From contig JANYBG010000036.1 in the NCBI GenBank assembly GCA_025360865.1, positions 1 to 57,811 on the forward strand: a stretch of 57,811 bases of DNA, written 5' to 3'. Under the pieces are notes generated by a model that worked only from the letters and a program-made list of their open reading frames with translations, ran no database searches and was not told where the DNA came from. Below are positions 1 to 57,811 of the stretch, piece by piece. This stretch comes from Pseudomonadota bacterium (GTDB taxonomy: Bacteria; Pseudomonadota; Gammaproteobacteria; Steroidobacterales; Steroidobacteraceae). The translations under genes and the position numbers were made by a program. How positions within the stretch are numbered: the first letter of the stretch is position 1; the number at the start of each line of letters is the position of its first letter.

Positions 1-31
1 GAACTCTGCCCGTGCAACTGGAAGCAAGGCG

Positions 32-622
32 ATGACACGCTCATGGCGGCCTGACGTGCAGACGCTGGAGAACATCCGCGAGTCCCTGCCGGGGTACGCG
101 CGCGACCTGTCGCTCAACCTGGGCACGGTGCTCACCCCGACCGGTGCTCCACAGCTGAACGAGCGGCAGATCTGGTGCGTGGCGCTGGCCGCGGCGGTGG
201 CCTCTGGAAACGCGGGCTTCGCGCGCGACATCCAGGCGCTCGCGCTGCGTCACCTCGACGCCGCGCACGTGAACGCGGCGCACTCGTCCGCGGCCATCAT
301 GGCGATGAACAACGTCTACTACCGCTTCACGCACCTAGTGGAGGATGAGGAGTACGCGAAGCTGCCGGCGCGCCTGCGCATGAACGTCATAGGCTCACCA
401 GGCATCGCCAAGGCGGACTTCGAGCTGCTCGCGCTGGCCGTGTCGGCGATCAACGGCTGCGGCACGTGCATCGCCTCGCATGAGAGACAGCTGCGCCAGC
501 ATGGGCTGGAGCGTGAAGCCGTGCAGAGCGCGGTGCGCATCGCCGCAGTGGTGCACGCGGTCGCGCGCGTTCTGGCGAGCGTGGCGGGCGAGCGGGCTGC
601 GGGGAATACACGCGCCGCCTGA
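32..622 (+). CDS. ahpD: AhpD-like alkylhydroperoxidase / carboxymuconolactone decarboxylase family protein
   Basis: ORF with CxxC-type motif NGCGTCIASHE and AhpD-like N-terminus LPGYARDLSLNLGTVL; N-terminal start uncertain. Confidence 0.85.
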   Translation: MTRSWRPDVQTLENIRESLPGYARDLSLNLGTVLTPTGAPQLNERQIWCVALAAAVASGNAGFARDIQALALRHLDAAHVNAAHSSAAIMAMNNVYYRFTHLVEDEEYAKLPARLRMNVIGSPGIAKADFELLALAVSAINGCGTCIASHERQLRQHGLEREAVQSAVRIAAVVHAVARVLASVAGERAAGNTRAA

Positions 623-651
623 ATGGGGCAAGGAGCTGGCGCCGCCGGCGG

Positions 652-1956
652 TCAACCGGCGGCGTAGAACTGTCCGTCCCACCCCCCGAAGTACACGGTG
701 TCCCCGGAGACCACCGGCGAAGACACGACGGCGCCAACGCTGAACATGCGGTTCGCGCCGCTGACCATGTCGTCGTAGAAGAAGTCACCAAACACCGCCT
801 GGTAGTCGGGCGCGCCCTGCGCGTTGGTCAGGGCCGGCGCGTTCTTGCGCGCCCCGTCGGTGATCAGGGACCACGCGAGCTTTTGTTCCTTGAGGTCGAT
901 CGCTAGGAGTTTGCCGGCGTTCGATCCGATGTAGAGAAAGCCGCCCGCGAGCGCTGGCGAGGAGAAGAACGGCCAGCGCGGGAATGCCACGGCGTACAGG
1001 GGCGCGCCGCTCCCGGCATTCACCGCGTGGACCGTGGCGGTGTCCGAGGTGGCGAAGTACACCACTCCATCGCGGACAGCGGGCGAGCTCACCACCCACG
1101 AGCCATGCGTCGAGAAGGCCCAACGCTTGGCGCCGGTGGCCGCGTCCAGCGCATACAGGTTCGAATCCCGGCAACCGAAGTAGACCACCCCGTTGGCGAT
1201 GGCCGCCGAGGACTGAATACCCACCTGGTTGTGGATGTCCGGATCCTCGCCGGTCTTGAAGCGCCAACGCTGCTGGCCGCTCCGCGCATCCAGTGCGTAG
1301 AAGTAGCTGTCCCAGCTGCCGACGTACACTAGGCCGTCGGCGACGGCGGGCGTCGCGTGGACCACGTCGCCGGTGTGGAATTTCCAGCGCAGCTCACCAC
1401 TGCCGGCTGCCAGGGCATACACATTGCCGTCGCCGCTGCCGAAGTAAACGGTCCCCGCCGAGACAACCGGCGAGGACAGGAAGACGTCGAACGGGTCGGG
1501 CATGAGCTCCGCAGGCGGTTGCGCGCCGTGCAGGTGCAGCGCGCTGAAGCGCCGCTCGCCTTGGGTCGCGAACTTCCAGGCGAGCCGTCCGGTCGCGGCA
1601 TCCAGCGCGTAAAGGTTGCCGTCGTAACTGGTGATGAACAAGCGACCGTCCACCACCGCGGGCGATGAGCTGACACGACCTTGGGTGGCGAACTTCCACC
1701 GCAGCGCGCCGGAGCGCTGGTCCAATGCGTAGACGTTGTGATCCCCGCTGCCGAAGTACACCGTGCCACCGGTGACGGCGGGACTCGAGATGATCGGGCC
1801 GCCCGCCCGGAACCTCCACTTGACTCCGTGCAGTCGTGACACTCCCGAGTCCTGGTAGTCACCGCTGTGGCGCGCGTCCGCGCGGAACATCGCCGGTTCG
1901 GACGCGAACGCGGTGGCCATGATCACAAGAAGCGGCGTCGCGGCGGTCCATCTCAT
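652..1956 (-). CDS. Secreted PQQ-binding-like beta-propeller repeat protein
   Basis: Repeated blades of the form V-YFGS-D-N-YALDA-TG---W-F; N-terminal signal-like sequence. Confidence 0.85.
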   Translation of the reverse strand: MRWTAATPLLVIMATAFASEPAMFRADARHSGDYQDSGVSRLHGVKWRFRAGGPIISSPAVTGGTVYFGSGDHNVYALDQRSGALRWKFATQGRVSSSPAVVDGRLFITSYDGNLYALDAATGRLAWKFATQGERRFSALHLHGAQPPAELMPDPFDVFLSSPVVSAGTVYFGSGDGNVYALAAGSGELRWKFHTGDVVHATPAVADGLVYVGSWDSYFYALDARSGQQRWRFKTGEDPDIHNQVGIQSSAAIANGVVYFGCRDSNLYALDAATGAKRWAFSTHGSWVVSSPAVRDGVVYFATSDTATVHAVNAGSGAPLYAVAFPRWPFFSSPALAGGFLYIGSNAGKLLAIDLKEQKLAWSLITDGARKNAPALTNAQGAPDYQAVFGDFFYDDMVSGANRMFSVGAVVSSPVVSGDTVYFGGWDGQFYAAG

Positions 1957-2084
1957 GAGAGTTCCCTCGGGCTTGGCTGGCTGCTCGGGGAAGCATCATA
2001 TTAAAGAGGAAGGGCGTGCCGGGCTCGGCTGACCGCCGCAACGGGGCGGCTGGGCGTAAGCCCGGCGGCGCGCTTACCGAGCGC

Positions 2085-2729
2085 CTAGGACTTGGACGCG
2101 AGCGCGCGAGTGGCCATCCGCAACGCCTGGTTCAGGAGTTCGCGCGGGTCCACGCCGCTGAGAACCATGACCTTGGCCTTGGTGGCGGCCACCTGGATCA
2201 CTCCGTGCGTGAACCCCCAGACCGCCGTCGCTGCCACCATGCGGTTGCCGAGGTCCGCGCGTATGGAGCCGTCCTTAACGCCGTCATCGAGCACCGCGAC
2301 GATCAGCAGCAGCAGCGAATCACCCAACGTCTGGCAGGCGAGTTCATTGGCGCCGGGATCGGTCGTGTTGACCTCGCGCAGCCCGCAGCGCGCGAGGATG
2401 TCGAAATAGACGGGGAACTCCTGGGAGAAGCCGATGTAGGCGTCCCCGACGGCCTCGATCTTGTCGAGACCGGAGCGCTCGCTGCGCGCGACTTCCCCGA
2501 AGCGCTGCTCCAGACCGATGAGTGAGCGCTCGCAGAGCGCGTACATCAAGTCGGTCTTGTCCTTGAAGTAGACGTACAGCAGGGCGCGCGACAGGCGTGC
2601 GCGCCGCGCCACCTGGTCCATGGTCAGCTCATCCCAGCCCGACTTCCCGGTCACCTGCTCGGCCGCGTCGAGGATCTCCGAGCGGCGGCGTTCCTTCTCT
2701 TCTTGGCGGCGTTCGGCGATGTAATTCAT
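2085..2729 (-). CDS. TetR/AcrR family transcriptional regulator
   Basis: N-terminal HTH (RRSEILDAAEQVTGKSGWDELTMDQVARRARLSRALLYVYFKDKTDLM); start chosen at MNYIAERR. Confidence 0.85.
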   Translation of the reverse strand: MNYIAERRQEEKERRRSEILDAAEQVTGKSGWDELTMDQVARRARLSRALLYVYFKDKTDLMYALCERSLIGLEQRFGEVARSERSGLDKIEAVGDAYIGFSQEFPVYFDILARCGLREVNTTDPGANELACQTLGDSLLLLIVAVLDDGVKDGSIRADLGNRMVAATAVWGFTHGVIQVAATKAKVMVLSGVDPRELLNQALRMATRALASKS

Positions 2730-2761
2730 GATGTACGAGCTTATCTCAGGGTTGTGACACC

Positions 2762-3670
2762 ATGACAATAATTAGATCGACCTGCACCGCGTTGTTGGCG
2801 GTCGCCTTCTGGTGCGGACCCGCCGCGCATGCCGGGAGCCCCTTGCGCGCCGTGGTTGATGACCTGGGGCGCACAGTCACCGTGTCGCAGGCGCCGCTGC
2901 GGATCGTGAGTCTGGCTCCGGGCGCCACGGAGTCGCTCTTCGCCGCCGGGGCGGGCTCCCAGGTGATCGCCACGGTGGAGTACTCGGACGAGCCGCCAGC
3001 CGCCCGCAAGGTGCCACGCATCGGTGACGTCGCCGCGATCGACATGGAGCGGCTGGTTTCCCTGCGTCCGGATGTGGTCGTCGTGTGGGCGTCCGGGGGT
3101 AACCCAGCCCAGCGGCAGAAGATCGCGGCCCTGGGCATCCCGATGTATCAGCAGCAGGTGGCCCGCCTCGCCGACATCCCCGCCGGCGTGCGCCGCCTCG
3201 GGGTCCTCGCCGGCACCTCGGACTTCGCTGACCGCGCCGCCCTGCTGTTGGATGCCCGCCTGAGGACGCTCAACCACGAATACGCGCACCGCGCGGGCAA
3301 GCTCCCGAGCGTGCTGCTGCAGGTCTGGAACCGACCGATCTACACAGTGGGCGGGAAGCAATTGATGAGCGACGCGCTCTCGATATGCGGGGCGCGCAAT
3401 GTATTCGGCGACCTACCCGAGCCGGGCCCGGTGGTGGACACCGAGGCGGTCATCGCCCGCGATCCCGATATCATCATCGTGGCGGCGCCGCGCGGAGAGA
3501 GCGCGACCTGGGTCAGTGACTGGAAGCGCTTCGGCAGCCTCTCAGCCGTGCGCGACAACCGGGTGGTGGTCTTCGAGGACCAGGCGCTCAGCCGGCTCGG
3601 CCCCAGCGTGATCGGCGCGACCGAGGGCCTGTGCCGGATGCTCGCCGGGCTTAGTCGCGGAAGTTATTGA
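2762..3670 (+). CDS. Periplasmic helical-backbone substrate-binding protein (BtuF/FecB-like)
   Basis: Signal peptide then RIVSLAPGATESLFAAGAGSQVIATVEYSDEPPAA...IGDVAAIDMERLVSLRPDVVVVW, typical of BtuF-like proteins. Confidence 0.8.
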   Translation: MTIIRSTCTALLAVAFWCGPAAHAGSPLRAVVDDLGRTVTVSQAPLRIVSLAPGATESLFAAGAGSQVIATVEYSDEPPAARKVPRIGDVAAIDMERLVSLRPDVVVVWASGGNPAQRQKIAALGIPMYQQQVARLADIPAGVRRLGVLAGTSDFADRAALLLDARLRTLNHEYAHRAGKLPSVLLQVWNRPIYTVGGKQLMSDALSICGARNVFGDLPEPGPVVDTEAVIARDPDIIIVAAPRGESATWVSDWKRFGSLSAVRDNRVVVFEDQALSRLGPSVIGATEGLCRMLAGLSRGSY

Positions 3671-4133
3671 ACTGCAGCGCGACCTCGAGTTTCGCGCCGC
3701 GTAGCAGCGCCATCGCGCTCTGCAGTTCATCGCGCTGCTTGCCAGTGACGCGCACCTTGTCGCCCTGCAGGCTTGCCTGGACCTTCAGCTTCGAGTCCTT
3801 CACCAAGCGTGAGATCTTCCTTCCGGTCTCCTGATCGATGCCCTGCCTCAGCACGACATCCTGCTGGGCCGCGGCGAGGTTGGATGAGGGCTCCTTGATG
3901 TCGAGGCACACCAGGTCGATGCCGCGCTTGGACAGGCGCAGCTTCAGGATCTCCAGCATTTGCTTGAGCTGGAAGTCGACCTGAGCTTTGAGCGTCACCG
4001 TGAACTCCTTCAGTTCGAACTGCGCGCCACTGTCCTTGAAGTCAAAGCGTTGCGCGAGCTCGCGGTTGGCCTGGTCGATGGCGTTGGTCACTTCATGCGA
4101 GTTCAGCTCGGAGACCGCGTCGAAGGAGGGCAT
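3651..4133 (-). CDS. yajQ: YajQ family nucleotide-binding protein
   Basis: MPSFDAVSELNSHEVTNAIDQANRELAQRFDFK..., C-terminus LEVALQFNNFRD; start codon at 4133; overlaps 3' end of the btuF-like gene tail-to-tail. Confidence 0.92.
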   Translation of the reverse strand: MPSFDAVSELNSHEVTNAIDQANRELAQRFDFKDSGAQFELKEFTVTLKAQVDFQLKQMLEILKLRLSKRGIDLVCLDIKEPSSNLAAAQQDVVLRQGIDQETGRKISRLVKDSKLKVQASLQGDKVRVTGKQRDELQSAMALLRGAKLEVALQFNNFRD

Positions 4134-4152
4134 GGAAAACCTCGGGTGCCGC

Positions 4153-4527
4153 TCAGCGCGGCTTCCTGGACTTGGGCTGCAGTTTGCGGCGGTGCTTGCG
4201 CGTGAGGGCCATGAAGCGCGGCGTGGGGCCGATGTCCTCGTACACCGGGTCACCCTGGTCGTCGGCTGATATGGCTTTGGCGCCCGCTATATATGGCATC
4301 GCGGCGGACACCCCCCGCAGCGCGGCGCCGAGCAATTCGGTGATCAGTTGTTCAGGAGTCCGCCCGGGGAACATCTGCGCGAGTGCGCAGAGGCGCGCCG
4401 CGTCGTCGATCGGCAACCGCACGGCGTACGCTTTGATGGTGCGTTCTCCCGTGGCGCCTTCCCGCCAGCTGTCGAGCAATTCTCTGAACACGGTGCCACC
4501 GTCCCTTCGTGCGCATCCAGGGTGCAT
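4153..4527 (-). CDS. Conserved hypothetical protein (resembles small proteins often labelled 'type 1 pili tip component')
   Basis: ORF; core motif YAVRLPIDDAARLCALAQMFPGRTPEQLITELL. Confidence 0.6.
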   Translation of the reverse strand: MHPGCARRDGGTVFRELLDSWREGATGERTIKAYAVRLPIDDAARLCALAQMFPGRTPEQLITELLGAALRGVSAAMPYIAGAKAISADDQGDPVYEDIGPTPRFMALTRKHRRKLQPKSRKPR

Positions 4528-4672
4528 TTTAGCGGAAACGGACTCGCAGGATGCTCGCCGGAGATGGGCTTTGACGGCGCACGGAGCATCCGGGGGTCGC
4601 CGGCCGGTTGGGAACCCGGGCTAGCAACCGGGCGGGCGAGGGTGCGCGCGCCCGGTCTTCTCGAGCGACTGG

Positions 4673-5131
4673 TTAGCGCGGCTGTGCCGCGTAGCTCAGG
4701 GCGGTCTTGGTCGCGACGATGGCCGCATGGATGTGTCCAAGGGCGCGGTCACGCAGTCCCCGCGTCAGCGGGTCGTCCTCCTCGTGGGAGACGTCCTGGC
4801 GCACCTTGTGCAGCAGTTCGAGCGCCCTGTGTAGCCGGCCCGGGTTGTCGCTCGGGACGTCGACGGCGGGGTGATCATGGATGTCCTTGCCGTCATCAAC
4901 GGCGGCCTTCCTGATCTCGCCGATCGCTTGGTCGATCTCGGTGATCGCCACGTCTTCCTCGCCGCTGACCGCGGCGCCACCCGGGCGGTGTTCGAGCATC
5001 CAGCGCGCCGCGCGCAGGTCCGACAGCGCGTGCAGGTACGCCGGGTGCTTTCCGGGCAGGTCGGCGTTCGCCACCAGCGGCGCTGCCAGGCACATGAGCG
5101 TGACCAGCGGCAATTTATTCAGGTAACTCAT
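4673..5131 (-). CDS. Secreted hypothetical protein
   Basis: ORF with signal peptide MSYLNKLPLVTLMCLAAPLVANA, helical mature region. Confidence 0.6.
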   Translation of the reverse strand: MSYLNKLPLVTLMCLAAPLVANADLPGKHPAYLHALSDLRAARWMLEHRPGGAAVSGEEDVAITEIDQAIGEIRKAAVDDGKDIHDHPAVDVPSDNPGRLHRALELLHKVRQDVSHEEDDPLTRGLRDRALGHIHAAIVATKTALSYAAQPR

Positions 5132-5294
5132 CCGAGCTCCTCCATGGGGTAGGGATTCTGGGGGCATGAAGCTGTCAGGGACGAGAACGAAGTGGCGGCC
5201 CGGCGGTTGACAGCCCGGGGCGCGCGGATGCGGCTGACTCAGGCCAGAAACACTCCGCACTCGGTAGGGGTTGCACGCGATCCACCACAGCAGC

Positions 5295-5324
5295 TTGACG
5301 GGCCTCCCGGGGCACGGCGATACT
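5295..5324 (+). promoter_or_regulatory. Predicted sigma70-type promoter of trp operon (TTGACG-N18-GATACT)
   Basis: -35 TTGACG at 5295-5300, -10 GATACT at 5319-5324, 18-nt spacer. Confidence 0.6.
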
Positions 5325-5330
5325 CAGGAC

Positions 5331-5384
5331 ATGGCGCACACACTCGTCAGCACGTCGCGTCTTTGGTGGTGGCGCTCTCCATAA
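5331..5384 (+). CDS. trpL: trp operon leader peptide MAHTLVSTSRLWWWRSP
   Basis: 17-codon ORF with three consecutive TGG codons at 5364-5372, directly upstream of an attenuator terminator and trpE. Confidence 0.88.
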   Translation: MAHTLVSTSRLWWWRSP

Positions 5385-5438
5385 CGGAGTGGGCCTGACG
5401 GTTAGCTGTTCTCGCGATTTAGAATTCAACGACACCTG

Positions 5439-5474
5439 AAACCCATCTCCGGATAACACCGGGATGGGTTTTTT
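5439..5474 (+). terminator. trp attenuator terminator (3:4 hairpin plus T-run)
   Basis: AAACCCATCTCCGG-ATAACA-CCGGGATGGGTTTTTT; alternative pairing with CGGAGTGGG at 5385-5393. Confidence 0.88.
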
Positions 5475-5497
5475 GTTGTGCGCGCGCTGGAGTCGAC

Positions 5498-6886
5498 TTG
5501 TTACAACCTGTCTTTGACATCGCTGGTGACCTCGACACGCCCGTGTCGGCGTTCATGAAGCTCGCCGCCTTCGCGCCGCGCTTCCTGCTCGAGAGCGTGG
5601 AAGGCGGCGAGCGGCTCGCCCGCTACTCGTTCGTCGGTTTTGGCGACGCTTTCGAGGTGCGCCTCGACGATGCGGGCCTTTGGAGTGGCGGTGTCCGGAC
5701 CGCCGCCCCGACCACCGGCGGCGAATTGCTACAGGCGTTGCGCGTCGCGCTTGGCCAGGCGCCCAAGCCCGAACCGCGCATCGCCGGAGTTCCGCTCGCG
5801 GGCGGCCTCGTGGGCTACGCCGCCTATGACATCGTGCGCTATTTCGAGCGCCTGCCGGCTCAGGCGGCGCGGCGTACCGGCGTGCCGGCACTGCACTACG
5901 TGGCGCCGCGCTCGATGCTGGTATTCGACCACCTCACCCGCGGGATCGCGCTGGTCCACGCGGGTTCCGAGGAGGAACGTCGCTCGCTGCGCAGGGAAGT
6001 CATCCGCGCATTGCGCGGTGGACTGCCGGCGCCCACGCGCCAGGGACACCACTCCCCCCCGTTCGCTGAATACGCGCGCGCCGAGTACCTGCGGGGGGTG
6101 CGTCGCACCCAGGAGTACATCGCCGCGGGAGATGTCTACCAGCTGGTGCTCGCGAGCCGCTTCCGCGGTCGACACGATCTTGAGCCGTTCCAGGCGTACC
6201 GGGCGCTGCGCCTCATCAACCCGTCTCCCTACATGTACTACTGCGCGCTTGGCGATGTCGCCGTGGTGGGCTCATCACCGGAGGCGCTCGTGAAGCTCAG
6301 CGGCCGCGAGGCGCAGCTGCGGCCCATCGCCGGCACGCGCCCGCGAAGTCCTGATCCGGCCACCGACCGCGCGCGCGCCGAGGAGCTGCTCGCCGACCCC
6401 AAGGAGAACGCCGAGCACGTCATGCTGGTCGATCTCGCGCGCAACGATCTCGGGCGCGTCGCCGGCGCCGGGAGCGTCCGGGTCGAGTCGTACCGCTCCA
6501 TCGAGCGTTACAGCCATGTCATGCACATGGTCAGCGGCGTGCGTGGCGAGCTCGCCGCGGGCAAGGATGCGTTCGACCTGTTCGCCGCCGCGTTTCCCGC
6601 CGGCACCCTGGTCGGCGCCCCCAAGGTGCGCGCCATGCAGATCATCGAGGAACTTGAACCGGTCAGCCGCGGCCTCTACGGAGGCACGGTGGGCTACTTC
6701 GGCGCGAGCGGTGACATGGACCATGCCATCACTATCCGCACTCTGGTGTTCAAGGGCGATGAGTACAGCTATCAGGCCGGCGCGGGCATTGTGGCCGACA
6801 GCGTGCCCGAGGTGGAGCATGACGAGGTGCTGGCCAAGAGCGCGGCCATGGTGCGCGCGCTGCAACTCGCGGAGGAGGGCCTGTGA
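5498..6886 (+). CDS. trpE: Anthranilate synthase component I
   Basis: Chorismate-binding motifs ([59 protein letters not shown]); TTG start per ORF track. Confidence 0.95.
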
Positions 6887-7512
6887 AGCCACGCCTGCTG
6901 CTGATCGACAACTATGACTCCTTCACCTACAACCTGGTGCAGGCCTTCCTGGTCCTGGGCGCGGAGGTGGACGTGTACCGCAATGACGCCCTGACACCTC
7001 AGCAGGCACTCGCGCTCGCACCGACGCACCTGTGCGTTTCCCCGGGCCCGGGCACCCCGTATGAGGCGGGCGTGTCCATGGACATGATCCGCGCGTTCGC
7101 CGGGGTGATTCCCGTGCTTGGCGTGTGCCTCGGGCATCAGGCGCTCGTGGAGGTGTTCGGAGGCAAGGTGGTGCGCGCGGACCGGCTGATGCACGGCAAG
7201 ACCTCGCTGATTCACCACGACGGACGCACGCTGTTCGCCGGACTGCCCGCACCCTGCGAGGTCGGGCGGTACCATTCACTCATCGCCGCTCCGGCCTCAA
7301 TCCCCGCTGAGCTGGAGGTGAGTGCGCGCACGGAGCAGGGCGAGATCATGGCCGTACGTCACCGCGAGCTGGTGGTCGAGGGTGTGCAGTTCCATCCCGA
7401 GAGCATCCTCACCCCGGACGGCCCGCGATTGATGGAAAACTTCCTGACGTACGCCACGGGGGCGCGCGCGCGTGCCGCGACTTCCGGGAGCGAGCATGTC
7501 ACCGCCGCGTGA
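6883..7512 (+). CDS. trpG: Anthranilate synthase component II (glutamine amidotransferase)
   Basis: [42 protein letters not shown]. Confidence 0.95.
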
Positions 7513-8557
7513 GCTGCTGCAGCAATTGATCCAGCGCCGCGACCTCACCGAAACGCAGGCGGCGGACTTGCTCGCGCAGCTGGCTGATCCGCAGCTGCCG
7601 ACGGCCATGGCGGGCGCCATCCTCGCGGCGCTCACCGCCAAGGGTGTGGTGGCGGATGAGGTGCGCGGATTCGCGCTGGCCCTGCGGCGGCTGTCGTTGC
7701 GGCCGGAACTTCCCGCGGGCCTGCGCGCCATCGACATCGTCGGTACCGGCGGCGATGCCTCGGGGAGCCTCAACATCTCCACCGGAACCGCGCTGCTAAC
7801 CGCCGCCTGTGGCCTGCCGGTCATCAAGCACGGCAATCGCTCGGTCTCCAGCCGCTGCGGCAGCGCGGACGTGCTCGAGGCCCTGGGGCTTTCCATCCCG
7901 CTGGATGGCCAGGCCGCCGGTGACTGCCTCCGGGCCACCGGCTTCACCTACCTCTTCGCGCCGCACTACCACCCGTCCATGCGCGCGATCTCGCCTATTC
8001 GCGCCGCCCTGGGTGTGCGCACGGTGTTCAACATCCTGGGCCCACTGGTGAACCCGGCACAGCCGCCGCTGCATCTGGTTGGCGCCTACAGCCTCGAGAT
8101 CGCGCGTCTCATCGCCGACACGTTCGCGGGGCTGCCTGGCGAGCGGGCCTTCGTGATTCATGGCGCGGAAGGCTGGGACGAGCCCACGCCCATTGGACCT
8201 TTCACCGTGTTCGACGTGCGGCCGGGCCAAGTGGCGACCCAGGTGCGCTCGCCCGCGGACTATGGCCTCGCCACCTGCGTCGCGGCGGATCTGGCTGGTG
8301 GCGACGCGCGGCACAACGCGCAGGCGCTGCGATCCGTGCTCCACGGCGCGGACCGCGGCGCCCACCGCGATTGCCTGCTGCTAGGCGCGGCGCTCGCGCT
8401 CGAAGTCGCAGGTCTGGTGGATTCCCCGCGCGCGGGAATCGCGCGCGCCGCGGCCGCCATCGACAGTGGCGCCGCGCGTCGTGTCGTGGATGCGCTCGAC
8501 GCCAGTCGCCAGGCCGCGGCGCCCGGCGCCGCCCCCTCCATGAGGAGCAAGCCGTGA
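7496..8557 (+). CDS. trpD: Anthranilate phosphoribosyltransferase
   Basis: [52 protein letters not shown]. Confidence 0.95.
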
Positions 8558-9375
8558 GCGGCGGATTCCTCGAGGAGATGGCCGCAGCGAGTGAGGCGCG
8601 CCTGCACGAGGCCCGGCGGCGCTGTTCGGAAGCGGCTTTGCGCGATCTGGTCGCCGCCTGTGGGCCTGCCCCGCGACTTCAACTCGACCCTTCCGGATTC
8701 GACATCATCGCGGAGCTGAAGCTGCGCTCCCCCGCCGCCGGCGCCTTGCGGGCGACGGATGAGAACATTCCCGACCGGGTGGACGCGTACGCGCACGGAG
8801 GTGCCGCGGCTGTGTCCGTGCTCACCGAGCCCAGCCGCTTCGACGGCGAGCTCGCGCACCTGGAGGTGGCCGCCCGCGCGCTGTCACCGCTGGGCGTGCC
8901 TGCCATGCGCAAGGATTTTCTCGTCGATCCGTACCAGGTTCTCGAGGGCCGGCGCGCCGGCGCTGGTGGCGTGCTTGTCATCCTGCGCATGCTCGCGCGG
9001 GAGCGTATCGATGCGCTGCTGGGCTGTGCGCGCGAGCAGGGAATGTTCGTGCTGCTCGAGGCCTTCGACGCGGCCGACATCCAACTGATGCATGAGCTGG
9101 TTGATTCGTACGGCGCCAGCATGGCGCTATTGGCCGGCATCAATTGCCGGGACCTGAGCACGCTGCAGGTCGTGCCGCGGCGGCTCCTCGAGCTCCTGCC
9201 GCTGCTGCCGACCCGGGTCCCCCGCGTGGCCGAGAGCGGCGTCGCCTCGCCGGCGGATGCGCGCGAGATCGCGGCCGCCGGCTACGAGATGGCGCTGATT
9301 GGCGGCGCGCTGATGCGCGGCGGGGATCCCCGGGCACTCCTCGCGGGGCTACTCGCCGCTGGCAGGGCCGTTTAG
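8554..9375 (+). CDS. trpC: Indole-3-glycerol phosphate synthase
   Basis: IIAELKLRSPAAGALR, VSVLTEPSRFDGELAHL, MRKDFLVDPYQV, VAESGVASPADAREIAAAGYEMALIGGALMR; GTG start overlapping trpD stop assumed. Confidence 0.93.
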   Translation: MSGGFLEEMAAASEARLHEARRRCSEAALRDLVAACGPAPRLQLDPSGFDIIAELKLRSPAAGALRATDENIPDRVDAYAHGGAAAVSVLTEPSRFDGELAHLEVAARALSPLGVPAMRKDFLVDPYQVLEGRRAGAGGVLVILRMLARERIDALLGCAREQGMFVLLEAFDAADIQLMHELVDSYGASMALLAGINCRDLSTLQVVPRRLLELLPLLPTRVPRVAESGVASPADAREIAAAGYEMALIGGALMRGGDPRALLAGLLAAGRAV

Positions 9376-9990
9376 ATGTGGATCAAGATCTGCGGACTTA
9401 CGACGCCTGAGGCGGTGAGCGCGGCGCTGGATGCTGAGGTGGATGCCGTGGGTTTCGTGTTTGCGCGATCATCGCGCCGGGTGACACCGGAGTTCGCCGC
9501 CCAGCTGGCTACGCCGGCTCGGGGCAAGACGCGCCGCGTCGCTGTCGTGCACCACCCGGTGCAGGCTGAGATCGACGAGATGCTCAGGGTGTTTTCCCCG
9601 GACGTACTGCAGGGCGATTGGGCTGAACTCGACGGGCTGCGCCTTCCGGTGGCCTTGGAGCGTCTGCCGGTCGTGCGTGCCATGAGCGCGGTGCCACCGG
9701 CGCTCCCGGGACGCATCCTGTTCGAGGGCGCGGTCAGTGGTGCCGGGATCACGGCGGACTGGGACGCGGCGGGCGTGCTGGCCCAGCGCACACAACTGGT
9801 CCTGGCCGGTGGCCTCGACAGCGGGAACGTCGGCGCGGCCGTCGCGGCCGTGCGCCCGTTCGGCGTGGATGTGTCTAGTGGTGTAGAAGAACGGCCGGGA
9901 TCGAAGAGTCCCGCCGAGATCATGAGATTCGTATTGGCCGCGCGCGCCGCGTTCGGCGCGCGCGCGTACCGGAAAGAGGATCGTCGATGA
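9376..9990 (+). CDS. trpF: Phosphoribosylanthranilate isomerase
   Basis: [70 protein letters not shown]. Confidence 0.94.
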
Positions 9991-11234
9991 ATGCACTTGC
10001 CAAACCCCTTGATAGTGCCCGGCTGCTGGCCGACCTGATCGCTGGCAAGTACCCGGATGCGCGCGGTCGCTTCGGGCCCTTCGGGGGGCGTTATGTCCCC
10101 GAGACGCTGATCCCGGCGGTCGAACGCCTAGAACGCGGCGTGCGTGAGCATCTTCATGCCAGCGAGTTCCAGGCCGAGTTCACCGGCCAGCTCAGAAGCT
10201 GGGTCGGCCGGCCGACGGCGCTCACCTTCGCGCAAAGACTCTCCGACCTGTGGGGCGCGAAGGTTTGGCTCAAGCGCGAGGACCTCGCGCACACCGGCGC
10301 GCACAAGATCACCAACGCCATCGGGCAGGCGCTGCTGGCCAAACGCCTCGGCGCCAAGCGCATAGTCGCTGAGACCGGCGCCGGTCAGCACGGCGTCGCC
10401 AGCGCCGCCGCATGCGCCCGGCTCGGCCTGCCATGCACGGTTTACATGGGCGCCATCGATATGGAGCGCCAGGCGCCCAACGTGGGCCGGATGCGCCTGC
10501 TCGGCGCGACCGTCGTGCCGGTCACCAGCGGCGACCAGACGTTACGCGCGGCCATCGACGAGGCGTTACGCGCCTGGGTGGCGGATCCGACCGAGACGTT
10601 CTACCTGCTCGGGTCCGCGGTCGGACCCCACCCGTACCCCTATCTCGTGCGCGAATTACAGGCGGTCATCGGCCGCGAGGCCCGTGAGCAGATCCTGGCC
10701 GCGAACGGTGCGCTGCCGGATGCGCTCATCGCCTGCGTAGGGGGCGGATCCAACTCCATCGGCGCATTCCACGCGTTCGTGCCGGATGCGACCGTCGAGA
10801 TCCTCGGCATCGAGGCCGGTGGGCGGGGCAGCGGACTGGGGGACAACGCGGCGACCGTCTCGCACGGCACCCCGGGGGTGCTGCACGGCACCTTTTCAAT
10901 GCTGCTGCAGAGCGATGACGGACAGATCCAGGAGACGTACTCCGTTTCGGCTGGACTGGACTACCCGGGCGTCGGTCCCGAACACGCTTTACTTGGCGCG
11001 ATCGGTCGCGTGAACTACACCACCGCCAGCGACGAGGAGGCCCTCGCCGCGGTCGAGACGCTAAGCAGGTATGAGGGCATCCTGCCGGCGCTCGAGAGCG
11101 CGCATGCGCTCGCCGGCGCTCAGCGCTGGGCCCGGGCCAACCCCGGGAAAACCATTCTCGTGTGTCTCTCGGGCCGGGGCGACAAGGACTTGGCGACGCT
11201 CCTTAAGATGCTCGTGAAGCCGGAGCGGGCATGA
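9987..11234 (+). CDS. trpB: Tryptophan synthase beta chain
   Basis: [66 protein letters not shown]. Confidence 0.97.
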
Positions 11235-12001
11235 GCCCGCGGGACCGCATCAGCCAGGCGATCCGCGCGGCCGCCGCTGGGGGCGAGCCGGCACTGGTGG
11301 CGTACCTCACCGCGGGGTACCCGCGGCGCGATAAGTTCCGCGAGCACGTGCGCGCTATCGCCTGCGCGGCGGATGTCGTGGAGGTGGGAGTCCCGTTCAC
11401 GGACCCGATGGCCGATGGCGTCACGATCCAGCGGGCGAGCCTCGCCGCGCTCTCCCAGGGGGTGAGCCTGCGTTGGATCCTGGCCGAGCTCGCGGAACTG
11501 AGCGACGTGAAGGCGCCGATACTGCTGATGAGCTATCTCAACCCGCTGCTGGCCTTCGGAGAGAGCGCGCTCGCAACAGCGGCGCGGCGCGCGAACGTTT
11601 CAGGCTTCATCGTGCCGGACCTGCCACTGGATGAGAGCAGCGAGCTTCGCGCCGCGCTTGATGAACAGCAGATCGCGCTAGTGCAGATGGTGACCCCGGT
11701 GACCGAGCCGGCGCGCATCAAGCAGCTGTGCGCGGGCAGCCAGGGTTTCGTCTACGCGGTCACCATGACCGGTACGACCGGCAAGAGCGTCGCCGTGCCT
11801 GACGAGGTCCTGCGCTACCTGGACGCCGTGCGCGCGATCGCTCCTGTGCCGGTATGCGCGGGCTTTGGTATCCGCGGCCCGGAGCAGGTGCGGCGGCTGC
11901 GCGGGCATGTCGATGGCGTGGTGGTGGGCTCGGCGCTGGTCGAGGTCCTCGAGCGGGGCGAGGACCCCGCGGCGTGGTTGCGCGAGCTGCGCCGGCCCTG
12001 A
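11231..12001 (+). CDS. trpA: Tryptophan synthase alpha chain
   Basis: [67 protein letters not shown]. Confidence 0.96.
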
Positions 12002-12041
12002 TCCGGCCTGCGAGCTTACTCGTCCCAACGGGAGCGCGATC

Positions 12042-12745
12042 ATGCGGACGCTGACCATCGCCGGGCGCTTTTGCGGTCCACCGACCTCGGCGAACGGTGG
12101 CTATTTCGCAGGCATGCTGGCGGCGCTGGCATCGCGGACGGTCACCGTGCGCCTGCTAAAGCCGCCGCCGCTCGACCGCGCCTTAACGGTCGAGGAGGAT
12201 CCGGACGGTGCGCTGCGTGTCCTTGATGAAATGCAGCTGGTCGGCGAAGCGCGTCCCGCGCCAGTTGACCTGCAACCAGCGCGGCGGCCGCGGTATCTCG
12301 AGGCGGTGGAGGCATCACGCGGCTACGCGGCTTCCGCCATCACCGCTTCCCGAGCTGCTTCGTATGCGGCACCCAGCGGGTGCGCGGCGACGGCCTGGGC
12401 ATCTTCGCAGGCCCCATGCCTGAACTTGGAATTGTCGCGGCACCGTGGGAGCCTGATGTCTCCCTCGATCGTGGGGATGGGAAGGTGCGGCCGGAGTTCG
12501 TGGCGGCCGCGCTCGACTGCCCGGGCTACTACGCGGTCGCGCTGGATGACCAGATGCTGCTGCTCGCCGAGTTCACGGCGCACCTTGACCGACTCGTGCA
12601 TGTCGGCGAGCTGTGCACAGTCATCGGCTGGCGCCTTGCCACCAACGGGCGAAAGCACGAGGCTGGCACTGCGCTCTTCAATGGCAGGGGCGAGCTGTGC
12701 GGGCGCGCCCGCGCGCTGTGGATTGAGCCCCGGGCCACGACCTAA
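12042..12745 (+). pseudogene. Hotdog-fold thioesterase-like gene, apparently frameshifted near 12328-12333
   Basis: N-terminal half in one frame (MRTLTIAGRFCGPPTSANGGYFAGMLAALA...), C-terminal half in another (FRHHRFPSCFVCGTQRVRGDGLGIFAGP...FVAAALDCPGYYA...); a one-base deficit reconciles them. Confidence 0.65.
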
Positions 12746-12960
12746 GGCGGCGCGCGGCCCGCTCAGGCCCGCGGCAGGCGCATCATCGGTTCCACGAGGC
12801 GGCGCGCCCGCGCCGCCGTTGAGCGGAAACACCCCGGCGATCTCGGTGAGATCCGCGGCGCCGAGCTTCACATTCAGCGCGCCGAGGTTTTAAGCCAGGT
12901 TGCGCGCGCGCCGGGTACCGGGGATCGGTAGGAGGTGCGCGCTCTGCGCGAGGTCGAATT
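12746..12960 (-). pseudogene. C-terminal relic of an aldo/keto reductase
   Basis: Minus-strand translation QFDLAQSAHLLPIPGTRRARNLA*NLGALNVKLGAADLTEIAGVFPLNGGAG with in-frame TAA and a later frameshift to RRLVEPMMRLPRA*. Confidence 0.65.
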
Positions 12961-13017
12961 GCTTCCGGCTTCCCTCGACCCCCGGTCGCCCGAGAAACGC
13001 GGCCTGCCGGGCGCACC

Positions 13018-13045
13018 AAAAAAAGCCCCGCGGGCGGCGGGGCTT
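13018..13045 (-). terminator. Rho-independent terminator of TonB receptor gene
   Basis: 9-bp stem AAGCCCCGC/GCGGGGCTT with 7 A on plus strand (T-run on minus). Confidence 0.85.
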
Positions 13046-13069
13046 CAAAGCAACTCTATCCTGGAGAAT

Positions 13070-15844
13070 TTAGAAGGTGTATTTCAGATTGACATAGAAG
13101 TTCCGCAACAATGGGTCTGCGATGAACGCGTTGTAGCCCGACGCGAAGTTGCTTGTCGATGCGTTGGTGTACGGCGGACTCGTGTTGAACAGATTTCTGA
13201 TTCCAAACAACACGGTCAGTTTTTCGTTCGGCTTGACGCTCGCGTAACCATCAACGAGCGAATAGCTGCCCACTTTCCGCTGATTGCCGTTGCCATCAGG
13301 GAATTCATCGACGTACCCCGAGTAGAAGCGGTTGCTCAGTCCGGCACCCCACATCGCCCCCGGGCTCGTCCAGTCGACCCTCACGTTATGCTGCCACCTG
13401 AACGCCGGGTTGATGTTTTGGATTTGCAGATTGCCCACCAGGTTGAGGAGCGGACCGCCGTTGTATTGCTGCTGTAGAAACGTCGTGACCGCGGTCCCTT
13501 CCAGATCCTCGCGGAACGTCCCGATCGAGGTGTGCTGCGCGTATTGGATGCTTAAGTCGAACCCGTCGGTGGTGATCCTGCCCGTATTCGAATTTTGCAA
13601 TTTTATGTATCCACACGTCGGGGCCGTGTAAGGATTGCAGGCTAGGGCCTCATTGATCGTCGGCGTGAGTGTCCCACTCGAGTTCGGCACGATATAGCTC
13701 GCGAACGTGGTGGGATCACCGTAAATCGCCGCGGCCGGAACCGTTCCAATCCTGTTCTTGAGGAGGATTCTGTAATAGTCCAGCGTAATGCCCAGATCCG
13801 GTACCGGCGAGACGATGACACCGAAGTCGAAGTTTTGCGATGTTTCGGGCGTCAGGTTGCGGTTTCCGCCGTACAAGCCAATGCCCTGCGACTGGCAAAC
13901 ACTTGGGGTAAACAACGTGTTGTAGCTGCCCGGCTGGCAGAACGGGTTTCCTTGTCCGATGGTGCCGCCGCTCGACGCCGCCAGGTAAGGCGGCGAGTAC
14001 AGGTTGTAGAGGGTGGGCGCACGGAAGCCGGTGGAGGCGGTTCCCCTGAAGGTCAGGAAACTGGCCGGCTGATAGCGCACCGACAGCTTCGCGTTGTTGG
14101 TCCTGCCGAAATCGCTGTATCGGTCCTGACGATCCGAAATATCCAGATCGAGGCGCTGGGAGATCGGCACGTCCAGCTCGACGAAAGCCGCCTGTACCTG
14201 GCGACTCCCTTCGACCGCACTGTCCGTAAGTCCGGTGCCGGCCTTAGTGAGGTCGTTATACGGCGTGGTCGCGTACGCGTAGCGTTCGCCGTTCACGGTG
14301 AAGCCGAGCGCCACGGTCGCCGGGGTGCCCGCATTGAACGCATCGCCCAGCGGGTGGCTGGCGTGGCCGTCGACGCTCCAACGTTTGTCTTCGCCGAGCG
14401 CGTATACGCCGTTTATATACGACGAGTCGATCAAAGCCTGTCCGGCCGCGCTCTGGGGACCAAAGGGGTTGATCAGATTGCTGAGGACGCCGCCGGGCGC
14501 AAGCACCGCCTCATTGGGATAGCCCCCGGTATTGCGATTGTCGTTGGTGTTCTTGCTCAAATTTAAGTCCGTAGCGTAATCCCAGCCAGCGTTACTGCCG
14601 GAGAACGTCAACAGCACCCGCTGCTCGACATTGACGTTGCCGTTGAAGCGGTAGTTGTTGGGGTCGCTCCAGGCCACCTGGATCGGATTGATCAGATCCG
14701 GCGGCGCCCCGCAGGTCCCGCCCCTGTTATCGCATGTCAGCTGAGACGCCTTCGGGAAGTAGGGACTCGCCGGGTCCATTCCGAATTGGTAGAAGATGGG
14801 GCCGGCATAACCATTCACTTCGGTCTGGGTATAGAAGTACTGCAGCTGCACTTGGTTGGCGCCCGGCAGCGCCTTGGTGAAGGCTACCATCCCGGAAAGC
14901 GCATGGGACTCCGGGAGCAGGTCCGTCGCGGCGGAATACCGGTATGAGCAGTCCCCGAAATACGTGGTCAGTTGCGGATTGCCCGCGCAGGCCGGATAGC
15001 CCGACTGCCATATGTTGCCGTTGTTGTCCAGTACCACCCCGGGCCACGAGCCGTAATAGTTGGTATTGGTGGCACCCCGCGCCGGATCAAAAGCCGTGGC
15101 GGAAAACGGCCGCTGCGTCGCCTGGAGCTCACGTTGCGTGCTGTAACTTCCCGTGATCATGAAATTATAGCCGTCGCTCGGCAGATCCCCGTGCCCGAAG
15201 GTGACATCCGCGTAGCCCGAGACACCGCCGGCTCGCTGCGGGCGGTCGAAATTGAGCTGGACCTGGGCCCCCTGGTAATTCTTCTTGGTGATGAAGTTGA
15301 TCACGCCGGCGATCGCGTCCGAGCCGTACAGCGCCGAGGCGCCTTCCCGAAGCACCTGGACGCTGTCTATGGCCGAGAATGGAATACCACTAACGTCGAC
15401 CCCAAGGCCGCTGTTGGCATTGTTGGACAGCCGTTCTCCATCAAGCAGCACCAGGGTGCGGCCGTCGCCCAAGCCGCGGAAGTTGGCGTAGGTACCGCCT
15501 CCGGTAAACGTCCCCACGGCTGAGACGATGTTGGTCGACGGGTTGGCGCCGGTCAGCGTACTCAGCACCTGCTCCGTGTTCACGATACCCAGGTCCTTGA
15601 GGGCGTCCGCCTTGAGGATGGTGATGGCCTCCGCGGTTTCGGCATTGACCCGCTTGATCATGGAGCCCGTGACGACGACTTCTTGCAGCTCGGGGGTCTG
15701 AGAAGTGCTCGGCGCCTCTTGCGCGACCGCGGCTAAGCTCATCAGCGATCCGCCGATGGCGAGCGCGCCGGCTACCTGCGGAATCAGTCGACGAAAACTC
15801 CTAGGCCATTCGTAGGCACGGCGTCCATGGTGTGCTGTTTGCAT
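13070..15844 (-). CDS. TonB-dependent receptor
   Basis: ELQEVVVTGSMIKRVNAETAEAI TonB-box/plug region, LREGASALYGSDAIAGVINFITKK, C-terminal FYVNLKYTF; start chosen at MQTAHHGRR. Confidence 0.93.
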   Translation of the reverse strand: MQTAHHGRRAYEWPRSFRRLIPQVAGALAIGGSLMSLAAVAQEAPSTSQTPELQEVVVTGSMIKRVNAETAEAITILKADALKDLGIVNTEQVLSTLTGANPSTNIVSAVGTFTGGGTYANFRGLGDGRTLVLLDGERLSNNANSGLGVDVSGIPFSAIDSVQVLREGASALYGSDAIAGVINFITKKNYQGAQVQLNFDRPQRAGGVSGYADVTFGHGDLPSDGYNFMITGSYSTQRELQATQRPFSATAFDPARGATNTNYYGSWPGVVLDNNGNIWQSGYPACAGNPQLTTYFGDCSYRYSAATDLLPESHALSGMVAFTKALPGANQVQLQYFYTQTEVNGYAGPIFYQFGMDPASPYFPKASQLTCDNRGGTCGAPPDLINPIQVAWSDPNNYRFNGNVNVEQRVLLTFSGSNAGWDYATDLNLSKNTNDNRNTGGYPNEAVLAPGGVLSNLINPFGPQSAAGQALIDSSYINGVYALGEDKRWSVDGHASHPLGDAFNAGTPATVALGFTVNGERYAYATTPYNDLTKAGTGLTDSAVEGSRQVQAAFVELDVPISQRLDLDISDRQDRYSDFGRTNNAKLSVRYQPASFLTFRGTASTGFRAPTLYNLYSPPYLAASSGGTIGQGNPFCQPGSYNTLFTPSVCQSQGIGLYGGNRNLTPETSQNFDFGVIVSPVPDLGITLDYYRILLKNRIGTVPAAAIYGDPTTFASYIVPNSSGTLTPTINEALACNPYTAPTCGYIKLQNSNTGRITTDGFDLSIQYAQHTSIGTFREDLEGTAVTTFLQQQYNGGPLLNLVGNLQIQNINPAFRWQHNVRVDWTSPGAMWGAGLSNRFYSGYVDEFPDGNGNQRKVGSYSLVDGYASVKPNEKLTVLFGIRNLFNTSPPYTNASTSNFASGYNAFIADPLLRNFYVNLKYTF

Positions 15845-16121
15845 AGAATCCCCTGATTTCTGTAACGACTGTTGCGCGGAAGCATCGAACTCTTGGCAAG
15901 TCCCGATGGGCGTACTTCCTTGCTCAAAGGGTACCACCCAAAAGGTATCGGCCGACCGAATAAGCCAAAATTACTACAAGATTTCAAGGATAACTAGGGG
16001 CGCTACGATAGCCATAGCGGATTTTGTGGCAAACACACAACGAGCAGGGTGTTGAAAAGCAGGGTACGCCCGCGCCCGGACCTACGCGGCCCGAGTACGT
16101 AGTTGGAGAAAGGGCCGGGAC

Positions 16122-17495
16122 CTAGACCGCAGGCTCCGCGCTGCTCATGTGCGCCTCACGCCAGCCGCCGAACTTGTAATAGAGGGCCGCCAGGGAGGCT
16201 GAGACCGCGGAGGAGATCGGGAAGCTCCACCAAACCGCATCCGCCTGATACCGGCCCAGTAAGTGCTCCGCCAGCGGGAAGCGCACCAGCAGTAGCGAGA
16301 CGATGAGAATCGCCAGCGGTACCAGCACCGCGCCGGTGGCGCGCACGACTCCGAACAGCGCGACCGAGATCCCGAAGAAGATAAAGGAGCCCGTGACGAT
16401 GCGGTTCATATGCGAGGAGATTTCCAGGGCCGCCGATCCGGCGGGCAGGAACAGGCCGAACAGGTGCCGGTTGAGCAGCTCGATCAGGCCGACGATCGCG
16501 CCCGTCAGCGTCACGCTATAGAGGACACCGACCTGAGCGATGCGGTTGACCCGCTCCCACTTGTGAGCCCCGACGTTCTGCGCTGTCATGGCGGAGATCC
16601 CCATCGCGATCGCGAAAGCCGGCATCTGGATGTAGTTCCAGATCTGCATCGCCGCGCCGAAGGCCGCCGTCGTGTCCACGCCGAAGCGATTCACCAGCGT
16701 GATCATCAGCACCGCGCTTAATGAGACCACCAGCATTTGCGCGCTCATCGGGATGCCCTTCCTGATAAGCATGCCGGCGATGGACCAGTCGATACGCAGG
16801 AAACGCAGCTCGTCCTTGTGCAGGCACAGGACGTGACCCCGGCGGTAGAGGTGGCGGATCAGCGCGGTGAGGCTTATGGCCTGCGCCATGAAGGTCGCGA
16901 CGGCGGACCCGGCGATTCCCAGTCGCGGTATCGGCCCGAAGCCGAAGATGAACACCGGGTTCAGCACGATGTCGATGGCCACTGACAGCAGCATGAAATA
17001 GAACGGTGTTTTCGAGTCTCCCGCGCCGCGCAGGATGCCCATCACGAAGGCGTACATGTAAAGGAATGGCAGCGCGAGGAAGATCACGCGCATGTAGGCG
17101 ACGGCGAGCTCCAGTGAATCCGGCGGCGTGCTCATGGCGATCAGCAGGGGACGGCATAGCGTGAGCCCGGTGATCGCCATGATCACCGAGATGCCGGCGA
17201 AGAAGGTCGCGCTGGTACCCACCACGCGCTTGGCATCGGACACATCGTTGGCGCCGATGCGCTGGGCGATGAGGATGGTGGCCGCGAGCGCGACGCCGAA
17301 GGCGGCGCCGATCAGCAGGAACATCACGGTGTTGGCGTTGGAGGTCGCGGTCAGCGCCGCCTCGCCGAGGAAGCGACCAACCCAGATCGAGTTCACCGAG
17401 CCGTTGAGCGACTGCAGGATGTTGGCGAACAGGATCGGTAGCGAGAACTTGAACAGCCCGATGGGTATCGAACCCTCGGTAAGGGAGCGTGGCAC
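16122..17495 (-). CDS. MATE family efflux transporter
   Basis: 12-TM-like hydrophobic ORF with MATE-like repeats (LFANILQSLNGSVNSIWVGRFLGEAALTATSNANTVMFLLIG). Confidence 0.9.
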   Translation of the reverse strand: MPRSLTEGSIPIGLFKFSLPILFANILQSLNGSVNSIWVGRFLGEAALTATSNANTVMFLLIGAAFGVALAATILIAQRIGANDVSDAKRVVGTSATFFAGISVIMAITGLTLCRPLLIAMSTPPDSLELAVAYMRVIFLALPFLYMYAFVMGILRGAGDSKTPFYFMLLSVAIDIVLNPVFIFGFGPIPRLGIAGSAVATFMAQAISLTALIRHLYRRGHVLCLHKDELRFLRIDWSIAGMLIRKGIPMSAQMLVVSLSAVLMITLVNRFGVDTTAAFGAAMQIWNYIQMPAFAIAMGISAMTAQNVGAHKWERVNRIAQVGVLYSVTLTGAIVGLIELLNRHLFGLFLPAGSAALEISSHMNRIVTGSFIFFGISVALFGVVRATGAVLVPLAILIVSLLLVRFPLAEHLLGRYQADAVWWSFPISSAVSASLAALYYKFGGWREAHMSSAEPAV

Positions 17496-17500
17496 CTACC

Positions 17501-19135
17501 TCACCGCCACGGGCCGTAGACGAGCTTCGCCGCTCCGGCCGCCAGCAGGCTCCAGCCCACCCACGCATGCCCGTGCTCGAGGGCAAGCCACATGAACCCG
17601 CCGAGCACCAGTACCGCGCCCAGCGTGACGGTATCCCCACGCCGCCCCAGCGCGCGCAGCTCGGCTTGCAGCTGGCTGATCTGCGCATCCGCGGCGACAG
17701 TCCGTTCCGCAAGGTCACCGCTGGCCGCCCGCCGCAGCAACGCGGGCAGCTCGCGCGCCGCGCCGAGCAGCTCCGGCGCGTGCGCGCGTAGGCCACTGAC
17801 TAAGGTTCGTATGCTGGTGCGCTCCCGCATCCACTCGCGCAGGATTGGACTGGCCGACTTCCAGATGTCCAGGTCCGGGTACAGGTCACGGCCCAGTCCC
17901 TCGACGTTCAGCAGCGTCTTCTGCAGCAGGACCAGCTGCGGCTGGACATGCATGTTGAAGCGTCGCGAGATCTCGAACAGCCGCAGCAGGATGCGCCCGA
18001 AGGAGATGTCCTTGAGAGGCCGCCCGAATATCGGCTCCAGGACCGTGCGCACCGCGGACTCCATCTCGTCGATGCGGGTGCCCGCGGGCACCCAGCCGGA
18101 ATCAAGGTGCAGTTGCGCCACGCGTCGGTAGTCCCGGTCGAACGCCGCGAGGAAGTTCTCGGCGAGGTAGGTCTGATCGCGCGGGTCGAGCGTGCCGACG
18201 ATGCCGAAGTCGATCGCCGCGTAGCGCGGCTTCTTCGGGTCCCCGATGAGGACGAAGATATTGCCCGGGTGCATGTCCGCGTGGAAGAAGTTGTGGCGGA
18301 ACACCTGGGTGAAGAAGATCCGCACGCCGTTCTCCGCCAGTTGGGCGAAGTCCGTGCCCGCGGCCCTGAGCCGCTCCATGTCGCTGATCGGTACCCCGTG
18401 GATGCGCTCCATCACCATGACGTCGGCGCGGCAGAAATCCCAGTACACCTGTGGCACGTACAGCAACGGGGAATCGGCGAAGTTGCGCCGCAGTTGCGAG
18501 GCGTTGGCGGCCTCGCGCATGAGGTCCAGCTCATCGAGGATTGTCTTGTGGTAGTCGGCCACCACCTCCCGCAGACGCAGCCGGCGCCCCTCGGGCCAGT
18601 AGCGCTGCGCAAGGTCCGCGAGGGCCCGCAGCACCTCGAGGTCACGTTCGATTACCGCGCGCATCCCGGGCCGCAGCACCTTGACGACCACCTCCTCGCC
18701 GGAGCGCAGTCGTGCCGTGTGCACCTGAGCGATCGAGGCCGCGGCGAGCGGTGTCGCGTCGAACTCGGCGAACGCCTGCGTGACCGGCTGTCCCAGGGAT
18801 GCCTCGATACTCGCGCGCGCCACGGCGCCCGGGAAGGGCGGGACACGATCCTGCAATTTCGCCAGCTCATCGGCGATGTCCGCCGGCAGCAGATCGCGGC
18901 GGGTCGAGACGGCCTGCCCGAACTTGACGAAGATCGGGCCGAGTTCCTGTAGGGCGAGGCGCAGCCGCTCCGCGCGACTGGCCTGGCGACGACGCTCGAA
19001 CCAGATGCCAGGGGAGAGGAAGAACACGAAGCGCAGGGGCCGGTACAGGTGCGTGGCGCGCACAAAGTCATCGAGCCCATGGCGCAGCAGCACGCGCTGG
19101 ATCTCCAGCAACCGCAGGGCGATGCGCAGCTTCAC
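17501..19135 (-). CDS. ubiB: ABC1/UbiB family atypical kinase, ubiquinone biosynthesis
   Basis: [59 protein letters not shown] start at 19135 assumed. Confidence 0.92.
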
Positions 19136-19151
19136 GGCTGGAGTGGGCGCA

Positions 19152-19745
19152 TCAGCGCGGACCCAGGCGCTGCGCCAGCAGCTCGACGCGGGCCTGCAGC
19201 CGGTCCACGTCCTCGCGCAGCCCATCCACGCCGCGCAGGAATTGCTCGCCCTCAGCGCGCGGCACCAGGTCGGCGCGCTCGTGCCCGAGATACTCAGCCG
19301 CATTGGCAAGCGCGGTGGCCGCGGCGCGGCGTCCCCAGCCGGAACTCGTGCGCGCGAGGCGCGCGAGATTGTGCGCGGCGACATCGCCCAGCACCCCCGA
19401 CAGCTCCTCCTCCAGGTCAGGGCGCAATAGCTTGAGCATCTCCTCGAATTTCTTCGCGAGCCCCGCGTCCCCGCCGATCACGACCTCGCCGCTTCGCAGG
19501 GCGTGCTGCGCGGAGGGGCCCAGCAGGGAGAGCAGGCCGAACGGCCCGGCGTTCAGGGTGGCATCCGCGACCGCATCGGCGCGCGTGACCGCCAGGGTGA
19601 GCCCGGTCGAGGCCACGTGCAGGCGACCGATATCACGCAGCTCGACCGCAACGCTCTTGCCGGCAAGCTCCGCGCACAAGGCACGCGCGCGTGGCGAGCG
19701 CGGCAGGCCTCGATTCAGCAGTTTCTCGATTGCGACGGTGAGCAT
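19152..19745 (-). CDS. ubiJ: Ubiquinone biosynthesis accessory factor UbiJ (SCP2 domain)
   Basis: SCP2-like N-terminal region, position between ubiE and ubiB. Confidence 0.85.
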
Positions 19746-19759
19746 GCGGGGTCTGGCCG

Positions 19760-20509
19760 CTAGTAGCGGTAGCCGCGATGCACGGCGACGATGCCACCGG
19801 TGAGGTTGTGGTAGCGGCAGCCCTCCAGCCCGGCGTCCTGCATCATCTTGAGGAGAGTCTCCTGGTCCGGGTGCATGCGGATCGACTCAGCGAGGTAGCG
19901 ATAGCTGGCCTCGTCGCGGGCGACGAACTTGCCCAGCAGGGGCAGTATGTTGAAGGAGTAGGCGTCGTAGAGCGGCTTGAGCCCCGGCGCCGTGGGGTGC
20001 GAGAACTCCAGTACCAGCAGCTGGCCGCCCGGGCGCAGCGCGCGTCTCATCGAGGCCAGGGCCGCGGACTTGTCGGTCACGTTGCGCAGGCCGAAGCCGA
20101 TGGTGACGCAGTCGAAGGTGCCATCGGCGAACGGCAAGCGCTCCGCGTTCGCCTGAACGTAGCGGAGATTCCCCACGATACCCGCGTCAATCAGCCGGTC
20201 GCGGCCGCGCGATAGCATCGCCGCGTTGATGTCGGTGAGGACGACCAGGCCGCGCTGACCCACCTGGCGCGCCATACCGGCGGCGAGGTCCCCGCTGCCG
20301 CCCGCGACATCCAGAGCCCGTTGTCCGGCCCGCAGGTTGGCCAGTGAGAGCGTGAAGCGCTTCCAAAGGCGATGGGCGCCAGCTGACATCAGGTCGTTCA
20401 TCAGGTCGTAGTTGCCGGCGACCGAGTCGAAGACGCCACGCACACGGCGTGCCTTGTCCTCGCGAGCGACGCGCTCAAAGCCGAAGTCAGTGGATTGATC
20501 GTCTGTCAT
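19760..20509 (-). CDS. ubiE: Demethylmenaquinone/ubiquinone methyltransferase
   Basis: [83 protein letters not shown]. Confidence 0.95.
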
Positions 20510-20646
20510 CTCGAGAACTGGCCGGATTGATATGGACGCATTCTAGTCCATCGCGCCGCGCGCGCTTGCGGTGCCGACGCATGGTTGCATTTACCAAGCC
20601 GCCTCGCGCAGAATCGACCTCGACTAGGGGGTCTTGTGATCGACGC

Positions 20647-20681
20647 GGGCCGGGCAGAAATGTCCGGCCCGTTTCGTTTTT
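20647..20681 (+). terminator. Plus-strand terminator-like hairpin with no upstream plus-strand gene
   Basis: GGGCCGG-GCAGAAATGT-CCGGCCC then GTTTCGTTTTT. Confidence 0.55.
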
Positions 20682-20700
20682 GGCGGTCACGTCCGCGCGC

Positions 20701-21066
20701 CTACTCCGGGGTCTTTCCGGCTGGGCGCGCCTGGGCACAGCGCTCGAGGTAGCGCGCCCACTTCGGCGCACGTTCACGCCCGAGTTCGTGAAGGTATTTC
20801 CAGGTGAAGAGCCCGGTGTCGTGACCGTCGTCGAAGACAAGCTTGACCGCGTACTGGCCGACCGGGTCGACCGCGGAGATGCCGACGTCGTGCTTGCCCG
20901 TGACGAGCACCTCCTGCCCGGGGCCGTGGCCCTTCACTTCGGCGGACGGCGAATGAACGCGCAGGTACTCGAAGGGGAGCTCATAACGGCTGCCGTCGTC
21001 GAAGCTGACCTCCAGAATTCGCGAGGCGCGCCGCAGGCGGATCTCAGTGGGTACGGGTTCAGCCAT
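20701..21066 (-). CDS. DUF971 (gamma-butyrobetaine hydroxylase-like N-terminal domain) protein
   Basis: ILEVSFDDGSRYELPFEYLRVHSPSAEV...HDVGISAVDPVGQYAVKLVFDDGHDTGLFTWKYLHELG. Confidence 0.9.
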   Translation of the reverse strand: MAEPVPTEIRLRRASRILEVSFDDGSRYELPFEYLRVHSPSAEVKGHGPGQEVLVTGKHDVGISAVDPVGQYAVKLVFDDGHDTGLFTWKYLHELGRERAPKWARYLERCAQARPAGKTPE

Positions 21067-21219
21067 CGTCCGGCAAGTATAGGCACTCATAACCCGGGCA
21101 CGGGTGGATTGTTGCAGTGCAATATATCTTTGGGGGACCGTGAAAATCCCCGGCGCGCATCTATAATCCACGGCCTACTTTCTCGCCCATGAGGGCTCGG
21201 CCCAGGGCCCGAGCAATGA

Positions 21220-23034
21220 ATGGAACCGACCGATACCTCGAACCCCGACTATTACCATCGAGTTGTGGATTGCCAGTGGGCCTGTCCGGCCCATACCGAC
21301 GTCCCTGAATACATACGACTGATCGCCCAGGGCCGCTTCACCGAAGCCTATATGGTGAACCGCGAGTCGAATGTCTTCCCCGGGATCCTCGGCCGCGTCT
21401 GCGACCGTCCCTGCGAGCCGGCCTGTCGCCGTGGGCGCATAGAAGACCAGAAGCCGGTGGCGATCTGCCGCCTCAAGCGCGTCGCCGCTGACCATCGTGA
21501 CGAGGTCGCGGACCTCCTGCCGAAGGCCCCGCATGTGAAAAACGGCAGGCGCATCGCCTGCGTTGGCGCCGGCTGCGCCTCCCTCACGGTCGCCAATGAC
21601 CTCATGCCGCTGGGCTACGAAGTCACGATCTTCGAGCAGTTCGGGGAGCCCGGCGGCCTCATGCGCACCAATATCCCCTCGTTCCGGCTGCCGCACTCGG
21701 TGCTGAACGAGGAGATCGCGATGATCACCGGCATGGGCGTGGACCTTAAGCTCAACACACCGGTCAAGAGCATGCGCGGGCTGCTCACGACCGGCGGCTT
21801 CGATGCGGTCTTCGTGGGCTCCGGCGCGCCCAAGGGCAAGGAGCTGAGCCTGCCGGGCCGGGCGGAAGCCGGGGCGAACATCCACATCGGCATCTCGTGG
21901 CTCGAGTCGGTCGCCTTCGGTCACATCGAGAAGATCGGCAAGCGCGTGCTCATCATCGGCGTCGGCAACACCGCCATGGACTGCTGCCGCACCAGCCTCC
22001 GGCTGGGGGCCGACAGCGTCAAGGTCATGGCCCGCAAGCCGCGCGAGTTCTTCAAGGCCTCCGCCTGGGAATTGGAGGATGCCGAGGAGGAAAGCGTCGC
22101 GATCATCATCAACCGCTCGCCGAAGTCCTTCGTGCTCGAGAACGGCCGCCTCACCGGCATGCTGTTCGACAAGATGGAATACCAGATGGATGCGACCGGT
22201 CGCATCACGGTGGAGCGCGTCGCTGGGGAGGAATTCCTGCCCGCCGATGATGTGATCCTCGCCATCGGGCAGGAGAACGCGTTTCCCTGGGTGGAGCGCG
22301 ACATGGGCATCGAATTCGACAAGTGGGACGTGCCGGTCGTCGACAAGGCCACCTTCGAGTCCACGCGCCCGGGCGTGTTCTTCGGCGGCGACGCGGCCTT
22401 CGGCCCCAAGAACATCATCTGGGCCGTTGAGCACGGGCACCAGGCGGCGATATCCATTCACCGCCACTGCCACGGCGAATCCGCCAGCGAGCGCATGCCT
22501 CCCGGGGTCAACCTGCAGAGCCGCAAGATGGGCATGCACGAGTGGAGCTACTCCAACGACTACACGCCGGTCGAGCGGCGGCTGATGCCGCACGTCTCGC
22601 TCAAGGAGCGGTTCAAGAACCTCAACATCGAGGTCGAACTGGGCTTCACCGCGGAGCAGGTTGAGCAGGAAGTGCAGCGTTGCCTGAACTGCGATGTGCA
22701 GACGGTCTTCTCGGCGAAGCTGTGCATCGAGTGCGACGCCTGCATCGACATCTGCCCGGTCGATTGCCTGACCATCACCCACAACGGTGAGGAAAGCGAC
22801 CTGCGCCAGCGCCTCACGGCGCCAGCCAAGAATCTCACGCAGGCGCTGTACGTCTCGGCCGGGTTGCCGCAGACCGGGCGCGTCATGGTCAAGGACGAGG
22901 ACCTGTGCGTGCACTGCGGCCTGTGCGCGGAACGCTGCCCGACAGCGGCCTGGGACATGCAGAAGTCCCAGCTGCGGTGGCCGCACGCCGGCGACCAACA
23001 GCCCGTCACGACCCAGCAGGCCAAAATCGCCTGA
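21220..23034 (+). CDS. GltD-like FAD/NAD(P)-binding oxidoreductase with C-terminal 2x[4Fe-4S] ferredoxin domain
   Basis: N-terminal Cys motif VFPGILGRVCDRPCEPACRRG, GAGCASLTVANDL Rossmann, C-terminal CIECDACIDICPVDC and CVHCGLCAERCP. Confidence 0.9.
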   Translation: MEPTDTSNPDYYHRVVDCQWACPAHTDVPEYIRLIAQGRFTEAYMVNRESNVFPGILGRVCDRPCEPACRRGRIEDQKPVAICRLKRVAADHRDEVADLLPKAPHVKNGRRIACVGAGCASLTVANDLMPLGYEVTIFEQFGEPGGLMRTNIPSFRLPHSVLNEEIAMITGMGVDLKLNTPVKSMRGLLTTGGFDAVFVGSGAPKGKELSLPGRAEAGANIHIGISWLESVAFGHIEKIGKRVLIIGVGNTAMDCCRTSLRLGADSVKVMARKPREFFKASAWELEDAEEESVAIIINRSPKSFVLENGRLTGMLFDKMEYQMDATGRITVERVAGEEFLPADDVILAIGQENAFPWVERDMGIEFDKWDVPVVDKATFESTRPGVFFGGDAAFGPKNIIWAVEHGHQAAISIHRHCHGESASERMPPGVNLQSRKMGMHEWSYSNDYTPVERRLMPHVSLKERFKNLNIEVELGFTAEQVEQEVQRCLNCDVQTVFSAKLCIECDACIDICPVDCLTITHNGEESDLRQRLTAPAKNLTQALYVSAGLPQTGRVMVKDEDLCVHCGLCAERCPTAAWDMQKSQLRWPHAGDQQPVTTQQAKIA

Positions 23035-23094
23035 AGCGCTGCGGCCGGCCCGCGCGCGGGCCGGCCCTCGCCCGCCACAGCCAGTAATACTCAT

Positions 23095-24930
23095 ATGCCC
23101 TCATCACCCGCCACGCACGTCAACGATTTCTCCATCAAGATCGCCACGGTGAACGGCACCGGTTCGGCCAGCGCCAACTCGCTGCTGATGAAGTCGATCT
23201 TCCGCAGCGGCATTCCCGTGATGGGGAAGAACTACTTTCCCTCGAACATCCAGGGACTGCCCACCTGGTACGAGATCCGCATCACCCGTGATGGCTACGT
23301 CGCCCGCTCCGGTAAGGTCGACATCATGGTCGCCATGAACGCGGAGACCTACGCGCGTGACGCCAAAGAGGTCGCCCCTGGGGGCTACCTCGTGTATGAC
23401 TCGACTTGGCCGCGCCCGGCGCTGCTGAAGCGCGAGGACATCACGGTACTTGGCGTGCCGCTGGCGAGGATGTGCAACGAGAACTTTAACGGCGTGCGCA
23501 CGCGCATCCTGATGAAAAACATCTGCTACGCGGGCGTGCTCGCCGCGCTGCTCGACCTGGACCTCACGCGAATCCGCGAGCTCCTCGCCGAGACGTACGC
23601 CAAGAAGCCGCAGCTGGTCGATAGCAACATGAAGGCCATCCAGCTCGGCTACGACTACGCCCGCGCGAACTTCAACTGCCCGCTGGCGATGCATGTGGCG
23701 CCGATGGACAAGACGGCCGGCCACATCATGATCGACGGCAACACCGCGGCGGCGCTTGGCTGCATATTCGCCGGGGCGACCGTCGGGGCCTGGTACCCGA
23801 TCACCCCGTCGACCTCGCTGATGGATGCCTTCAAGGTGTTCGGCGACCGCATGCGCGTGGACAAGGAAACGGGGCGCAAGAACTTCGCCTTCATCCAGGC
23901 CGAGGACGAGCTGTCGGCCATAGGCATGGTGATCGGGGCGATGTGGAATGGCGCGCGGGCGTTCACCGCGACCTCAGGGCCGGGCATCTCGCTCATGAAC
24001 GAGTTCCTCGGCCTCGCCTACTACGCGGAAGTCCCGGCCGTGATATTCGACATCCAGCGTGTGGGACCGTCCACGGGCATGCCGACCCGCACCCAGCAGT
24101 GCGACTTGATGCTGGCCGCCTACGCCTCGCACGGCGACACACGCCACATCTGCCTCTATCCCTCCAATCCGGAGGAATGCTTCTACATGGCGGTGCAGGC
24201 ATTCGACCTCGCCGAACGCCTGCAGACCCCGGTCATGGTGTTGTCGGATCTGGACATCGGCATGAATGACTGGATGTGCCGCGACCTCAAGTGGGACGAC
24301 AGCTACCAGCCCGATCGCGGCAAGATGCTCAGCAAGGAGGAGGTCCTCAAGCTGGAGAAGTTCCACCGCTTCGTGGACAAGGATGGGGATGGCATCACAT
24401 ACCGGACGCTGCCGGGCGTGCACCCCAAGGCCGCCTACTTCACGCGCGGCTCGGGCCACACCAAATTCGGCACTTACACCGAGGATTCGGCGGAGTACCA
24501 GGAGGTGCTCGACCGGCTGATGGTGAAGTGGGCGACGGCGAAGAAGATGGTGCCGCGCGCGGTCATCGACGCGACGGCCGGCAGCGAGGTCGGGCTGGTC
24601 TCGATCGGCAGTTGCGATGGGGCGATCCACGAGGCCATGGACCTCCTCAAGCGGCAGGACGTGGCCATCGACTACATGCGTGTGCGGGCGTTCCCCTTCA
24701 GCGAGGATGTCGAGCGTTTCCTCGCCGCGCACGAGACCCTGTTCGTCATCGAGCAGAACCGCGACGCGCAACTGCGCTCGCTGCTGACGCTCGAGACCGC
24801 GGTCGACAAGAAGAAGCTGCGCTCGCTACTGCACTACAATGGCCTGCCGATCTCCTCCGCGTGCATCGTCGAGGGAGTGCTCGCTGAGCTGCGCCCACAG
24901 GCGCAGCCGCAGGACGCCGCCCATGCGTGA
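23095..24930 (+). CDS. 2-oxoacid:acceptor oxidoreductase, fused gamma/alpha subunit
   Basis: KorA-like: GYLVYDSTWPR gamma domain followed by AYPITPST-type alpha domain (GAWYPITPSTSLMDAF, QAEDELSAIGMVIGAMWNGARAFTATSGPGISLM). Confidence 0.92.
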   Translation: MPSSPATHVNDFSIKIATVNGTGSASANSLLMKSIFRSGIPVMGKNYFPSNIQGLPTWYEIRITRDGYVARSGKVDIMVAMNAETYARDAKEVAPGGYLVYDSTWPRPALLKREDITVLGVPLARMCNENFNGVRTRILMKNICYAGVLAALLDLDLTRIRELLAETYAKKPQLVDSNMKAIQLGYDYARANFNCPLAMHVAPMDKTAGHIMIDGNTAAALGCIFAGATVGAWYPITPSTSLMDAFKVFGDRMRVDKETGRKNFAFIQAEDELSAIGMVIGAMWNGARAFTATSGPGISLMNEFLGLAYYAEVPAVIFDIQRVGPSTGMPTRTQQCDLMLAAYASHGDTRHICLYPSNPEECFYMAVQAFDLAERLQTPVMVLSDLDIGMNDWMCRDLKWDDSYQPDRGKMLSKEEVLKLEKFHRFVDKDGDGITYRTLPGVHPKAAYFTRGSGHTKFGTYTEDSAEYQEVLDRLMVKWATAKKMVPRAVIDATAGSEVGLVSIGSCDGAIHEAMDLLKRQDVAIDYMRVRAFPFSEDVERFLAAHETLFVIEQNRDAQLRSLLTLETAVDKKKLRSLLHYNGLPISSACIVEGVLAELRPQAQPQDAAHA

Positions 24931-24978
24931 GTTCATCTGTTGCATCGCGCCACGCGCCATCCGCGCATCGAGGGCGAC

Positions 24979-26034
24979 ATGACTTTCATCGCCAAACCGA
25001 AGGTGGCGCACCCGTCGCTGCCGAGGAACGCGCTGGGCTTCACCCGTCGCGACTACGAAGGCGCTCTATCGACGCTGTGCGCGGGCTGTGGCCACGACTC
25101 GATCACCGCCGCCGTCGTCGAGGCCAGCTGGGGCCTGGACCTTGAGCCGCAGAACATGGTCAAGCTGTCCGGCATCGGTTGCTCCTCCAAGACGACGGCG
25201 TATTTCGTCAGTGGCGGCCATGGCTTCAATTCCGTGCACGGCCGCATGCCTTCGATCGCCATGGGAGCCAACGCGGCGAATCGCGCGCTCACCTACATCG
25301 GGGTCTCCGGGGATGGCGACACGTTGTCCATTGGCCTGGGGCAGTTCTGCCATGCGATCCGCCGCAATCTCAACATGCTGTACATCATCGAGAACAACGG
25401 CGTGTACGGGCTGACCAAGGGGCAGTTCTCCGCCTCGGCCGATGTCGGTACCAAGGCGAAGAAGGGGGAGACCAACCTGCAGCCGCCGATTGACCCGGTG
25501 CTGCTGGCGATGACGCTCGGCGCCTCCTTCGTCGCGCGCAGCTTCTCCGGTGACAAGGAGCAGCTGGTGCCACTGATTCAGGCGGGGCTGAGGCATCGCG
25601 GCTTCGCGCTCATCGATGTGTTGTCTCCGTGCGTGACCTTCAATGACCACGAGGGCTCAACCAAGAGTTACGCCTACACTCGCGAGCACTATGAACCGGC
25701 CGTGCACGCCGACTTCGTGCCACTGGAACGCGAGATCGTCGCGAACTACCAGCAAGGTGAGACGATGCCGCTCCTCATGCACGACGGCAGCCGTATCGTG
25801 CTGCGCAAGCTCGACGCCTCCTACGATCCGACGGACCGTGTTAACGCGGCCGCGCACATACAGGAGCGCATGAAGGCGGGTGAATACCTCACGGGCCTTC
25901 TCCACATCGAGCCATCACAGAACGAATTCCACGAGGTCAATGAAACCCCGGATGTGCCCTTGAACAGCGTGTCGTACGAGGCGCTGTGCCCGGGTTCCAA
26001 GGGGCTGGAAAAGACGCTGGCGCGCTACCGCTAG
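24979..26034 (+). CDS. 2-oxoacid:acceptor oxidoreductase, beta subunit (TPP-binding)
   Basis: LCAGCGHDSITAAVVEA, GIGCSSKTTAYF, GVSGDGDTLSIGLGQFCHAIRRNLNMLYIIENNGVYGLTKGQFS. Confidence 0.92.
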   Translation: MTFIAKPKVAHPSLPRNALGFTRRDYEGALSTLCAGCGHDSITAAVVEASWGLDLEPQNMVKLSGIGCSSKTTAYFVSGGHGFNSVHGRMPSIAMGANAANRALTYIGVSGDGDTLSIGLGQFCHAIRRNLNMLYIIENNGVYGLTKGQFSASADVGTKAKKGETNLQPPIDPVLLAMTLGASFVARSFSGDKEQLVPLIQAGLRHRGFALIDVLSPCVTFNDHEGSTKSYAYTREHYEPAVHADFVPLEREIVANYQQGETMPLLMHDGSRIVLRKLDASYDPTDRVNAAAHIQERMKAGEYLTGLLHIEPSQNEFHEVNETPDVPLNSVSYEALCPGSKGLEKTLARYR

Positions 26035-26037
26035 CGG

Positions 26038-27291
26038 TCACCGCCTCGCGGATCCGAGGCTGTGGCGCACCGCCAGCTGCACCTGGGTCTGCGTGGACCA
26101 GGGAGATTCGCCTAGCAGATCGTGGCGGTTGTACGAATCGCTCCGGACCTGCAACCATTCCACCGTTAAGTGCCATCGAGCCGTCGCATCAAACGCATAT
26201 GATGCCGTCCAGGCGTGACCGGACTGCGCGCCGGCTCCATCGGCGCCGCGCACCTCGACGTTGAAGCGGTCATAGCGTGCGCTGACCGTATTTCTGCCGA
26301 GCCGCCGCGATAACAGCGCGTACGCGGAGTCAAAGGGCCACTCGATCGCGAAGCCGCCGGGTGCGATGATGGTTTCTCCCCGCAACCACTGGACAATCCC
26401 GGTCCAGCCATCGCCGTTCTCCGCGCGCAGGGCCGCGCTGGTGAAGCGGGTGTCCCATGCGATCGTATTCGCCAAAGTATCCGAAGCCGTTGGGTCCGCG
26501 CGATTGTCGTAGCGCAGGAGGCGCAGCGTCAGCCGGTTCAGATACCGCGCCTCGATGCCCGCGTAGGCGCCCATGCGACCGTCAATCTGCACGAACGGCT
26601 CGACGCCGTGGAGCGGCGGGACCCCGGGGCGGCCGACTCGCCCGAACACCGGGGTCTGCCGGTCTGACAGAGCGAAGCCTGTGCCGGCGAGAACCGCACC
26701 GGCCTGTTCGTTCCACCCGAAGGCCGCCGCGGTCACCCCCAGGTCGAATGAGTGCCCGAGGCGTGTGCCCAGCCAGTCGAGATTCGCCTCAAGCCCAATC
26801 GCGCGAACTTCGACCGCGACCCAGCTGTCGATGGCGGAGTACGAGAGCGTGTACGGAGAGTCCCAGCCGTTGGCGCGGTTCTCCAAGGAGAGGGGTGGGT
26901 AGAACGCGCCGGCCTTTACCCTTAGTCGATAGCCCTCGCGCGGGTAGGGACGAAACTGCAGATAGGCCTCAGTCAGGCCAGCGAGCGCGCCGCCCTTGTC
27001 GTCGTACACCGAGGCGTCGAGGTGCGCGCTCCACTGCTCCGCGATCGGCTGGGTGAGCGCGAGGCGCGCGCGCCCGAGTGCGAGCGTGCAGTCGTCCCGG
27101 TCGAAGCGCACCGGCGCAAGACCTCCATCCATTACGGATCGGTCCGCATCGGAGCTCACCAGCCGGGTATCGAGACTAATGTCCCACTCAGTCGCGCGGG
27201 CGGTGGAGCCAATCGCCAGCAGCCCCACCGTGGCAAGCACCCGCCGGTGGAGCACCCCCGATAGCCGTATTCGCCGTTTCGCGCCGGACAT
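26038..27291 (-). CDS. Predicted outer-membrane beta-barrel (porin-like) protein
   Basis: Signal peptide and alternating amphipathic strands; start at MSGAKRR. Confidence 0.65.
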   Translation of the reverse strand: MSGAKRRIRLSGVLHRRVLATVGLLAIGSTARATEWDISLDTRLVSSDADRSVMDGGLAPVRFDRDDCTLALGRARLALTQPIAEQWSAHLDASVYDDKGGALAGLTEAYLQFRPYPREGYRLRVKAGAFYPPLSLENRANGWDSPYTLSYSAIDSWVAVEVRAIGLEANLDWLGTRLGHSFDLGVTAAAFGWNEQAGAVLAGTGFALSDRQTPVFGRVGRPGVPPLHGVEPFVQIDGRMGAYAGIEARYLNRLTLRLLRYDNRADPTASDTLANTIAWDTRFTSAALRAENGDGWTGIVQWLRGETIIAPGGFAIEWPFDSAYALLSRRLGRNTVSARYDRFNVEVRGADGAGAQSGHAWTASYAFDATARWHLTVEWLQVRSDSYNRHDLLGESPWSTQTQVQLAVRHSLGSARR

Positions 27292-27301
27292 CTGGTTGCC
27301 C

Positions 27302-27985
27302 TCAGTAGTCCCAGGAGTGCGGTCGGTCCACTGGCGCCGGCTGCAACGGCTTCGCCAAGCGAACGGTGAGCTCGGCGCGATCGTCACTACCCACGGTGAG
27401 CTCGCGCTCCACGCCGCCGCTGCCCTCATCGCGCATCCGCGGGTGCCAGATCGTTATCCGATAGCGACCGGGACCCAGTTCAGCCGACCAGCTGCCGGCA
27501 CCGTCGGTGCGCCCAAAGTACGGCGCGTCGGTCACCACCAGGTAGGCGAGCATTTCATCATGGATGTTGCAGCCCAGTGTGACGACGCCCACCTGGTCGA
27601 ACAGCACGGGGGGATACGGTTTGCCGCGGTAGAGCGGCAGCTGGAAGCGCTTGGCGCTTGAGAATGAGTAGATCTGGTGGCTCACCCAGTCGCTGTTGGG
27701 AAATTCGACAGTTGAGCCCGCAGGTACGACCAAGAGATCCGGCGCGAACGCGCGATCGATCTGATCCATGACCGCGTGGGCAGGCGTTCCGCGCTTCACC
27801 GGGCCGTCCAGCGGGCGGGCGGTAAGGACCGCTCCCGGCAGCGACTTTCCGTCGGTGGCCTGCACATGAATGACGAGAATGGCCGCCTCAGCCATCCCCG
27901 CGCCGGCGAACACGGCCGGGAACGCCGCCGCGGCGCAAAGCCAGGCGCGAGGGAGGCGGCAGAGCAGACGTGCCGAAGGTCTCAT
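27302..27985 (-). CDS. Secreted cupredoxin-like protein ('methylamine utilization protein' type)
   Basis: Signal peptide; copper-ligand-like SHQIYSF ... LGCNIHDEMLAYLVV; carboxypeptidase-regulatory-like elements. Confidence 0.8.
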   Translation of the reverse strand: MRPSARLLCRLPRAWLCAAAAFPAVFAGAGMAEAAILVIHVQATDGKSLPGAVLTARPLDGPVKRGTPAHAVMDQIDRAFAPDLLVVPAGSTVEFPNSDWVSHQIYSFSSAKRFQLPLYRGKPYPPVLFDQVGVVTLGCNIHDEMLAYLVVTDAPYFGRTDGAGSWSAELGPGRYRITIWHPRMRDEGSGGVERELTVGSDDRAELTVRLAKPLQPAPVDRPHSWDY

Positions 27986-28029
27986 TCCCGCACTTCGATC
28001 CTCGCGGCGAACATGGTGGGGCTCTTACG

Positions 28030-30429
28030 ATGCGTTGGGTCATTCGAGCGGATTTAATGCGTAGTTTCCGCAAACGGCTTCTCGTGCTGATCATCGGCCT
28101 CGTCATCGTCACGCAAACTGTGACGTTGGCCGCAGTGCTGGCGAGCACGCGCCGGGCGGTCGAGACTCGCGCGGCGGGGCAGCTGCGTTCCGGTGCCTCC
28201 CTTGCCGAGAACCTCATCGGCTTTCGCGCCGGACAGCTGGCCAACGGCGTGGCAGTACTCGCCGCCGATTTTGGGTTCCGCGAGGCGGTCGCCAGCGGAC
28301 ACGCCCCCACCATCCTCTCAGCCGCGCGCAACAACGCGCAGCGCATCGGCGCGGATCTCGTGTTGGTACTGGATACGCACGGCCAGGTCCTGGCCTCGAC
28401 CGCGCCGGAGTCCGCCGACGTCGGCGGATCGCTCGAGGGGCTGCTGGTAGCTGGTCCGACAGCCCGCGACCAGCCGACTTTCCACGTCTTCGGCCCGCGC
28501 TCCTACCAGGTGTTCCTGGCGCCGGTGCGCACGCCGGAGACCATCGCCTGGGTGCTCATGGGATTCGTCGCGGACGAACAGCTTGCGCAGAAGATCAGGT
28601 CACTGGTTGGATCCGAAGTGCAGATCGTCACCCACGCCAACGACGGCCTGGTGCGGGTCGCCTCAACGGTGCCGATCGCGAACGCCGCGGCGGCGCGCGT
28701 GGAGTCGGATGGAGTCGCGCACGTGACGCGTACTGCGGGCGTGGATTACCTGGGGTTCGTACGCCGCCTCAACAGTCGAGGAGACTCGGTGGACGTGGTC
28801 CTGCTTGAGCCTCTCAGGGAGGTGTACGCGCCCTACCGCGAACTGCGCGACGCGATGCTCCTCATTGACGGCGTCGCCCTCGCGCTCGCGGCGCTGGTGG
28901 GCGCCGTTCTCGGTCGCAGCGCAACGCGGCCGATCGGCGAGCTGGTACGCGCGGCGCGGCGCATAGAGAAGGGCGACTACCAGACCGCGGTGAGCGTGGC
29001 CGGAGGCGAGGAGTTTCGGGCGCTCGCGAGCACGTTCAACACGATGCAGCACCACATCGCCGCGCGCGAGGCGGACATCCTCTACCAGGCGCGGCATGAC
29101 CCGCTGACCCAGCTGCCGAACCGCGCGTTTGCGCAACGCGAGATTGAAGCCGCGACCGTCGGGTCGGGTGAACCGGTGGTCGCGACGCTGATACTCCTGG
29201 AGTTGCGCAATCTGCGCGACATCAACGCCTCGCTCGGGCACGCGGTGGGCGACCAAGTGTTATGCGAGACCGCGCGCCGGCTGCGGCAAACCGCCGCGAC
29301 CGGCGAGATACTGGCGCGTGTCGGGGAGACGCAATTCCTAGTGTTCGCGCCGCAGTGTTCTGCGGAACGCGGCCGCCTGTACGCCGAGCAACTGGCCGCG
29401 ACGGTTCGGGGTGGCTTCCACGTGGCGGGCGTCAGCCTGGACCTGCGCCTTGCCTGCGGGGTGTGCGCGTGCCCCGAGCACGGTCGTTCCGCGGACGAAT
29501 TGCTGCAGCGCGCGCAGGTCGCCCTGGAAGAGGCGGATGAGGCGACGGCCCGTGTCGCCGTCTATCGCTCCGGCCAGGACAGCGAGCACCGCCGTCGGTT
29601 GACACTGATCACAGACCTGAGCGCCGCGATCGACCAGGGCGCGCTTTCACTGGTCTATCAGCCGAAGGTCGACATGCGCACCCGGGGCGTCAGGAGCCTG
29701 GAAGCGCTTGCGCGCTGGACACACCCGCAGCTGGGCCCTATCTCGCCAGCGGAGTTCGTGCCCCTCGCCGAGCGCACCGGTGGTGCGCGCCGCCTGACAA
29801 ACTGGGTGCTCGCGGCAGCCCTGCGCCAGTTGGGGCAATGGTTGCGGGATGGACTGGAGCTTGATCTCGCGGTCAACCTGTCCGCCCCGGACATACTCGA
29901 TCAGGACCTGGGCGAGGAGATCCTCAGGCTGCTGCGCCTGCATCGGGTTGAGCCGAGCCGGCTGATTCTGGAGATCACCGAGAGCGCGGTGATGGGTGAT
30001 CCGCAGGCGGCGGTGCGCAACATGCAACTGCTGCGCCTGACAGGCATCCGCTTCTCGATTGACGACTTCGGCACGGGGCATTCGTCGCTCTCGCAGCTGA
30101 GCGTACTGCCGGTCGATGAGCTGAAGATCGATCGGTCCTTCATTTCGCATCCGGACGCCCGTGCGGTGACAATCGTGACCTCGACAATCGAGCTGGGTCA
30201 TAGCATGGGGCTCAAGGTCGTCGCGGAGGGTGTCGAGGACGCGCTCGCTTGGAATCTATTGCGCCGACTTGGCTGCGATTTCGCCCAGGGCTACCTGATA
30301 AGCAGGCCGCTATCGCCCGAAAGCGTGCCCGCCTTCGTGCGCGAGGCCAACCAACTTCTTCCCGCCTCCGAGTCGACGCTCATGCAGCTGCGCGCTCTGG
30401 AGATACTGACGGGTGGCAACCGGCGCTAA
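28030..30429 (+). CDS. Membrane sensor with HAMP, degenerate GGDEF and EAL domain (predicted c-di-GMP phosphodiesterase)
   Basis: TM + periplasmic sensor, HAMP, GGDEF position reads GETQF, EALARW and DDFGTGHSSLSQL...VDELKIDRSFI intact; start assumed at MRWVIRAD. Confidence 0.9.
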   Translation: MRWVIRADLMRSFRKRLLVLIIGLVIVTQTVTLAAVLASTRRAVETRAAGQLRSGASLAENLIGFRAGQLANGVAVLAADFGFREAVASGHAPTILSAARNNAQRIGADLVLVLDTHGQVLASTAPESADVGGSLEGLLVAGPTARDQPTFHVFGPRSYQVFLAPVRTPETIAWVLMGFVADEQLAQKIRSLVGSEVQIVTHANDGLVRVASTVPIANAAAARVESDGVAHVTRTAGVDYLGFVRRLNSRGDSVDVVLLEPLREVYAPYRELRDAMLLIDGVALALAALVGAVLGRSATRPIGELVRAARRIEKGDYQTAVSVAGGEEFRALASTFNTMQHHIAAREADILYQARHDPLTQLPNRAFAQREIEAATVGSGEPVVATLILLELRNLRDINASLGHAVGDQVLCETARRLRQTAATGEILARVGETQFLVFAPQCSAERGRLYAEQLAATVRGGFHVAGVSLDLRLACGVCACPEHGRSADELLQRAQVALEEADEATARVAVYRSGQDSEHRRRLTLITDLSAAIDQGALSLVYQPKVDMRTRGVRSLEALARWTHPQLGPISPAEFVPLAERTGGARRLTNWVLAAALRQLGQWLRDGLELDLAVNLSAPDILDQDLGEEILRLLRLHRVEPSRLILEITESAVMGDPQAAVRNMQLLRLTGIRFSIDDFGTGHSSLSQLSVLPVDELKIDRSFISHPDARAVTIVTSTIELGHSMGLKVVAEGVEDALAWNLLRRLGCDFAQGYLISRPLSPESVPAFVREANQLLPASESTLMQLRALEILTGGNRR

Positions 30430-30497
30430 CACTACTCGTCGTCCCGGGCGAGTGCCGCTGCGGCGCTGCCTACTGTTCATGCTTCCGGGAGAGAACA

Positions 30498-30767
30498 ACC
30501 GTGCACAAGGATGCGCGTCTGACGCCCACGGGTCGACCTGGAGGTGGCCCAGCGCATGGGGTCTCGTGCCACCCTTATAAAATGGCTGCGCCGCTTCGCG
30601 CCGAGGGGACCGGGGCTGCAGGAGCGCTTCAGGAGCAACGCTCGCTGCCCGTGAAACACTGGCTGCACCACTACAATCGGGCATCGGCCACATCGGCGCT
30701 AAAATCCCGTCCTCCCATCAGCAGCCTCAAGATGGAGGGGAACAACCTCTTGATGCTCCACAGTTAG
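30498..30767 (+). mobile_element. Internally deleted IS481-like transposase relic
   Basis: N-terminal VHKDARLTPTGR, out-of-frame HTH-like EVAQRMGSRATLIKWLRRF, C-terminal WLHHYNRASATSALKSRPPISSLKMEGNNLLMLHS*. Confidence 0.65.
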
Positions 30768-30775
30768 CCGGCGGC

Positions 30776-31678
30776 CTACAAGGAATCGACCTGGCGACGG
30801 CAGTCGAGCAATAGCTCGCTCGTGAAGTCCGCCAGCGCCTGCACCTTCAGCGCCTCGCGCGATGAGCCTCGTCGAACGATCGACAGCGGTACCGCGCCGC
30901 CAGACCACTCAGGCAGCACCAGCTCGAGCGCGCCGCTGGCAAGCTCCGTGGCCGCGCAAAGGTCAAGAACCTGCGTGATCCCCGCGCCACGCACCGTTGC
31001 CTCCATCTGCGCGTCGACCGAATCAAACGCCATCGCGAAGGATGGACTCAGGCGCCTACGCTGCGCGGCGCGCTGGAACACCAAGGGCCTTGCGCCGCCG
31101 CGCTCGATGAAGCCGACTAGTCTGTGCACCGCCAGCCCCGCGGGCTCGACCGGCGCCGGGTGCGCGCGCAGGTAGGCGGGAGAGGCGCAGGTGACAATTC
31201 GGGTGCCGACGATGCGGCGCGCCAGCAGGCTGGGATCGCGCACGGCGCCCACTCTCACCGCCAGGTCCATATCAGCGGGCGGTTGCGCCTCGTCGTTCAG
31301 CACGACTTCGAGGTGCAGGCCCGGATACCGTGTCGCGAATTCCGGGAGCGCTCCGACCAGCCACGACCGGCCCAACGCGGCGGGGGTGCCGATGCGCAGC
31401 CGCCCGTGCGCCGCCGCGGGCGACACGCCCATCGCCTCATCCGCGGCTTCCAGTTCGGCGAGCAACCGCTGGCACTGGGTGAGGTAGTGCGTGCCATCGA
31501 CGGTAAGGGCGACCCGGCGCGTCGTGCGCTGAAGGAGCTGGCACCCAAGGTGCGCTTCCAGTTCGGCGACCTGGGTACTCACGACGGCGCGGGATATCGC
31601 CAAGGCCTCGGCCGCCTTGGTGAAGGAGCCAAGCTCCGCGACCCGCGTGAAAGTGCGCATGCAACGCAGCTGATCCAT
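30776..31678 (-). CDS. LysR family transcriptional regulator
   Basis: MDQLRCMRTFTRVAELGSFTKAAEALAISRAVVSTQVAELEAHLGCQLLQRTTRRVALT. Confidence 0.93.
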   Translation of the reverse strand: MDQLRCMRTFTRVAELGSFTKAAEALAISRAVVSTQVAELEAHLGCQLLQRTTRRVALTVDGTHYLTQCQRLLAELEAADEAMGVSPAAAHGRLRIGTPAALGRSWLVGALPEFATRYPGLHLEVVLNDEAQPPADMDLAVRVGAVRDPSLLARRIVGTRIVTCASPAYLRAHPAPVEPAGLAVHRLVGFIERGGARPLVFQRAAQRRRLSPSFAMAFDSVDAQMEATVRGAGITQVLDLCAATELASGALELVLPEWSGGAVPLSIVRRGSSREALKVQALADFTSELLLDCRRQVDSL

Positions 31679-32149
31679 GGAGCTATTGTATTCTCGATAA
31701 GGATAGTAACGGCGTCATAAGGCGAAAATTACGTTCAATAATCTCTCTCGGAATCGACGCCAGCTTCCCGGACTGGGGGCCGGAGTGGGCCCCAACCATG
31801 GGGTGGAATCCACCTTGAACCCACTACATTCAGCGACTTGGATCACCCGAAGAGACCCGGCTGTGGTGCCGGTGTTGGTTCATTCCTTATGTCCTGGGGG
31901 CCTGTGAAGGCAGGCATTCGCGGCCCCCGCTACGCAACGCCCTCGGCTTGTGCGCCGCCGGGACCTTGCGGTATCGTGCGCGCCGGATCGTGACCTTTCC
32001 CTTTCCTGCCGCCTGCCGCCCCGCTGATTGCGAGTTGGCTTCCGAGTCTGAAAAGCCGAATCGTTCCCGACCAGGTGGCAGTGTGTGTGGGCCCGATTAT
32101 TCCTTCGGCATGCACTCCTGCTAGTACGTTTCTATAAGGAGTTGATTGC

Positions 32150-32485
32150 ATGACGAAGATCTATGTTGGCAACCTGCCGTTTTCCGCTACCGATGCCGAA
32201 GTGCGTGAGCTGTTCGCAGCCCACGGCACCGTCGAGTCGGTCAGCATCATCACCGACCGTGACACGGGCCGCCCGCGCGGTTTCGGGTTCGTCGAGATGT
32301 CGCGCGCCGATGCGTCGCGCGCCATCCAGAACCTCAACGGCAAGGACCTCGGTGGTCGTCCGTTGCGTGTGAATGAGGCGCAGGAGCGCACCGGGGGTGG
32401 TGGTGGTGGGGGTGGTGGTGGTGGTGGTGGCGGCGGCGGCGGCGGTGGAAACCGCAGCGGCGGCGGCGCGCCGAAGCGCTGGTAA
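32150..32485 (+). CDS. RRM-type RNA-binding protein with C-terminal polyglycine tract
   Basis: MTKIYVGNLPFSATDAEVRELFAAHG (RNP2), RPRGFGFVEM (RNP1), G19 tract. Confidence 0.95.
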   Translation: MTKIYVGNLPFSATDAEVRELFAAHGTVESVSIITDRDTGRPRGFGFVEMSRADASRAIQNLNGKDLGGRPLRVNEAQERTGGGGGGGGGGGGGGGGGGGNRSGGGAPKRW

Positions 32486-32498
32486 GCCAGTAGCAGGC

Positions 32499-32549
32499 AA
32501 GGGCCGGCCGTCAGTGCCTCAGCGGCATCGGCGTCCGGCCCTTTTCTTT
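32499..32549 (+). terminator. Terminator after RRM gene
   Basis: AAGGGCCGG ... CCGGCCCTTTTCTTTT. Confidence 0.75.
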
Positions 32550-32577
32550 TCAGTATTGATCCGCATCGGAGTTGTTC

Positions 32578-32700
32578 ATGGGTAAGGGCGATCACAGAAG
32601 CAAGCGCGGCAAGATCTACCAGGGTTCCTACGGCAAGACGCGCCCGAAGGATCCGGCCAAGAAGAAGCGCGCCGCCGCCAAGAAGGCCGCTAAGCGCTGA
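32578..32700 (+). CDS. Small basic bTHX-like ribosomal protein, MGKGDHRSKRGKIYQGSYGKTRPKDPAKKKRAAAKKAAKR
   Basis: 40-aa ORF absent from the ORF track; MGKGD-R--RGKI--GSYGK-RP signature of bTHX/Thx-type proteins. Confidence 0.85.
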   Translation: MGKGDHRSKRGKIYQGSYGKTRPKDPAKKKRAAAKKAAKR

Positions 32701-32725
32701 CGGCTGGCCGCTTGCGGGCCTTGAC

Positions 32726-33838
32726 CTAGAGGCCCGCGAACGGCTGCTTGGCCGTTCCCCTTTCAGAAGCCTGGGTCTTGCGTCGCAGGCAGTCCTGTAT
32801 GAGTTCGAGCGCGCAGCGCTCATTGGGCGGTAGCTCAATGTCGCTGGTTCGCAGCGCGGTGGTGCGATTCCCCCAGCGCACCACGTGGGCGCTGTAGCTT
32901 AGGCCGCCGCCGAATCCGGGCAGCATCAGCAGGCTCCCCGCCCCCACACGTCCCTCCTCGATCGCCTCACACAGCGCAATCGCCACCGTGGCCGCGGACA
33001 TGTTCCCGTAGCGGTGGATATTCACGAACACCCGTTCCATCGGCACGTGAGTCTTGCGCGCCACGGCCTCGATGATGCGCAGGTTGGCCTGGTGCGGAAC
33101 GACCAGATCGATGTCATCCGGCTTCAGATTCAATCGCGCGAGCGTGTCCTGGCAGGCGCCACTCATGCCGGCCACGGCCTTCTTGAAGATTTCCTGCCCC
33201 TCGAACTGCCAGCGCGTCACCCCGTAGAGCACGCCATGGTTGGCGTAGCGGCCGCCCATGCCTTGGACGCACAGGATGTCGCGGGACTCGCCGAAGCAGC
33301 CGAGTTTCTCGGCGAGCACGCCTTCCTCCTTGTCCGTGGCCTCAAGCACGACCGCCGCGGCGCCATCGCCGAACAGGACGGCCACGTCGCGGTCGGTCCA
33401 GTCCATGAATGGGGAGATCAGCTCGGCGCCAATCACGAGCGCCCGCCTCACGACCCCGGTGCGGATCAGCGCGTTGGCGATGGACAGGCCGTAGAGGAAG
33501 CTGGTGCAGGCGGTGTTGATGTCGAGCGCCGCCGCCGGCTGCGCGCCGATGCGGGCCTGGATTCCCGATGCCATGTTCGGCACCTGGTCATCGTGACTGC
33601 AGGTGCCAAAGACGATCAGGTCGATCGAGCTTCCCTCGACGCCCGCGGCGGCCAGGGCGCGCATGGACGCCACGTAGGCCAGTTCCTCCAGCCCGACGTG
33701 GGAGATGCGCCGCTCGCGGATGCCGGTACGGCTGACCACCCACTCATCGTCGGTGTCGAGGATGGTGGAGAGGTCCTGGTTGGTGAGAACCGCCGGTGGC
33801 AGGCACTTGCCCCAGCCTGTTATCGCCGCGTGTGTCAC
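32726..33838 (-). CDS. fabH: 3-oxoacyl-ACP synthase III family protein
   Basis: FabH-like: DDEWVVSRTGIRERRI, DINTACTSFLYGLSIA (active Cys), PHQANLRIIEAVARK, NMSAATVAIAL. Confidence 0.88.
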   Translation of the reverse strand: MTHAAITGWGKCLPPAVLTNQDLSTILDTDDEWVVSRTGIRERRISHVGLEELAYVASMRALAAAGVEGSSIDLIVFGTCSHDDQVPNMASGIQARIGAQPAAALDINTACTSFLYGLSIANALIRTGVVRRALVIGAELISPFMDWTDRDVAVLFGDGAAAVVLEATDKEEGVLAEKLGCFGESRDILCVQGMGGRYANHGVLYGVTRWQFEGQEIFKKAVAGMSGACQDTLARLNLKPDDIDLVVPHQANLRIIEAVARKTHVPMERVFVNIHRYGNMSAATVAIALCEAIEEGRVGAGSLLMLPGFGGGLSYSAHVVRWGNRTTALRTSDIELPPNERCALELIQDCLRRKTQASERGTAKQPFAGL

Positions 33839-33897
33839 GGCATGCTCCGCTGTTGAGGGCGTGCCAAGAATAGCAGGCGGACGCTACAATCCACACT

Positions 33898-34515
33898 GTG
33901 TCGAACCCGACCGCCTATTCACGCTGGCGTCCGCATCCCTGGCATGGACTGGAGCCTGGGCCCGATGCGCCGCGCGTGGTCAACGCCTATATCGAGATCA
34001 CCCCGTTCGACCTGATGAAGTACGAGGTCGACAAGGCGACCGGCTACCTGCGGGTGGACCGACCGCAGCGCACGTCCTCGCAACCGCCCTGCCTGTACGG
34101 CTTTGTCCCGCAGACCTACTGCGGCGAGCGCGTGCGGCGACTGACGCCAGGGTGCGAGCGCGGCGACGCTGATCCGCTGGATATCTGCGTGATCAGCGAG
34201 CGGCCGATCAACCATTCCGAGGTGCTACTGCGCGCGGTCGTCGTCGGCGGCCTGCAGATCATCGATCGTGGCGAGGCGGACGACAAGATCATCGCCGTGC
34301 TCGAGGGCGACTACGTCTGGGGTGACGCCACCGAGATCAACGAGTTGCCGCGGGCGCTTCTCGAGCGCATCGAGCACTACTTCTCGACCTACAAGCTGGT
34401 ACCCAACGAACCGCCTAAGATCTCGATCACCGGCCGCTACGGCTACGCGCAGGCGGCCGCGGTGATCCGCGCCTCCATAGAGGACTACGGAGAGAACTTC
34501 ACGCAGAGCCCCTGA
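33898..34515 (+). CDS. ppa: Inorganic pyrophosphatase family protein
   Basis: [64 protein letters not shown] start. Confidence 0.85.
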
Positions 34516-34530
34516 AGCGGGTGCGGGTCT

Positions 34531-35580
34531 CTAGCGTCCGCTGGAATCGGGCGCGTAGTCGAAAGAGTCAAAGTACAGCCGCTCCGGGGACAGGCCCCGA
34601 CCTGGAAAGCTCGCCCGGATCGCCTCGATCATCGCTGGCGGTCCGGCGGCGTAAACCTCGGCGTGGCAAAGCGAAGGATGGTCCGCTAGGACCGCGTCGT
34701 GCACCCAGCCAGTGCGGTGGTGGGCCGCCTCCGCCGCGCTGCCTTCCGAAAGCACCGCGGTGAAGCGCAGCCGCGGGTACTGCCGGGTCCACTCGAGTAC
34801 CAGCGCCTCCTCGTACAGGTCGCGCACATGGCGCGCGCCCCAGTAGAGGTGGATGTCCCGCTGAATACCGGTCTCGAGCATGTGCCGCAGCATCGACTTG
34901 AGCGGCGCGAAGCCGGTACCGCCTGCGATCATGAGCACCGGCGCCGAGCCTTCTCGGTAGGTGAACTGTCCCAACGGGCCCTCGATCCTGAGTAGTGCGC
35001 TCTCCCGCAGCGCCGGGGTGGCTGAGTCGGAAGACCCGAAGAGCCGCCCGGTGAAGCCACCGCCGCTGACCCGTCGCACGTGGAGTTCCAGCAGTTCACT
35101 GTCATGCGGGGGGCTGGCGATGGAAAAACTGCGGCGGCGGCCGCCCTCCAGCAGCACGTCGAGGTACTGGCCGGGCTGGAACGGCAGGTGCTCAACGGCA
35201 GGCAGGCGCAGCCAGACCTGCATCACGTCGGGGGCGAGTGGGGTCAGGCGGGCGATGCGGCACGGCAGGGTCTTGATCTCCACATCGCCGATGTTGGCGA
35301 TGAGCCGCGCCTCGACGGACACGTCCGCCTGCGCGCGCGCCTGGCACAGGAGGATGTAACCGCCGTCCTGCTCCGCCGCGGTGATGCCGAGCGGCCGGCC
35401 GGAAGGGTAGGCGACCGTTCCCGAGAGCAGCCGTGCGCGGCACGAACCGCAGTGCCCCGACTTGCAGCTGTGAGGCAGGTTGAGACCCGCGGCGAGGGCG
35501 GCCTCGAGTAGCGCCTGGCCGGTGGCGACCGGCAGCGTCCGGCCGTGCGGCTCGATGCGTACCTTGAATTCCTTGCTCAA
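34531..35580 (-). CDS. 2Fe-2S ferredoxin / FAD-dependent reductase (CDP-6-deoxy-delta-3,4-glucoseen reductase-like)
   Basis: CKSGHCGSCRARLLSG 2Fe-2S motif, RRSFSIASPP, MIAGGTGFAPLKSML. Confidence 0.88.
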   Translation of the reverse strand: MSKEFKVRIEPHGRTLPVATGQALLEAALAAGLNLPHSCKSGHCGSCRARLLSGTVAYPSGRPLGITAAEQDGGYILLCQARAQADVSVEARLIANIGDVEIKTLPCRIARLTPLAPDVMQVWLRLPAVEHLPFQPGQYLDVLLEGGRRRSFSIASPPHDSELLELHVRRVSGGGFTGRLFGSSDSATPALRESALLRIEGPLGQFTYREGSAPVLMIAGGTGFAPLKSMLRHMLETGIQRDIHLYWGARHVRDLYEEALVLEWTRQYPRLRFTAVLSEGSAAEAAHHRTGWVHDAVLADHPSLCHAEVYAAGPPAMIEAIRASFPGRGLSPERLYFDSFDYAPDSSGR

Positions 35581-35669
35581 GAGTTCTGCGCCTTTCGGGT
35601 GAACCGCGTTCGCTCACGGAGGGAGCGGATAGACTAGACGTCCACGCGCGCGAAGGCCAAGGAACTCCC

Positions 35670-36098
35670 ATGTTCACCAATCCGCCCCAGGACGAGATCG
35701 AGAAACTCCTGCGTTCCGCCCGGATCATCGCCATGGTCGGCTTGTCGGCGGATGCCACGCGGCCGAGCAACCGCGTCGCCCGCGCGCTGCGGGGATTCGG
35801 CTACCGCGTGATCCCGGTCACGCCGACGCAGCCGAACATCCTGGGCGAGGCCTCCGTGCCGAGCCTCGCGGACCTGCCCGTGGTGCTCAAGTCCAGCGAG
35901 CGCGTGGACATCGTCGACGTGTTCCGCAAGTCTGAATTCGTCGCGGGCATCGTCGATGAGTGCGTACGCCTGAAGATGCCAGCGCTGTGGCTGCAGGAAG
36001 GCGTCATCGACCCAGCCGCGGCGGAGCGCGCCGCCCAGGCGGGCATCTTCACGGTGATGGATCGCTGCCTCTACAAGACGCGGGCGGCACTGCGCTGA
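35670..36098 (+). CDS. CoA-binding domain protein (YccU-like)
   Basis: IAMVGLSADATRPSNRVARALRGFGYRVIPVTP; ALWLQEGVI. Confidence 0.88.
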   Translation: MFTNPPQDEIEKLLRSARIIAMVGLSADATRPSNRVARALRGFGYRVIPVTPTQPNILGEASVPSLADLPVVLKSSERVDIVDVFRKSEFVAGIVDECVRLKMPALWLQEGVIDPAAAERAAQAGIFTVMDRCLYKTRAALR

Positions 36099-36154
36099 GG
36101 CGCCGCCGGCGCGGCATTCGCGCCGGCGGGCTTTCACAGCTATGCTTATCGCCG

Positions 36155-36985
36155 ATGCGCATCGATTTCACGAAGATGCACGGCGTCGGCAACGACTTCA
36201 TCGTTTTTGACGCTCCGCCCGATCAATTCCTCCTCGAGCCCGGCCGGCTGCGCGCCCTCGCCGACCGCCGCAGGGGCATCGGCTTCGACCAGGCGCTGGT
36301 GCTCGCCGCGCCACGCCGCGCGGACAGCGCGCTCTTCTATCGCATCTTCAATGCCGACGGCGACGAGGTCGAACAGTGCGGCAATGGCGCGCGTTGCATC
36401 GCCGCGCTCCTGCACCACCGCGGACTCACCCGCGAGGGTGCCATCACGCTCGACAGCCCGGCGGGCCTCATCCACGCGCGCATCGAAGACGATGAGCGCG
36501 TATCGGTGAACATGGGCGTGCCGAACTTCGATCCCGGCTCGCTGCCCTTCGCGGCTGACGCCGCGGCGGACAGCTACCCGCTGGAGGTCGGCGGCCGCGT
36601 GCTCGAGATCGGCGTCGTCGCAATCGGCAACCCACACGCGGTGGTGACCGTGGACTCGGTCGAAACCGCGCCGGTGCCGACGCTGGGGCCGCTGATCGAG
36701 GCCCACCCGCGCTTTCCCAGGCGCGTGAACGCCGGATTCCTGGAACTGGTTTCGCGCGGCGAGGTGCGCCTGCGCGTCTACGAGCGCGGGGCGGGCGAGA
36801 CGCTCAGCTGCGGCACCGGCGCCTGCGCGGCCGTCGCGGTGGCGCGCCGCCGCGGCTTGGTTGATCCGGGCGTGCGTGTAGGCGTGCGCGGCGGCGAGTT
36901 GCGGGTAAACTGGGGCGGACCCGGTGAGCCGATCTGGCTGAGCGGTCCGACTGAGATCTCCTTTGAAGGCCATGTCGAGGTTTAG
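36155..36985 (+). CDS. dapF: Diaminopimelate epimerase
   Basis: FTKMHGVGNDFIVFD, EQCGNGARCIA, LSCGTGACAAVAVARRR; start at 36155. Confidence 0.96.
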   Translation: MRIDFTKMHGVGNDFIVFDAPPDQFLLEPGRLRALADRRRGIGFDQALVLAAPRRADSALFYRIFNADGDEVEQCGNGARCIAALLHHRGLTREGAITLDSPAGLIHARIEDDERVSVNMGVPNFDPGSLPFAADAAADSYPLEVGGRVLEIGVVAIGNPHAVVTVDSVETAPVPTLGPLIEAHPRFPRRVNAGFLELVSRGEVRLRVYERGAGETLSCGTGACAAVAVARRRGLVDPGVRVGVRGGELRVNWGGPGEPIWLSGPTEISFEGHVEV

Positions 36986-36991
36986 AACACT

Positions 36992-37699
36992 ATGACGACA
37001 CGAGAGGCGCGCGGCGTTGCCGCGGTGGACACCGAAGAGGAATCCATTGCCGGTTACCTGCAACGCAACCCCGATTTCTTCGAGCGCCATCAAGCCGTGC
37101 TGGCGCGGCTGAAACTGCCGCACGCCCGCGGCGGCTCGACCATCTCCCTGGTCGAGCGACAGATCGAGGTGCTGCGCGAGAAGCTCGCGGGGCTGGAGAA
37201 TAAGCTCACGGATCTTGTGAGCGTCGCCCGCGCGAACGATGCGCTGGCCGAGCGGCTGCACCGCTTCACCCGCCGCCTGCTGGGCGCGGTGCCCCGCAAC
37301 GAGGCGATAGCGCGCATCGAGGCGGGCCTGCGCGAGGACTTCGACGCCTTTCACGCGGCCCTTGTGCTGGTGGGCGCCGAGCCCGACCCGAGTCTGCCGC
37401 TCTTCGTGCGCACCGTCGCCCTGGGTGATCCGCAACTGAAGTCCTTTGAGTCCCTGTTCGCCAGCGGCAAGCCGCGGTGCGGGCAGGCACGGGACTCGCA
37501 GCGCGAATTCCTCTTCGGCCCGGAAGGCATGGAGATGGGTTCCGTCGCCCTGGTGCCACTGGGAGAGAAAGGTTCGATCGGTCTGCTGGCCCTGGGGAGC
37601 GCCGACCGTGACCGCTTCCACCCGGGCATGAGCACCGAGTTCCTGTCGCGCCTCTCGGAGCTGATGGCTGACTCCCTCAGCCGCGCCCCGGCGAGCTGA
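36992..37699 (+). CDS. DUF484 family protein
   Basis: IAGYLQRNPDFFERHQAVLARLKLPHARGGSTISLVERQIEVLREKL; position between dapF and xerC. Confidence 0.92.
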   Translation: MTTREARGVAAVDTEEESIAGYLQRNPDFFERHQAVLARLKLPHARGGSTISLVERQIEVLREKLAGLENKLTDLVSVARANDALAERLHRFTRRLLGAVPRNEAIARIEAGLREDFDAFHAALVLVGAEPDPSLPLFVRTVALGDPQLKSFESLFASGKPRCGQARDSQREFLFGPEGMEMGSVALVPLGEKGSIGLLALGSADRDRFHPGMSTEFLSRLSELMADSLSRAPAS

Positions 37700-37719
37700 G
37701 ACGCGGCGAACCGCCGCCC

Positions 37720-38661
<942 letters not shown>

Positions 38662-38726
38662 GACTTTCCGGGAGCGGCGCCACTGGCCGCCGGGCACCGG
38701 TGCGATGGCCAGACCTTGGGTATTCC

Positions 38727-39293
38727 ATGACCGAACACACAGGCTTCAATCCTCATGGCACCACCATCCTGGGCGTGCGCCGCGGCGGCGCGGTCGCCAT
38801 AGGCGGTGATGGCCAGGTGACTCTCGGCAACAGCGTGATGAAGGGCAATGCCCGCAAAGTGCGGCGCCTGGCCAACGACAAGGTGATCGCAGGCTTCGCC
38901 GGCGGCACCGCCGACGCGTTCACGCTCTTCGAGCGCTTCGAGGGCAAGCTCGAGAAGTACGGCAACCTCACGCGCGCGGCCATCGAGCTCGCCAAGGACT
39001 GGCGCTCCGACCGCTACCTGCGACGCCTTGAGGCGCTGCTGCTGGTCGGGGACCCGGAAAACCTCTTCATCATCTCCGGCAACGGGGACGTGATTGAGCC
39101 CGACCACGACGTCGCGGCCATCGGCTCCGGCGGCCAGTTCGCGCTCGCGGCCGGGCGCGCGCTCGTGGACGGCTCGGACCTTGATGCGCGCTCGATCGTC
39201 GAGCGCTCGCTCAACATCGCCGCCGACATCTGCATCTACACCAACCGTAACCTGGTCATCGAGGAACTCAAGGCCCAGGGCGCACAGGGCTAA
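38727..39293 (+). CDS. hslV: ATP-dependent protease subunit HslV
   Basis: [37 protein letters not shown]; start at 38727. Confidence 0.97.
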
Positions 39294-39295
39294 CC

Positions 39296-40648
39296 ATGTC
39301 ATCGCTAACTCCCCGCGAGATCGTCCAGGAACTTGACAAGCACATCGTCGGTCAGCAGGCGGCTAAGCGCGCCGTGGCCATCGCGCTGCGCAACCGCTGG
39401 CGCCGCATGCAGGTGAGCGATCCGCTGCGCCAGGAAATAACCCCGAAGAACATCCTCATGATCGGTCCGACGGGGGTCGGCAAGACCGAGATCGCGCGCC
39501 GCCTGGCGAAGCTCGCCAACGCGCCGTTCGTGAAGGTGGAGGCCACCAAGTTCACCGAGGTCGGCTATGTCGGGCGCGACGTCGAGTCGATCGTCAAGGA
39601 ACTCGCTGACGTCGCGGTCAAGATGACCCGCGAGCAGGAGATGGCGAAGGTGCGCGAGCGCGCGCTCGATGCCGCCGAGGATCGCGTCCTGGACACGCTC
39701 CTACCCAAGCCGCGCATGATGGGCTTCTCCACCGACGAGCCCGCGACGGCGCGGGACGGGGAGACGCGCCAGAAATTCCGCAAGATGCTGCGCGAGCATG
39801 AGCTGGACGACCGTGAGGTCGAGATTGAGCTGCGCGCGATGCCCGCGGGAGTGGAGATCATGGCCCCTCCGGGGATGGAGGAGATGCAGCAGCAGCTACA
39901 GTCGATGTTCCAGAACCTGAGCGGCAATCGCACGCGCACGCGCAAGGTCAAGGTCGCCGAGGCGCTCAAGCTGCTCACCGACGAGGAAGCGGGCAAGCTC
40001 ATCAACGAGGACGAACTCAAGGCACAGGCACTCGCCAACGCCGAGCAGAACGGGATCGTTTTCATCTACGAGATCGACAAGGTCACGCGCCGCGGGGAGA
40101 CCATGGGCGCGGATGTCTCGCGCGAGGGCGTGCAGCGCGACTTGCTGCCGTTGATCGAGGGCTCGACGGTCGTCACCAAGTACGGGACCATGAAGACCGA
40201 CCACGTACTGTTCATCGCCTCCGGCGCCTTCAGCCTGTCCAAGCCCTCGGACCTGATCCCCGAGCTGCAGGGGCGCCTGCCGATCCGCGTCGAGCTGAGC
40301 TCACTGGCGGTCGGTGACTTCGTGCGCATCCTCACGGAACCCGATGCCTCCCTTACGGCGCAGTACCACGCGCTGATGGCCACCGAGGGTGTGCAGGTTG
40401 AGTTCGCCGCCGACGGCGTGCGCCGCATCGCGGAAATCGCCTTCCACGTCAACGAGCGCACCGAGAACATCGGCGCCCGGCGCCTGCACACCGTGATGGA
40501 ACGCCTGCTGGAGACCGTCTCGTATGAGGCGACGGAGGATGGCGCCGTGTCCAATGGCCAAGCCTCGGTCACGATCGATGCGCGGTACGTCGATGATCAC
40601 CTGGGCGCCCTGGTCAAGGACGAGGACCTGAGCCGTTACATCCTGTAG
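39296..40648 (+). CDS. hslU: ATP-dependent protease ATPase subunit HslU
   Basis: [52 protein letters not shown]. Confidence 0.97.
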
Positions 40649-40659
40649 CGGCCCCCGGG

Positions 40660-41889
40660 TCAGGCGCGCAGCACGTGCGCCGGGGTGATGTCGGCGAGGG
40701 TCGGCGTGCCCGCCTGGCGCATGATCATTGTGAGCTCAGTGTTCAGGATGTCGATTACGCGCTCCACGCCGGACTGGCCGAAAGTGGCGACACCCCAAAC
40801 CTGCGGTCGGCCTAAGCCGACCGCGGTTGCACCGAGCGCCAGTGCCTTGAATACGTCGGTCCCGCGACGGATACCGCCGTCGACGAACACTGGGACCTTG
40901 CCCCGTGCCGCGGTCACGATTTCGGGCAAACAGTCGATGCTCGGGCGTAGGGTCTCCTCGTTGCGACCGCCGTGGTTTGACACCACGATGCCGTCCGCGC
41001 CGTGCTCGACCGCGATGGCGGCGTCTTCGCCAGTGACTATGCCCTTCAGAAACAGTTTGGCCTTAACAAGCTTGCGTACCCGGTCGAGATAAGCAACGGT
41101 CAGATCGGGCGGTTCTATCCCCGTCACGCGCGACACATCGAGGCCAGCGAACATGGGGTCGCGCAGCCAAGTGTCATGCGAGTCATCCTTGTGGCACGCA
41201 GAGCAGTGACGCGCGTCAATCTGCATGGCTCGTTTGAGCGTCTCATTGTTGCGCGGTCGGCCAGCTGCATCGACCGTAAGCACAATGGCGGTGGCGCCGA
41301 ACTTCTCGGCCCGCATCACGATCTCCTCAGTCACCCTCCAGTCGTCGGTTGGGTAGAGCTGTTGCCACAAAGGCGCCCCTCGCGCCTGCATCACGGCCTC
41401 GGGCGAAGTAGACGATGCTGTTGACAGCATCATCTGCGTCGAACGTGTCGAGGCTGCGCGTGCGACGGCGAGTTCACCCTCGGGATGGAATGCGCGCATG
41501 CCACCCACCGCTGATAGATATATCGGACTCGGCCAGCGAGTACCCAATATCGCGCGCGAAGTATCGAGATGACGAAGATCCGCGAAGCGACGCGAGCGGA
41601 TTTGGTAGTGTCCGAACGCCTCGTGATTTCGTGCCACGGTGAGATCGTCGTCCACTCCGGTGGCGAGGTAGCCCCAGTGCGCTGGCGGCAGGGCGACGCG
41701 CGCCAGCGGCTCGAAGGCCATGACATCCAGCACCTGGTCGGCCGAGGTGACCGGCGGCGGGGTACGCGCGAACAGCTGGGATGGCGGCGCGGTTTCGTCG
41801 GCGCGGACGCTCGACAGCAGCGCGGATGCCGCACCGAGGCCGCCGATGAAGGTGCGGCGCGTGAGCGCGGCACGTCTTTTGAAATCCAT
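40660..41889 (-). CDS. FMN-dependent alpha-hydroxy-acid oxidizing protein with Tat-like signal and CxxCH motif
   Basis: RRTFIGGLGAASALLSS twin-arginine leader; DGIVVSNHGGRN, PVFVDGGIRRGTDVFKALALGATAVGLGRP; HCSACHK motif in loop after VLTVDAAGRPRNNE. Confidence 0.9.
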   Translation of the reverse strand: MDFKRRAALTRRTFIGGLGAASALLSSVRADETAPPSQLFARTPPPVTSADQVLDVMAFEPLARVALPPAHWGYLATGVDDDLTVARNHEAFGHYQIRSRRFADLRHLDTSRAILGTRWPSPIYLSAVGGMRAFHPEGELAVARAASTRSTQMMLSTASSTSPEAVMQARGAPLWQQLYPTDDWRVTEEIVMRAEKFGATAIVLTVDAAGRPRNNETLKRAMQIDARHCSACHKDDSHDTWLRDPMFAGLDVSRVTGIEPPDLTVAYLDRVRKLVKAKLFLKGIVTGEDAAIAVEHGADGIVVSNHGGRNEETLRPSIDCLPEIVTAARGKVPVFVDGGIRRGTDVFKALALGATAVGLGRPQVWGVATFGQSGVERVIDILNTELTMIMRQAGTPTLADITPAHVLRA

Positions 41890-41936
41890 AGCTTCCCCTG
41901 ACCGATTGTGATTATTGCAACCCGGGCAACCAAGAC

Positions 41937-42692
41937 TCAGATCCTGAACCGCTCCTTCAGCTCCCCGGCCATGCGTCGGCTGACCGGTAGCGGCGCCTCG
42001 ACGCCGCGCAGGTATACGAGGTACTGGCCGTCCGCGCGGCGCTCGATGCGCTCCAGGTGGCGCACCGCGACCAGCGCGTTGCGGTGGATGCGCACGAATT
42101 CGGCCGGGAACTCGCTTTCCAGCAGGCGCAGCGAGTCCTCGATCAGGTCCTCCCCCCGGGCATGGCGCACCGTGGTGTATTTCTGGTCGGCGAGGAAGTA
42201 GTGCACCTCCTCGAGCCGGATGAGCTTGAGGCCGTCGCGGTGCCGGGCGGCGATATGACTGCGCTTCGACGCGCCGCTGCCGGCGGCCAGACTCTGCAAC
42301 TGGGCGCGGGTCAGGCGCCCGGCGCGGGCGAGGGACGCGCTCAGTTGCTCCTTACGCACTGGCTTGAGCAGGTAGCCCACGGCGTGCGCCTGGAAAGCAT
42401 CAACCGCGTACTCATCGAACGCGGTGGTGAAGATGACCGCCGGGGGTTGTTCGAGCACGTTCAGATGACGGGCGGCCTCCAGGCCGTCCATTCCAGGCAT
42501 GCGCACATCGATCAGCACCACATCCGGGGACAGCTCGTGCGTGAGATCCAGCGCCTGGTGGCCGTTGATGGCCTCGCCCACGACCTCGACGGCCTCGATC
42601 TCGGCGAGGAGGCTGCGCAGGCGCTCGCGGGCCGGAGGCTCGTCATCGACGACCAGCACCTTGAGTCGCGCGGGCGCGAGCACGGGTGTCAT
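41937..42692 (-). CDS. LytTR family response regulator
   Basis: VLVVDDEPPARERLRSLL receiver, C-terminal LytTR domain (FVRIHRNALVAVRHLERIERRADGQYLVYLRG). Confidence 0.93.
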   Translation of the reverse strand: MTPVLAPARLKVLVVDDEPPARERLRSLLAEIEAVEVVGEAINGHQALDLTHELSPDVVLIDVRMPGMDGLEAARHLNVLEQPPAVIFTTAFDEYAVDAFQAHAVGYLLKPVRKEQLSASLARAGRLTRAQLQSLAAGSGASKRSHIAARHRDGLKLIRLEEVHYFLADQKYTTVRHARGEDLIEDSLRLLESEFPAEFVRIHRNALVAVRHLERIERRADGQYLVYLRGVEAPLPVSRRMAGELKERFRI

Positions 42693-43768
42693 GCCGCGGG
42701 CGCCTGCGCGCCGCGTTCGATGAGCGGGAAGCGCAGCGTGACGATGTACTCCGAGTCGAAGCGCCCGGATTTCATCAGTGCGTGCTCGCCGTACATCAGG
42801 CTCAGCCGCTCGCGGATGTTCGCGAGCGCCAGGCGGTTGCCCTCGCGCATCCCGGGGGAGGGGTCCAGGGGGTTGCGCACCACAATCGTCACCAGGCCTG
42901 CGTTCACCTCGCCAGTGATCGTTACCGTGCCGCCCTCGGCGCGCGGCTCGATGCCGTGGTAGATCGCGTTCTCAAGCAGCGGTTGGATCACCAGGTGCGG
43001 CACCAGCGCGTTGGCGGGTAGCGCGTCGGTCTTCCAGTCGACCGCCAGGCGCGATCCCAGGCGCAGCTGCTCCATGCGCTGATAAGTGCGGGCGACCGAC
43101 AACTCCTCGGCCAGCGTGATCGTGTCGTGCTTGTCGCTGAGCGTCGCGCGGAACAGGTCGGCCAGGTCCTGCACGGCTTCCTCCGCGCGCCGCGGGTCGC
43201 TGCGCGTGAGCGCGGCGATCGTGTTCATGCTGTTGAACAGGAAGTGCGGGCGGATGCGCGCCTGCAGGGCATGCACGCGGGCGGTCGCGCGCAGCTCCAC
43301 GCTGCGTCGCCACTGATGTGAGACGTAGAAGTACCGTAGGGCCAGCCCGGTGACGATCAGGCCGATCCATACACTGCGGACCCCGAAATGATAGGGATCC
43401 GCCGGGAACAGGCCGAGTCCGCCGGATTCAGCGACCATCCGCGTGTGGCCGACGAGGTAGACGCACAGGCAGATGCCAGCCACGACCGCGCTGATCAGGC
43501 CGAGCACCGCTGCGGATCCGGCCGCGACCGTCAGGCGCCGTAGCCGGGTCCGCAGCAGGCACAGCAGCGCCGCTCCGGTGAGGCCGATCCACAGGAGGAA
43601 CAGCGAGGTGCGCACCAGGTCGGTCCAGAAGTCCACGATCTCGCTCTGGCGCGCGAGGGTCAGCACGATCGCGGTGAGCTCGGCGATCAGCACGATCGCA
43701 AGCGTCGCGCGAGAGGTGCAGAAGTCCGGCAGGTAGAACGCGGTCTCGCGGCCGGCGGCGGTCTTCAT
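42689..43768 (-). CDS. LytS/AlgZ-type sensor histidine kinase
   Basis: LQARIRPHFLFNSMNTIAAL, LVIQPLLENAIYHGIEP. Confidence 0.93.
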   Translation of the reverse strand: MKTAAGRETAFYLPDFCTSRATLAIVLIAELTAIVLTLARQSEIVDFWTDLVRTSLFLLWIGLTGAALLCLLRTRLRRLTVAAGSAAVLGLISAVVAGICLCVYLVGHTRMVAESGGLGLFPADPYHFGVRSVWIGLIVTGLALRYFYVSHQWRRSVELRATARVHALQARIRPHFLFNSMNTIAALTRSDPRRAEEAVQDLADLFRATLSDKHDTITLAEELSVARTYQRMEQLRLGSRLAVDWKTDALPANALVPHLVIQPLLENAIYHGIEPRAEGGTVTITGEVNAGLVTIVVRNPLDPSPGMREGNRLALANIRERLSLMYGEHALMKSGRFDSEYIVTLRFPLIERGAQAPAA

Positions 43769-44667
43769 GCGTCGGGTTTGGCCGCGGCTGCCATGATGTT
43801 GGTGCCCTCGAAGAGCTCGGACTTGAGGCGGTAGGTCGCGGAGATATCCTCGTCACCGAAGCCGCGCGCGATCAGCTCGGCGTATTCACCCAGCATGCGC
43901 TCCACCACCGGGAGCGCGACGCCGAAGCGCGCCGCCATGTCGTGGCAGATGCCCAGGTCCTTCGCGTGCAGGCGCACCCGGAAGCCGGCCGGGTACGCCT
44001 CGCGAACCATGTTCGGCGCGCGATGAACGAAGTACCAGCTGGAGCCGGCGCCCTTGCCGAGGGTATCGATGAGCTTGTCCAGCGGCAGGCCCTGGGCGTG
44101 CGCGAAGGCCATCGCCTCGGATACCGCCTCGATGATGCCCGCGCACATGATCTGGTTGGTGGCCTTGGCGGCCTGCCCGCTGCCGGTCGCGCCGAACAGG
44201 GTGATCGCCTTGCCGAGCGCCCGCAGCACCGGCAGCGCGCGCTCGAACGCGGCCGGGTCGCCGCCGGCCATGATGGCGAGCGTGGCATCGCGCGCGCCCT
44301 CGGTCCCGCCGCTAACCGGGCAGTCGAGGAATGCGACGCCAGCGGGTTCCAGCAGGAGGCCGGCCTCGCGCGCCGTGTCGGCGCCGATGGTCGAGCAGTC
44401 CATCATCAGCGCGCCGCGCTTAAGTCCCGGAGCCAATCCCCGCGCGACCGCGAGCACATCGGCATCCGCGGAGACGCAGGAGACAACCGCATCGACATCG
44501 GCGGCGAGCTTGGCGAGCTTGGTATGGGCGGTGACGCCGGTTTCGGCGGCGAGCGCGCGTGCCTTGTCCGCGCCGCGGTTGTAGACGCCAGCAAGCATTC
44601 CCGCGCGGTGAAGATTGCGGGCCATGTGCATGCCCATGGCGCCGAGCCCGACAAAACCTACGCGCAT
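43765..44667 (-). CDS. NAD(P)-dependent 3-hydroxyacid dehydrogenase (GarR/MmsB-like)
   Basis: VGFVGLGAMGMHMARNL, FLDCPVSGGTEGARDATLAIMAGGD, GQAAKATNQIM. Confidence 0.93.
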   Translation of the reverse strand: MRVGFVGLGAMGMHMARNLHRAGMLAGVYNRGADKARALAAETGVTAHTKLAKLAADVDAVVSCVSADADVLAVARGLAPGLKRGALMMDCSTIGADTAREAGLLLEPAGVAFLDCPVSGGTEGARDATLAIMAGGDPAAFERALPVLRALGKAITLFGATGSGQAAKATNQIMCAGIIEAVSEAMAFAHAQGLPLDKLIDTLGKGAGSSWYFVHRAPNMVREAYPAGFRVRLHAKDLGICHDMAARFGVALPVVERMLGEYAELIARGFGDEDISATYRLKSELFEGTNIMAAAAKPDA

Positions 44668-44768
44668 GTGATGAGTGCCTCGTGCGGCGGTTCGAGGTTG
44701 CCGCCGGGGTCACTATAGTGCGTCAGCGGGACGCGCGGAATCGCAACAGGCCGCGGCGCGGCGCGGCG

Positions 44769-45290
44769 TTACCGGGAAGTCGCGTCGGCCGGATTCACCT
44801 TCGGCTCGGGAATCGGCTGCGGTTCGGGAATCGGCGCGTTGGGGTCGAAGCTCGGCACGCTGCCGCAGCGGTCCTGCACATCCTTGCGCGCGACGTTGCG
44901 GTAGGCATCGGCATCCGCGTCCGACAGGTATTCGCGCTCGCCGTTCTTGCTTTCCTTGTACACGCGGCGAGATTCGATCGCCTTCATGTAGCGATCCTTG
45001 GCCGCCTTGCACTGCGCATCTCGTGTCTTGGTCACGTCCTGCTGCACGGCGCGCGTGTTCGCCTCATCGGCCAGGGATTCGGGGGTGCGGTTGACCGCCT
45101 GGAAACGCGGCTGGCTCATCGTCTCCGAGCCAGGGTGCGCCTTGCTCGTCTTGATGACCTGCGAACCGGGGACCCACTGATCGCTGTAGTGCGGCTCGCC
45201 GTGTTCGTCCACCCAGCGATAGACGTCCGCCTGGGCGACGCTCAGCGCGCCAGCGAGTAACAGGGCTCCGAAGAGTACGAATCGCGACAT
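44769..45290 (-). CDS. DUF4124 domain-containing secreted protein
   Basis: Signal peptide then ADVYRWVDEHGEPHYSDQWVPGSQVIK. Confidence 0.88.
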   Translation of the reverse strand: MSRFVLFGALLLAGALSVAQADVYRWVDEHGEPHYSDQWVPGSQVIKTSKAHPGSETMSQPRFQAVNRTPESLADEANTRAVQQDVTKTRDAQCKAAKDRYMKAIESRRVYKESKNGEREYLSDADADAYRNVARKDVQDRCGSVPSFDPNAPIPEPQPIPEPKVNPADATSR

Positions 45291-45529
45291 AAGGGGCCTC
45301 CCCGGGGCGAAGTATCACCGCTAACGGCTGGGCCGGCCTTTGAACTCCGTCACACCCGCCGCAAGCGATCTCCGCCTGAGGTCACGATACAAAGAACCCC
45401 CGCCGGTAGCCACTCGAGCCGATAACCGGGGGGGGGGGCCGCGCGGGCCCCCAGGCGCGATAAACTAGGCTTTCACCCCCCCCGCCGGCATCTCAGCGCC
45501 GCCGTGGGCACGACCGGGAGGTCAGGACC

Positions 45530-45802
45530 ATGGACTCGTTCCGAATCGATGAAATCGCCCGCCGGCTACTCGAGCGGGTGCCCCCGGGACTGCGCAGCAT
45601 GCGGCAGGACCTGGAGACGAATTTTCGCGCGGTGTTGCGTGAGCGCCTGAGCCGGCTGGACCTGGTGAGTCGCGACGAGTTTGAGGCGCAAACGCGAGTC
45701 TTGGAGCGCACCCGCTCGCGCCTCGAGGCGCTCGAGGCGCGTCTTACCGAACTCGAGGGCGGTGCTGGCAAGCCGGCGTCATCCGGCGCACCCGCGCCCT
45801 GA
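45530..45802 (+). CDS. ubiK: Ubiquinone biosynthesis accessory factor UbiK
   Basis: DEIARRLLERVPPGLRSMRQDLETNFRAVLRERLSRLDLVSRDEFEAQTRVLERTRSRLEALEARL. Confidence 0.92.
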   Translation: MDSFRIDEIARRLLERVPPGLRSMRQDLETNFRAVLRERLSRLDLVSRDEFEAQTRVLERTRSRLEALEARLTELEGGAGKPASSGAPAP

Positions 45803-45818
45803 AGGCCGCGCGACAGCG

Positions 45819-46337
45819 TTACTGGGAAATCTGCACCATGTGATCGACGGCCTGCTTCACCAGGTCGTCGGAGACATCCGTGCGGCCACCCTTGGGAGGC
45901 ATCATCCCCGCCTTGCCCTGGAAGCCATTGAGCGCGTGCTGATAAAGCGTCGCCTTGCCTTGGGCGATGCGCGCGGCCCACGCGGCTTTGTCACCGGCCT
46001 TGGGCGCGCCGGCGATGCCCTGGCCGTGGCAGGCGCTGCAGGCCTGCTCGAATAACTGGGTCCCGGTGCCGGGCATGCCCGGGGCTGCGGAACCGGCCGC
46101 CGGTCCCGCGACCTTGATCGCAAGCGCGCTGTTGTCCTGTCCGGCAATCGCTTCCTGCGCGGGCAGGGCCAGCCGGGCTGACACATTCTTGGTGTAGTCA
46201 GCCTCCGCCATGACCTGTTTGTCCTGGGTATGGCTGGCGACGACGCGGGCGAAGGCGAAGATACCGATTGCGATCGCCATCAGTAGACCGAGGACGAGGC
46301 TGAAAACGTTGAAGAAATGGGTATCTTGCTTGCTCAC
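45819..46337 (-). CDS. Membrane-anchored c5-type cytochrome c
   Basis: N-terminal TM, CSACHGQGIAGAPKAGDKAAWAARIAQG, MMPPKGG. Confidence 0.9.
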   Translation of the reverse strand: MSKQDTHFFNVFSLVLGLLMAIAIGIFAFARVVASHTQDKQVMAEADYTKNVSARLALPAQEAIAGQDNSALAIKVAGPAAGSAAPGMPGTGTQLFEQACSACHGQGIAGAPKAGDKAAWAARIAQGKATLYQHALNGFQGKAGMMPPKGGRTDVSDDLVKQAVDHMVQISQ

Positions 46338-46515
46338 GATGTCATCCGCTCAGGTGCCGATTCGGCGCCGCAGTATAGCCGCGGGGCGGGCCGCCCGCTA
46401 ACCGCGGATGGCGCCGTGGCAGCCTGTCGCGCTCATGCTCGCGGGGCGCGGGCTTCGCGTGGTGGAGCGGCCGGGGAGCTATCCGTCGTCCCCGGCATTC
46501 ACCGCCCAACGCGCA

Positions 46516-46788
46516 TCAGTGGATGGATGGGTCCAGCATGCGTAGCGCCTGGGCGTTGTTCGGCTGGCCTGTGGCGCGGATGTCAGCCTGGGAGTACGTC
46601 TGCCCGGCCGCCGGGCACGGCTGCTTGAGGCGGGATGCTTCGGCCGGCGCGCAGACCCCATTGACCGGGGCGTTGGCGGCGGCAACCGCCGAACTGTTTA
46701 AGGTCGGGGCGCCGGCGCAGGCTGACAGGAGCGCGCAGGCGGCTGTGCAGATCAGGACGGTTCTTGGCACGGGCGTTCTCCACCGCAT
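46516..46788 (-). CDS. Small predicted lipoprotein
   Basis: Lipobox-like LLSAC; start at 46788. Confidence 0.55.
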   Translation of the reverse strand: MRWRTPVPRTVLICTAACALLSACAGAPTLNSSAVAAANAPVNGVCAPAEASRLKQPCPAAGQTYSQADIRATGQPNNAQALRMLDPSIH

Positions 46789-46938
46789 CGCTGGAACTTG
46801 TTTTAAGACGCGCCTTGGATTAGACGCCCAAACTCGCACGCGGTTCCAGACAAATACGGCCAGATAACGTCTTGAACTTAGACATAGCCGTTGGATGGAC
46901 GGCGTCGAGCGGCCGCGCGTATCATCGCCGGCCGAAAC

Positions 46939-47015
46939 GCGCCCGTAGCTCAGTTGGATAGAGTGGCAGCCTCCGAAGCTGCAGGTCGCTGGTTCGAATC
47001 CAGTCGGGCGCGCCA
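46939..47015 (+). tRNA. tRNA-Arg (CCG anticodon)
   Basis: Cloverleaf: GCGCCCG acceptor/CGGGCGC, anticodon arm GCAGC-CTCCGAA-GCTGC, T-arm CTGG-TTCGAAT-CCAG, encoded CCA. Confidence 0.97.
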
Positions 47016-47261
47016 TCAAGATCATAAGGGTCACTCGGGAACGCACTCTTCGTGACTAGCGTCGTAGTCACGGATTCGCCCTGTAACCGGGCATGTGACC
47101 CACCCATGAACTAAGCACCCACCTGAGCAGCAGAAGACCCGTGCGCCGTCGCTGTGAATCCGTCCGGGCGTGTGAGCCGCGACGGTGGACGTGGCGGGGC
47201 GCCCAGACCTCCCCCGCCGCCCGGATTTGCGGACTTTTTGTTAGACCGCCCACACCGGCGC

Positions 47262-47325
47262 GCCGTTCAACGCGGGCAGGATTTCAACCGGCGACCTTCG
47301 GGGTTATGAGGCCCGGCGCGGGGTA
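47262..47325 (-). pseudogene. Relic resembling the anticodon/T-arm half of initiator tRNA-Met
   Basis: Minus strand CGCCGGGCCTCATAACCCCGAAGGTCGCCGGTTGAAATCCTGCCCGCG; CAT anticodon context, TTGAAAT T-loop; 5' half missing. Confidence 0.5.
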
Positions 47326-47468
47326 TTGGGATTCTTCCAGTCAGTCACTTGCAGCGTTTGCGCCCGTGACCCCGGCTATTCACGTAAGTCGGCAAGCAAC
47401 TCGTTATGGCGAACTCGCCAGGATCGTGTCGAAGCGCGGTTGGGTGTGTCGTGGGGTGCAGTCGCGAA

Positions 47469-47957
47469 TCAAAGTTTCTCGATCTTGCCCACCCGAACGC
47501 TTTTGACGAGCCAATGTCCGTGCAGCCGCGCGAGCTTCATGTCGGAGAAGGAGTGGGCGCCGACCGTCTTGTTGTCCACGTCCATCCACAGGCACTCGAA
47601 GTAGAGCGACGCTTGGTCGCCCGCGACCTGCGCGTGCATGCGCATCGCGGGCGTGTAACCGATCCAGTGATGCTCGGGGCGGAACGGGCCGCTGACGTCC
47701 GACCAGTAGCGGCGCACCTCAGCCTTGCCGCTGTAGACCGTGTCGTCGTGCGCGGTGTCGGTGAGCACCGCATCGTCGGCGTAGATGCTCATCATGAGAT
47801 CCAGGTTCTTCTCCGGCAGCACGCTCCCGGCGGTGTGGAACGTCACCTCGACGTTGCGCACGACGAGGATGTCCGCCGGCGGGCCGCGATCGCCCTGCGA
47901 TCCGGCGAGCGCTGGCATGACGAGCAGGAGACCAAGGACGAGGAAGGGACTTTTCAT
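47469..47957 (-). CDS. Secreted NTF2-like (SnoaL/DUF4440-type) protein
   Basis: Signal peptide, DLMMSIYADDAVLTDTAHDDTVYSGKAEVRRYW. Confidence 0.75.
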   Translation of the reverse strand: MKSPFLVLGLLLVMPALAGSQGDRGPPADILVVRNVEVTFHTAGSVLPEKNLDLMMSIYADDAVLTDTAHDDTVYSGKAEVRRYWSDVSGPFRPEHHWIGYTPAMRMHAQVAGDQASLYFECLWMDVDNKTVGAHSFSDMKLARLHGHWLVKSVRVGKIEKL

Positions 47958-48201
47958 GGGTCTTATTCTCCACGGGGGCGCGCGCCTTCGAGGCTTGAGG
48001 CGCCGCACAGGCTAAACCCGCGCCGCGGCCGCTGACAAGGGAGTTACCGCGATTTCGGCTTGACCGGAAATGCCGGTGCTGGCGCTTTAATTCTCAAGCG
48101 CCCTCGCATGAATGTCGCGATCGGGGACGAACCCGGTGCGTGGGCTCCACGCTCCGCGCGAAATGCCTGAATGGGTAACAGCCACGGGGTTCGGAAGCCC
48201 G

Positions 48202-49593
48202 TCAGTCGACGATGGCGCGCGCATCGAAAAGCAGTCCGAACGTCAGCGCACCGGCGGCGCTCACTATCGCCGTGAGCATAAAGGCCGCCGAGTAGGTGCC
48301 GGTGACGTCGACGAGCCAGCCGGTCACGGCCACGCCGACGATCCCGGGAATTTGCGCGAAGGTATTGCCGAATCCAAACAGCACGGCGCCATGGTGGGGA
48401 GCGACGTCGAGGTAGCTCGGCATGTACCCCGCCGCCGCACACGCGAGTGCGCCGGTCGCTCCGCACAGGAGCACCAGCGCCGCGACGGGTGAATGCGCCT
48501 GCTGCAGCGCGAGCAGGAAGCCAGCGGACAAGATGAGGCCGGCGCAGACCATGCGCTTGCGGGTAGTCGTCAGGGCGACGCCGCGCCGGGTCATTAGGTC
48601 CGCCACCGCCCCGGCCAGATTGTAGACCGCGAACATCGAAAGCCACGGCGCCGCCGAGAACAGGCCCGAGTGCGCGATGCTCAGCCCATGCACATCGCGG
48701 AAGTAACTGGGCAGCCACGACAGCAGCACGTACTGACTCCAGTTGAACGCGACATGTCCTGCGACGATACCCGCCACTGGCGCCCGTAGTAACAGCCGAC
48801 GCAATGGTACGCGTTCGACCAGGTCGCTCGGCGACCGCGCCGCCTGTAGTAGCGCGCGTTCCTGCGTTCCGATACGCGGGTCGCCGCCCGGGTCGTTCTC
48901 GACCTGCTGAAACCAAAGAATCAACCACAAGAGCCCAGCCGTCCCGAAGACATAGAAGGGCATGGCCCAACCGTAACGCTGTACCAGCCAGCCGCTGCCC
49001 ATGAGCCCGATCAACGAGCCGATTGGAACGCCACTCGACATAAAAGCCACTGCGCGCCCACGTTCCGTTTTGGGCACCCAGCGGCCGAACAGCTCGTAGA
49101 CCCCGGGGAACAGTCCGGCCTCGCCCACCCCCATGCCGATGCGCGCCGCGATCAGCACTGCCATCGACGATATCGCGGCGGGTGGTGTCAGCAGCGTGAA
49201 GATTGACCAGCCGAGGACGGAGTATCCGACCACGCGTTTGCCGCCGAAGCGAACCGCCAGCAGGCCAGCCAAGAACATGAACAGCAGGTAGCCGACGAAG
49301 AACGCGGAGAGAACGACACCCTTCTGCGTCTGGGACCAGCCGAAGTGCTCCTTCATCGCGAGTGCCGCAACCGAGATGTTCACCCGGTCGGTATAGGCGA
49401 TGATGCAGCCAACGAAGGTAAGCGCGACGACGACGTGTCGCCGTGGCCAGCGAGCGATCAGGGCGATCGCGCTCACGCGAGCGCGCGCCGCACCGCCAAT
49501 GGTGCCGTTCTCACCTTCTCCCCCGCAGATGACCGGCTGCCAGCTTGCGCCGCCACGGGTGGCGGGACAAGCGGTCCGCTGCCGCCGGGCCAC
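48202..49593 (-). CDS. MFS transporter (anion:cation symporter-like)
   Basis: YTDRVNISVAALAMKEHFGWSQTQKGVVLSAFFVGYLLFMFLAGLLAVRFGGKRV; true start may lie downstream of 49593. Confidence 0.9.
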   Translation of the reverse strand: MARRQRTACPATRGGASWQPVICGGEGENGTIGGAARARVSAIALIARWPRRHVVVALTFVGCIIAYTDRVNISVAALAMKEHFGWSQTQKGVVLSAFFVGYLLFMFLAGLLAVRFGGKRVVGYSVLGWSIFTLLTPPAAISSMAVLIAARIGMGVGEAGLFPGVYELFGRWVPKTERGRAVAFMSSGVPIGSLIGLMGSGWLVQRYGWAMPFYVFGTAGLLWLILWFQQVENDPGGDPRIGTQERALLQAARSPSDLVERVPLRRLLLRAPVAGIVAGHVAFNWSQYVLLSWLPSYFRDVHGLSIAHSGLFSAAPWLSMFAVYNLAGAVADLMTRRGVALTTTRKRMVCAGLILSAGFLLALQQAHSPVAALVLLCGATGALACAAAGYMPSYLDVAPHHGAVLFGFGNTFAQIPGIVGVAVTGWLVDVTGTYSAAFMLTAIVSAAGALTFGLLFDARAIVD

Positions 49594-49758
49594 CGATCGC
49601 CGGGCTCACTGTCGCGTGCGCTTTCGCCACTCTTACGACGCGTTCCGATCGCCGTGGCGGGTCAGCGACCGTGTAGCCGACGATCTCACGGCGCATGCAG
49701 CGATGCCAATACGCACCGGCGGCGCAATGGTCGCTGTCGTGCCCGAAGCCGCCGCTCG

Positions 49759-50517
49759 TCAACGTCCCGTATTTGCTCCGATCGCATCCTTGTTCGGCGT
49801 CGCGCTCGGCGGCGGCGTTGGAGCCTTTTGGTCTACCAAGACGAACATCGCGAAGGTCCATGTCATCGCCGCCGTCCACCCGGCGAGGATGTCCGACGGA
49901 TAGTGAACCCCTAAATAAACCCGTGAGGTTCCGACCAGCGATATGAAAATCCCGCTGACCGCCGACACGGGCCAACGCCAGCGTGTTCTCCAAAACAGAA
50001 TGATCAGAGCCAAACCCAAGGTCGCGGAGGCCATCGCATGGCCGCTTGGAAAACTGTACGTGGACTCCGGCGTGATCGAGAGCCACAGATCCGGGCGCAG
50101 GCGCGCGAAATGATTTTTCGCGACGATATTCAAGGTCGCCGACCCCACGACAGCGAGGCCGAAGAACAAGCCGTCGCGAAACCGTCTGCTCGCGACGAGG
50201 ACAATCAGGATGATCGCGTCGAGCGGCACTACCCCCCAGAGGTAGCCCAGACGGCTCGTTATCACGAAGAAGTGATTCAGTGTCGGCGTTGCCAGCCCAT
50301 GCAGCAAGTTCAGTATCGGACCATCGAACCAGAACGCTTTCTTTTCGTGGAGTTCACCGACCAGACCAGCGAATCCCCACAGCGGCAGTAGCAGACAGAA
50401 GAACCAAAGTATCAATCGCCACACGTGCATGCGCAGAAAGCGCAGGCCGTAGACCACCGCGTGTCCCACGATGCGGACCGCGCCGAATCCCCGAGATGTC
50501 AAAGCCGCTAGGTCCAA
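49759..50517 (-). CDS. PAP2-family phosphatase
   Basis: KNHFARLRP, YSFPSGHAMAS, SRVYLGVHYPSDILAG. Confidence 0.93.
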   Translation of the reverse strand: MDLAALTSRGFGAVRIVGHAVVYGLRFLRMHVWRLILWFFCLLLPLWGFAGLVGELHEKKAFWFDGPILNLLHGLATPTLNHFFVITSRLGYLWGVVPLDAIILIVLVASRRFRDGLFFGLAVVGSATLNIVAKNHFARLRPDLWLSITPESTYSFPSGHAMASATLGLALIILFWRTRWRWPVSAVSGIFISLVGTSRVYLGVHYPSDILAGWTAAMTWTFAMFVLVDQKAPTPPPSATPNKDAIGANTGR

Positions 50518-50862
50518 ATTAGACTCGTCTTAGTGCCGGTCCATCGCGCGCCTCTCGCGACGATTAGTTTGACCATGGTGTCCCGTGTTGGTGTGACGCT
50601 CAACGTGAGGCCACGCACGGCGGCGAAGTTACCTTAAATCAATGTGCTCACGCCAGCGACGGGCAATCGACGATAGGGCCGGAGGAATAGATCGCGATCG
50701 TGGGACTCTGGTGTCGTCGCTGGCCGCAGCCGTCTTCATCAGTAACATGGACCTTGTCGCCAGCTGATGGGTGGCTTCGAGCTTCATCGCCGCGCTACTT
50801 CCGGCACAGCGGATGCCGGCTCGCAATCAGGGCCGGTCATCAGCTACCGCATTATGCGCTCA

Positions 50863-51651
50863 TCAAGAAACTGAAAGGACATCGTCTTCCCAAAGTGATC
50901 GCGCCATATACAACATGTTGTGCCCATCGTCGTTTGACTGGCCGACAGGTGGGTGGATTTTAAGCGCATGCGGCTTGTGTTGGCGTACAAGTTCGGCCGC
51001 GAGGGCGATGCCTGGGGAGGTGGCGTAGTCGTTGGCGGCGTAAACAAGCATCACAGGGACAGCGGTCGAACGAACGGCGGCGAGGAGACGCTCCCGCGGC
51101 TCGGGCGAGCGTTGCCAGGAATTAGCGGCCGCCGCGAACGCGACTGCCGCCCGCAGCATGGACCGCCGCCCGGCGGCGAGCAATGCGAGGTTGCCGCCAA
51201 AACTCTGACCGGCGACGGCCGCCAGCACATCGTCAAGTTGCTCAGTATTCAGCAGTAGGTCTTGCAAGTGCTGCCGAGATTCCTTCCCTCTGGCGGCCTC
51301 CTCGCGCTGTAGGAGATCTTGCAAGAAAGGCGCTTGGTCTGCCGAAAGCCCCTGGCCGCGGCGAAACAGATACAGCAAGGCATAACCATGTTTCGGGAAA
51401 ATCGGCGCTAGGCGTTCGGCCGCTTCCGTTATGGGCATTCCGGCTGTATGCGCGCCATCGGCGCCGCCAGAGCCGTGGTTGAATAGCACGACCGGAAAGG
51501 GACCGGAAGCCGCGGGTTTCCACAGATAGGCTTTGAGGTGAAGGTCGCCGCTGGGGATATCTACGGTCTGCGGAGCGGTTGCAGGGGACGGCTGAGCGAC
51601 GGACACACCAGCCAGCAACAGCGCGAATAGATAGCACAAGGCGGCTCGCAT
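50863..51651 (-). CDS. Secreted dienelactone-hydrolase-like alpha/beta hydrolase
   Basis: Signal peptide; VVLFNHGSGG; AGQSFGGNLALLAAG nucleophile elbow. Confidence 0.85.
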   Translation of the reverse strand: MRAALCYLFALLLAGVSVAQPSPATAPQTVDIPSGDLHLKAYLWKPAASGPFPVVLFNHGSGGADGAHTAGMPITEAAERLAPIFPKHGYALLYLFRRGQGLSADQAPFLQDLLQREEAARGKESRQHLQDLLLNTEQLDDVLAAVAGQSFGGNLALLAAGRRSMLRAAVAFAAAANSWQRSPEPRERLLAAVRSTAVPVMLVYAANDYATSPGIALAAELVRQHKPHALKIHPPVGQSNDDGHNMLYMARSLWEDDVLSVS

Positions 51652-51897
51652 GGTTCCAGAATTCCTAAGAGCTTCGGTCGGCGCACCAGAGATTAGAGGG
51701 TAGCCACTTCATGCCCCGCGATGGCGCAGGGCTATTCGCGTCTTGAAAGACGACTGACATTCGCGCGCTACCTGCACGATCGTTTCGGTGCGCCTCACGC
51801 CACAGTTGTGGTCCCGTACTGTAATCACAGTGCCCGCTGTATGTTTACGGCTGATGTTTCATTGCCCGTCCTGTTTCCGAAGGAGGCGCGGACGCCG

Positions 51898-53205
51898 TCA
51901 CGTCCTTTCGTCCACCCGCTTCTGTCCCAACACCGCTGCGACCGCCATATCGGCGGTGACATTCAACAATGTACTGAAGCGATCCGTGATTGGCGCCACC
52001 GCAAGTGTGACGGCCACCCCTTCAAGCGGCAGCCCCACGGCGGTGAACAATGGGGCGATCACGATGAAACCGCCGCTCGGAATGCCGGGTACTGTCGGGT
52101 TCATCAGCACCACATAAGCGGCGATTAGGATGATCTGCGCTGGACTAAGATGAATACCATAGAGTGTCGCGACAAAAAGCGCGATGATCGGAAATGAAAT
52201 CGCGGAGGCGGGCTTGAATGTCGATACGGCGAGCGCGAGCACAAAGCCGATCACATCTTCGCGCAGCGCCCACTGCTCGCGCGCGCCTTCGATCATCGCC
52301 GGAAGCGACGCGAGTGACGATGACGTGCTCAACGCGGTCAACTGCGCGGGCGATGCGCCACTGAAGAAGCGCGGTAAAGACAAACGGCCGACAACAACGG
52401 CCAGCGCGCAAAGCGCGAGCGTCCCGATAAGCAAGCTGATTGAGACAACACTGATGTAGAAGCTGAGCGCGCCGAACGCGATGCGACCGAGTTTCGCGCC
52501 AACGACGGCAGTGAGAGCGAAAACCCCAAGTGGGGCGAGTTTCAGCACCGCCTGGATCAGGATAAGCATGATGTCGCGCAATGTGTGGCAAAACGCGATA
52601 ACGCGCGCCTGAATGTCAGCGGTAGCGGCCAAAGTCGCAAAGCCGAACATGAGTGCGAACACAACCAGCGGCAGCATCGTGCCGTCTGCCGCTGCTCTGA
52701 TTGGGTTGGTCGGAATGAGGTTCTTGAACCAGCCGGTGACGCTAGCGTCGCCGGCCGGTAAGGGTGTCGCGGCAACTGAGGCGCGGAGGGCGACCGTCGC
52801 CGACGGTTCGAGATGCAAATGGCCGAAGATGAGCGGGCTCACCAAAGCCGAAATGACCGCGAACATCGTCACCATGCCGAGAAACAGCGCGCCCGTGTAA
52901 AGCCCTAAGTTACCCACGGCGCGCCCACTGCGCGCGCCTGCGACGGCCGCGATCAAGAGCGGCACTATGAGCGGAATCACGGTCATGCGGATCGCGTTCA
53001 TCCACATCGTGCCGATCACATCGAGCGCGGTGATGATGCCGGAGGCGACGGGCGAATGCGGCCAGGTGCGCAGTAGCACGCCGAAGGCAAGGCCGAGGAT
53101 GAGGCTGACAATGACGGCTGCTGGAAGCCAATCGCCGGCGGTGCGCGCCTTTGGCGGGTATGGCGCGGTTGGTCTTTGTTTGGTCGTCAACCTAAATGCC
53201 CTCAT
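51898..53205 (-). CDS. Dicarboxylate/amino acid:cation symporter
   Basis: MWMNAIRMTVIPLIVPLLI, STSSSLASLPAMIEGA, NPTVPGIPSGGFIVIAPLF. Confidence 0.92.
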   Translation of the reverse strand: MRAFRLTTKQRPTAPYPPKARTAGDWLPAAVIVSLILGLAFGVLLRTWPHSPVASGIITALDVIGTMWMNAIRMTVIPLIVPLLIAAVAGARSGRAVGNLGLYTGALFLGMVTMFAVISALVSPLIFGHLHLEPSATVALRASVAATPLPAGDASVTGWFKNLIPTNPIRAAADGTMLPLVVFALMFGFATLAATADIQARVIAFCHTLRDIMLILIQAVLKLAPLGVFALTAVVGAKLGRIAFGALSFYISVVSISLLIGTLALCALAVVVGRLSLPRFFSGASPAQLTALSTSSSLASLPAMIEGAREQWALREDVIGFVLALAVSTFKPASAISFPIIALFVATLYGIHLSPAQIILIAAYVVLMNPTVPGIPSGGFIVIAPLFTAVGLPLEGVAVTLAVAPITDRFSTLLNVTADMAVAAVLGQKRVDERT

Positions 53206-53658
53206 GCGAAGCTTATAGGCTGTTCGGGGAAATGCCTACCTCTCGAGGTTGGGCCTCTGAGTGCCGGACGTACAGTGATAGCAGGCGAACCGCGCCGTCG
53301 AACGGCAGTCTCGTACCGGCGATGTCATACCTAACTCACTCTTAAATGTTGCCGGCTGTGATTCCCGAGGCTCGCCTGCGCACCGCTGGATGATTCTCCG
53401 CGAAACCGGCGAAACCCTGGAAGGACAGCGGGACCGCGTGGCGGTTGGTGACCAGGCGGCAACCTCTGAGGATGAAGTTGATCCCGGCGGCCCGCTAGAC
53501 CTGGCCCTCTTCCTCGATGGTGGGCTCGGGCAGGTCCGGCCAGACGGCATCATCGAGGTATTGTCTCGCCCGGGCCGACCACGCCGCGCTGCGGACCATT
53601 CAGGTCCAGGGTATAGACGCTAGCGCTGCCTCAGTCCTCGCAAGGCCATGGCGGGCCA

Positions 53659-54510
53659 TCAGGGATGATGCTCCGCCGCGGTCAGATCGTTGATCAGCTC
53701 GATCAGCTTCGCCTCGCCACCAGCCATGGTGATGTCGGTCGTGTACTTGCCATTCACGATGACGAACGGTACGCCCTGGATCTGGTAGCGCTGCGTGATC
53801 TCCGTCGCGCGTTGCAGATTGGTGCTCACTGAGAACGAGTTGTACGCCTTTGTGAAGTCATCGGTGCTGACGCCATTGCTGGTGGCGAAGCGCTGCTGCA
53901 GCTTCAAGGTCTCGTCGTCATCGGCGCCGACGAGCATCTCACGCCGGGCGGCGATCGTTTCGAAGGCCTTGGCGACCAAGTCATCGCGGCCCAGCGCTCT
54001 CAGGGTGTAGTACAGGCGCGCATGACTCTTGTGCATCGGCTGCCACATCACCGGCACTCGCACGAACTCGACGTACCCGGGCTTGCTGTTCAGCCAGCCC
54101 TTGAGCAAGGGCTCGAGCGCGTAGCAGTGCGGGCAGGCCAGCCAGAAAACCTCGGTCACTTCGACCTTGCCGGGGGGGACGCTGGTGGGTTGCGCCGGCA
54201 CCAGCATGTTGTAGTTCACCCCGGCCTGCCACTTGCCCGGCGGGAGCGGCGCGACCGCGGGCGCCGTCGCGATCTTTTCCAGCGAGGCATCGCTTGCCGG
54301 GGCGTGCTCCGCATCGGTCGCGCCATCGGCGGACTCCTGCGAGTGAGTCGCCTGCTCGGTCTCGTTCTGGGCGCTGGCTTCGGGCGCGGGCGCAGGGGGC
54401 GGGCTCGCCTGCTCGGCCGCGGGGGCAGGCGCAGGGGCCGCGACCGGTGGCTCCTTGGATGAGCACGCGCACAGCAGGAGCAGGGCCGCCAGGGCGACGG
54501 ATCGGGTCAT
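53659..54510 (-). CDS. dsbA: DsbA-like thiol:disulfide oxidoreductase with long Ala/Pro-rich N-terminal linker
   Basis: FWLACPHCYALEPLLKGWL; IQGVPFVIVNGKY; lipoprotein-like N-terminus LLLLCACSSKEPP. Confidence 0.88.
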   Translation of the reverse strand: MTRSVALAALLLLCACSSKEPPVAAPAPAPAAEQASPPPAPAPEASAQNETEQATHSQESADGATDAEHAPASDASLEKIATAPAVAPLPPGKWQAGVNYNMLVPAQPTSVPPGKVEVTEVFWLACPHCYALEPLLKGWLNSKPGYVEFVRVPVMWQPMHKSHARLYYTLRALGRDDLVAKAFETIAARREMLVGADDDETLKLQQRFATSNGVSTDDFTKAYNSFSVSTNLQRATEITQRYQIQGVPFVIVNGKYTTDITMAGGEAKLIELINDLTAAEHHP

Positions 54511-54524
54511 GTTCGGTCCTCGGA

Positions 54525-55247
54525 TCAGCGCATGCCCTGCACGTAAGAGGCCACATCGCGGATCTGCTCGGGGGTCAGGCGCTTGGCCAGGCTGAACATC
54601 ATCACGCTGTTGGGATCCTGTTTCGCGGCCGCGGTGCCGGTATAGCGCGTGCCGTCGGCGTACGCGTTGAGTTGCTTGACCAAGTACACCGATTGCTGCG
54701 CGCGCAGCGCCGGGTAGCCCGCGGCCAGGTTGCCTCGTCCGGCCGGGCCGTGGCAGGCGACGCAGGCGGGCACGCCGGTAGCGCGGTCACCCCGCAGGTA
54801 TAGCGCCTCACCCGACTTCCAGTACGAGGGGTCCGCCTCCAGTCCCAGCGGGGTCTGCGTCTGGAAATACACGGCGAGGTCGTCGATGTCCTGGTCGGTG
54901 AGCGCGGCGACAAGGGCCTGCATGATGGGGTTCGCGCGCGTGCCGGCCTTGAATAGGCGCAGCTGCGCGGCGGTGTACACTGCGCTCTGCCCCGCTAGGC
55001 GTGGCCATTCGGGGTTGGTGCTGTTGCCACCCTGGCCATGGCACCCGGCGCACAGCGCCGCCTTGGCCTGGCCATCGGCCGCCTTGCCATGGTCAAACGG
55101 AGTTCCCGGCGCCGCCGGCGCGGCAGCCGCGGCGGGAGCCGCCTCCGGGGCCGCCTGCGCGCAGGCCAGCGAGGGTGCGAGGCACGCCGCCAGCGTCACG
55201 ACGGTGACGGATCCAATCCAAACGACTCTCAGGGTCTGCGGCATCAC
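54525..55247 (-). CDS. Diheme cytochrome c4-like protein
   Basis: Two CxxCH motifs (CAGCHGQGG, CVACHGPAG), signal peptide. Confidence 0.93.
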   Translation of the reverse strand: MMPQTLRVVWIGSVTVVTLAACLAPSLACAQAAPEAAPAAAAAPAAPGTPFDHGKAADGQAKAALCAGCHGQGGNSTNPEWPRLAGQSAVYTAAQLRLFKAGTRANPIMQALVAALTDQDIDDLAVYFQTQTPLGLEADPSYWKSGEALYLRGDRATGVPACVACHGPAGRGNLAAGYPALRAQQSVYLVKQLNAYADGTRYTGTAAAKQDPNSVMMFSLAKRLTPEQIRDVASYVQGMR

Positions 55248-55329
55248 TTGGTATTCCGGCTATGGCTCGCTGCGGGGGCGCCGAATTGTACACTACGGCC
55301 ATGGCACCGCTTTCCGTCCGTTCACCACG

Positions 55330-55905
55330 ATGAGCCGTTTCAACCACGTGCAGTTCGTGATCAGCGCCGCGGCACCAGCGCAGTTTCCGGCCGACCTCGG
55401 GACCGAGGTTGCCTTCGTGGGCCGCTCCAACGCCGGCAAGTCGAGCGCCATCAACGCCATCGTTCAGCGCCAAGGCCTGGCCCGTACCAGCAAGACCCCC
55501 GGGCGCACGCAGCTGCTCAACTTTTTCGAGCTGGGCCCACAGCGGCGGCTGGTCGACCTGCCGGGTTACGGTTACGCGAACGTGCCAGAGAAACACCGCA
55601 GCACGTGGCCGCCCCTGATCAATGCCCTGCGTGAGCGCGCCTCGCTCAAGGGACTCTTCGTGATCGTGGATGCGCGCCGGGGCGTGAAGGACGGCGACGA
55701 GGGCCTGCTGGAATGGGCGCAGCCCACCCATCGGGTGCACGTGCTTCTTTCAAAGGCCGACAAGCTCACCCGGAACGAGGCTGCCGCGGCGCTGCGCAGC
55801 GCCTCGGAGGCACTCGCTGGACGCGCGAGCGTGCAGCTGTTCTCCGCGCTCAGGGGCAACGGCGTCGAGGAAGCCCAGGACACGCTCCGCGCCTGGCTTG
55901 CGTGA
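55330..55905 (+). CDS. engB: Ribosome biogenesis GTPase EngB/YihA
   Basis: VAFVGRSNAGKSSAINAI, RTSKTPGRTQLLNFF, VDLPGYGYA; start at 55330. Confidence 0.95.
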   Translation: MSRFNHVQFVISAAAPAQFPADLGTEVAFVGRSNAGKSSAINAIVQRQGLARTSKTPGRTQLLNFFELGPQRRLVDLPGYGYANVPEKHRSTWPPLINALRERASLKGLFVIVDARRGVKDGDEGLLEWAQPTHRVHVLLSKADKLTRNEAAAALRSASEALAGRASVQLFSALRGNGVEEAQDTLRAWLA

Positions 55906-55915
55906 GTCCCTCCCC

Positions 55916-56030
55916 AATAAAAATGCCCCGGCGGTTTCGCTAGAAGCCGCCGGGGCCGACTAACCCGGTACAGTCTTGATGAACCGGGTTGACCCGCTCA
56001 GGGAGGGAAGCGGGGAGTGCTAGGCACTCG
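55916..56030 (-). ncRNA. Candidate structured small RNA with four tandem hairpins and a terminator, between polA and engB
   Basis: Minus-strand hairpins GAGTGC/GCACTC, CCCGCT/AGCGGG, AACCCGGT/ACCGGGTT and terminator GCCCCGGCGG/CCGCCGGGGC followed by ATTTTTATT. Confidence 0.55.
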
Positions 56031-56395
56031 TATGGTTTGATGGCGACACGGCCGCCGAGTTCCAATCCTCGTGCAAAAATCTCTTTTCAAATCATAAGTT
56101 TGTGGTACGAACTGTATCATTTTGGCAACACAGTCGTGACTGAAGAAGCTTCATAGATGCGGACAGGGAAAATCCCTTTCCCATCAATGTTCGACATGGT
56201 GACGCGGCTGTTCCCGAACGCGAGGCTCCGTTGGCAAACCGCACCAATGCCAGTCGGTGGCCCACGTGGGCCGTGTCTTCTGGTGCGCGGTATGGCCCGC
56301 CGCCGCGCTTCTCGATCCGTGGGGCAGGGGAATTCAACGGCGAATCGATGGCGCCGCCCGCGATTCCCGCCGCCGTCGAGCGACCAGCACCGTCA

Positions 56396-57811
56396 CTAGT
56401 GGGCCTCGTCCCAGTTGCCGCCCGAGCCGACATCCACGCGCAGCGGTACGCTTAAGGATGCGGCCTGCACCATGCACTCGCGCACGGCGGCCGTAAGCTC
56501 GGTTACCCGGTCGGCAGGCACCTCGAACACGAGCTCGTCATGCACCTGCATGATCAGCCGGGCGGGCGTCCGGGTGCGCGTGAGCCAGGCGTCGATGGCG
56601 ATCATCGCCCGCTTGATGATGTCCGCCGCGGTGCCCTGCATCGGGGCGTTGATCGCGCTGCGCTCGGCGTACTGGCGCATCTGCGCGTTTCCCGAGCGGA
56701 TATCCGGCAGGTACAGCCGCCGCCCGAACACGGTCTCCACGTAGCCGGTCTCGCGCGCCTGTGCGCGCGTGTTATCCATGAAGGCCTTCACTCCCGGGTA
56801 GCGCTGGAAGTAGCGCTCCACGTAATGCGCGGCGGCGCCGCGCTCGATGCCGAGGTTGCGCGCGAGCCCGAACGCGCTCATGCCATAGATGAGCCCGAAG
56901 TTGATCATCTTCGCCGTGCGGCGCTGGTCGGCGTTGACCGCGGCCAGTTCAACGCCGAAGACCTCCGCCGCGGTCGCCTGGTGCACGTCACGGTCCTCGG
57001 CGAAGGCTGCGCGCAGGCTGTCATCATCCGACAGGTGCGCCATGATGCGCAGCTCGATCTGCGAATAGTCCGCCGCGAGCAGCACCTGCCCCGGCGGGGC
57101 GATGAAGCTCTGGCGTATGCGCCGTCCCTCGGTTCGTCGCACCGGTATGTTCTGCAGGTTCGGTTCCACGGAGGACAGGCGCCCGGTGGCGGCGACCGCT
57201 TGGGCGTAGGAGGTGTGGATGCGCCCGGTGCGTTCGTTCACCAGCTCCGGGAGCTTGTCGGTGTAGGTGGACTTGAGCTTGGCGAGCGCGCGGTGCTCGA
57301 GCACGATCTTCGGCAGCGCGTAGTTCTGCGCGAGCTCCTCGAGCACGTCTTCGGCGGTGGAGGGCTGGCCGGTGGGCGTGCGCCGCTTCACCGGCAGCTG
57401 CAGACGCTCGAACAGGATCTGCTGCAGCTGGCGCGGGGACTCGATGTTGAATTCATGCCCGGCTTCCTTGTGGGCCTGCAGCAGCAACTCCTGCAGCTGG
57501 CGCGCGAACTCGCGGCTCTGCGCGCGCAGCAGCTCGCGGTCCACCAGCACCCCATGGCGTTCCATGCTGACCAGCACTGGCACCAGTGGCTGTTCGCACT
57601 CCTGGTACAGGCGCGCCAGGCTCGGCACGCCCTGCAGCTGCGCCCACAGCGCCTGGTGCAGGCGCAGGGTGACGTCGGCATGCTCGGCGGCGTATTCACT
57701 GGCGCGCTCGATGGATACCTGGTCGAAGCAGATCCGCTTGGCGCCCTTCCCGGCGACCTCGGCGTAAAAGCCGCGGTTGGTGTTGATCTGCTCGACCACC
57801 GACTCGACCGT
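56396..57811 (-). CDS. polA: DNA polymerase I (5' part outside window)
   Basis: LLAADYSQIELRIMAHLSDD, RRTAKMINFGLIYGMSAFGLA, QGTAADIIKRAMI, QVHDELVFEVP; ORF runs to the window edge. Confidence 0.96.
   Translation of the reverse strand, partial: TVESVVEQINTNRGFYAEVAGKGAKRICFDQVSIERASEYAAEHADVTLRLHQALWAQLQGVPSLARLYQECEQPLVPVLVSMERHGVLVDRELLRAQSREFARQLQELLLQAHKEAGHEFNIESPRQLQQILFERLQLPVKRRTPTGQPSTAEDVLEELAQNYALPKIVLEHRALAKLKSTYTDKLPELVNERTGRIHTSYAQAVAATGRLSSVEPNLQNIPVRRTEGRRIRQSFIAPPGQVLLAADYSQIELRIMAHLSDDDSLRAAFAEDRDVHQATAAEVFGVELAAVNADQRRTAKMINFGLIYGMSAFGLARNLGIERGAAAHYVERYFQRYPGVKAFMDNTRAQARETGYVETVFGRRLYLPDIRSGNAQMRQYAERSAINAPMQGTAADIIKRAMIAIDAWLTRTRTPARLIMQVHDELVFEVPADRVTELTAAVRECMVQAASLSVPLRVDVGSGGNWDEAH

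Follow-up and report, generated by a model that had tools for sequence, protein, structure and literature searches.

A conserved, probable trp attenuator with a predicted leaderless leader peptide upstream of trpEGDCFBA in an order of mostly uncultured gammaproteobacteria

The trpL-trpEDCBA region of Escherichia coli combines a Trp-codon leader peptide, competing 1:2, 2:3 and 3:4 pairings and a terminator before trpE, and it places the whole pathway in a single operon. The trpL of Sinorhizobium meliloti encodes a leaderless trp leader peptide (PMC7298713, PMC10117765), and in Streptomyces lividans trpE is preceded by trpL1, which encodes the leaderless WWW leader peptide MFAHSTRNWWWTAHPAAH (PMC8079986). 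We analysed a 57,811-nt stretch of DNA (the window) from a Steroidobacteraceae draft genome of 3.8 Mb in 257 contigs, and found a trp locus that shares the E. coli features above. We propose, with a probability of about 0.92, that the locus is a ribosome-mediated transcription attenuator of a complete trpEGDCFBA operon whose leader peptide is translated from a leaderless transcript. We found no report of a leaderless trpL for this gammaproteobacterial lineage in the open-access literature, which is weak evidence, as subscription papers lie mostly outside it. The promoter and leader contain the following features.

5295-5300, + strand: -35 box TTGACG of the trp promoter (consensus scan; promoter matches 9/12)
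5319-5324, + strand: -10 box GATACT (consensus scan); the ATG starts 7 nt past its last base
5331-5384, + strand: trpL leader peptide ORF MAHTLVSTSRLWWWRSP, predicted leaderless (ATG 5331, TAA 5382-5384, 17 codons)
5364-5372, + strand: three consecutive Trp codons, the predicted ribosome stall site (from sequence; columns mostly near-invariant in a 56-sequence alignment)
5371-5380, + strand: segment 1, pairs with segment 2 (folding; 78.6% of cells paired, no covariation)
5385-5395, + strand: segment 2, partner of either segment 1 or segment 3; CGGAGTGGG is 5385-5393 (alignment, folding)
5439-5452, + strand: segment 3, which serves both the antiterminator and, as its 5′ arm, the terminator; CCCATCTCCG is 5442-5451 (alignment)
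5459-5474, + strand: segment 4 of the intrinsic terminator, with its T-run (pairing in 88.3% of cells; both sides changed at 8 pairs)

The first-pass annotation had called a WWW leader ORF at 5331-5384, and the sequence confirms it. Among 2000 shuffles of the trpE upstream region in the window, only 3 produced a short WWW ORF by chance. For comparison we used 72 loci, which are trpE upstream regions from same-genus and same-order genomes and from named records. A WW leader ORF was present in 71 of the 72 (shuffled mean 0.8) and a WWW leader ORF in 48 (shuffled 0), counts that do not measure prevalence because the loci were picked for having a leader candidate. A recognisable WW leader was not found at two loci with TrpE about 70% identical (L074 and L077) or at one order relative (L046). 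The in-frame starts TTG 5271 and TTG 5295 were ruled out, as the peptide 5′ of the ATG is unconserved among relatives and TTG 5295 is the -35 box itself. In one set of relatives (L008, L010, L011, L014-L016 and L018-L028), the leader ORF extends across segment 2 and adds a fourth Trp codon (PEWA); its stop codon therefore lies past segment 2.

The sigma-70-type promoter TTGACG-18-GATACT ends at 5324, 7 nt 5′ of the ATG, and transcription is therefore predicted to start at about 5331 (A5331). A fixed sigma-70 scorer placed the end of the best promoter 7-11 nt 5′ of the leader start codon at 69 of 72 loci; for a spacing of 6-10 nt the count was 64 of 72, compared to 2.2 on average and at most 6 in shuffles. 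When 48 relatives were anchored on the leader start codon, both promoter boxes fell at a near-fixed distance, and the base before the start codon was C in 41 of them, which fits a pyrimidine-purine start site. Complementarity to the anti-Shine-Dalgarno sequence across the 72 loci gave no Shine-Dalgarno signal before the leader ORF: pairing of -4 kcal/mol or lower occurred at 16 of 72 loci (40% in shuffles), compared to 55 of 69 of the same loci before trpE. As a control, the same scorer was run on E. coli trpL, where it placed the promoter 34 nt from the ATG; the Shine-Dalgarno sequence there is AAGGGT. Because the promoter spacing is conserved and the leader ORF lacks a Shine-Dalgarno signal, the leader peptide is probably translated from a leaderless mRNA with a predicted start. 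The first-pass annotation overlooked this promoter geometry.

The pattern TTGAC-ATACT-ATG has only two copies in the 3.8 Mb genome of the window. The other copy (L190 1-1744) precedes a 74-aa ORF that, judged by eye, looks like a small ribbon-helix-helix-like DNA-binding protein rather than a leader peptide.

The Rfam Trp_leader model (RF00513) matched the right region of the leader, at 18.1 bits (E = 1.4) compared to a gathering score of 41. The leader is not filed as a member of that family because it misses the gathering threshold, and we therefore examined conservation directly in relatives, scoring each helix on a 56-sequence leader alignment. Folding of the whole leader was more stable than that of dinucleotide shuffles (z = -2.3), and the isolated helices had calculated energies of -13.8 (1:2), -17.6 (2:3) and -21.3 kcal/mol (3:4). 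The proposed terminator, 5439-5471 with a six-T tail at 5469-5474, is present and covaries clearly: in the alignment, 88.3% of its cells are paired and 28 cells carry double changes, compared to 7.6 in shuffles. The proposed antiterminator, which pairs 5385-5393 with 5442-5451 and leaves U5446 as its one bulge, is likewise present, with 88.1% of cells paired compared to 38-61% when the helix was slid; its excess of double-change cells is modest (6 compared to 1.6 in shuffles, with double changes at 3 pairs). The proposed 1:2 hairpin held up in part, being stable and conserved in its pairing, yet its covariation did not exceed that of shuffles in the same alignment. Conservation of the Trp codons and alternative pairings in close relatives, the check named by the first-pass annotation, was found, and the attenuator reading survives it.

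These elements could act together as follows. RNA polymerase would begin at ATG 5331 or a few bases away, and the ribosome would bind straight onto the 5′ end of the transcript. When charged tRNA-Trp is low, the ribosome would stall at the Trp codons (5364-5372) and, with a Trp codon in its A site, would cover the RNA to about 5377-5383, hiding segment 1 and leaving segment 2 (5385-5393) free; the 2:3 helix would then form and transcription would proceed into trpE. When Trp is ample, the ribosome would reach TAA 5382 with its leading edge at about 5395, covering segment 2, and formation of the 3:4 terminator (5439-5474) would follow. The edge estimates are based on the usual ribosome footprint of about 16 nt past the first P-site base. 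In this scheme, we infer where transcription starts, that the leader is translated, how the ribosome is positioned and that charged tRNA-Trp regulates the operon.

We calculated how masking by the ribosome alters folding. For transcripts that end at 5451 or 5456, the 2:3 helix stayed at P = 0.99 when the RNA was masked to the edges of the stalled ribosome, and was lost when it was masked to the edge of the terminating ribosome at 5395. Once segment 4 was included, the full-length leader folded at equilibrium into the terminator in all masking cases. Therefore, the outcome would be settled co-transcriptionally, as in E. coli. When the ribosome was left out, the 2:3 helix was favoured over the 1:2 helix at equilibrium; consequently, default termination of an untranslated leader depends on the 1:2 helix forming first.

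Downstream of the leader, the operon comprises seven separate genes.

5498-6886, + strand: trpE, anthranilate synthase component I (TTG start, Shine-Dalgarno GGAG 5489-5492; best NCBIfam match TIGR00564 trpE_most, 476 bits, below the model cut-off of 517.7)
6883-7512, + strand: trpG (TIGR00566, above cut-off)
7496-8557, + strand: trpD (TIGR01245, above cut-off)
8578-9375, + strand: trpC, start codon approximate (TrpC models score best in NCBIfam, at 154 bits, below their cut-offs)
9376-9990, + strand: trpF (phosphoribosylanthranilate isomerase models score best in NCBIfam, at 130 bits, below their cut-offs)
9987-11234, + strand: trpB (TIGR00263, above cut-off)
11231-12001, + strand: trpA (TIGR00262, above cut-off)

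The start of trpE had been placed at 5498, which agrees with the TTG codon found behind GGAG, and all seven genes had been assigned to one attenuator. That assignment stands: the gene order trpEGDCFBA is kept in 20 of 20 relatives checked, and one attenuator would therefore control the whole pathway. The neighbouring ORF on the upstream side (5260-4673) lies on the opposite strand. Elsewhere in the window, 55917-56016 on the - strand matches the Rfam anti-hemB family (RF02837) at 52.7 bits, compared to a gathering score of 49.5, and is flanked by ORFs whose translations read as a YihA/EngB-type GTPase and DNA polymerase I. The genes for these two proteins flank the Spot 42 RNA gene of E. coli.

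No other reading accounts for the trpL locus nearly as well as ribosome-mediated attenuation. The hairpin at 5439-5474 could instead be a constitutive terminator, or that of an upstream gene, with the WWW ORF present by chance, and a terminator by itself would indeed fold well too. We give this almost no credence: the WW/WWW ORF and the 2:3 pairing are both conserved, every leader-bearing relative has the element between its trp promoter and trpE, and the upstream neighbour runs on the other strand. A different question is whether the same attenuator is transcribed from a promoter further upstream, giving it an ordinary 5′ UTR and a leader peptide that is not leaderless. The start at 5331 is a prediction and other promoters may exist upstream; however, such an arrangement is unlikely: 69 of 72 loci show the 7-11 nt spacing, SD-like sequence is depleted ahead of the start codon, and the same scanner recovers the 34-nt distance of E. 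coli trpL, which has an AAGGGT Shine-Dalgarno sequence.

It is very improbable that a TrpR repressor at this promoter controls the response to Trp, with attenuation playing a minor part. TrpR (PF01371) is present in 43 of 60 relatives but was not found in the genome of the window, which is 96% complete; since part of that genome is missing, absence is unproven. Palindromes such as AATGTACTAGCACGCTATTACATT lie upstream of trpR and suggest that trpR may regulate itself; a matrix built from them, with a few misregistered sites, found no trpR-type operator above shuffles at the trp promoters. Attenuation is thus the only Trp-specific control seen at this locus, because trpR was not found and no operator-like match occurs at the trp promoters. 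The architecture described by the first-pass annotation as classical ribosome-stalling attenuation is supported, as the ORF, Trp codons, alternative pairings and operon all hold in relatives.

A separate palindromic motif, of the GGGTATTGTATCCC / CCTATTGTAGG type and unlike the operator upstream of trpR, overlaps the -35 region upstream of trpL in one clade, to which the relatives with a leader ORF extended across segment 2 also belong. It was found at L008, L010-L016, L018-L028, L048, L055, L057 and L059, and has moved to between the -35 and -10 boxes in L012 and to upstream of the -35 box in L013. Among 31 genus members, trpR is carried by 18 of 20 genomes with the motif compared to 4 of 11 without it (Fisher P = 0.003, phylogeny not corrected). 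The motif is not present in the window.

Based on its sequence, the predicted attenuator is conserved across an order of mostly uncultured bacteria. Most of the named records with the closest TrpE are environmental MAGs that carry the label Proteobacteria or Gammaproteobacteria, and the labels Steroidobacteraceae, Nevskiaceae and Lysobacteraceae also occur. After a class-wide TrpE search we read loci from 28 other families, whose TrpE is of a different type (42-47% identical); most have no WW leader, and their W-rich ORFs mostly have no short promoter spacing. Consequently, the leaderless form could not be traced past the order. One record, L108 (Dehalococcoidia UBA1162), contains a WWW leader ORF 306 nt upstream of a trpE match, and its promoter, TTGACA-18-TATTAT, ends 10 nt before the leader ATG. 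It is possibly a leaderless trp leader far outside the order, or else a binning error.

The locus is well supported as a trp attenuator of ordinary mechanism, and its predicted leaderless start places it as a new member in the already known leaderless trpL subset. An order of mostly uncultured gammaproteobacteria would thereby join S. meliloti and S. lividans as organisms with a leaderless trpL, providing many natural replicates for asking why attenuator peptides start without a Shine-Dalgarno site. The approximately 70 aligned leaders could also yield a better covariance model than RF00513, which is sub-threshold here. By analogy to rnTrpL and peTrpL of S. meliloti, the terminated leader (about 140 nt) might be a small, abundant leaderless mRNA throughout this order of gammaproteobacteria, with its RNA or peptide acting in trans and its leaderless start-up under selection. 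We regard this as speculative and rather doubtful; if true, leaderless start-up would tie attenuation to conditions favouring 70S initiation.

The locus differs from each of the known systems it resembles. E. coli trpL has a Shine-Dalgarno sequence and a promoter at 34 nt, whereas the leader ORF in the window is predicted to be leaderless; E. coli also has fused pathway genes (trpC-F), whereas the window has seven separate genes and no trpR was found. In S. meliloti, trpL / rnTrpL lies ahead of trpE(G) and yields products that act in trans as well, whereas the trpL in the window precedes seven genes. S. lividans shares with the window a WWW leader peptide ahead of trpE, leaderless there and predicted to be so here, but it is an actinobacterium in which trpE is monocistronic.

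Follow-up and report, generated by a model that had tools for sequence, protein, structure and literature searches.

An RF02837 (anti-hemB) small RNA with a predicted sigma-E type promoter between polA and engB in a Steroidobacteraceae genome

The window, i.e. the whole stretch of 57,811 nt that was analysed, carries four hairpins on its minus strand between polA and engB. They are best explained, with a probability of about 0.8, as a single sRNA of about 117 nt that belongs to the RF02837 family, has its own sigma-E type promoter, is induced by RpoE and represses in trans via the loop of its second hairpin. The structure, its covariation, the family membership, the conserved locus, the promoter motif and the presence of rpoE and hfq were all computed.

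Results

Four stem-loops are packed into 105 nt of the minus strand, exactly where a preceding sequence-only reading had placed four inverted repeats. Hairpin 1 (GAGTGC-CTA-GCACTC; 56015-56029, arms 56029-56024 and 56020-56015) was recognised as an inverted repeat and is supported by the fold and by covariation. Hairpin 2 (55993-56014) has arms at 56014-56009 and 55998-55993, to which the fold adds a seventh pair, G-U, and its CU-rich loop, UCCCUCCCUG, is the proposed mRNA-pairing site; the loop is invariant in the genus and the stem covaries. Hairpin 3 (55962-55990, arms 55990-55980 and 55972-55962) carries a loop around AAGACUGU. Hairpin 4 (arms 55956-55943 and 55938-55925) is followed by ATTTTTATT, and together they form an intrinsic terminator (55916-55956), as judged by the sequence, the fold and covariation of the stem. 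The T run is found 3' of the terminator stem on the minus strand and is absent on the plus strand; hence, the terminator serves the sRNA and not engB.

The predicted transcript extends from 56032 to 55916 on the minus strand; its 5' end was deduced from the position of the -10 element (see below) and its 3' end was placed at the T run. Its minimum free energy is -59.7 kcal/mol, as compared with -37.6 +/- 3.5 kcal/mol in dinucleotide shuffles (z -6.4), and 0 of 200 shuffles were as stable. A short reading frame in the RNA is not conserved among the relatives compared, since the length of the hairpin-1 loop differs between them. Just past the terminator (55907-55920), the minus strand reads GGGGAGGGAC, which is complementary to the hairpin-2 loop; this sequence is absent in the relatives glanced at and probably occurs by chance.

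A match to the window RNA was found in 79 of 99 relatives. The genus-level alignment comprises 41 sequences, including one of a sister genus; hairpin 2 (CCCGCTTCCCTCCCTGAGCGGG) does not vary in it, whereas hairpin 1 and the terminator covary. All four stems covary over 29 order-wide sequences, with double changes at 17 of 25 pairs (8.1 +/- 1.6 when shuffled) and a covariation score of 0.319 (0.176 when shuffled), and the pairing is lost when the partners are slid. Class-wide, double changes occur at 25 of 25 pairs and the score is 0.509, as compared with 0.184 +/- 0.007, for an alignment that had been fitted to the covariance model R1 (see below). The covariation shows that the stems are more than chance and, together with the fold and the family match given below, bears out the earlier proposal of a structured minus-strand sRNA at polA-engB. 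The hairpin-2 loop CUCCCU is invariant over the 29 order-wide sequences, partly by construction, as this motif was also used to cut them out. GGAACT combined with an identical copy of hairpin 2 is further present in Leeia oryzae DSM 17879, as well as in MAGs that bear the labels Nevskiaceae, Burkholderiales, Bordetella and Aromatoleum.

A scan with Rfam 15 gave one sRNA match in the window, to RF02837 (anti-hemB; Burkholderia RNA 7), at 56016-55917 on the minus strand (52.7 bits, E 1.8e-9). The match covers model positions 1-81 of 81 and lies above the gathering cut-off of 49.5 bits by a small margin. The window RNA is a member of this known, uncharacterised family and not of a new one. Thus, the 'candidate new sRNA' of the sequence-only reading is a real sRNA but not a new family, the Rfam match having been missed in that reading.

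The RF02837 member of B. cenocepacia J2315, ncS04, is 105 nt long, with a 3' end determined by RACE and dRNA-seq, and is visible on Northern blots; it was reported to bind Hfq, its level was unchanged across seven conditions and no function was assigned to it (PMC5688073, PMC4603805). The open-access literature consulted gives no function for RF02837, and none of the papers searched contains the accession; the name anti-hemB appears in three of them, one being a Bradyrhizobium paper (PMC6515984). The window RNA shares with anti-hemB/ncS04 the full-length model match, the C-rich hairpin-2 loop and the terminator. It differs from the Burkholderiales copy examined here (L112), which lies near hemB and lacks the sigma-E motif, in its polA-engB position and in the sigma-E type promoter upstream.

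The 3' part of polA (56396-57811, minus strand), an ORF that adjoins the sRNA in relatives, runs off the window; its stop is at 56396 and the stems lie 364 nt downstream on the same strand. The convergent downstream neighbour is engB (55330-55905, plus strand; start codon by inspection), the ORF product of which matches solved EngB structures. Nearly all order-level matches likewise occupy the polA-engB interval and are convergent with engB. When a sample of 274 genomes from the class Gammaproteobacteria was searched with the covariance model R1, built from the 29-sequence order-wide alignment, 126 of them (101 of 222 genera) proved to contain members. This number is probably a lower bound, because a laxer search (E up to 0.01) of 40 non-matching genomes gave a match in 7. 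In a phylum-wide sample, 5 of 200 genomes matched R1, one of them outside the class; this match (G545, 34 bits) was not accepted, with polA and engB not near.

Within the short flanks fetched, both polA and engB were found at 30 of 67 class-level loci, one of the two at 24 and neither at 13; hence polA and/or engB accompany 54 loci. Of the class-level loci scanned, only about ten pass the Rfam cut-off. Weak off-locus matches to RF02837 (for example L053, L054 and L056-L058), which lack polA and engB, were taken as chance. Some genomes contain two to five tandem copies of the sRNA; such arrays (L101, 1952-2710; L105, 1553-2299; L102, L103, L104 and L106) have a sigma-E type motif mostly before each copy. 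Two tandem copies in one genus (L104, 3804-4162; L106, 3800-4158) are near tmRNA and not near polA/engB. The copy L112 (1993-2104, minus strand) of genome G205, which is Burkholderiales-like by our own reading, was placed near hemB and away from polA/engB from the ORF list. This location fits the name of the family, and the copy could be the relocated state behind it.

Directly upstream of the stems is the sequence GGAACTC-N16-TCAAA (56063-56036, minus strand), made up of a sigma-E (RpoE/AlgU) type -35 element, GGAACT (56058-56063), followed by C, and a -10 element, TCAAA (56036-56040), 16 nt after GGAACTC. RpoE/AlgU-type ECF sigma factors recognise the consensus GGAACTT-N16-TC, and the window sequence has this architecture of RpoE-dependent sRNA promoters, which the sequence-only reading had overlooked. 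With a maximum of 10 points for the motif, looked for within 60 nt around the 5' end, at least 9 points were reached by 40 of 40 sequences in the genus (shuffled 0.9%), 21 of 23 in the order (0.2%) and 57 of 83 copies in the class (0.1%). The spacing is fixed at all three levels, the spacer being 16 in 108 of 131 scored loci. The genome encodes RpoE (TIGR02939, 282 bits), and its own rpoE gene has GAACTT-N16-TCTAT just upstream, with the motif and spacing as at the sRNA. Since the motif is conserved and the rpoE gene carries a matching one, the predicted sigma-E control of the sRNA is well supported by the sequence comparison. Upstream of the -35 element (56064-56100) there is an A/T-rich TTTGAAAAGAGATTTTTGC, similar in several relatives, which is possibly an UP element.

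The conserved promoter bears on the suggestion, also considered in the sequence-only reading, that the stems are nothing more than polA's 3' UTR and terminator, with neither a promoter nor a trans function of their own. They do follow polA on the same strand at a distance of 364 nt and end in a strong terminator. However, a promoter motif at fixed spacing is conserved between polA and the covarying stems, the RNA matches RF02837, tandem copies generally have separate promoters, copies exist away from polA, and the loop is conserved more than the stems, all of which makes this explanation highly improbable.

It is improbable, too, that a genuine RF02837 sRNA is transcribed here from an upstream housekeeping sigma-70 promoter and not by RpoE. 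A promoter-like site was detected at 56120-56091, ncS04 was unchanged in seven conditions, and L112 has no sigma-E motif, as would suit such a promoter; however, the site is a 9/12 match, whereas the sigma-E motif is near-universal at fixed spacing in the genus and order and matches the upstream region of rpoE. The missing motif, if true of Burkholderia, may explain why ncS04 looked constitutive.

At the class level, the hairpin-2 loop contains CUCCC in 67 of 84 sequences, the hairpin-3 loop CCCC in 68 and the terminator loop CCCC in 44. The earlier remark that the second loop could pair with Shine-Dalgarno sequences is correct as regards complementarity and, because the loop keeps CUCCC, an anti-Shine-Dalgarno role is plausible. 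The window lineage, an uncultured Steroidobacteraceae genus, is without the second C-rich loop: in hairpin 3 it is replaced by a conserved GAGACCUGU loop. The AGAC of this loop can pair with GUCU 3' of the stem in 40 of 41 genus members, and in the window (55955-55990, minus strand) a short pseudoknot could arise between AAGACU of the loop and the AGUC that directly follows the stem. The partners are nearly invariant in the genus, hence the pseudoknot is without covariation support and was not adopted.

GGGAGGG-N3-9-ATG occurs 33 times, as compared with 7 times for the reversed control, which mostly reflects Shine-Dalgarno sites. In the genome of the window and for one target class, a 7-nt match was no more frequent among TonB-receptor genes (2 of 29; a third hit, C126, was left out, as it proved not to be the start of the gene) than among control genes (2 of 41), although a rank test of match lengths between the two sets gave p = 0.03. 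The window itself encodes a TonB-dependent receptor plug domain (15302-15643, minus strand), one of 31 in the genome.

Discussion

Most likely, the RF02837 sRNA of the window is an RpoE-induced, probably Hfq-assisted, trans-acting repressor. Its transcription would start at a sigma-E (RpoE/AlgU) type promoter of its own in the polA-engB interval and stop at the intrinsic terminator. Envelope stress would switch the sRNA on via RpoE. Pairing of the exposed hairpin-2 loop with G-rich ribosome-binding sites, probably aided by Hfq, would then block translation of the mRNAs. The hfq gene is present in the genome; expression, RpoE control and Hfq binding in this organism, as well as the pairing mechanism and the targets, we infer. 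Points against this explanation are the small Rfam margin, the lack of target enrichment, the absence of the motif at L112 and the reported Hfq independence of sX13 (see below).

An RpoE-controlled sRNA could also use its C-rich loop to bind a protein or another RNA, and not ribosome-binding sites. The absence of target enrichment in the single class tested and the exchange of the second C-rich loop for a different conserved loop in the genus would accord with such a route; however, for sX13 the action of C-rich loops on G-rich motifs in mRNAs has been demonstrated (PMC3771888), and this alternative is considered rather unlikely.

The sequence-only reading had compared the locus with those of Spot 42 and Pseudomonas ErsA. 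Its statement that there is no obvious sequence match to Spot 42 was confirmed: RF00021 does not match anywhere in the window, the R1 score at spf (6.6 bits) is noise, and homology was rejected. RF00021 was also not found in any of the 274 sampled class genomes. Spot 42 (spf) of E. coli K-12 lies in the same interval and orientation, and the locus is the only feature in common; Spot 42 is under cAMP-CRP and not sigma-E controlled.

The comparison with ErsA proved apt as regards interval, orientation and promoter type. The polA-engB interval of Pseudomonadaceae holds RF01719 (Pseudomon-1/ErsA), preceded by GAACTTTC...GTCA; the assignment of the genomes to Pseudomonadaceae is based on RF01719 matches and on a DsbA chain, in our reading that of P. 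aeruginosa, to which the identity is 71-82%. ErsA of P. aeruginosa is driven by sigma-22 (PMC5819304), and the window RNA has an ErsA-like locus with a promoter of this sigma-22/sigma-E type. On 21 Pseudomonadaceae loci (138 kb, both strands), R1 gave 11 weak matches (E 0.0004 to 0.2), all in the interval, adjoining engB and on the strand of ErsA. The two RNAs also share C-rich hairpin loops. They are likely to have a common origin, given that they agree in locus, orientation, promoter type and the C-rich loop of the terminator. ErsA has no evident equivalent of hairpin 2, and the RF01719 model gave no match in the window; hence the window RNA was not filed as ErsA.

The Xanthomonas sRNA sX13 is located downstream of polA, is structured, has C-rich apical loops that repress mRNAs bearing G-rich motifs near the start codon, and was reported to be Hfq-independent and constitutive (PMC3771888). 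By this published description, it resembles the window RNA in the polA locus and C-rich loops. sX13 and ErsA are not mentioned together in the open-access literature searched.

RF02837 was known, and its sigma-E control, its class-wide extent and its probable kinship with ErsA seem to be unreported in the open-access literature searched. Chances are about even that anti-hemB, ErsA and the uncatalogued copies, possibly with sX13 and even Spot 42, derive from one sigma-E controlled, C-rich-loop sRNA in an early gammaproteobacterial polA-engB interval, the Burkholderia anti-hemB having been relocated with loss of RpoE control. As the Rfam cut-off catches only a minority of copies, many genomes carry an unannotated RF02837-type copy. 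The findings bear on the question left open in PMC3771888 of whether C-rich-loop sRNAs are present at the polA locus of other bacteria. Through its conserved RpoE-type promoter, RF02837 acquires a role in envelope stress that can be tested, as well as a connection to ErsA.
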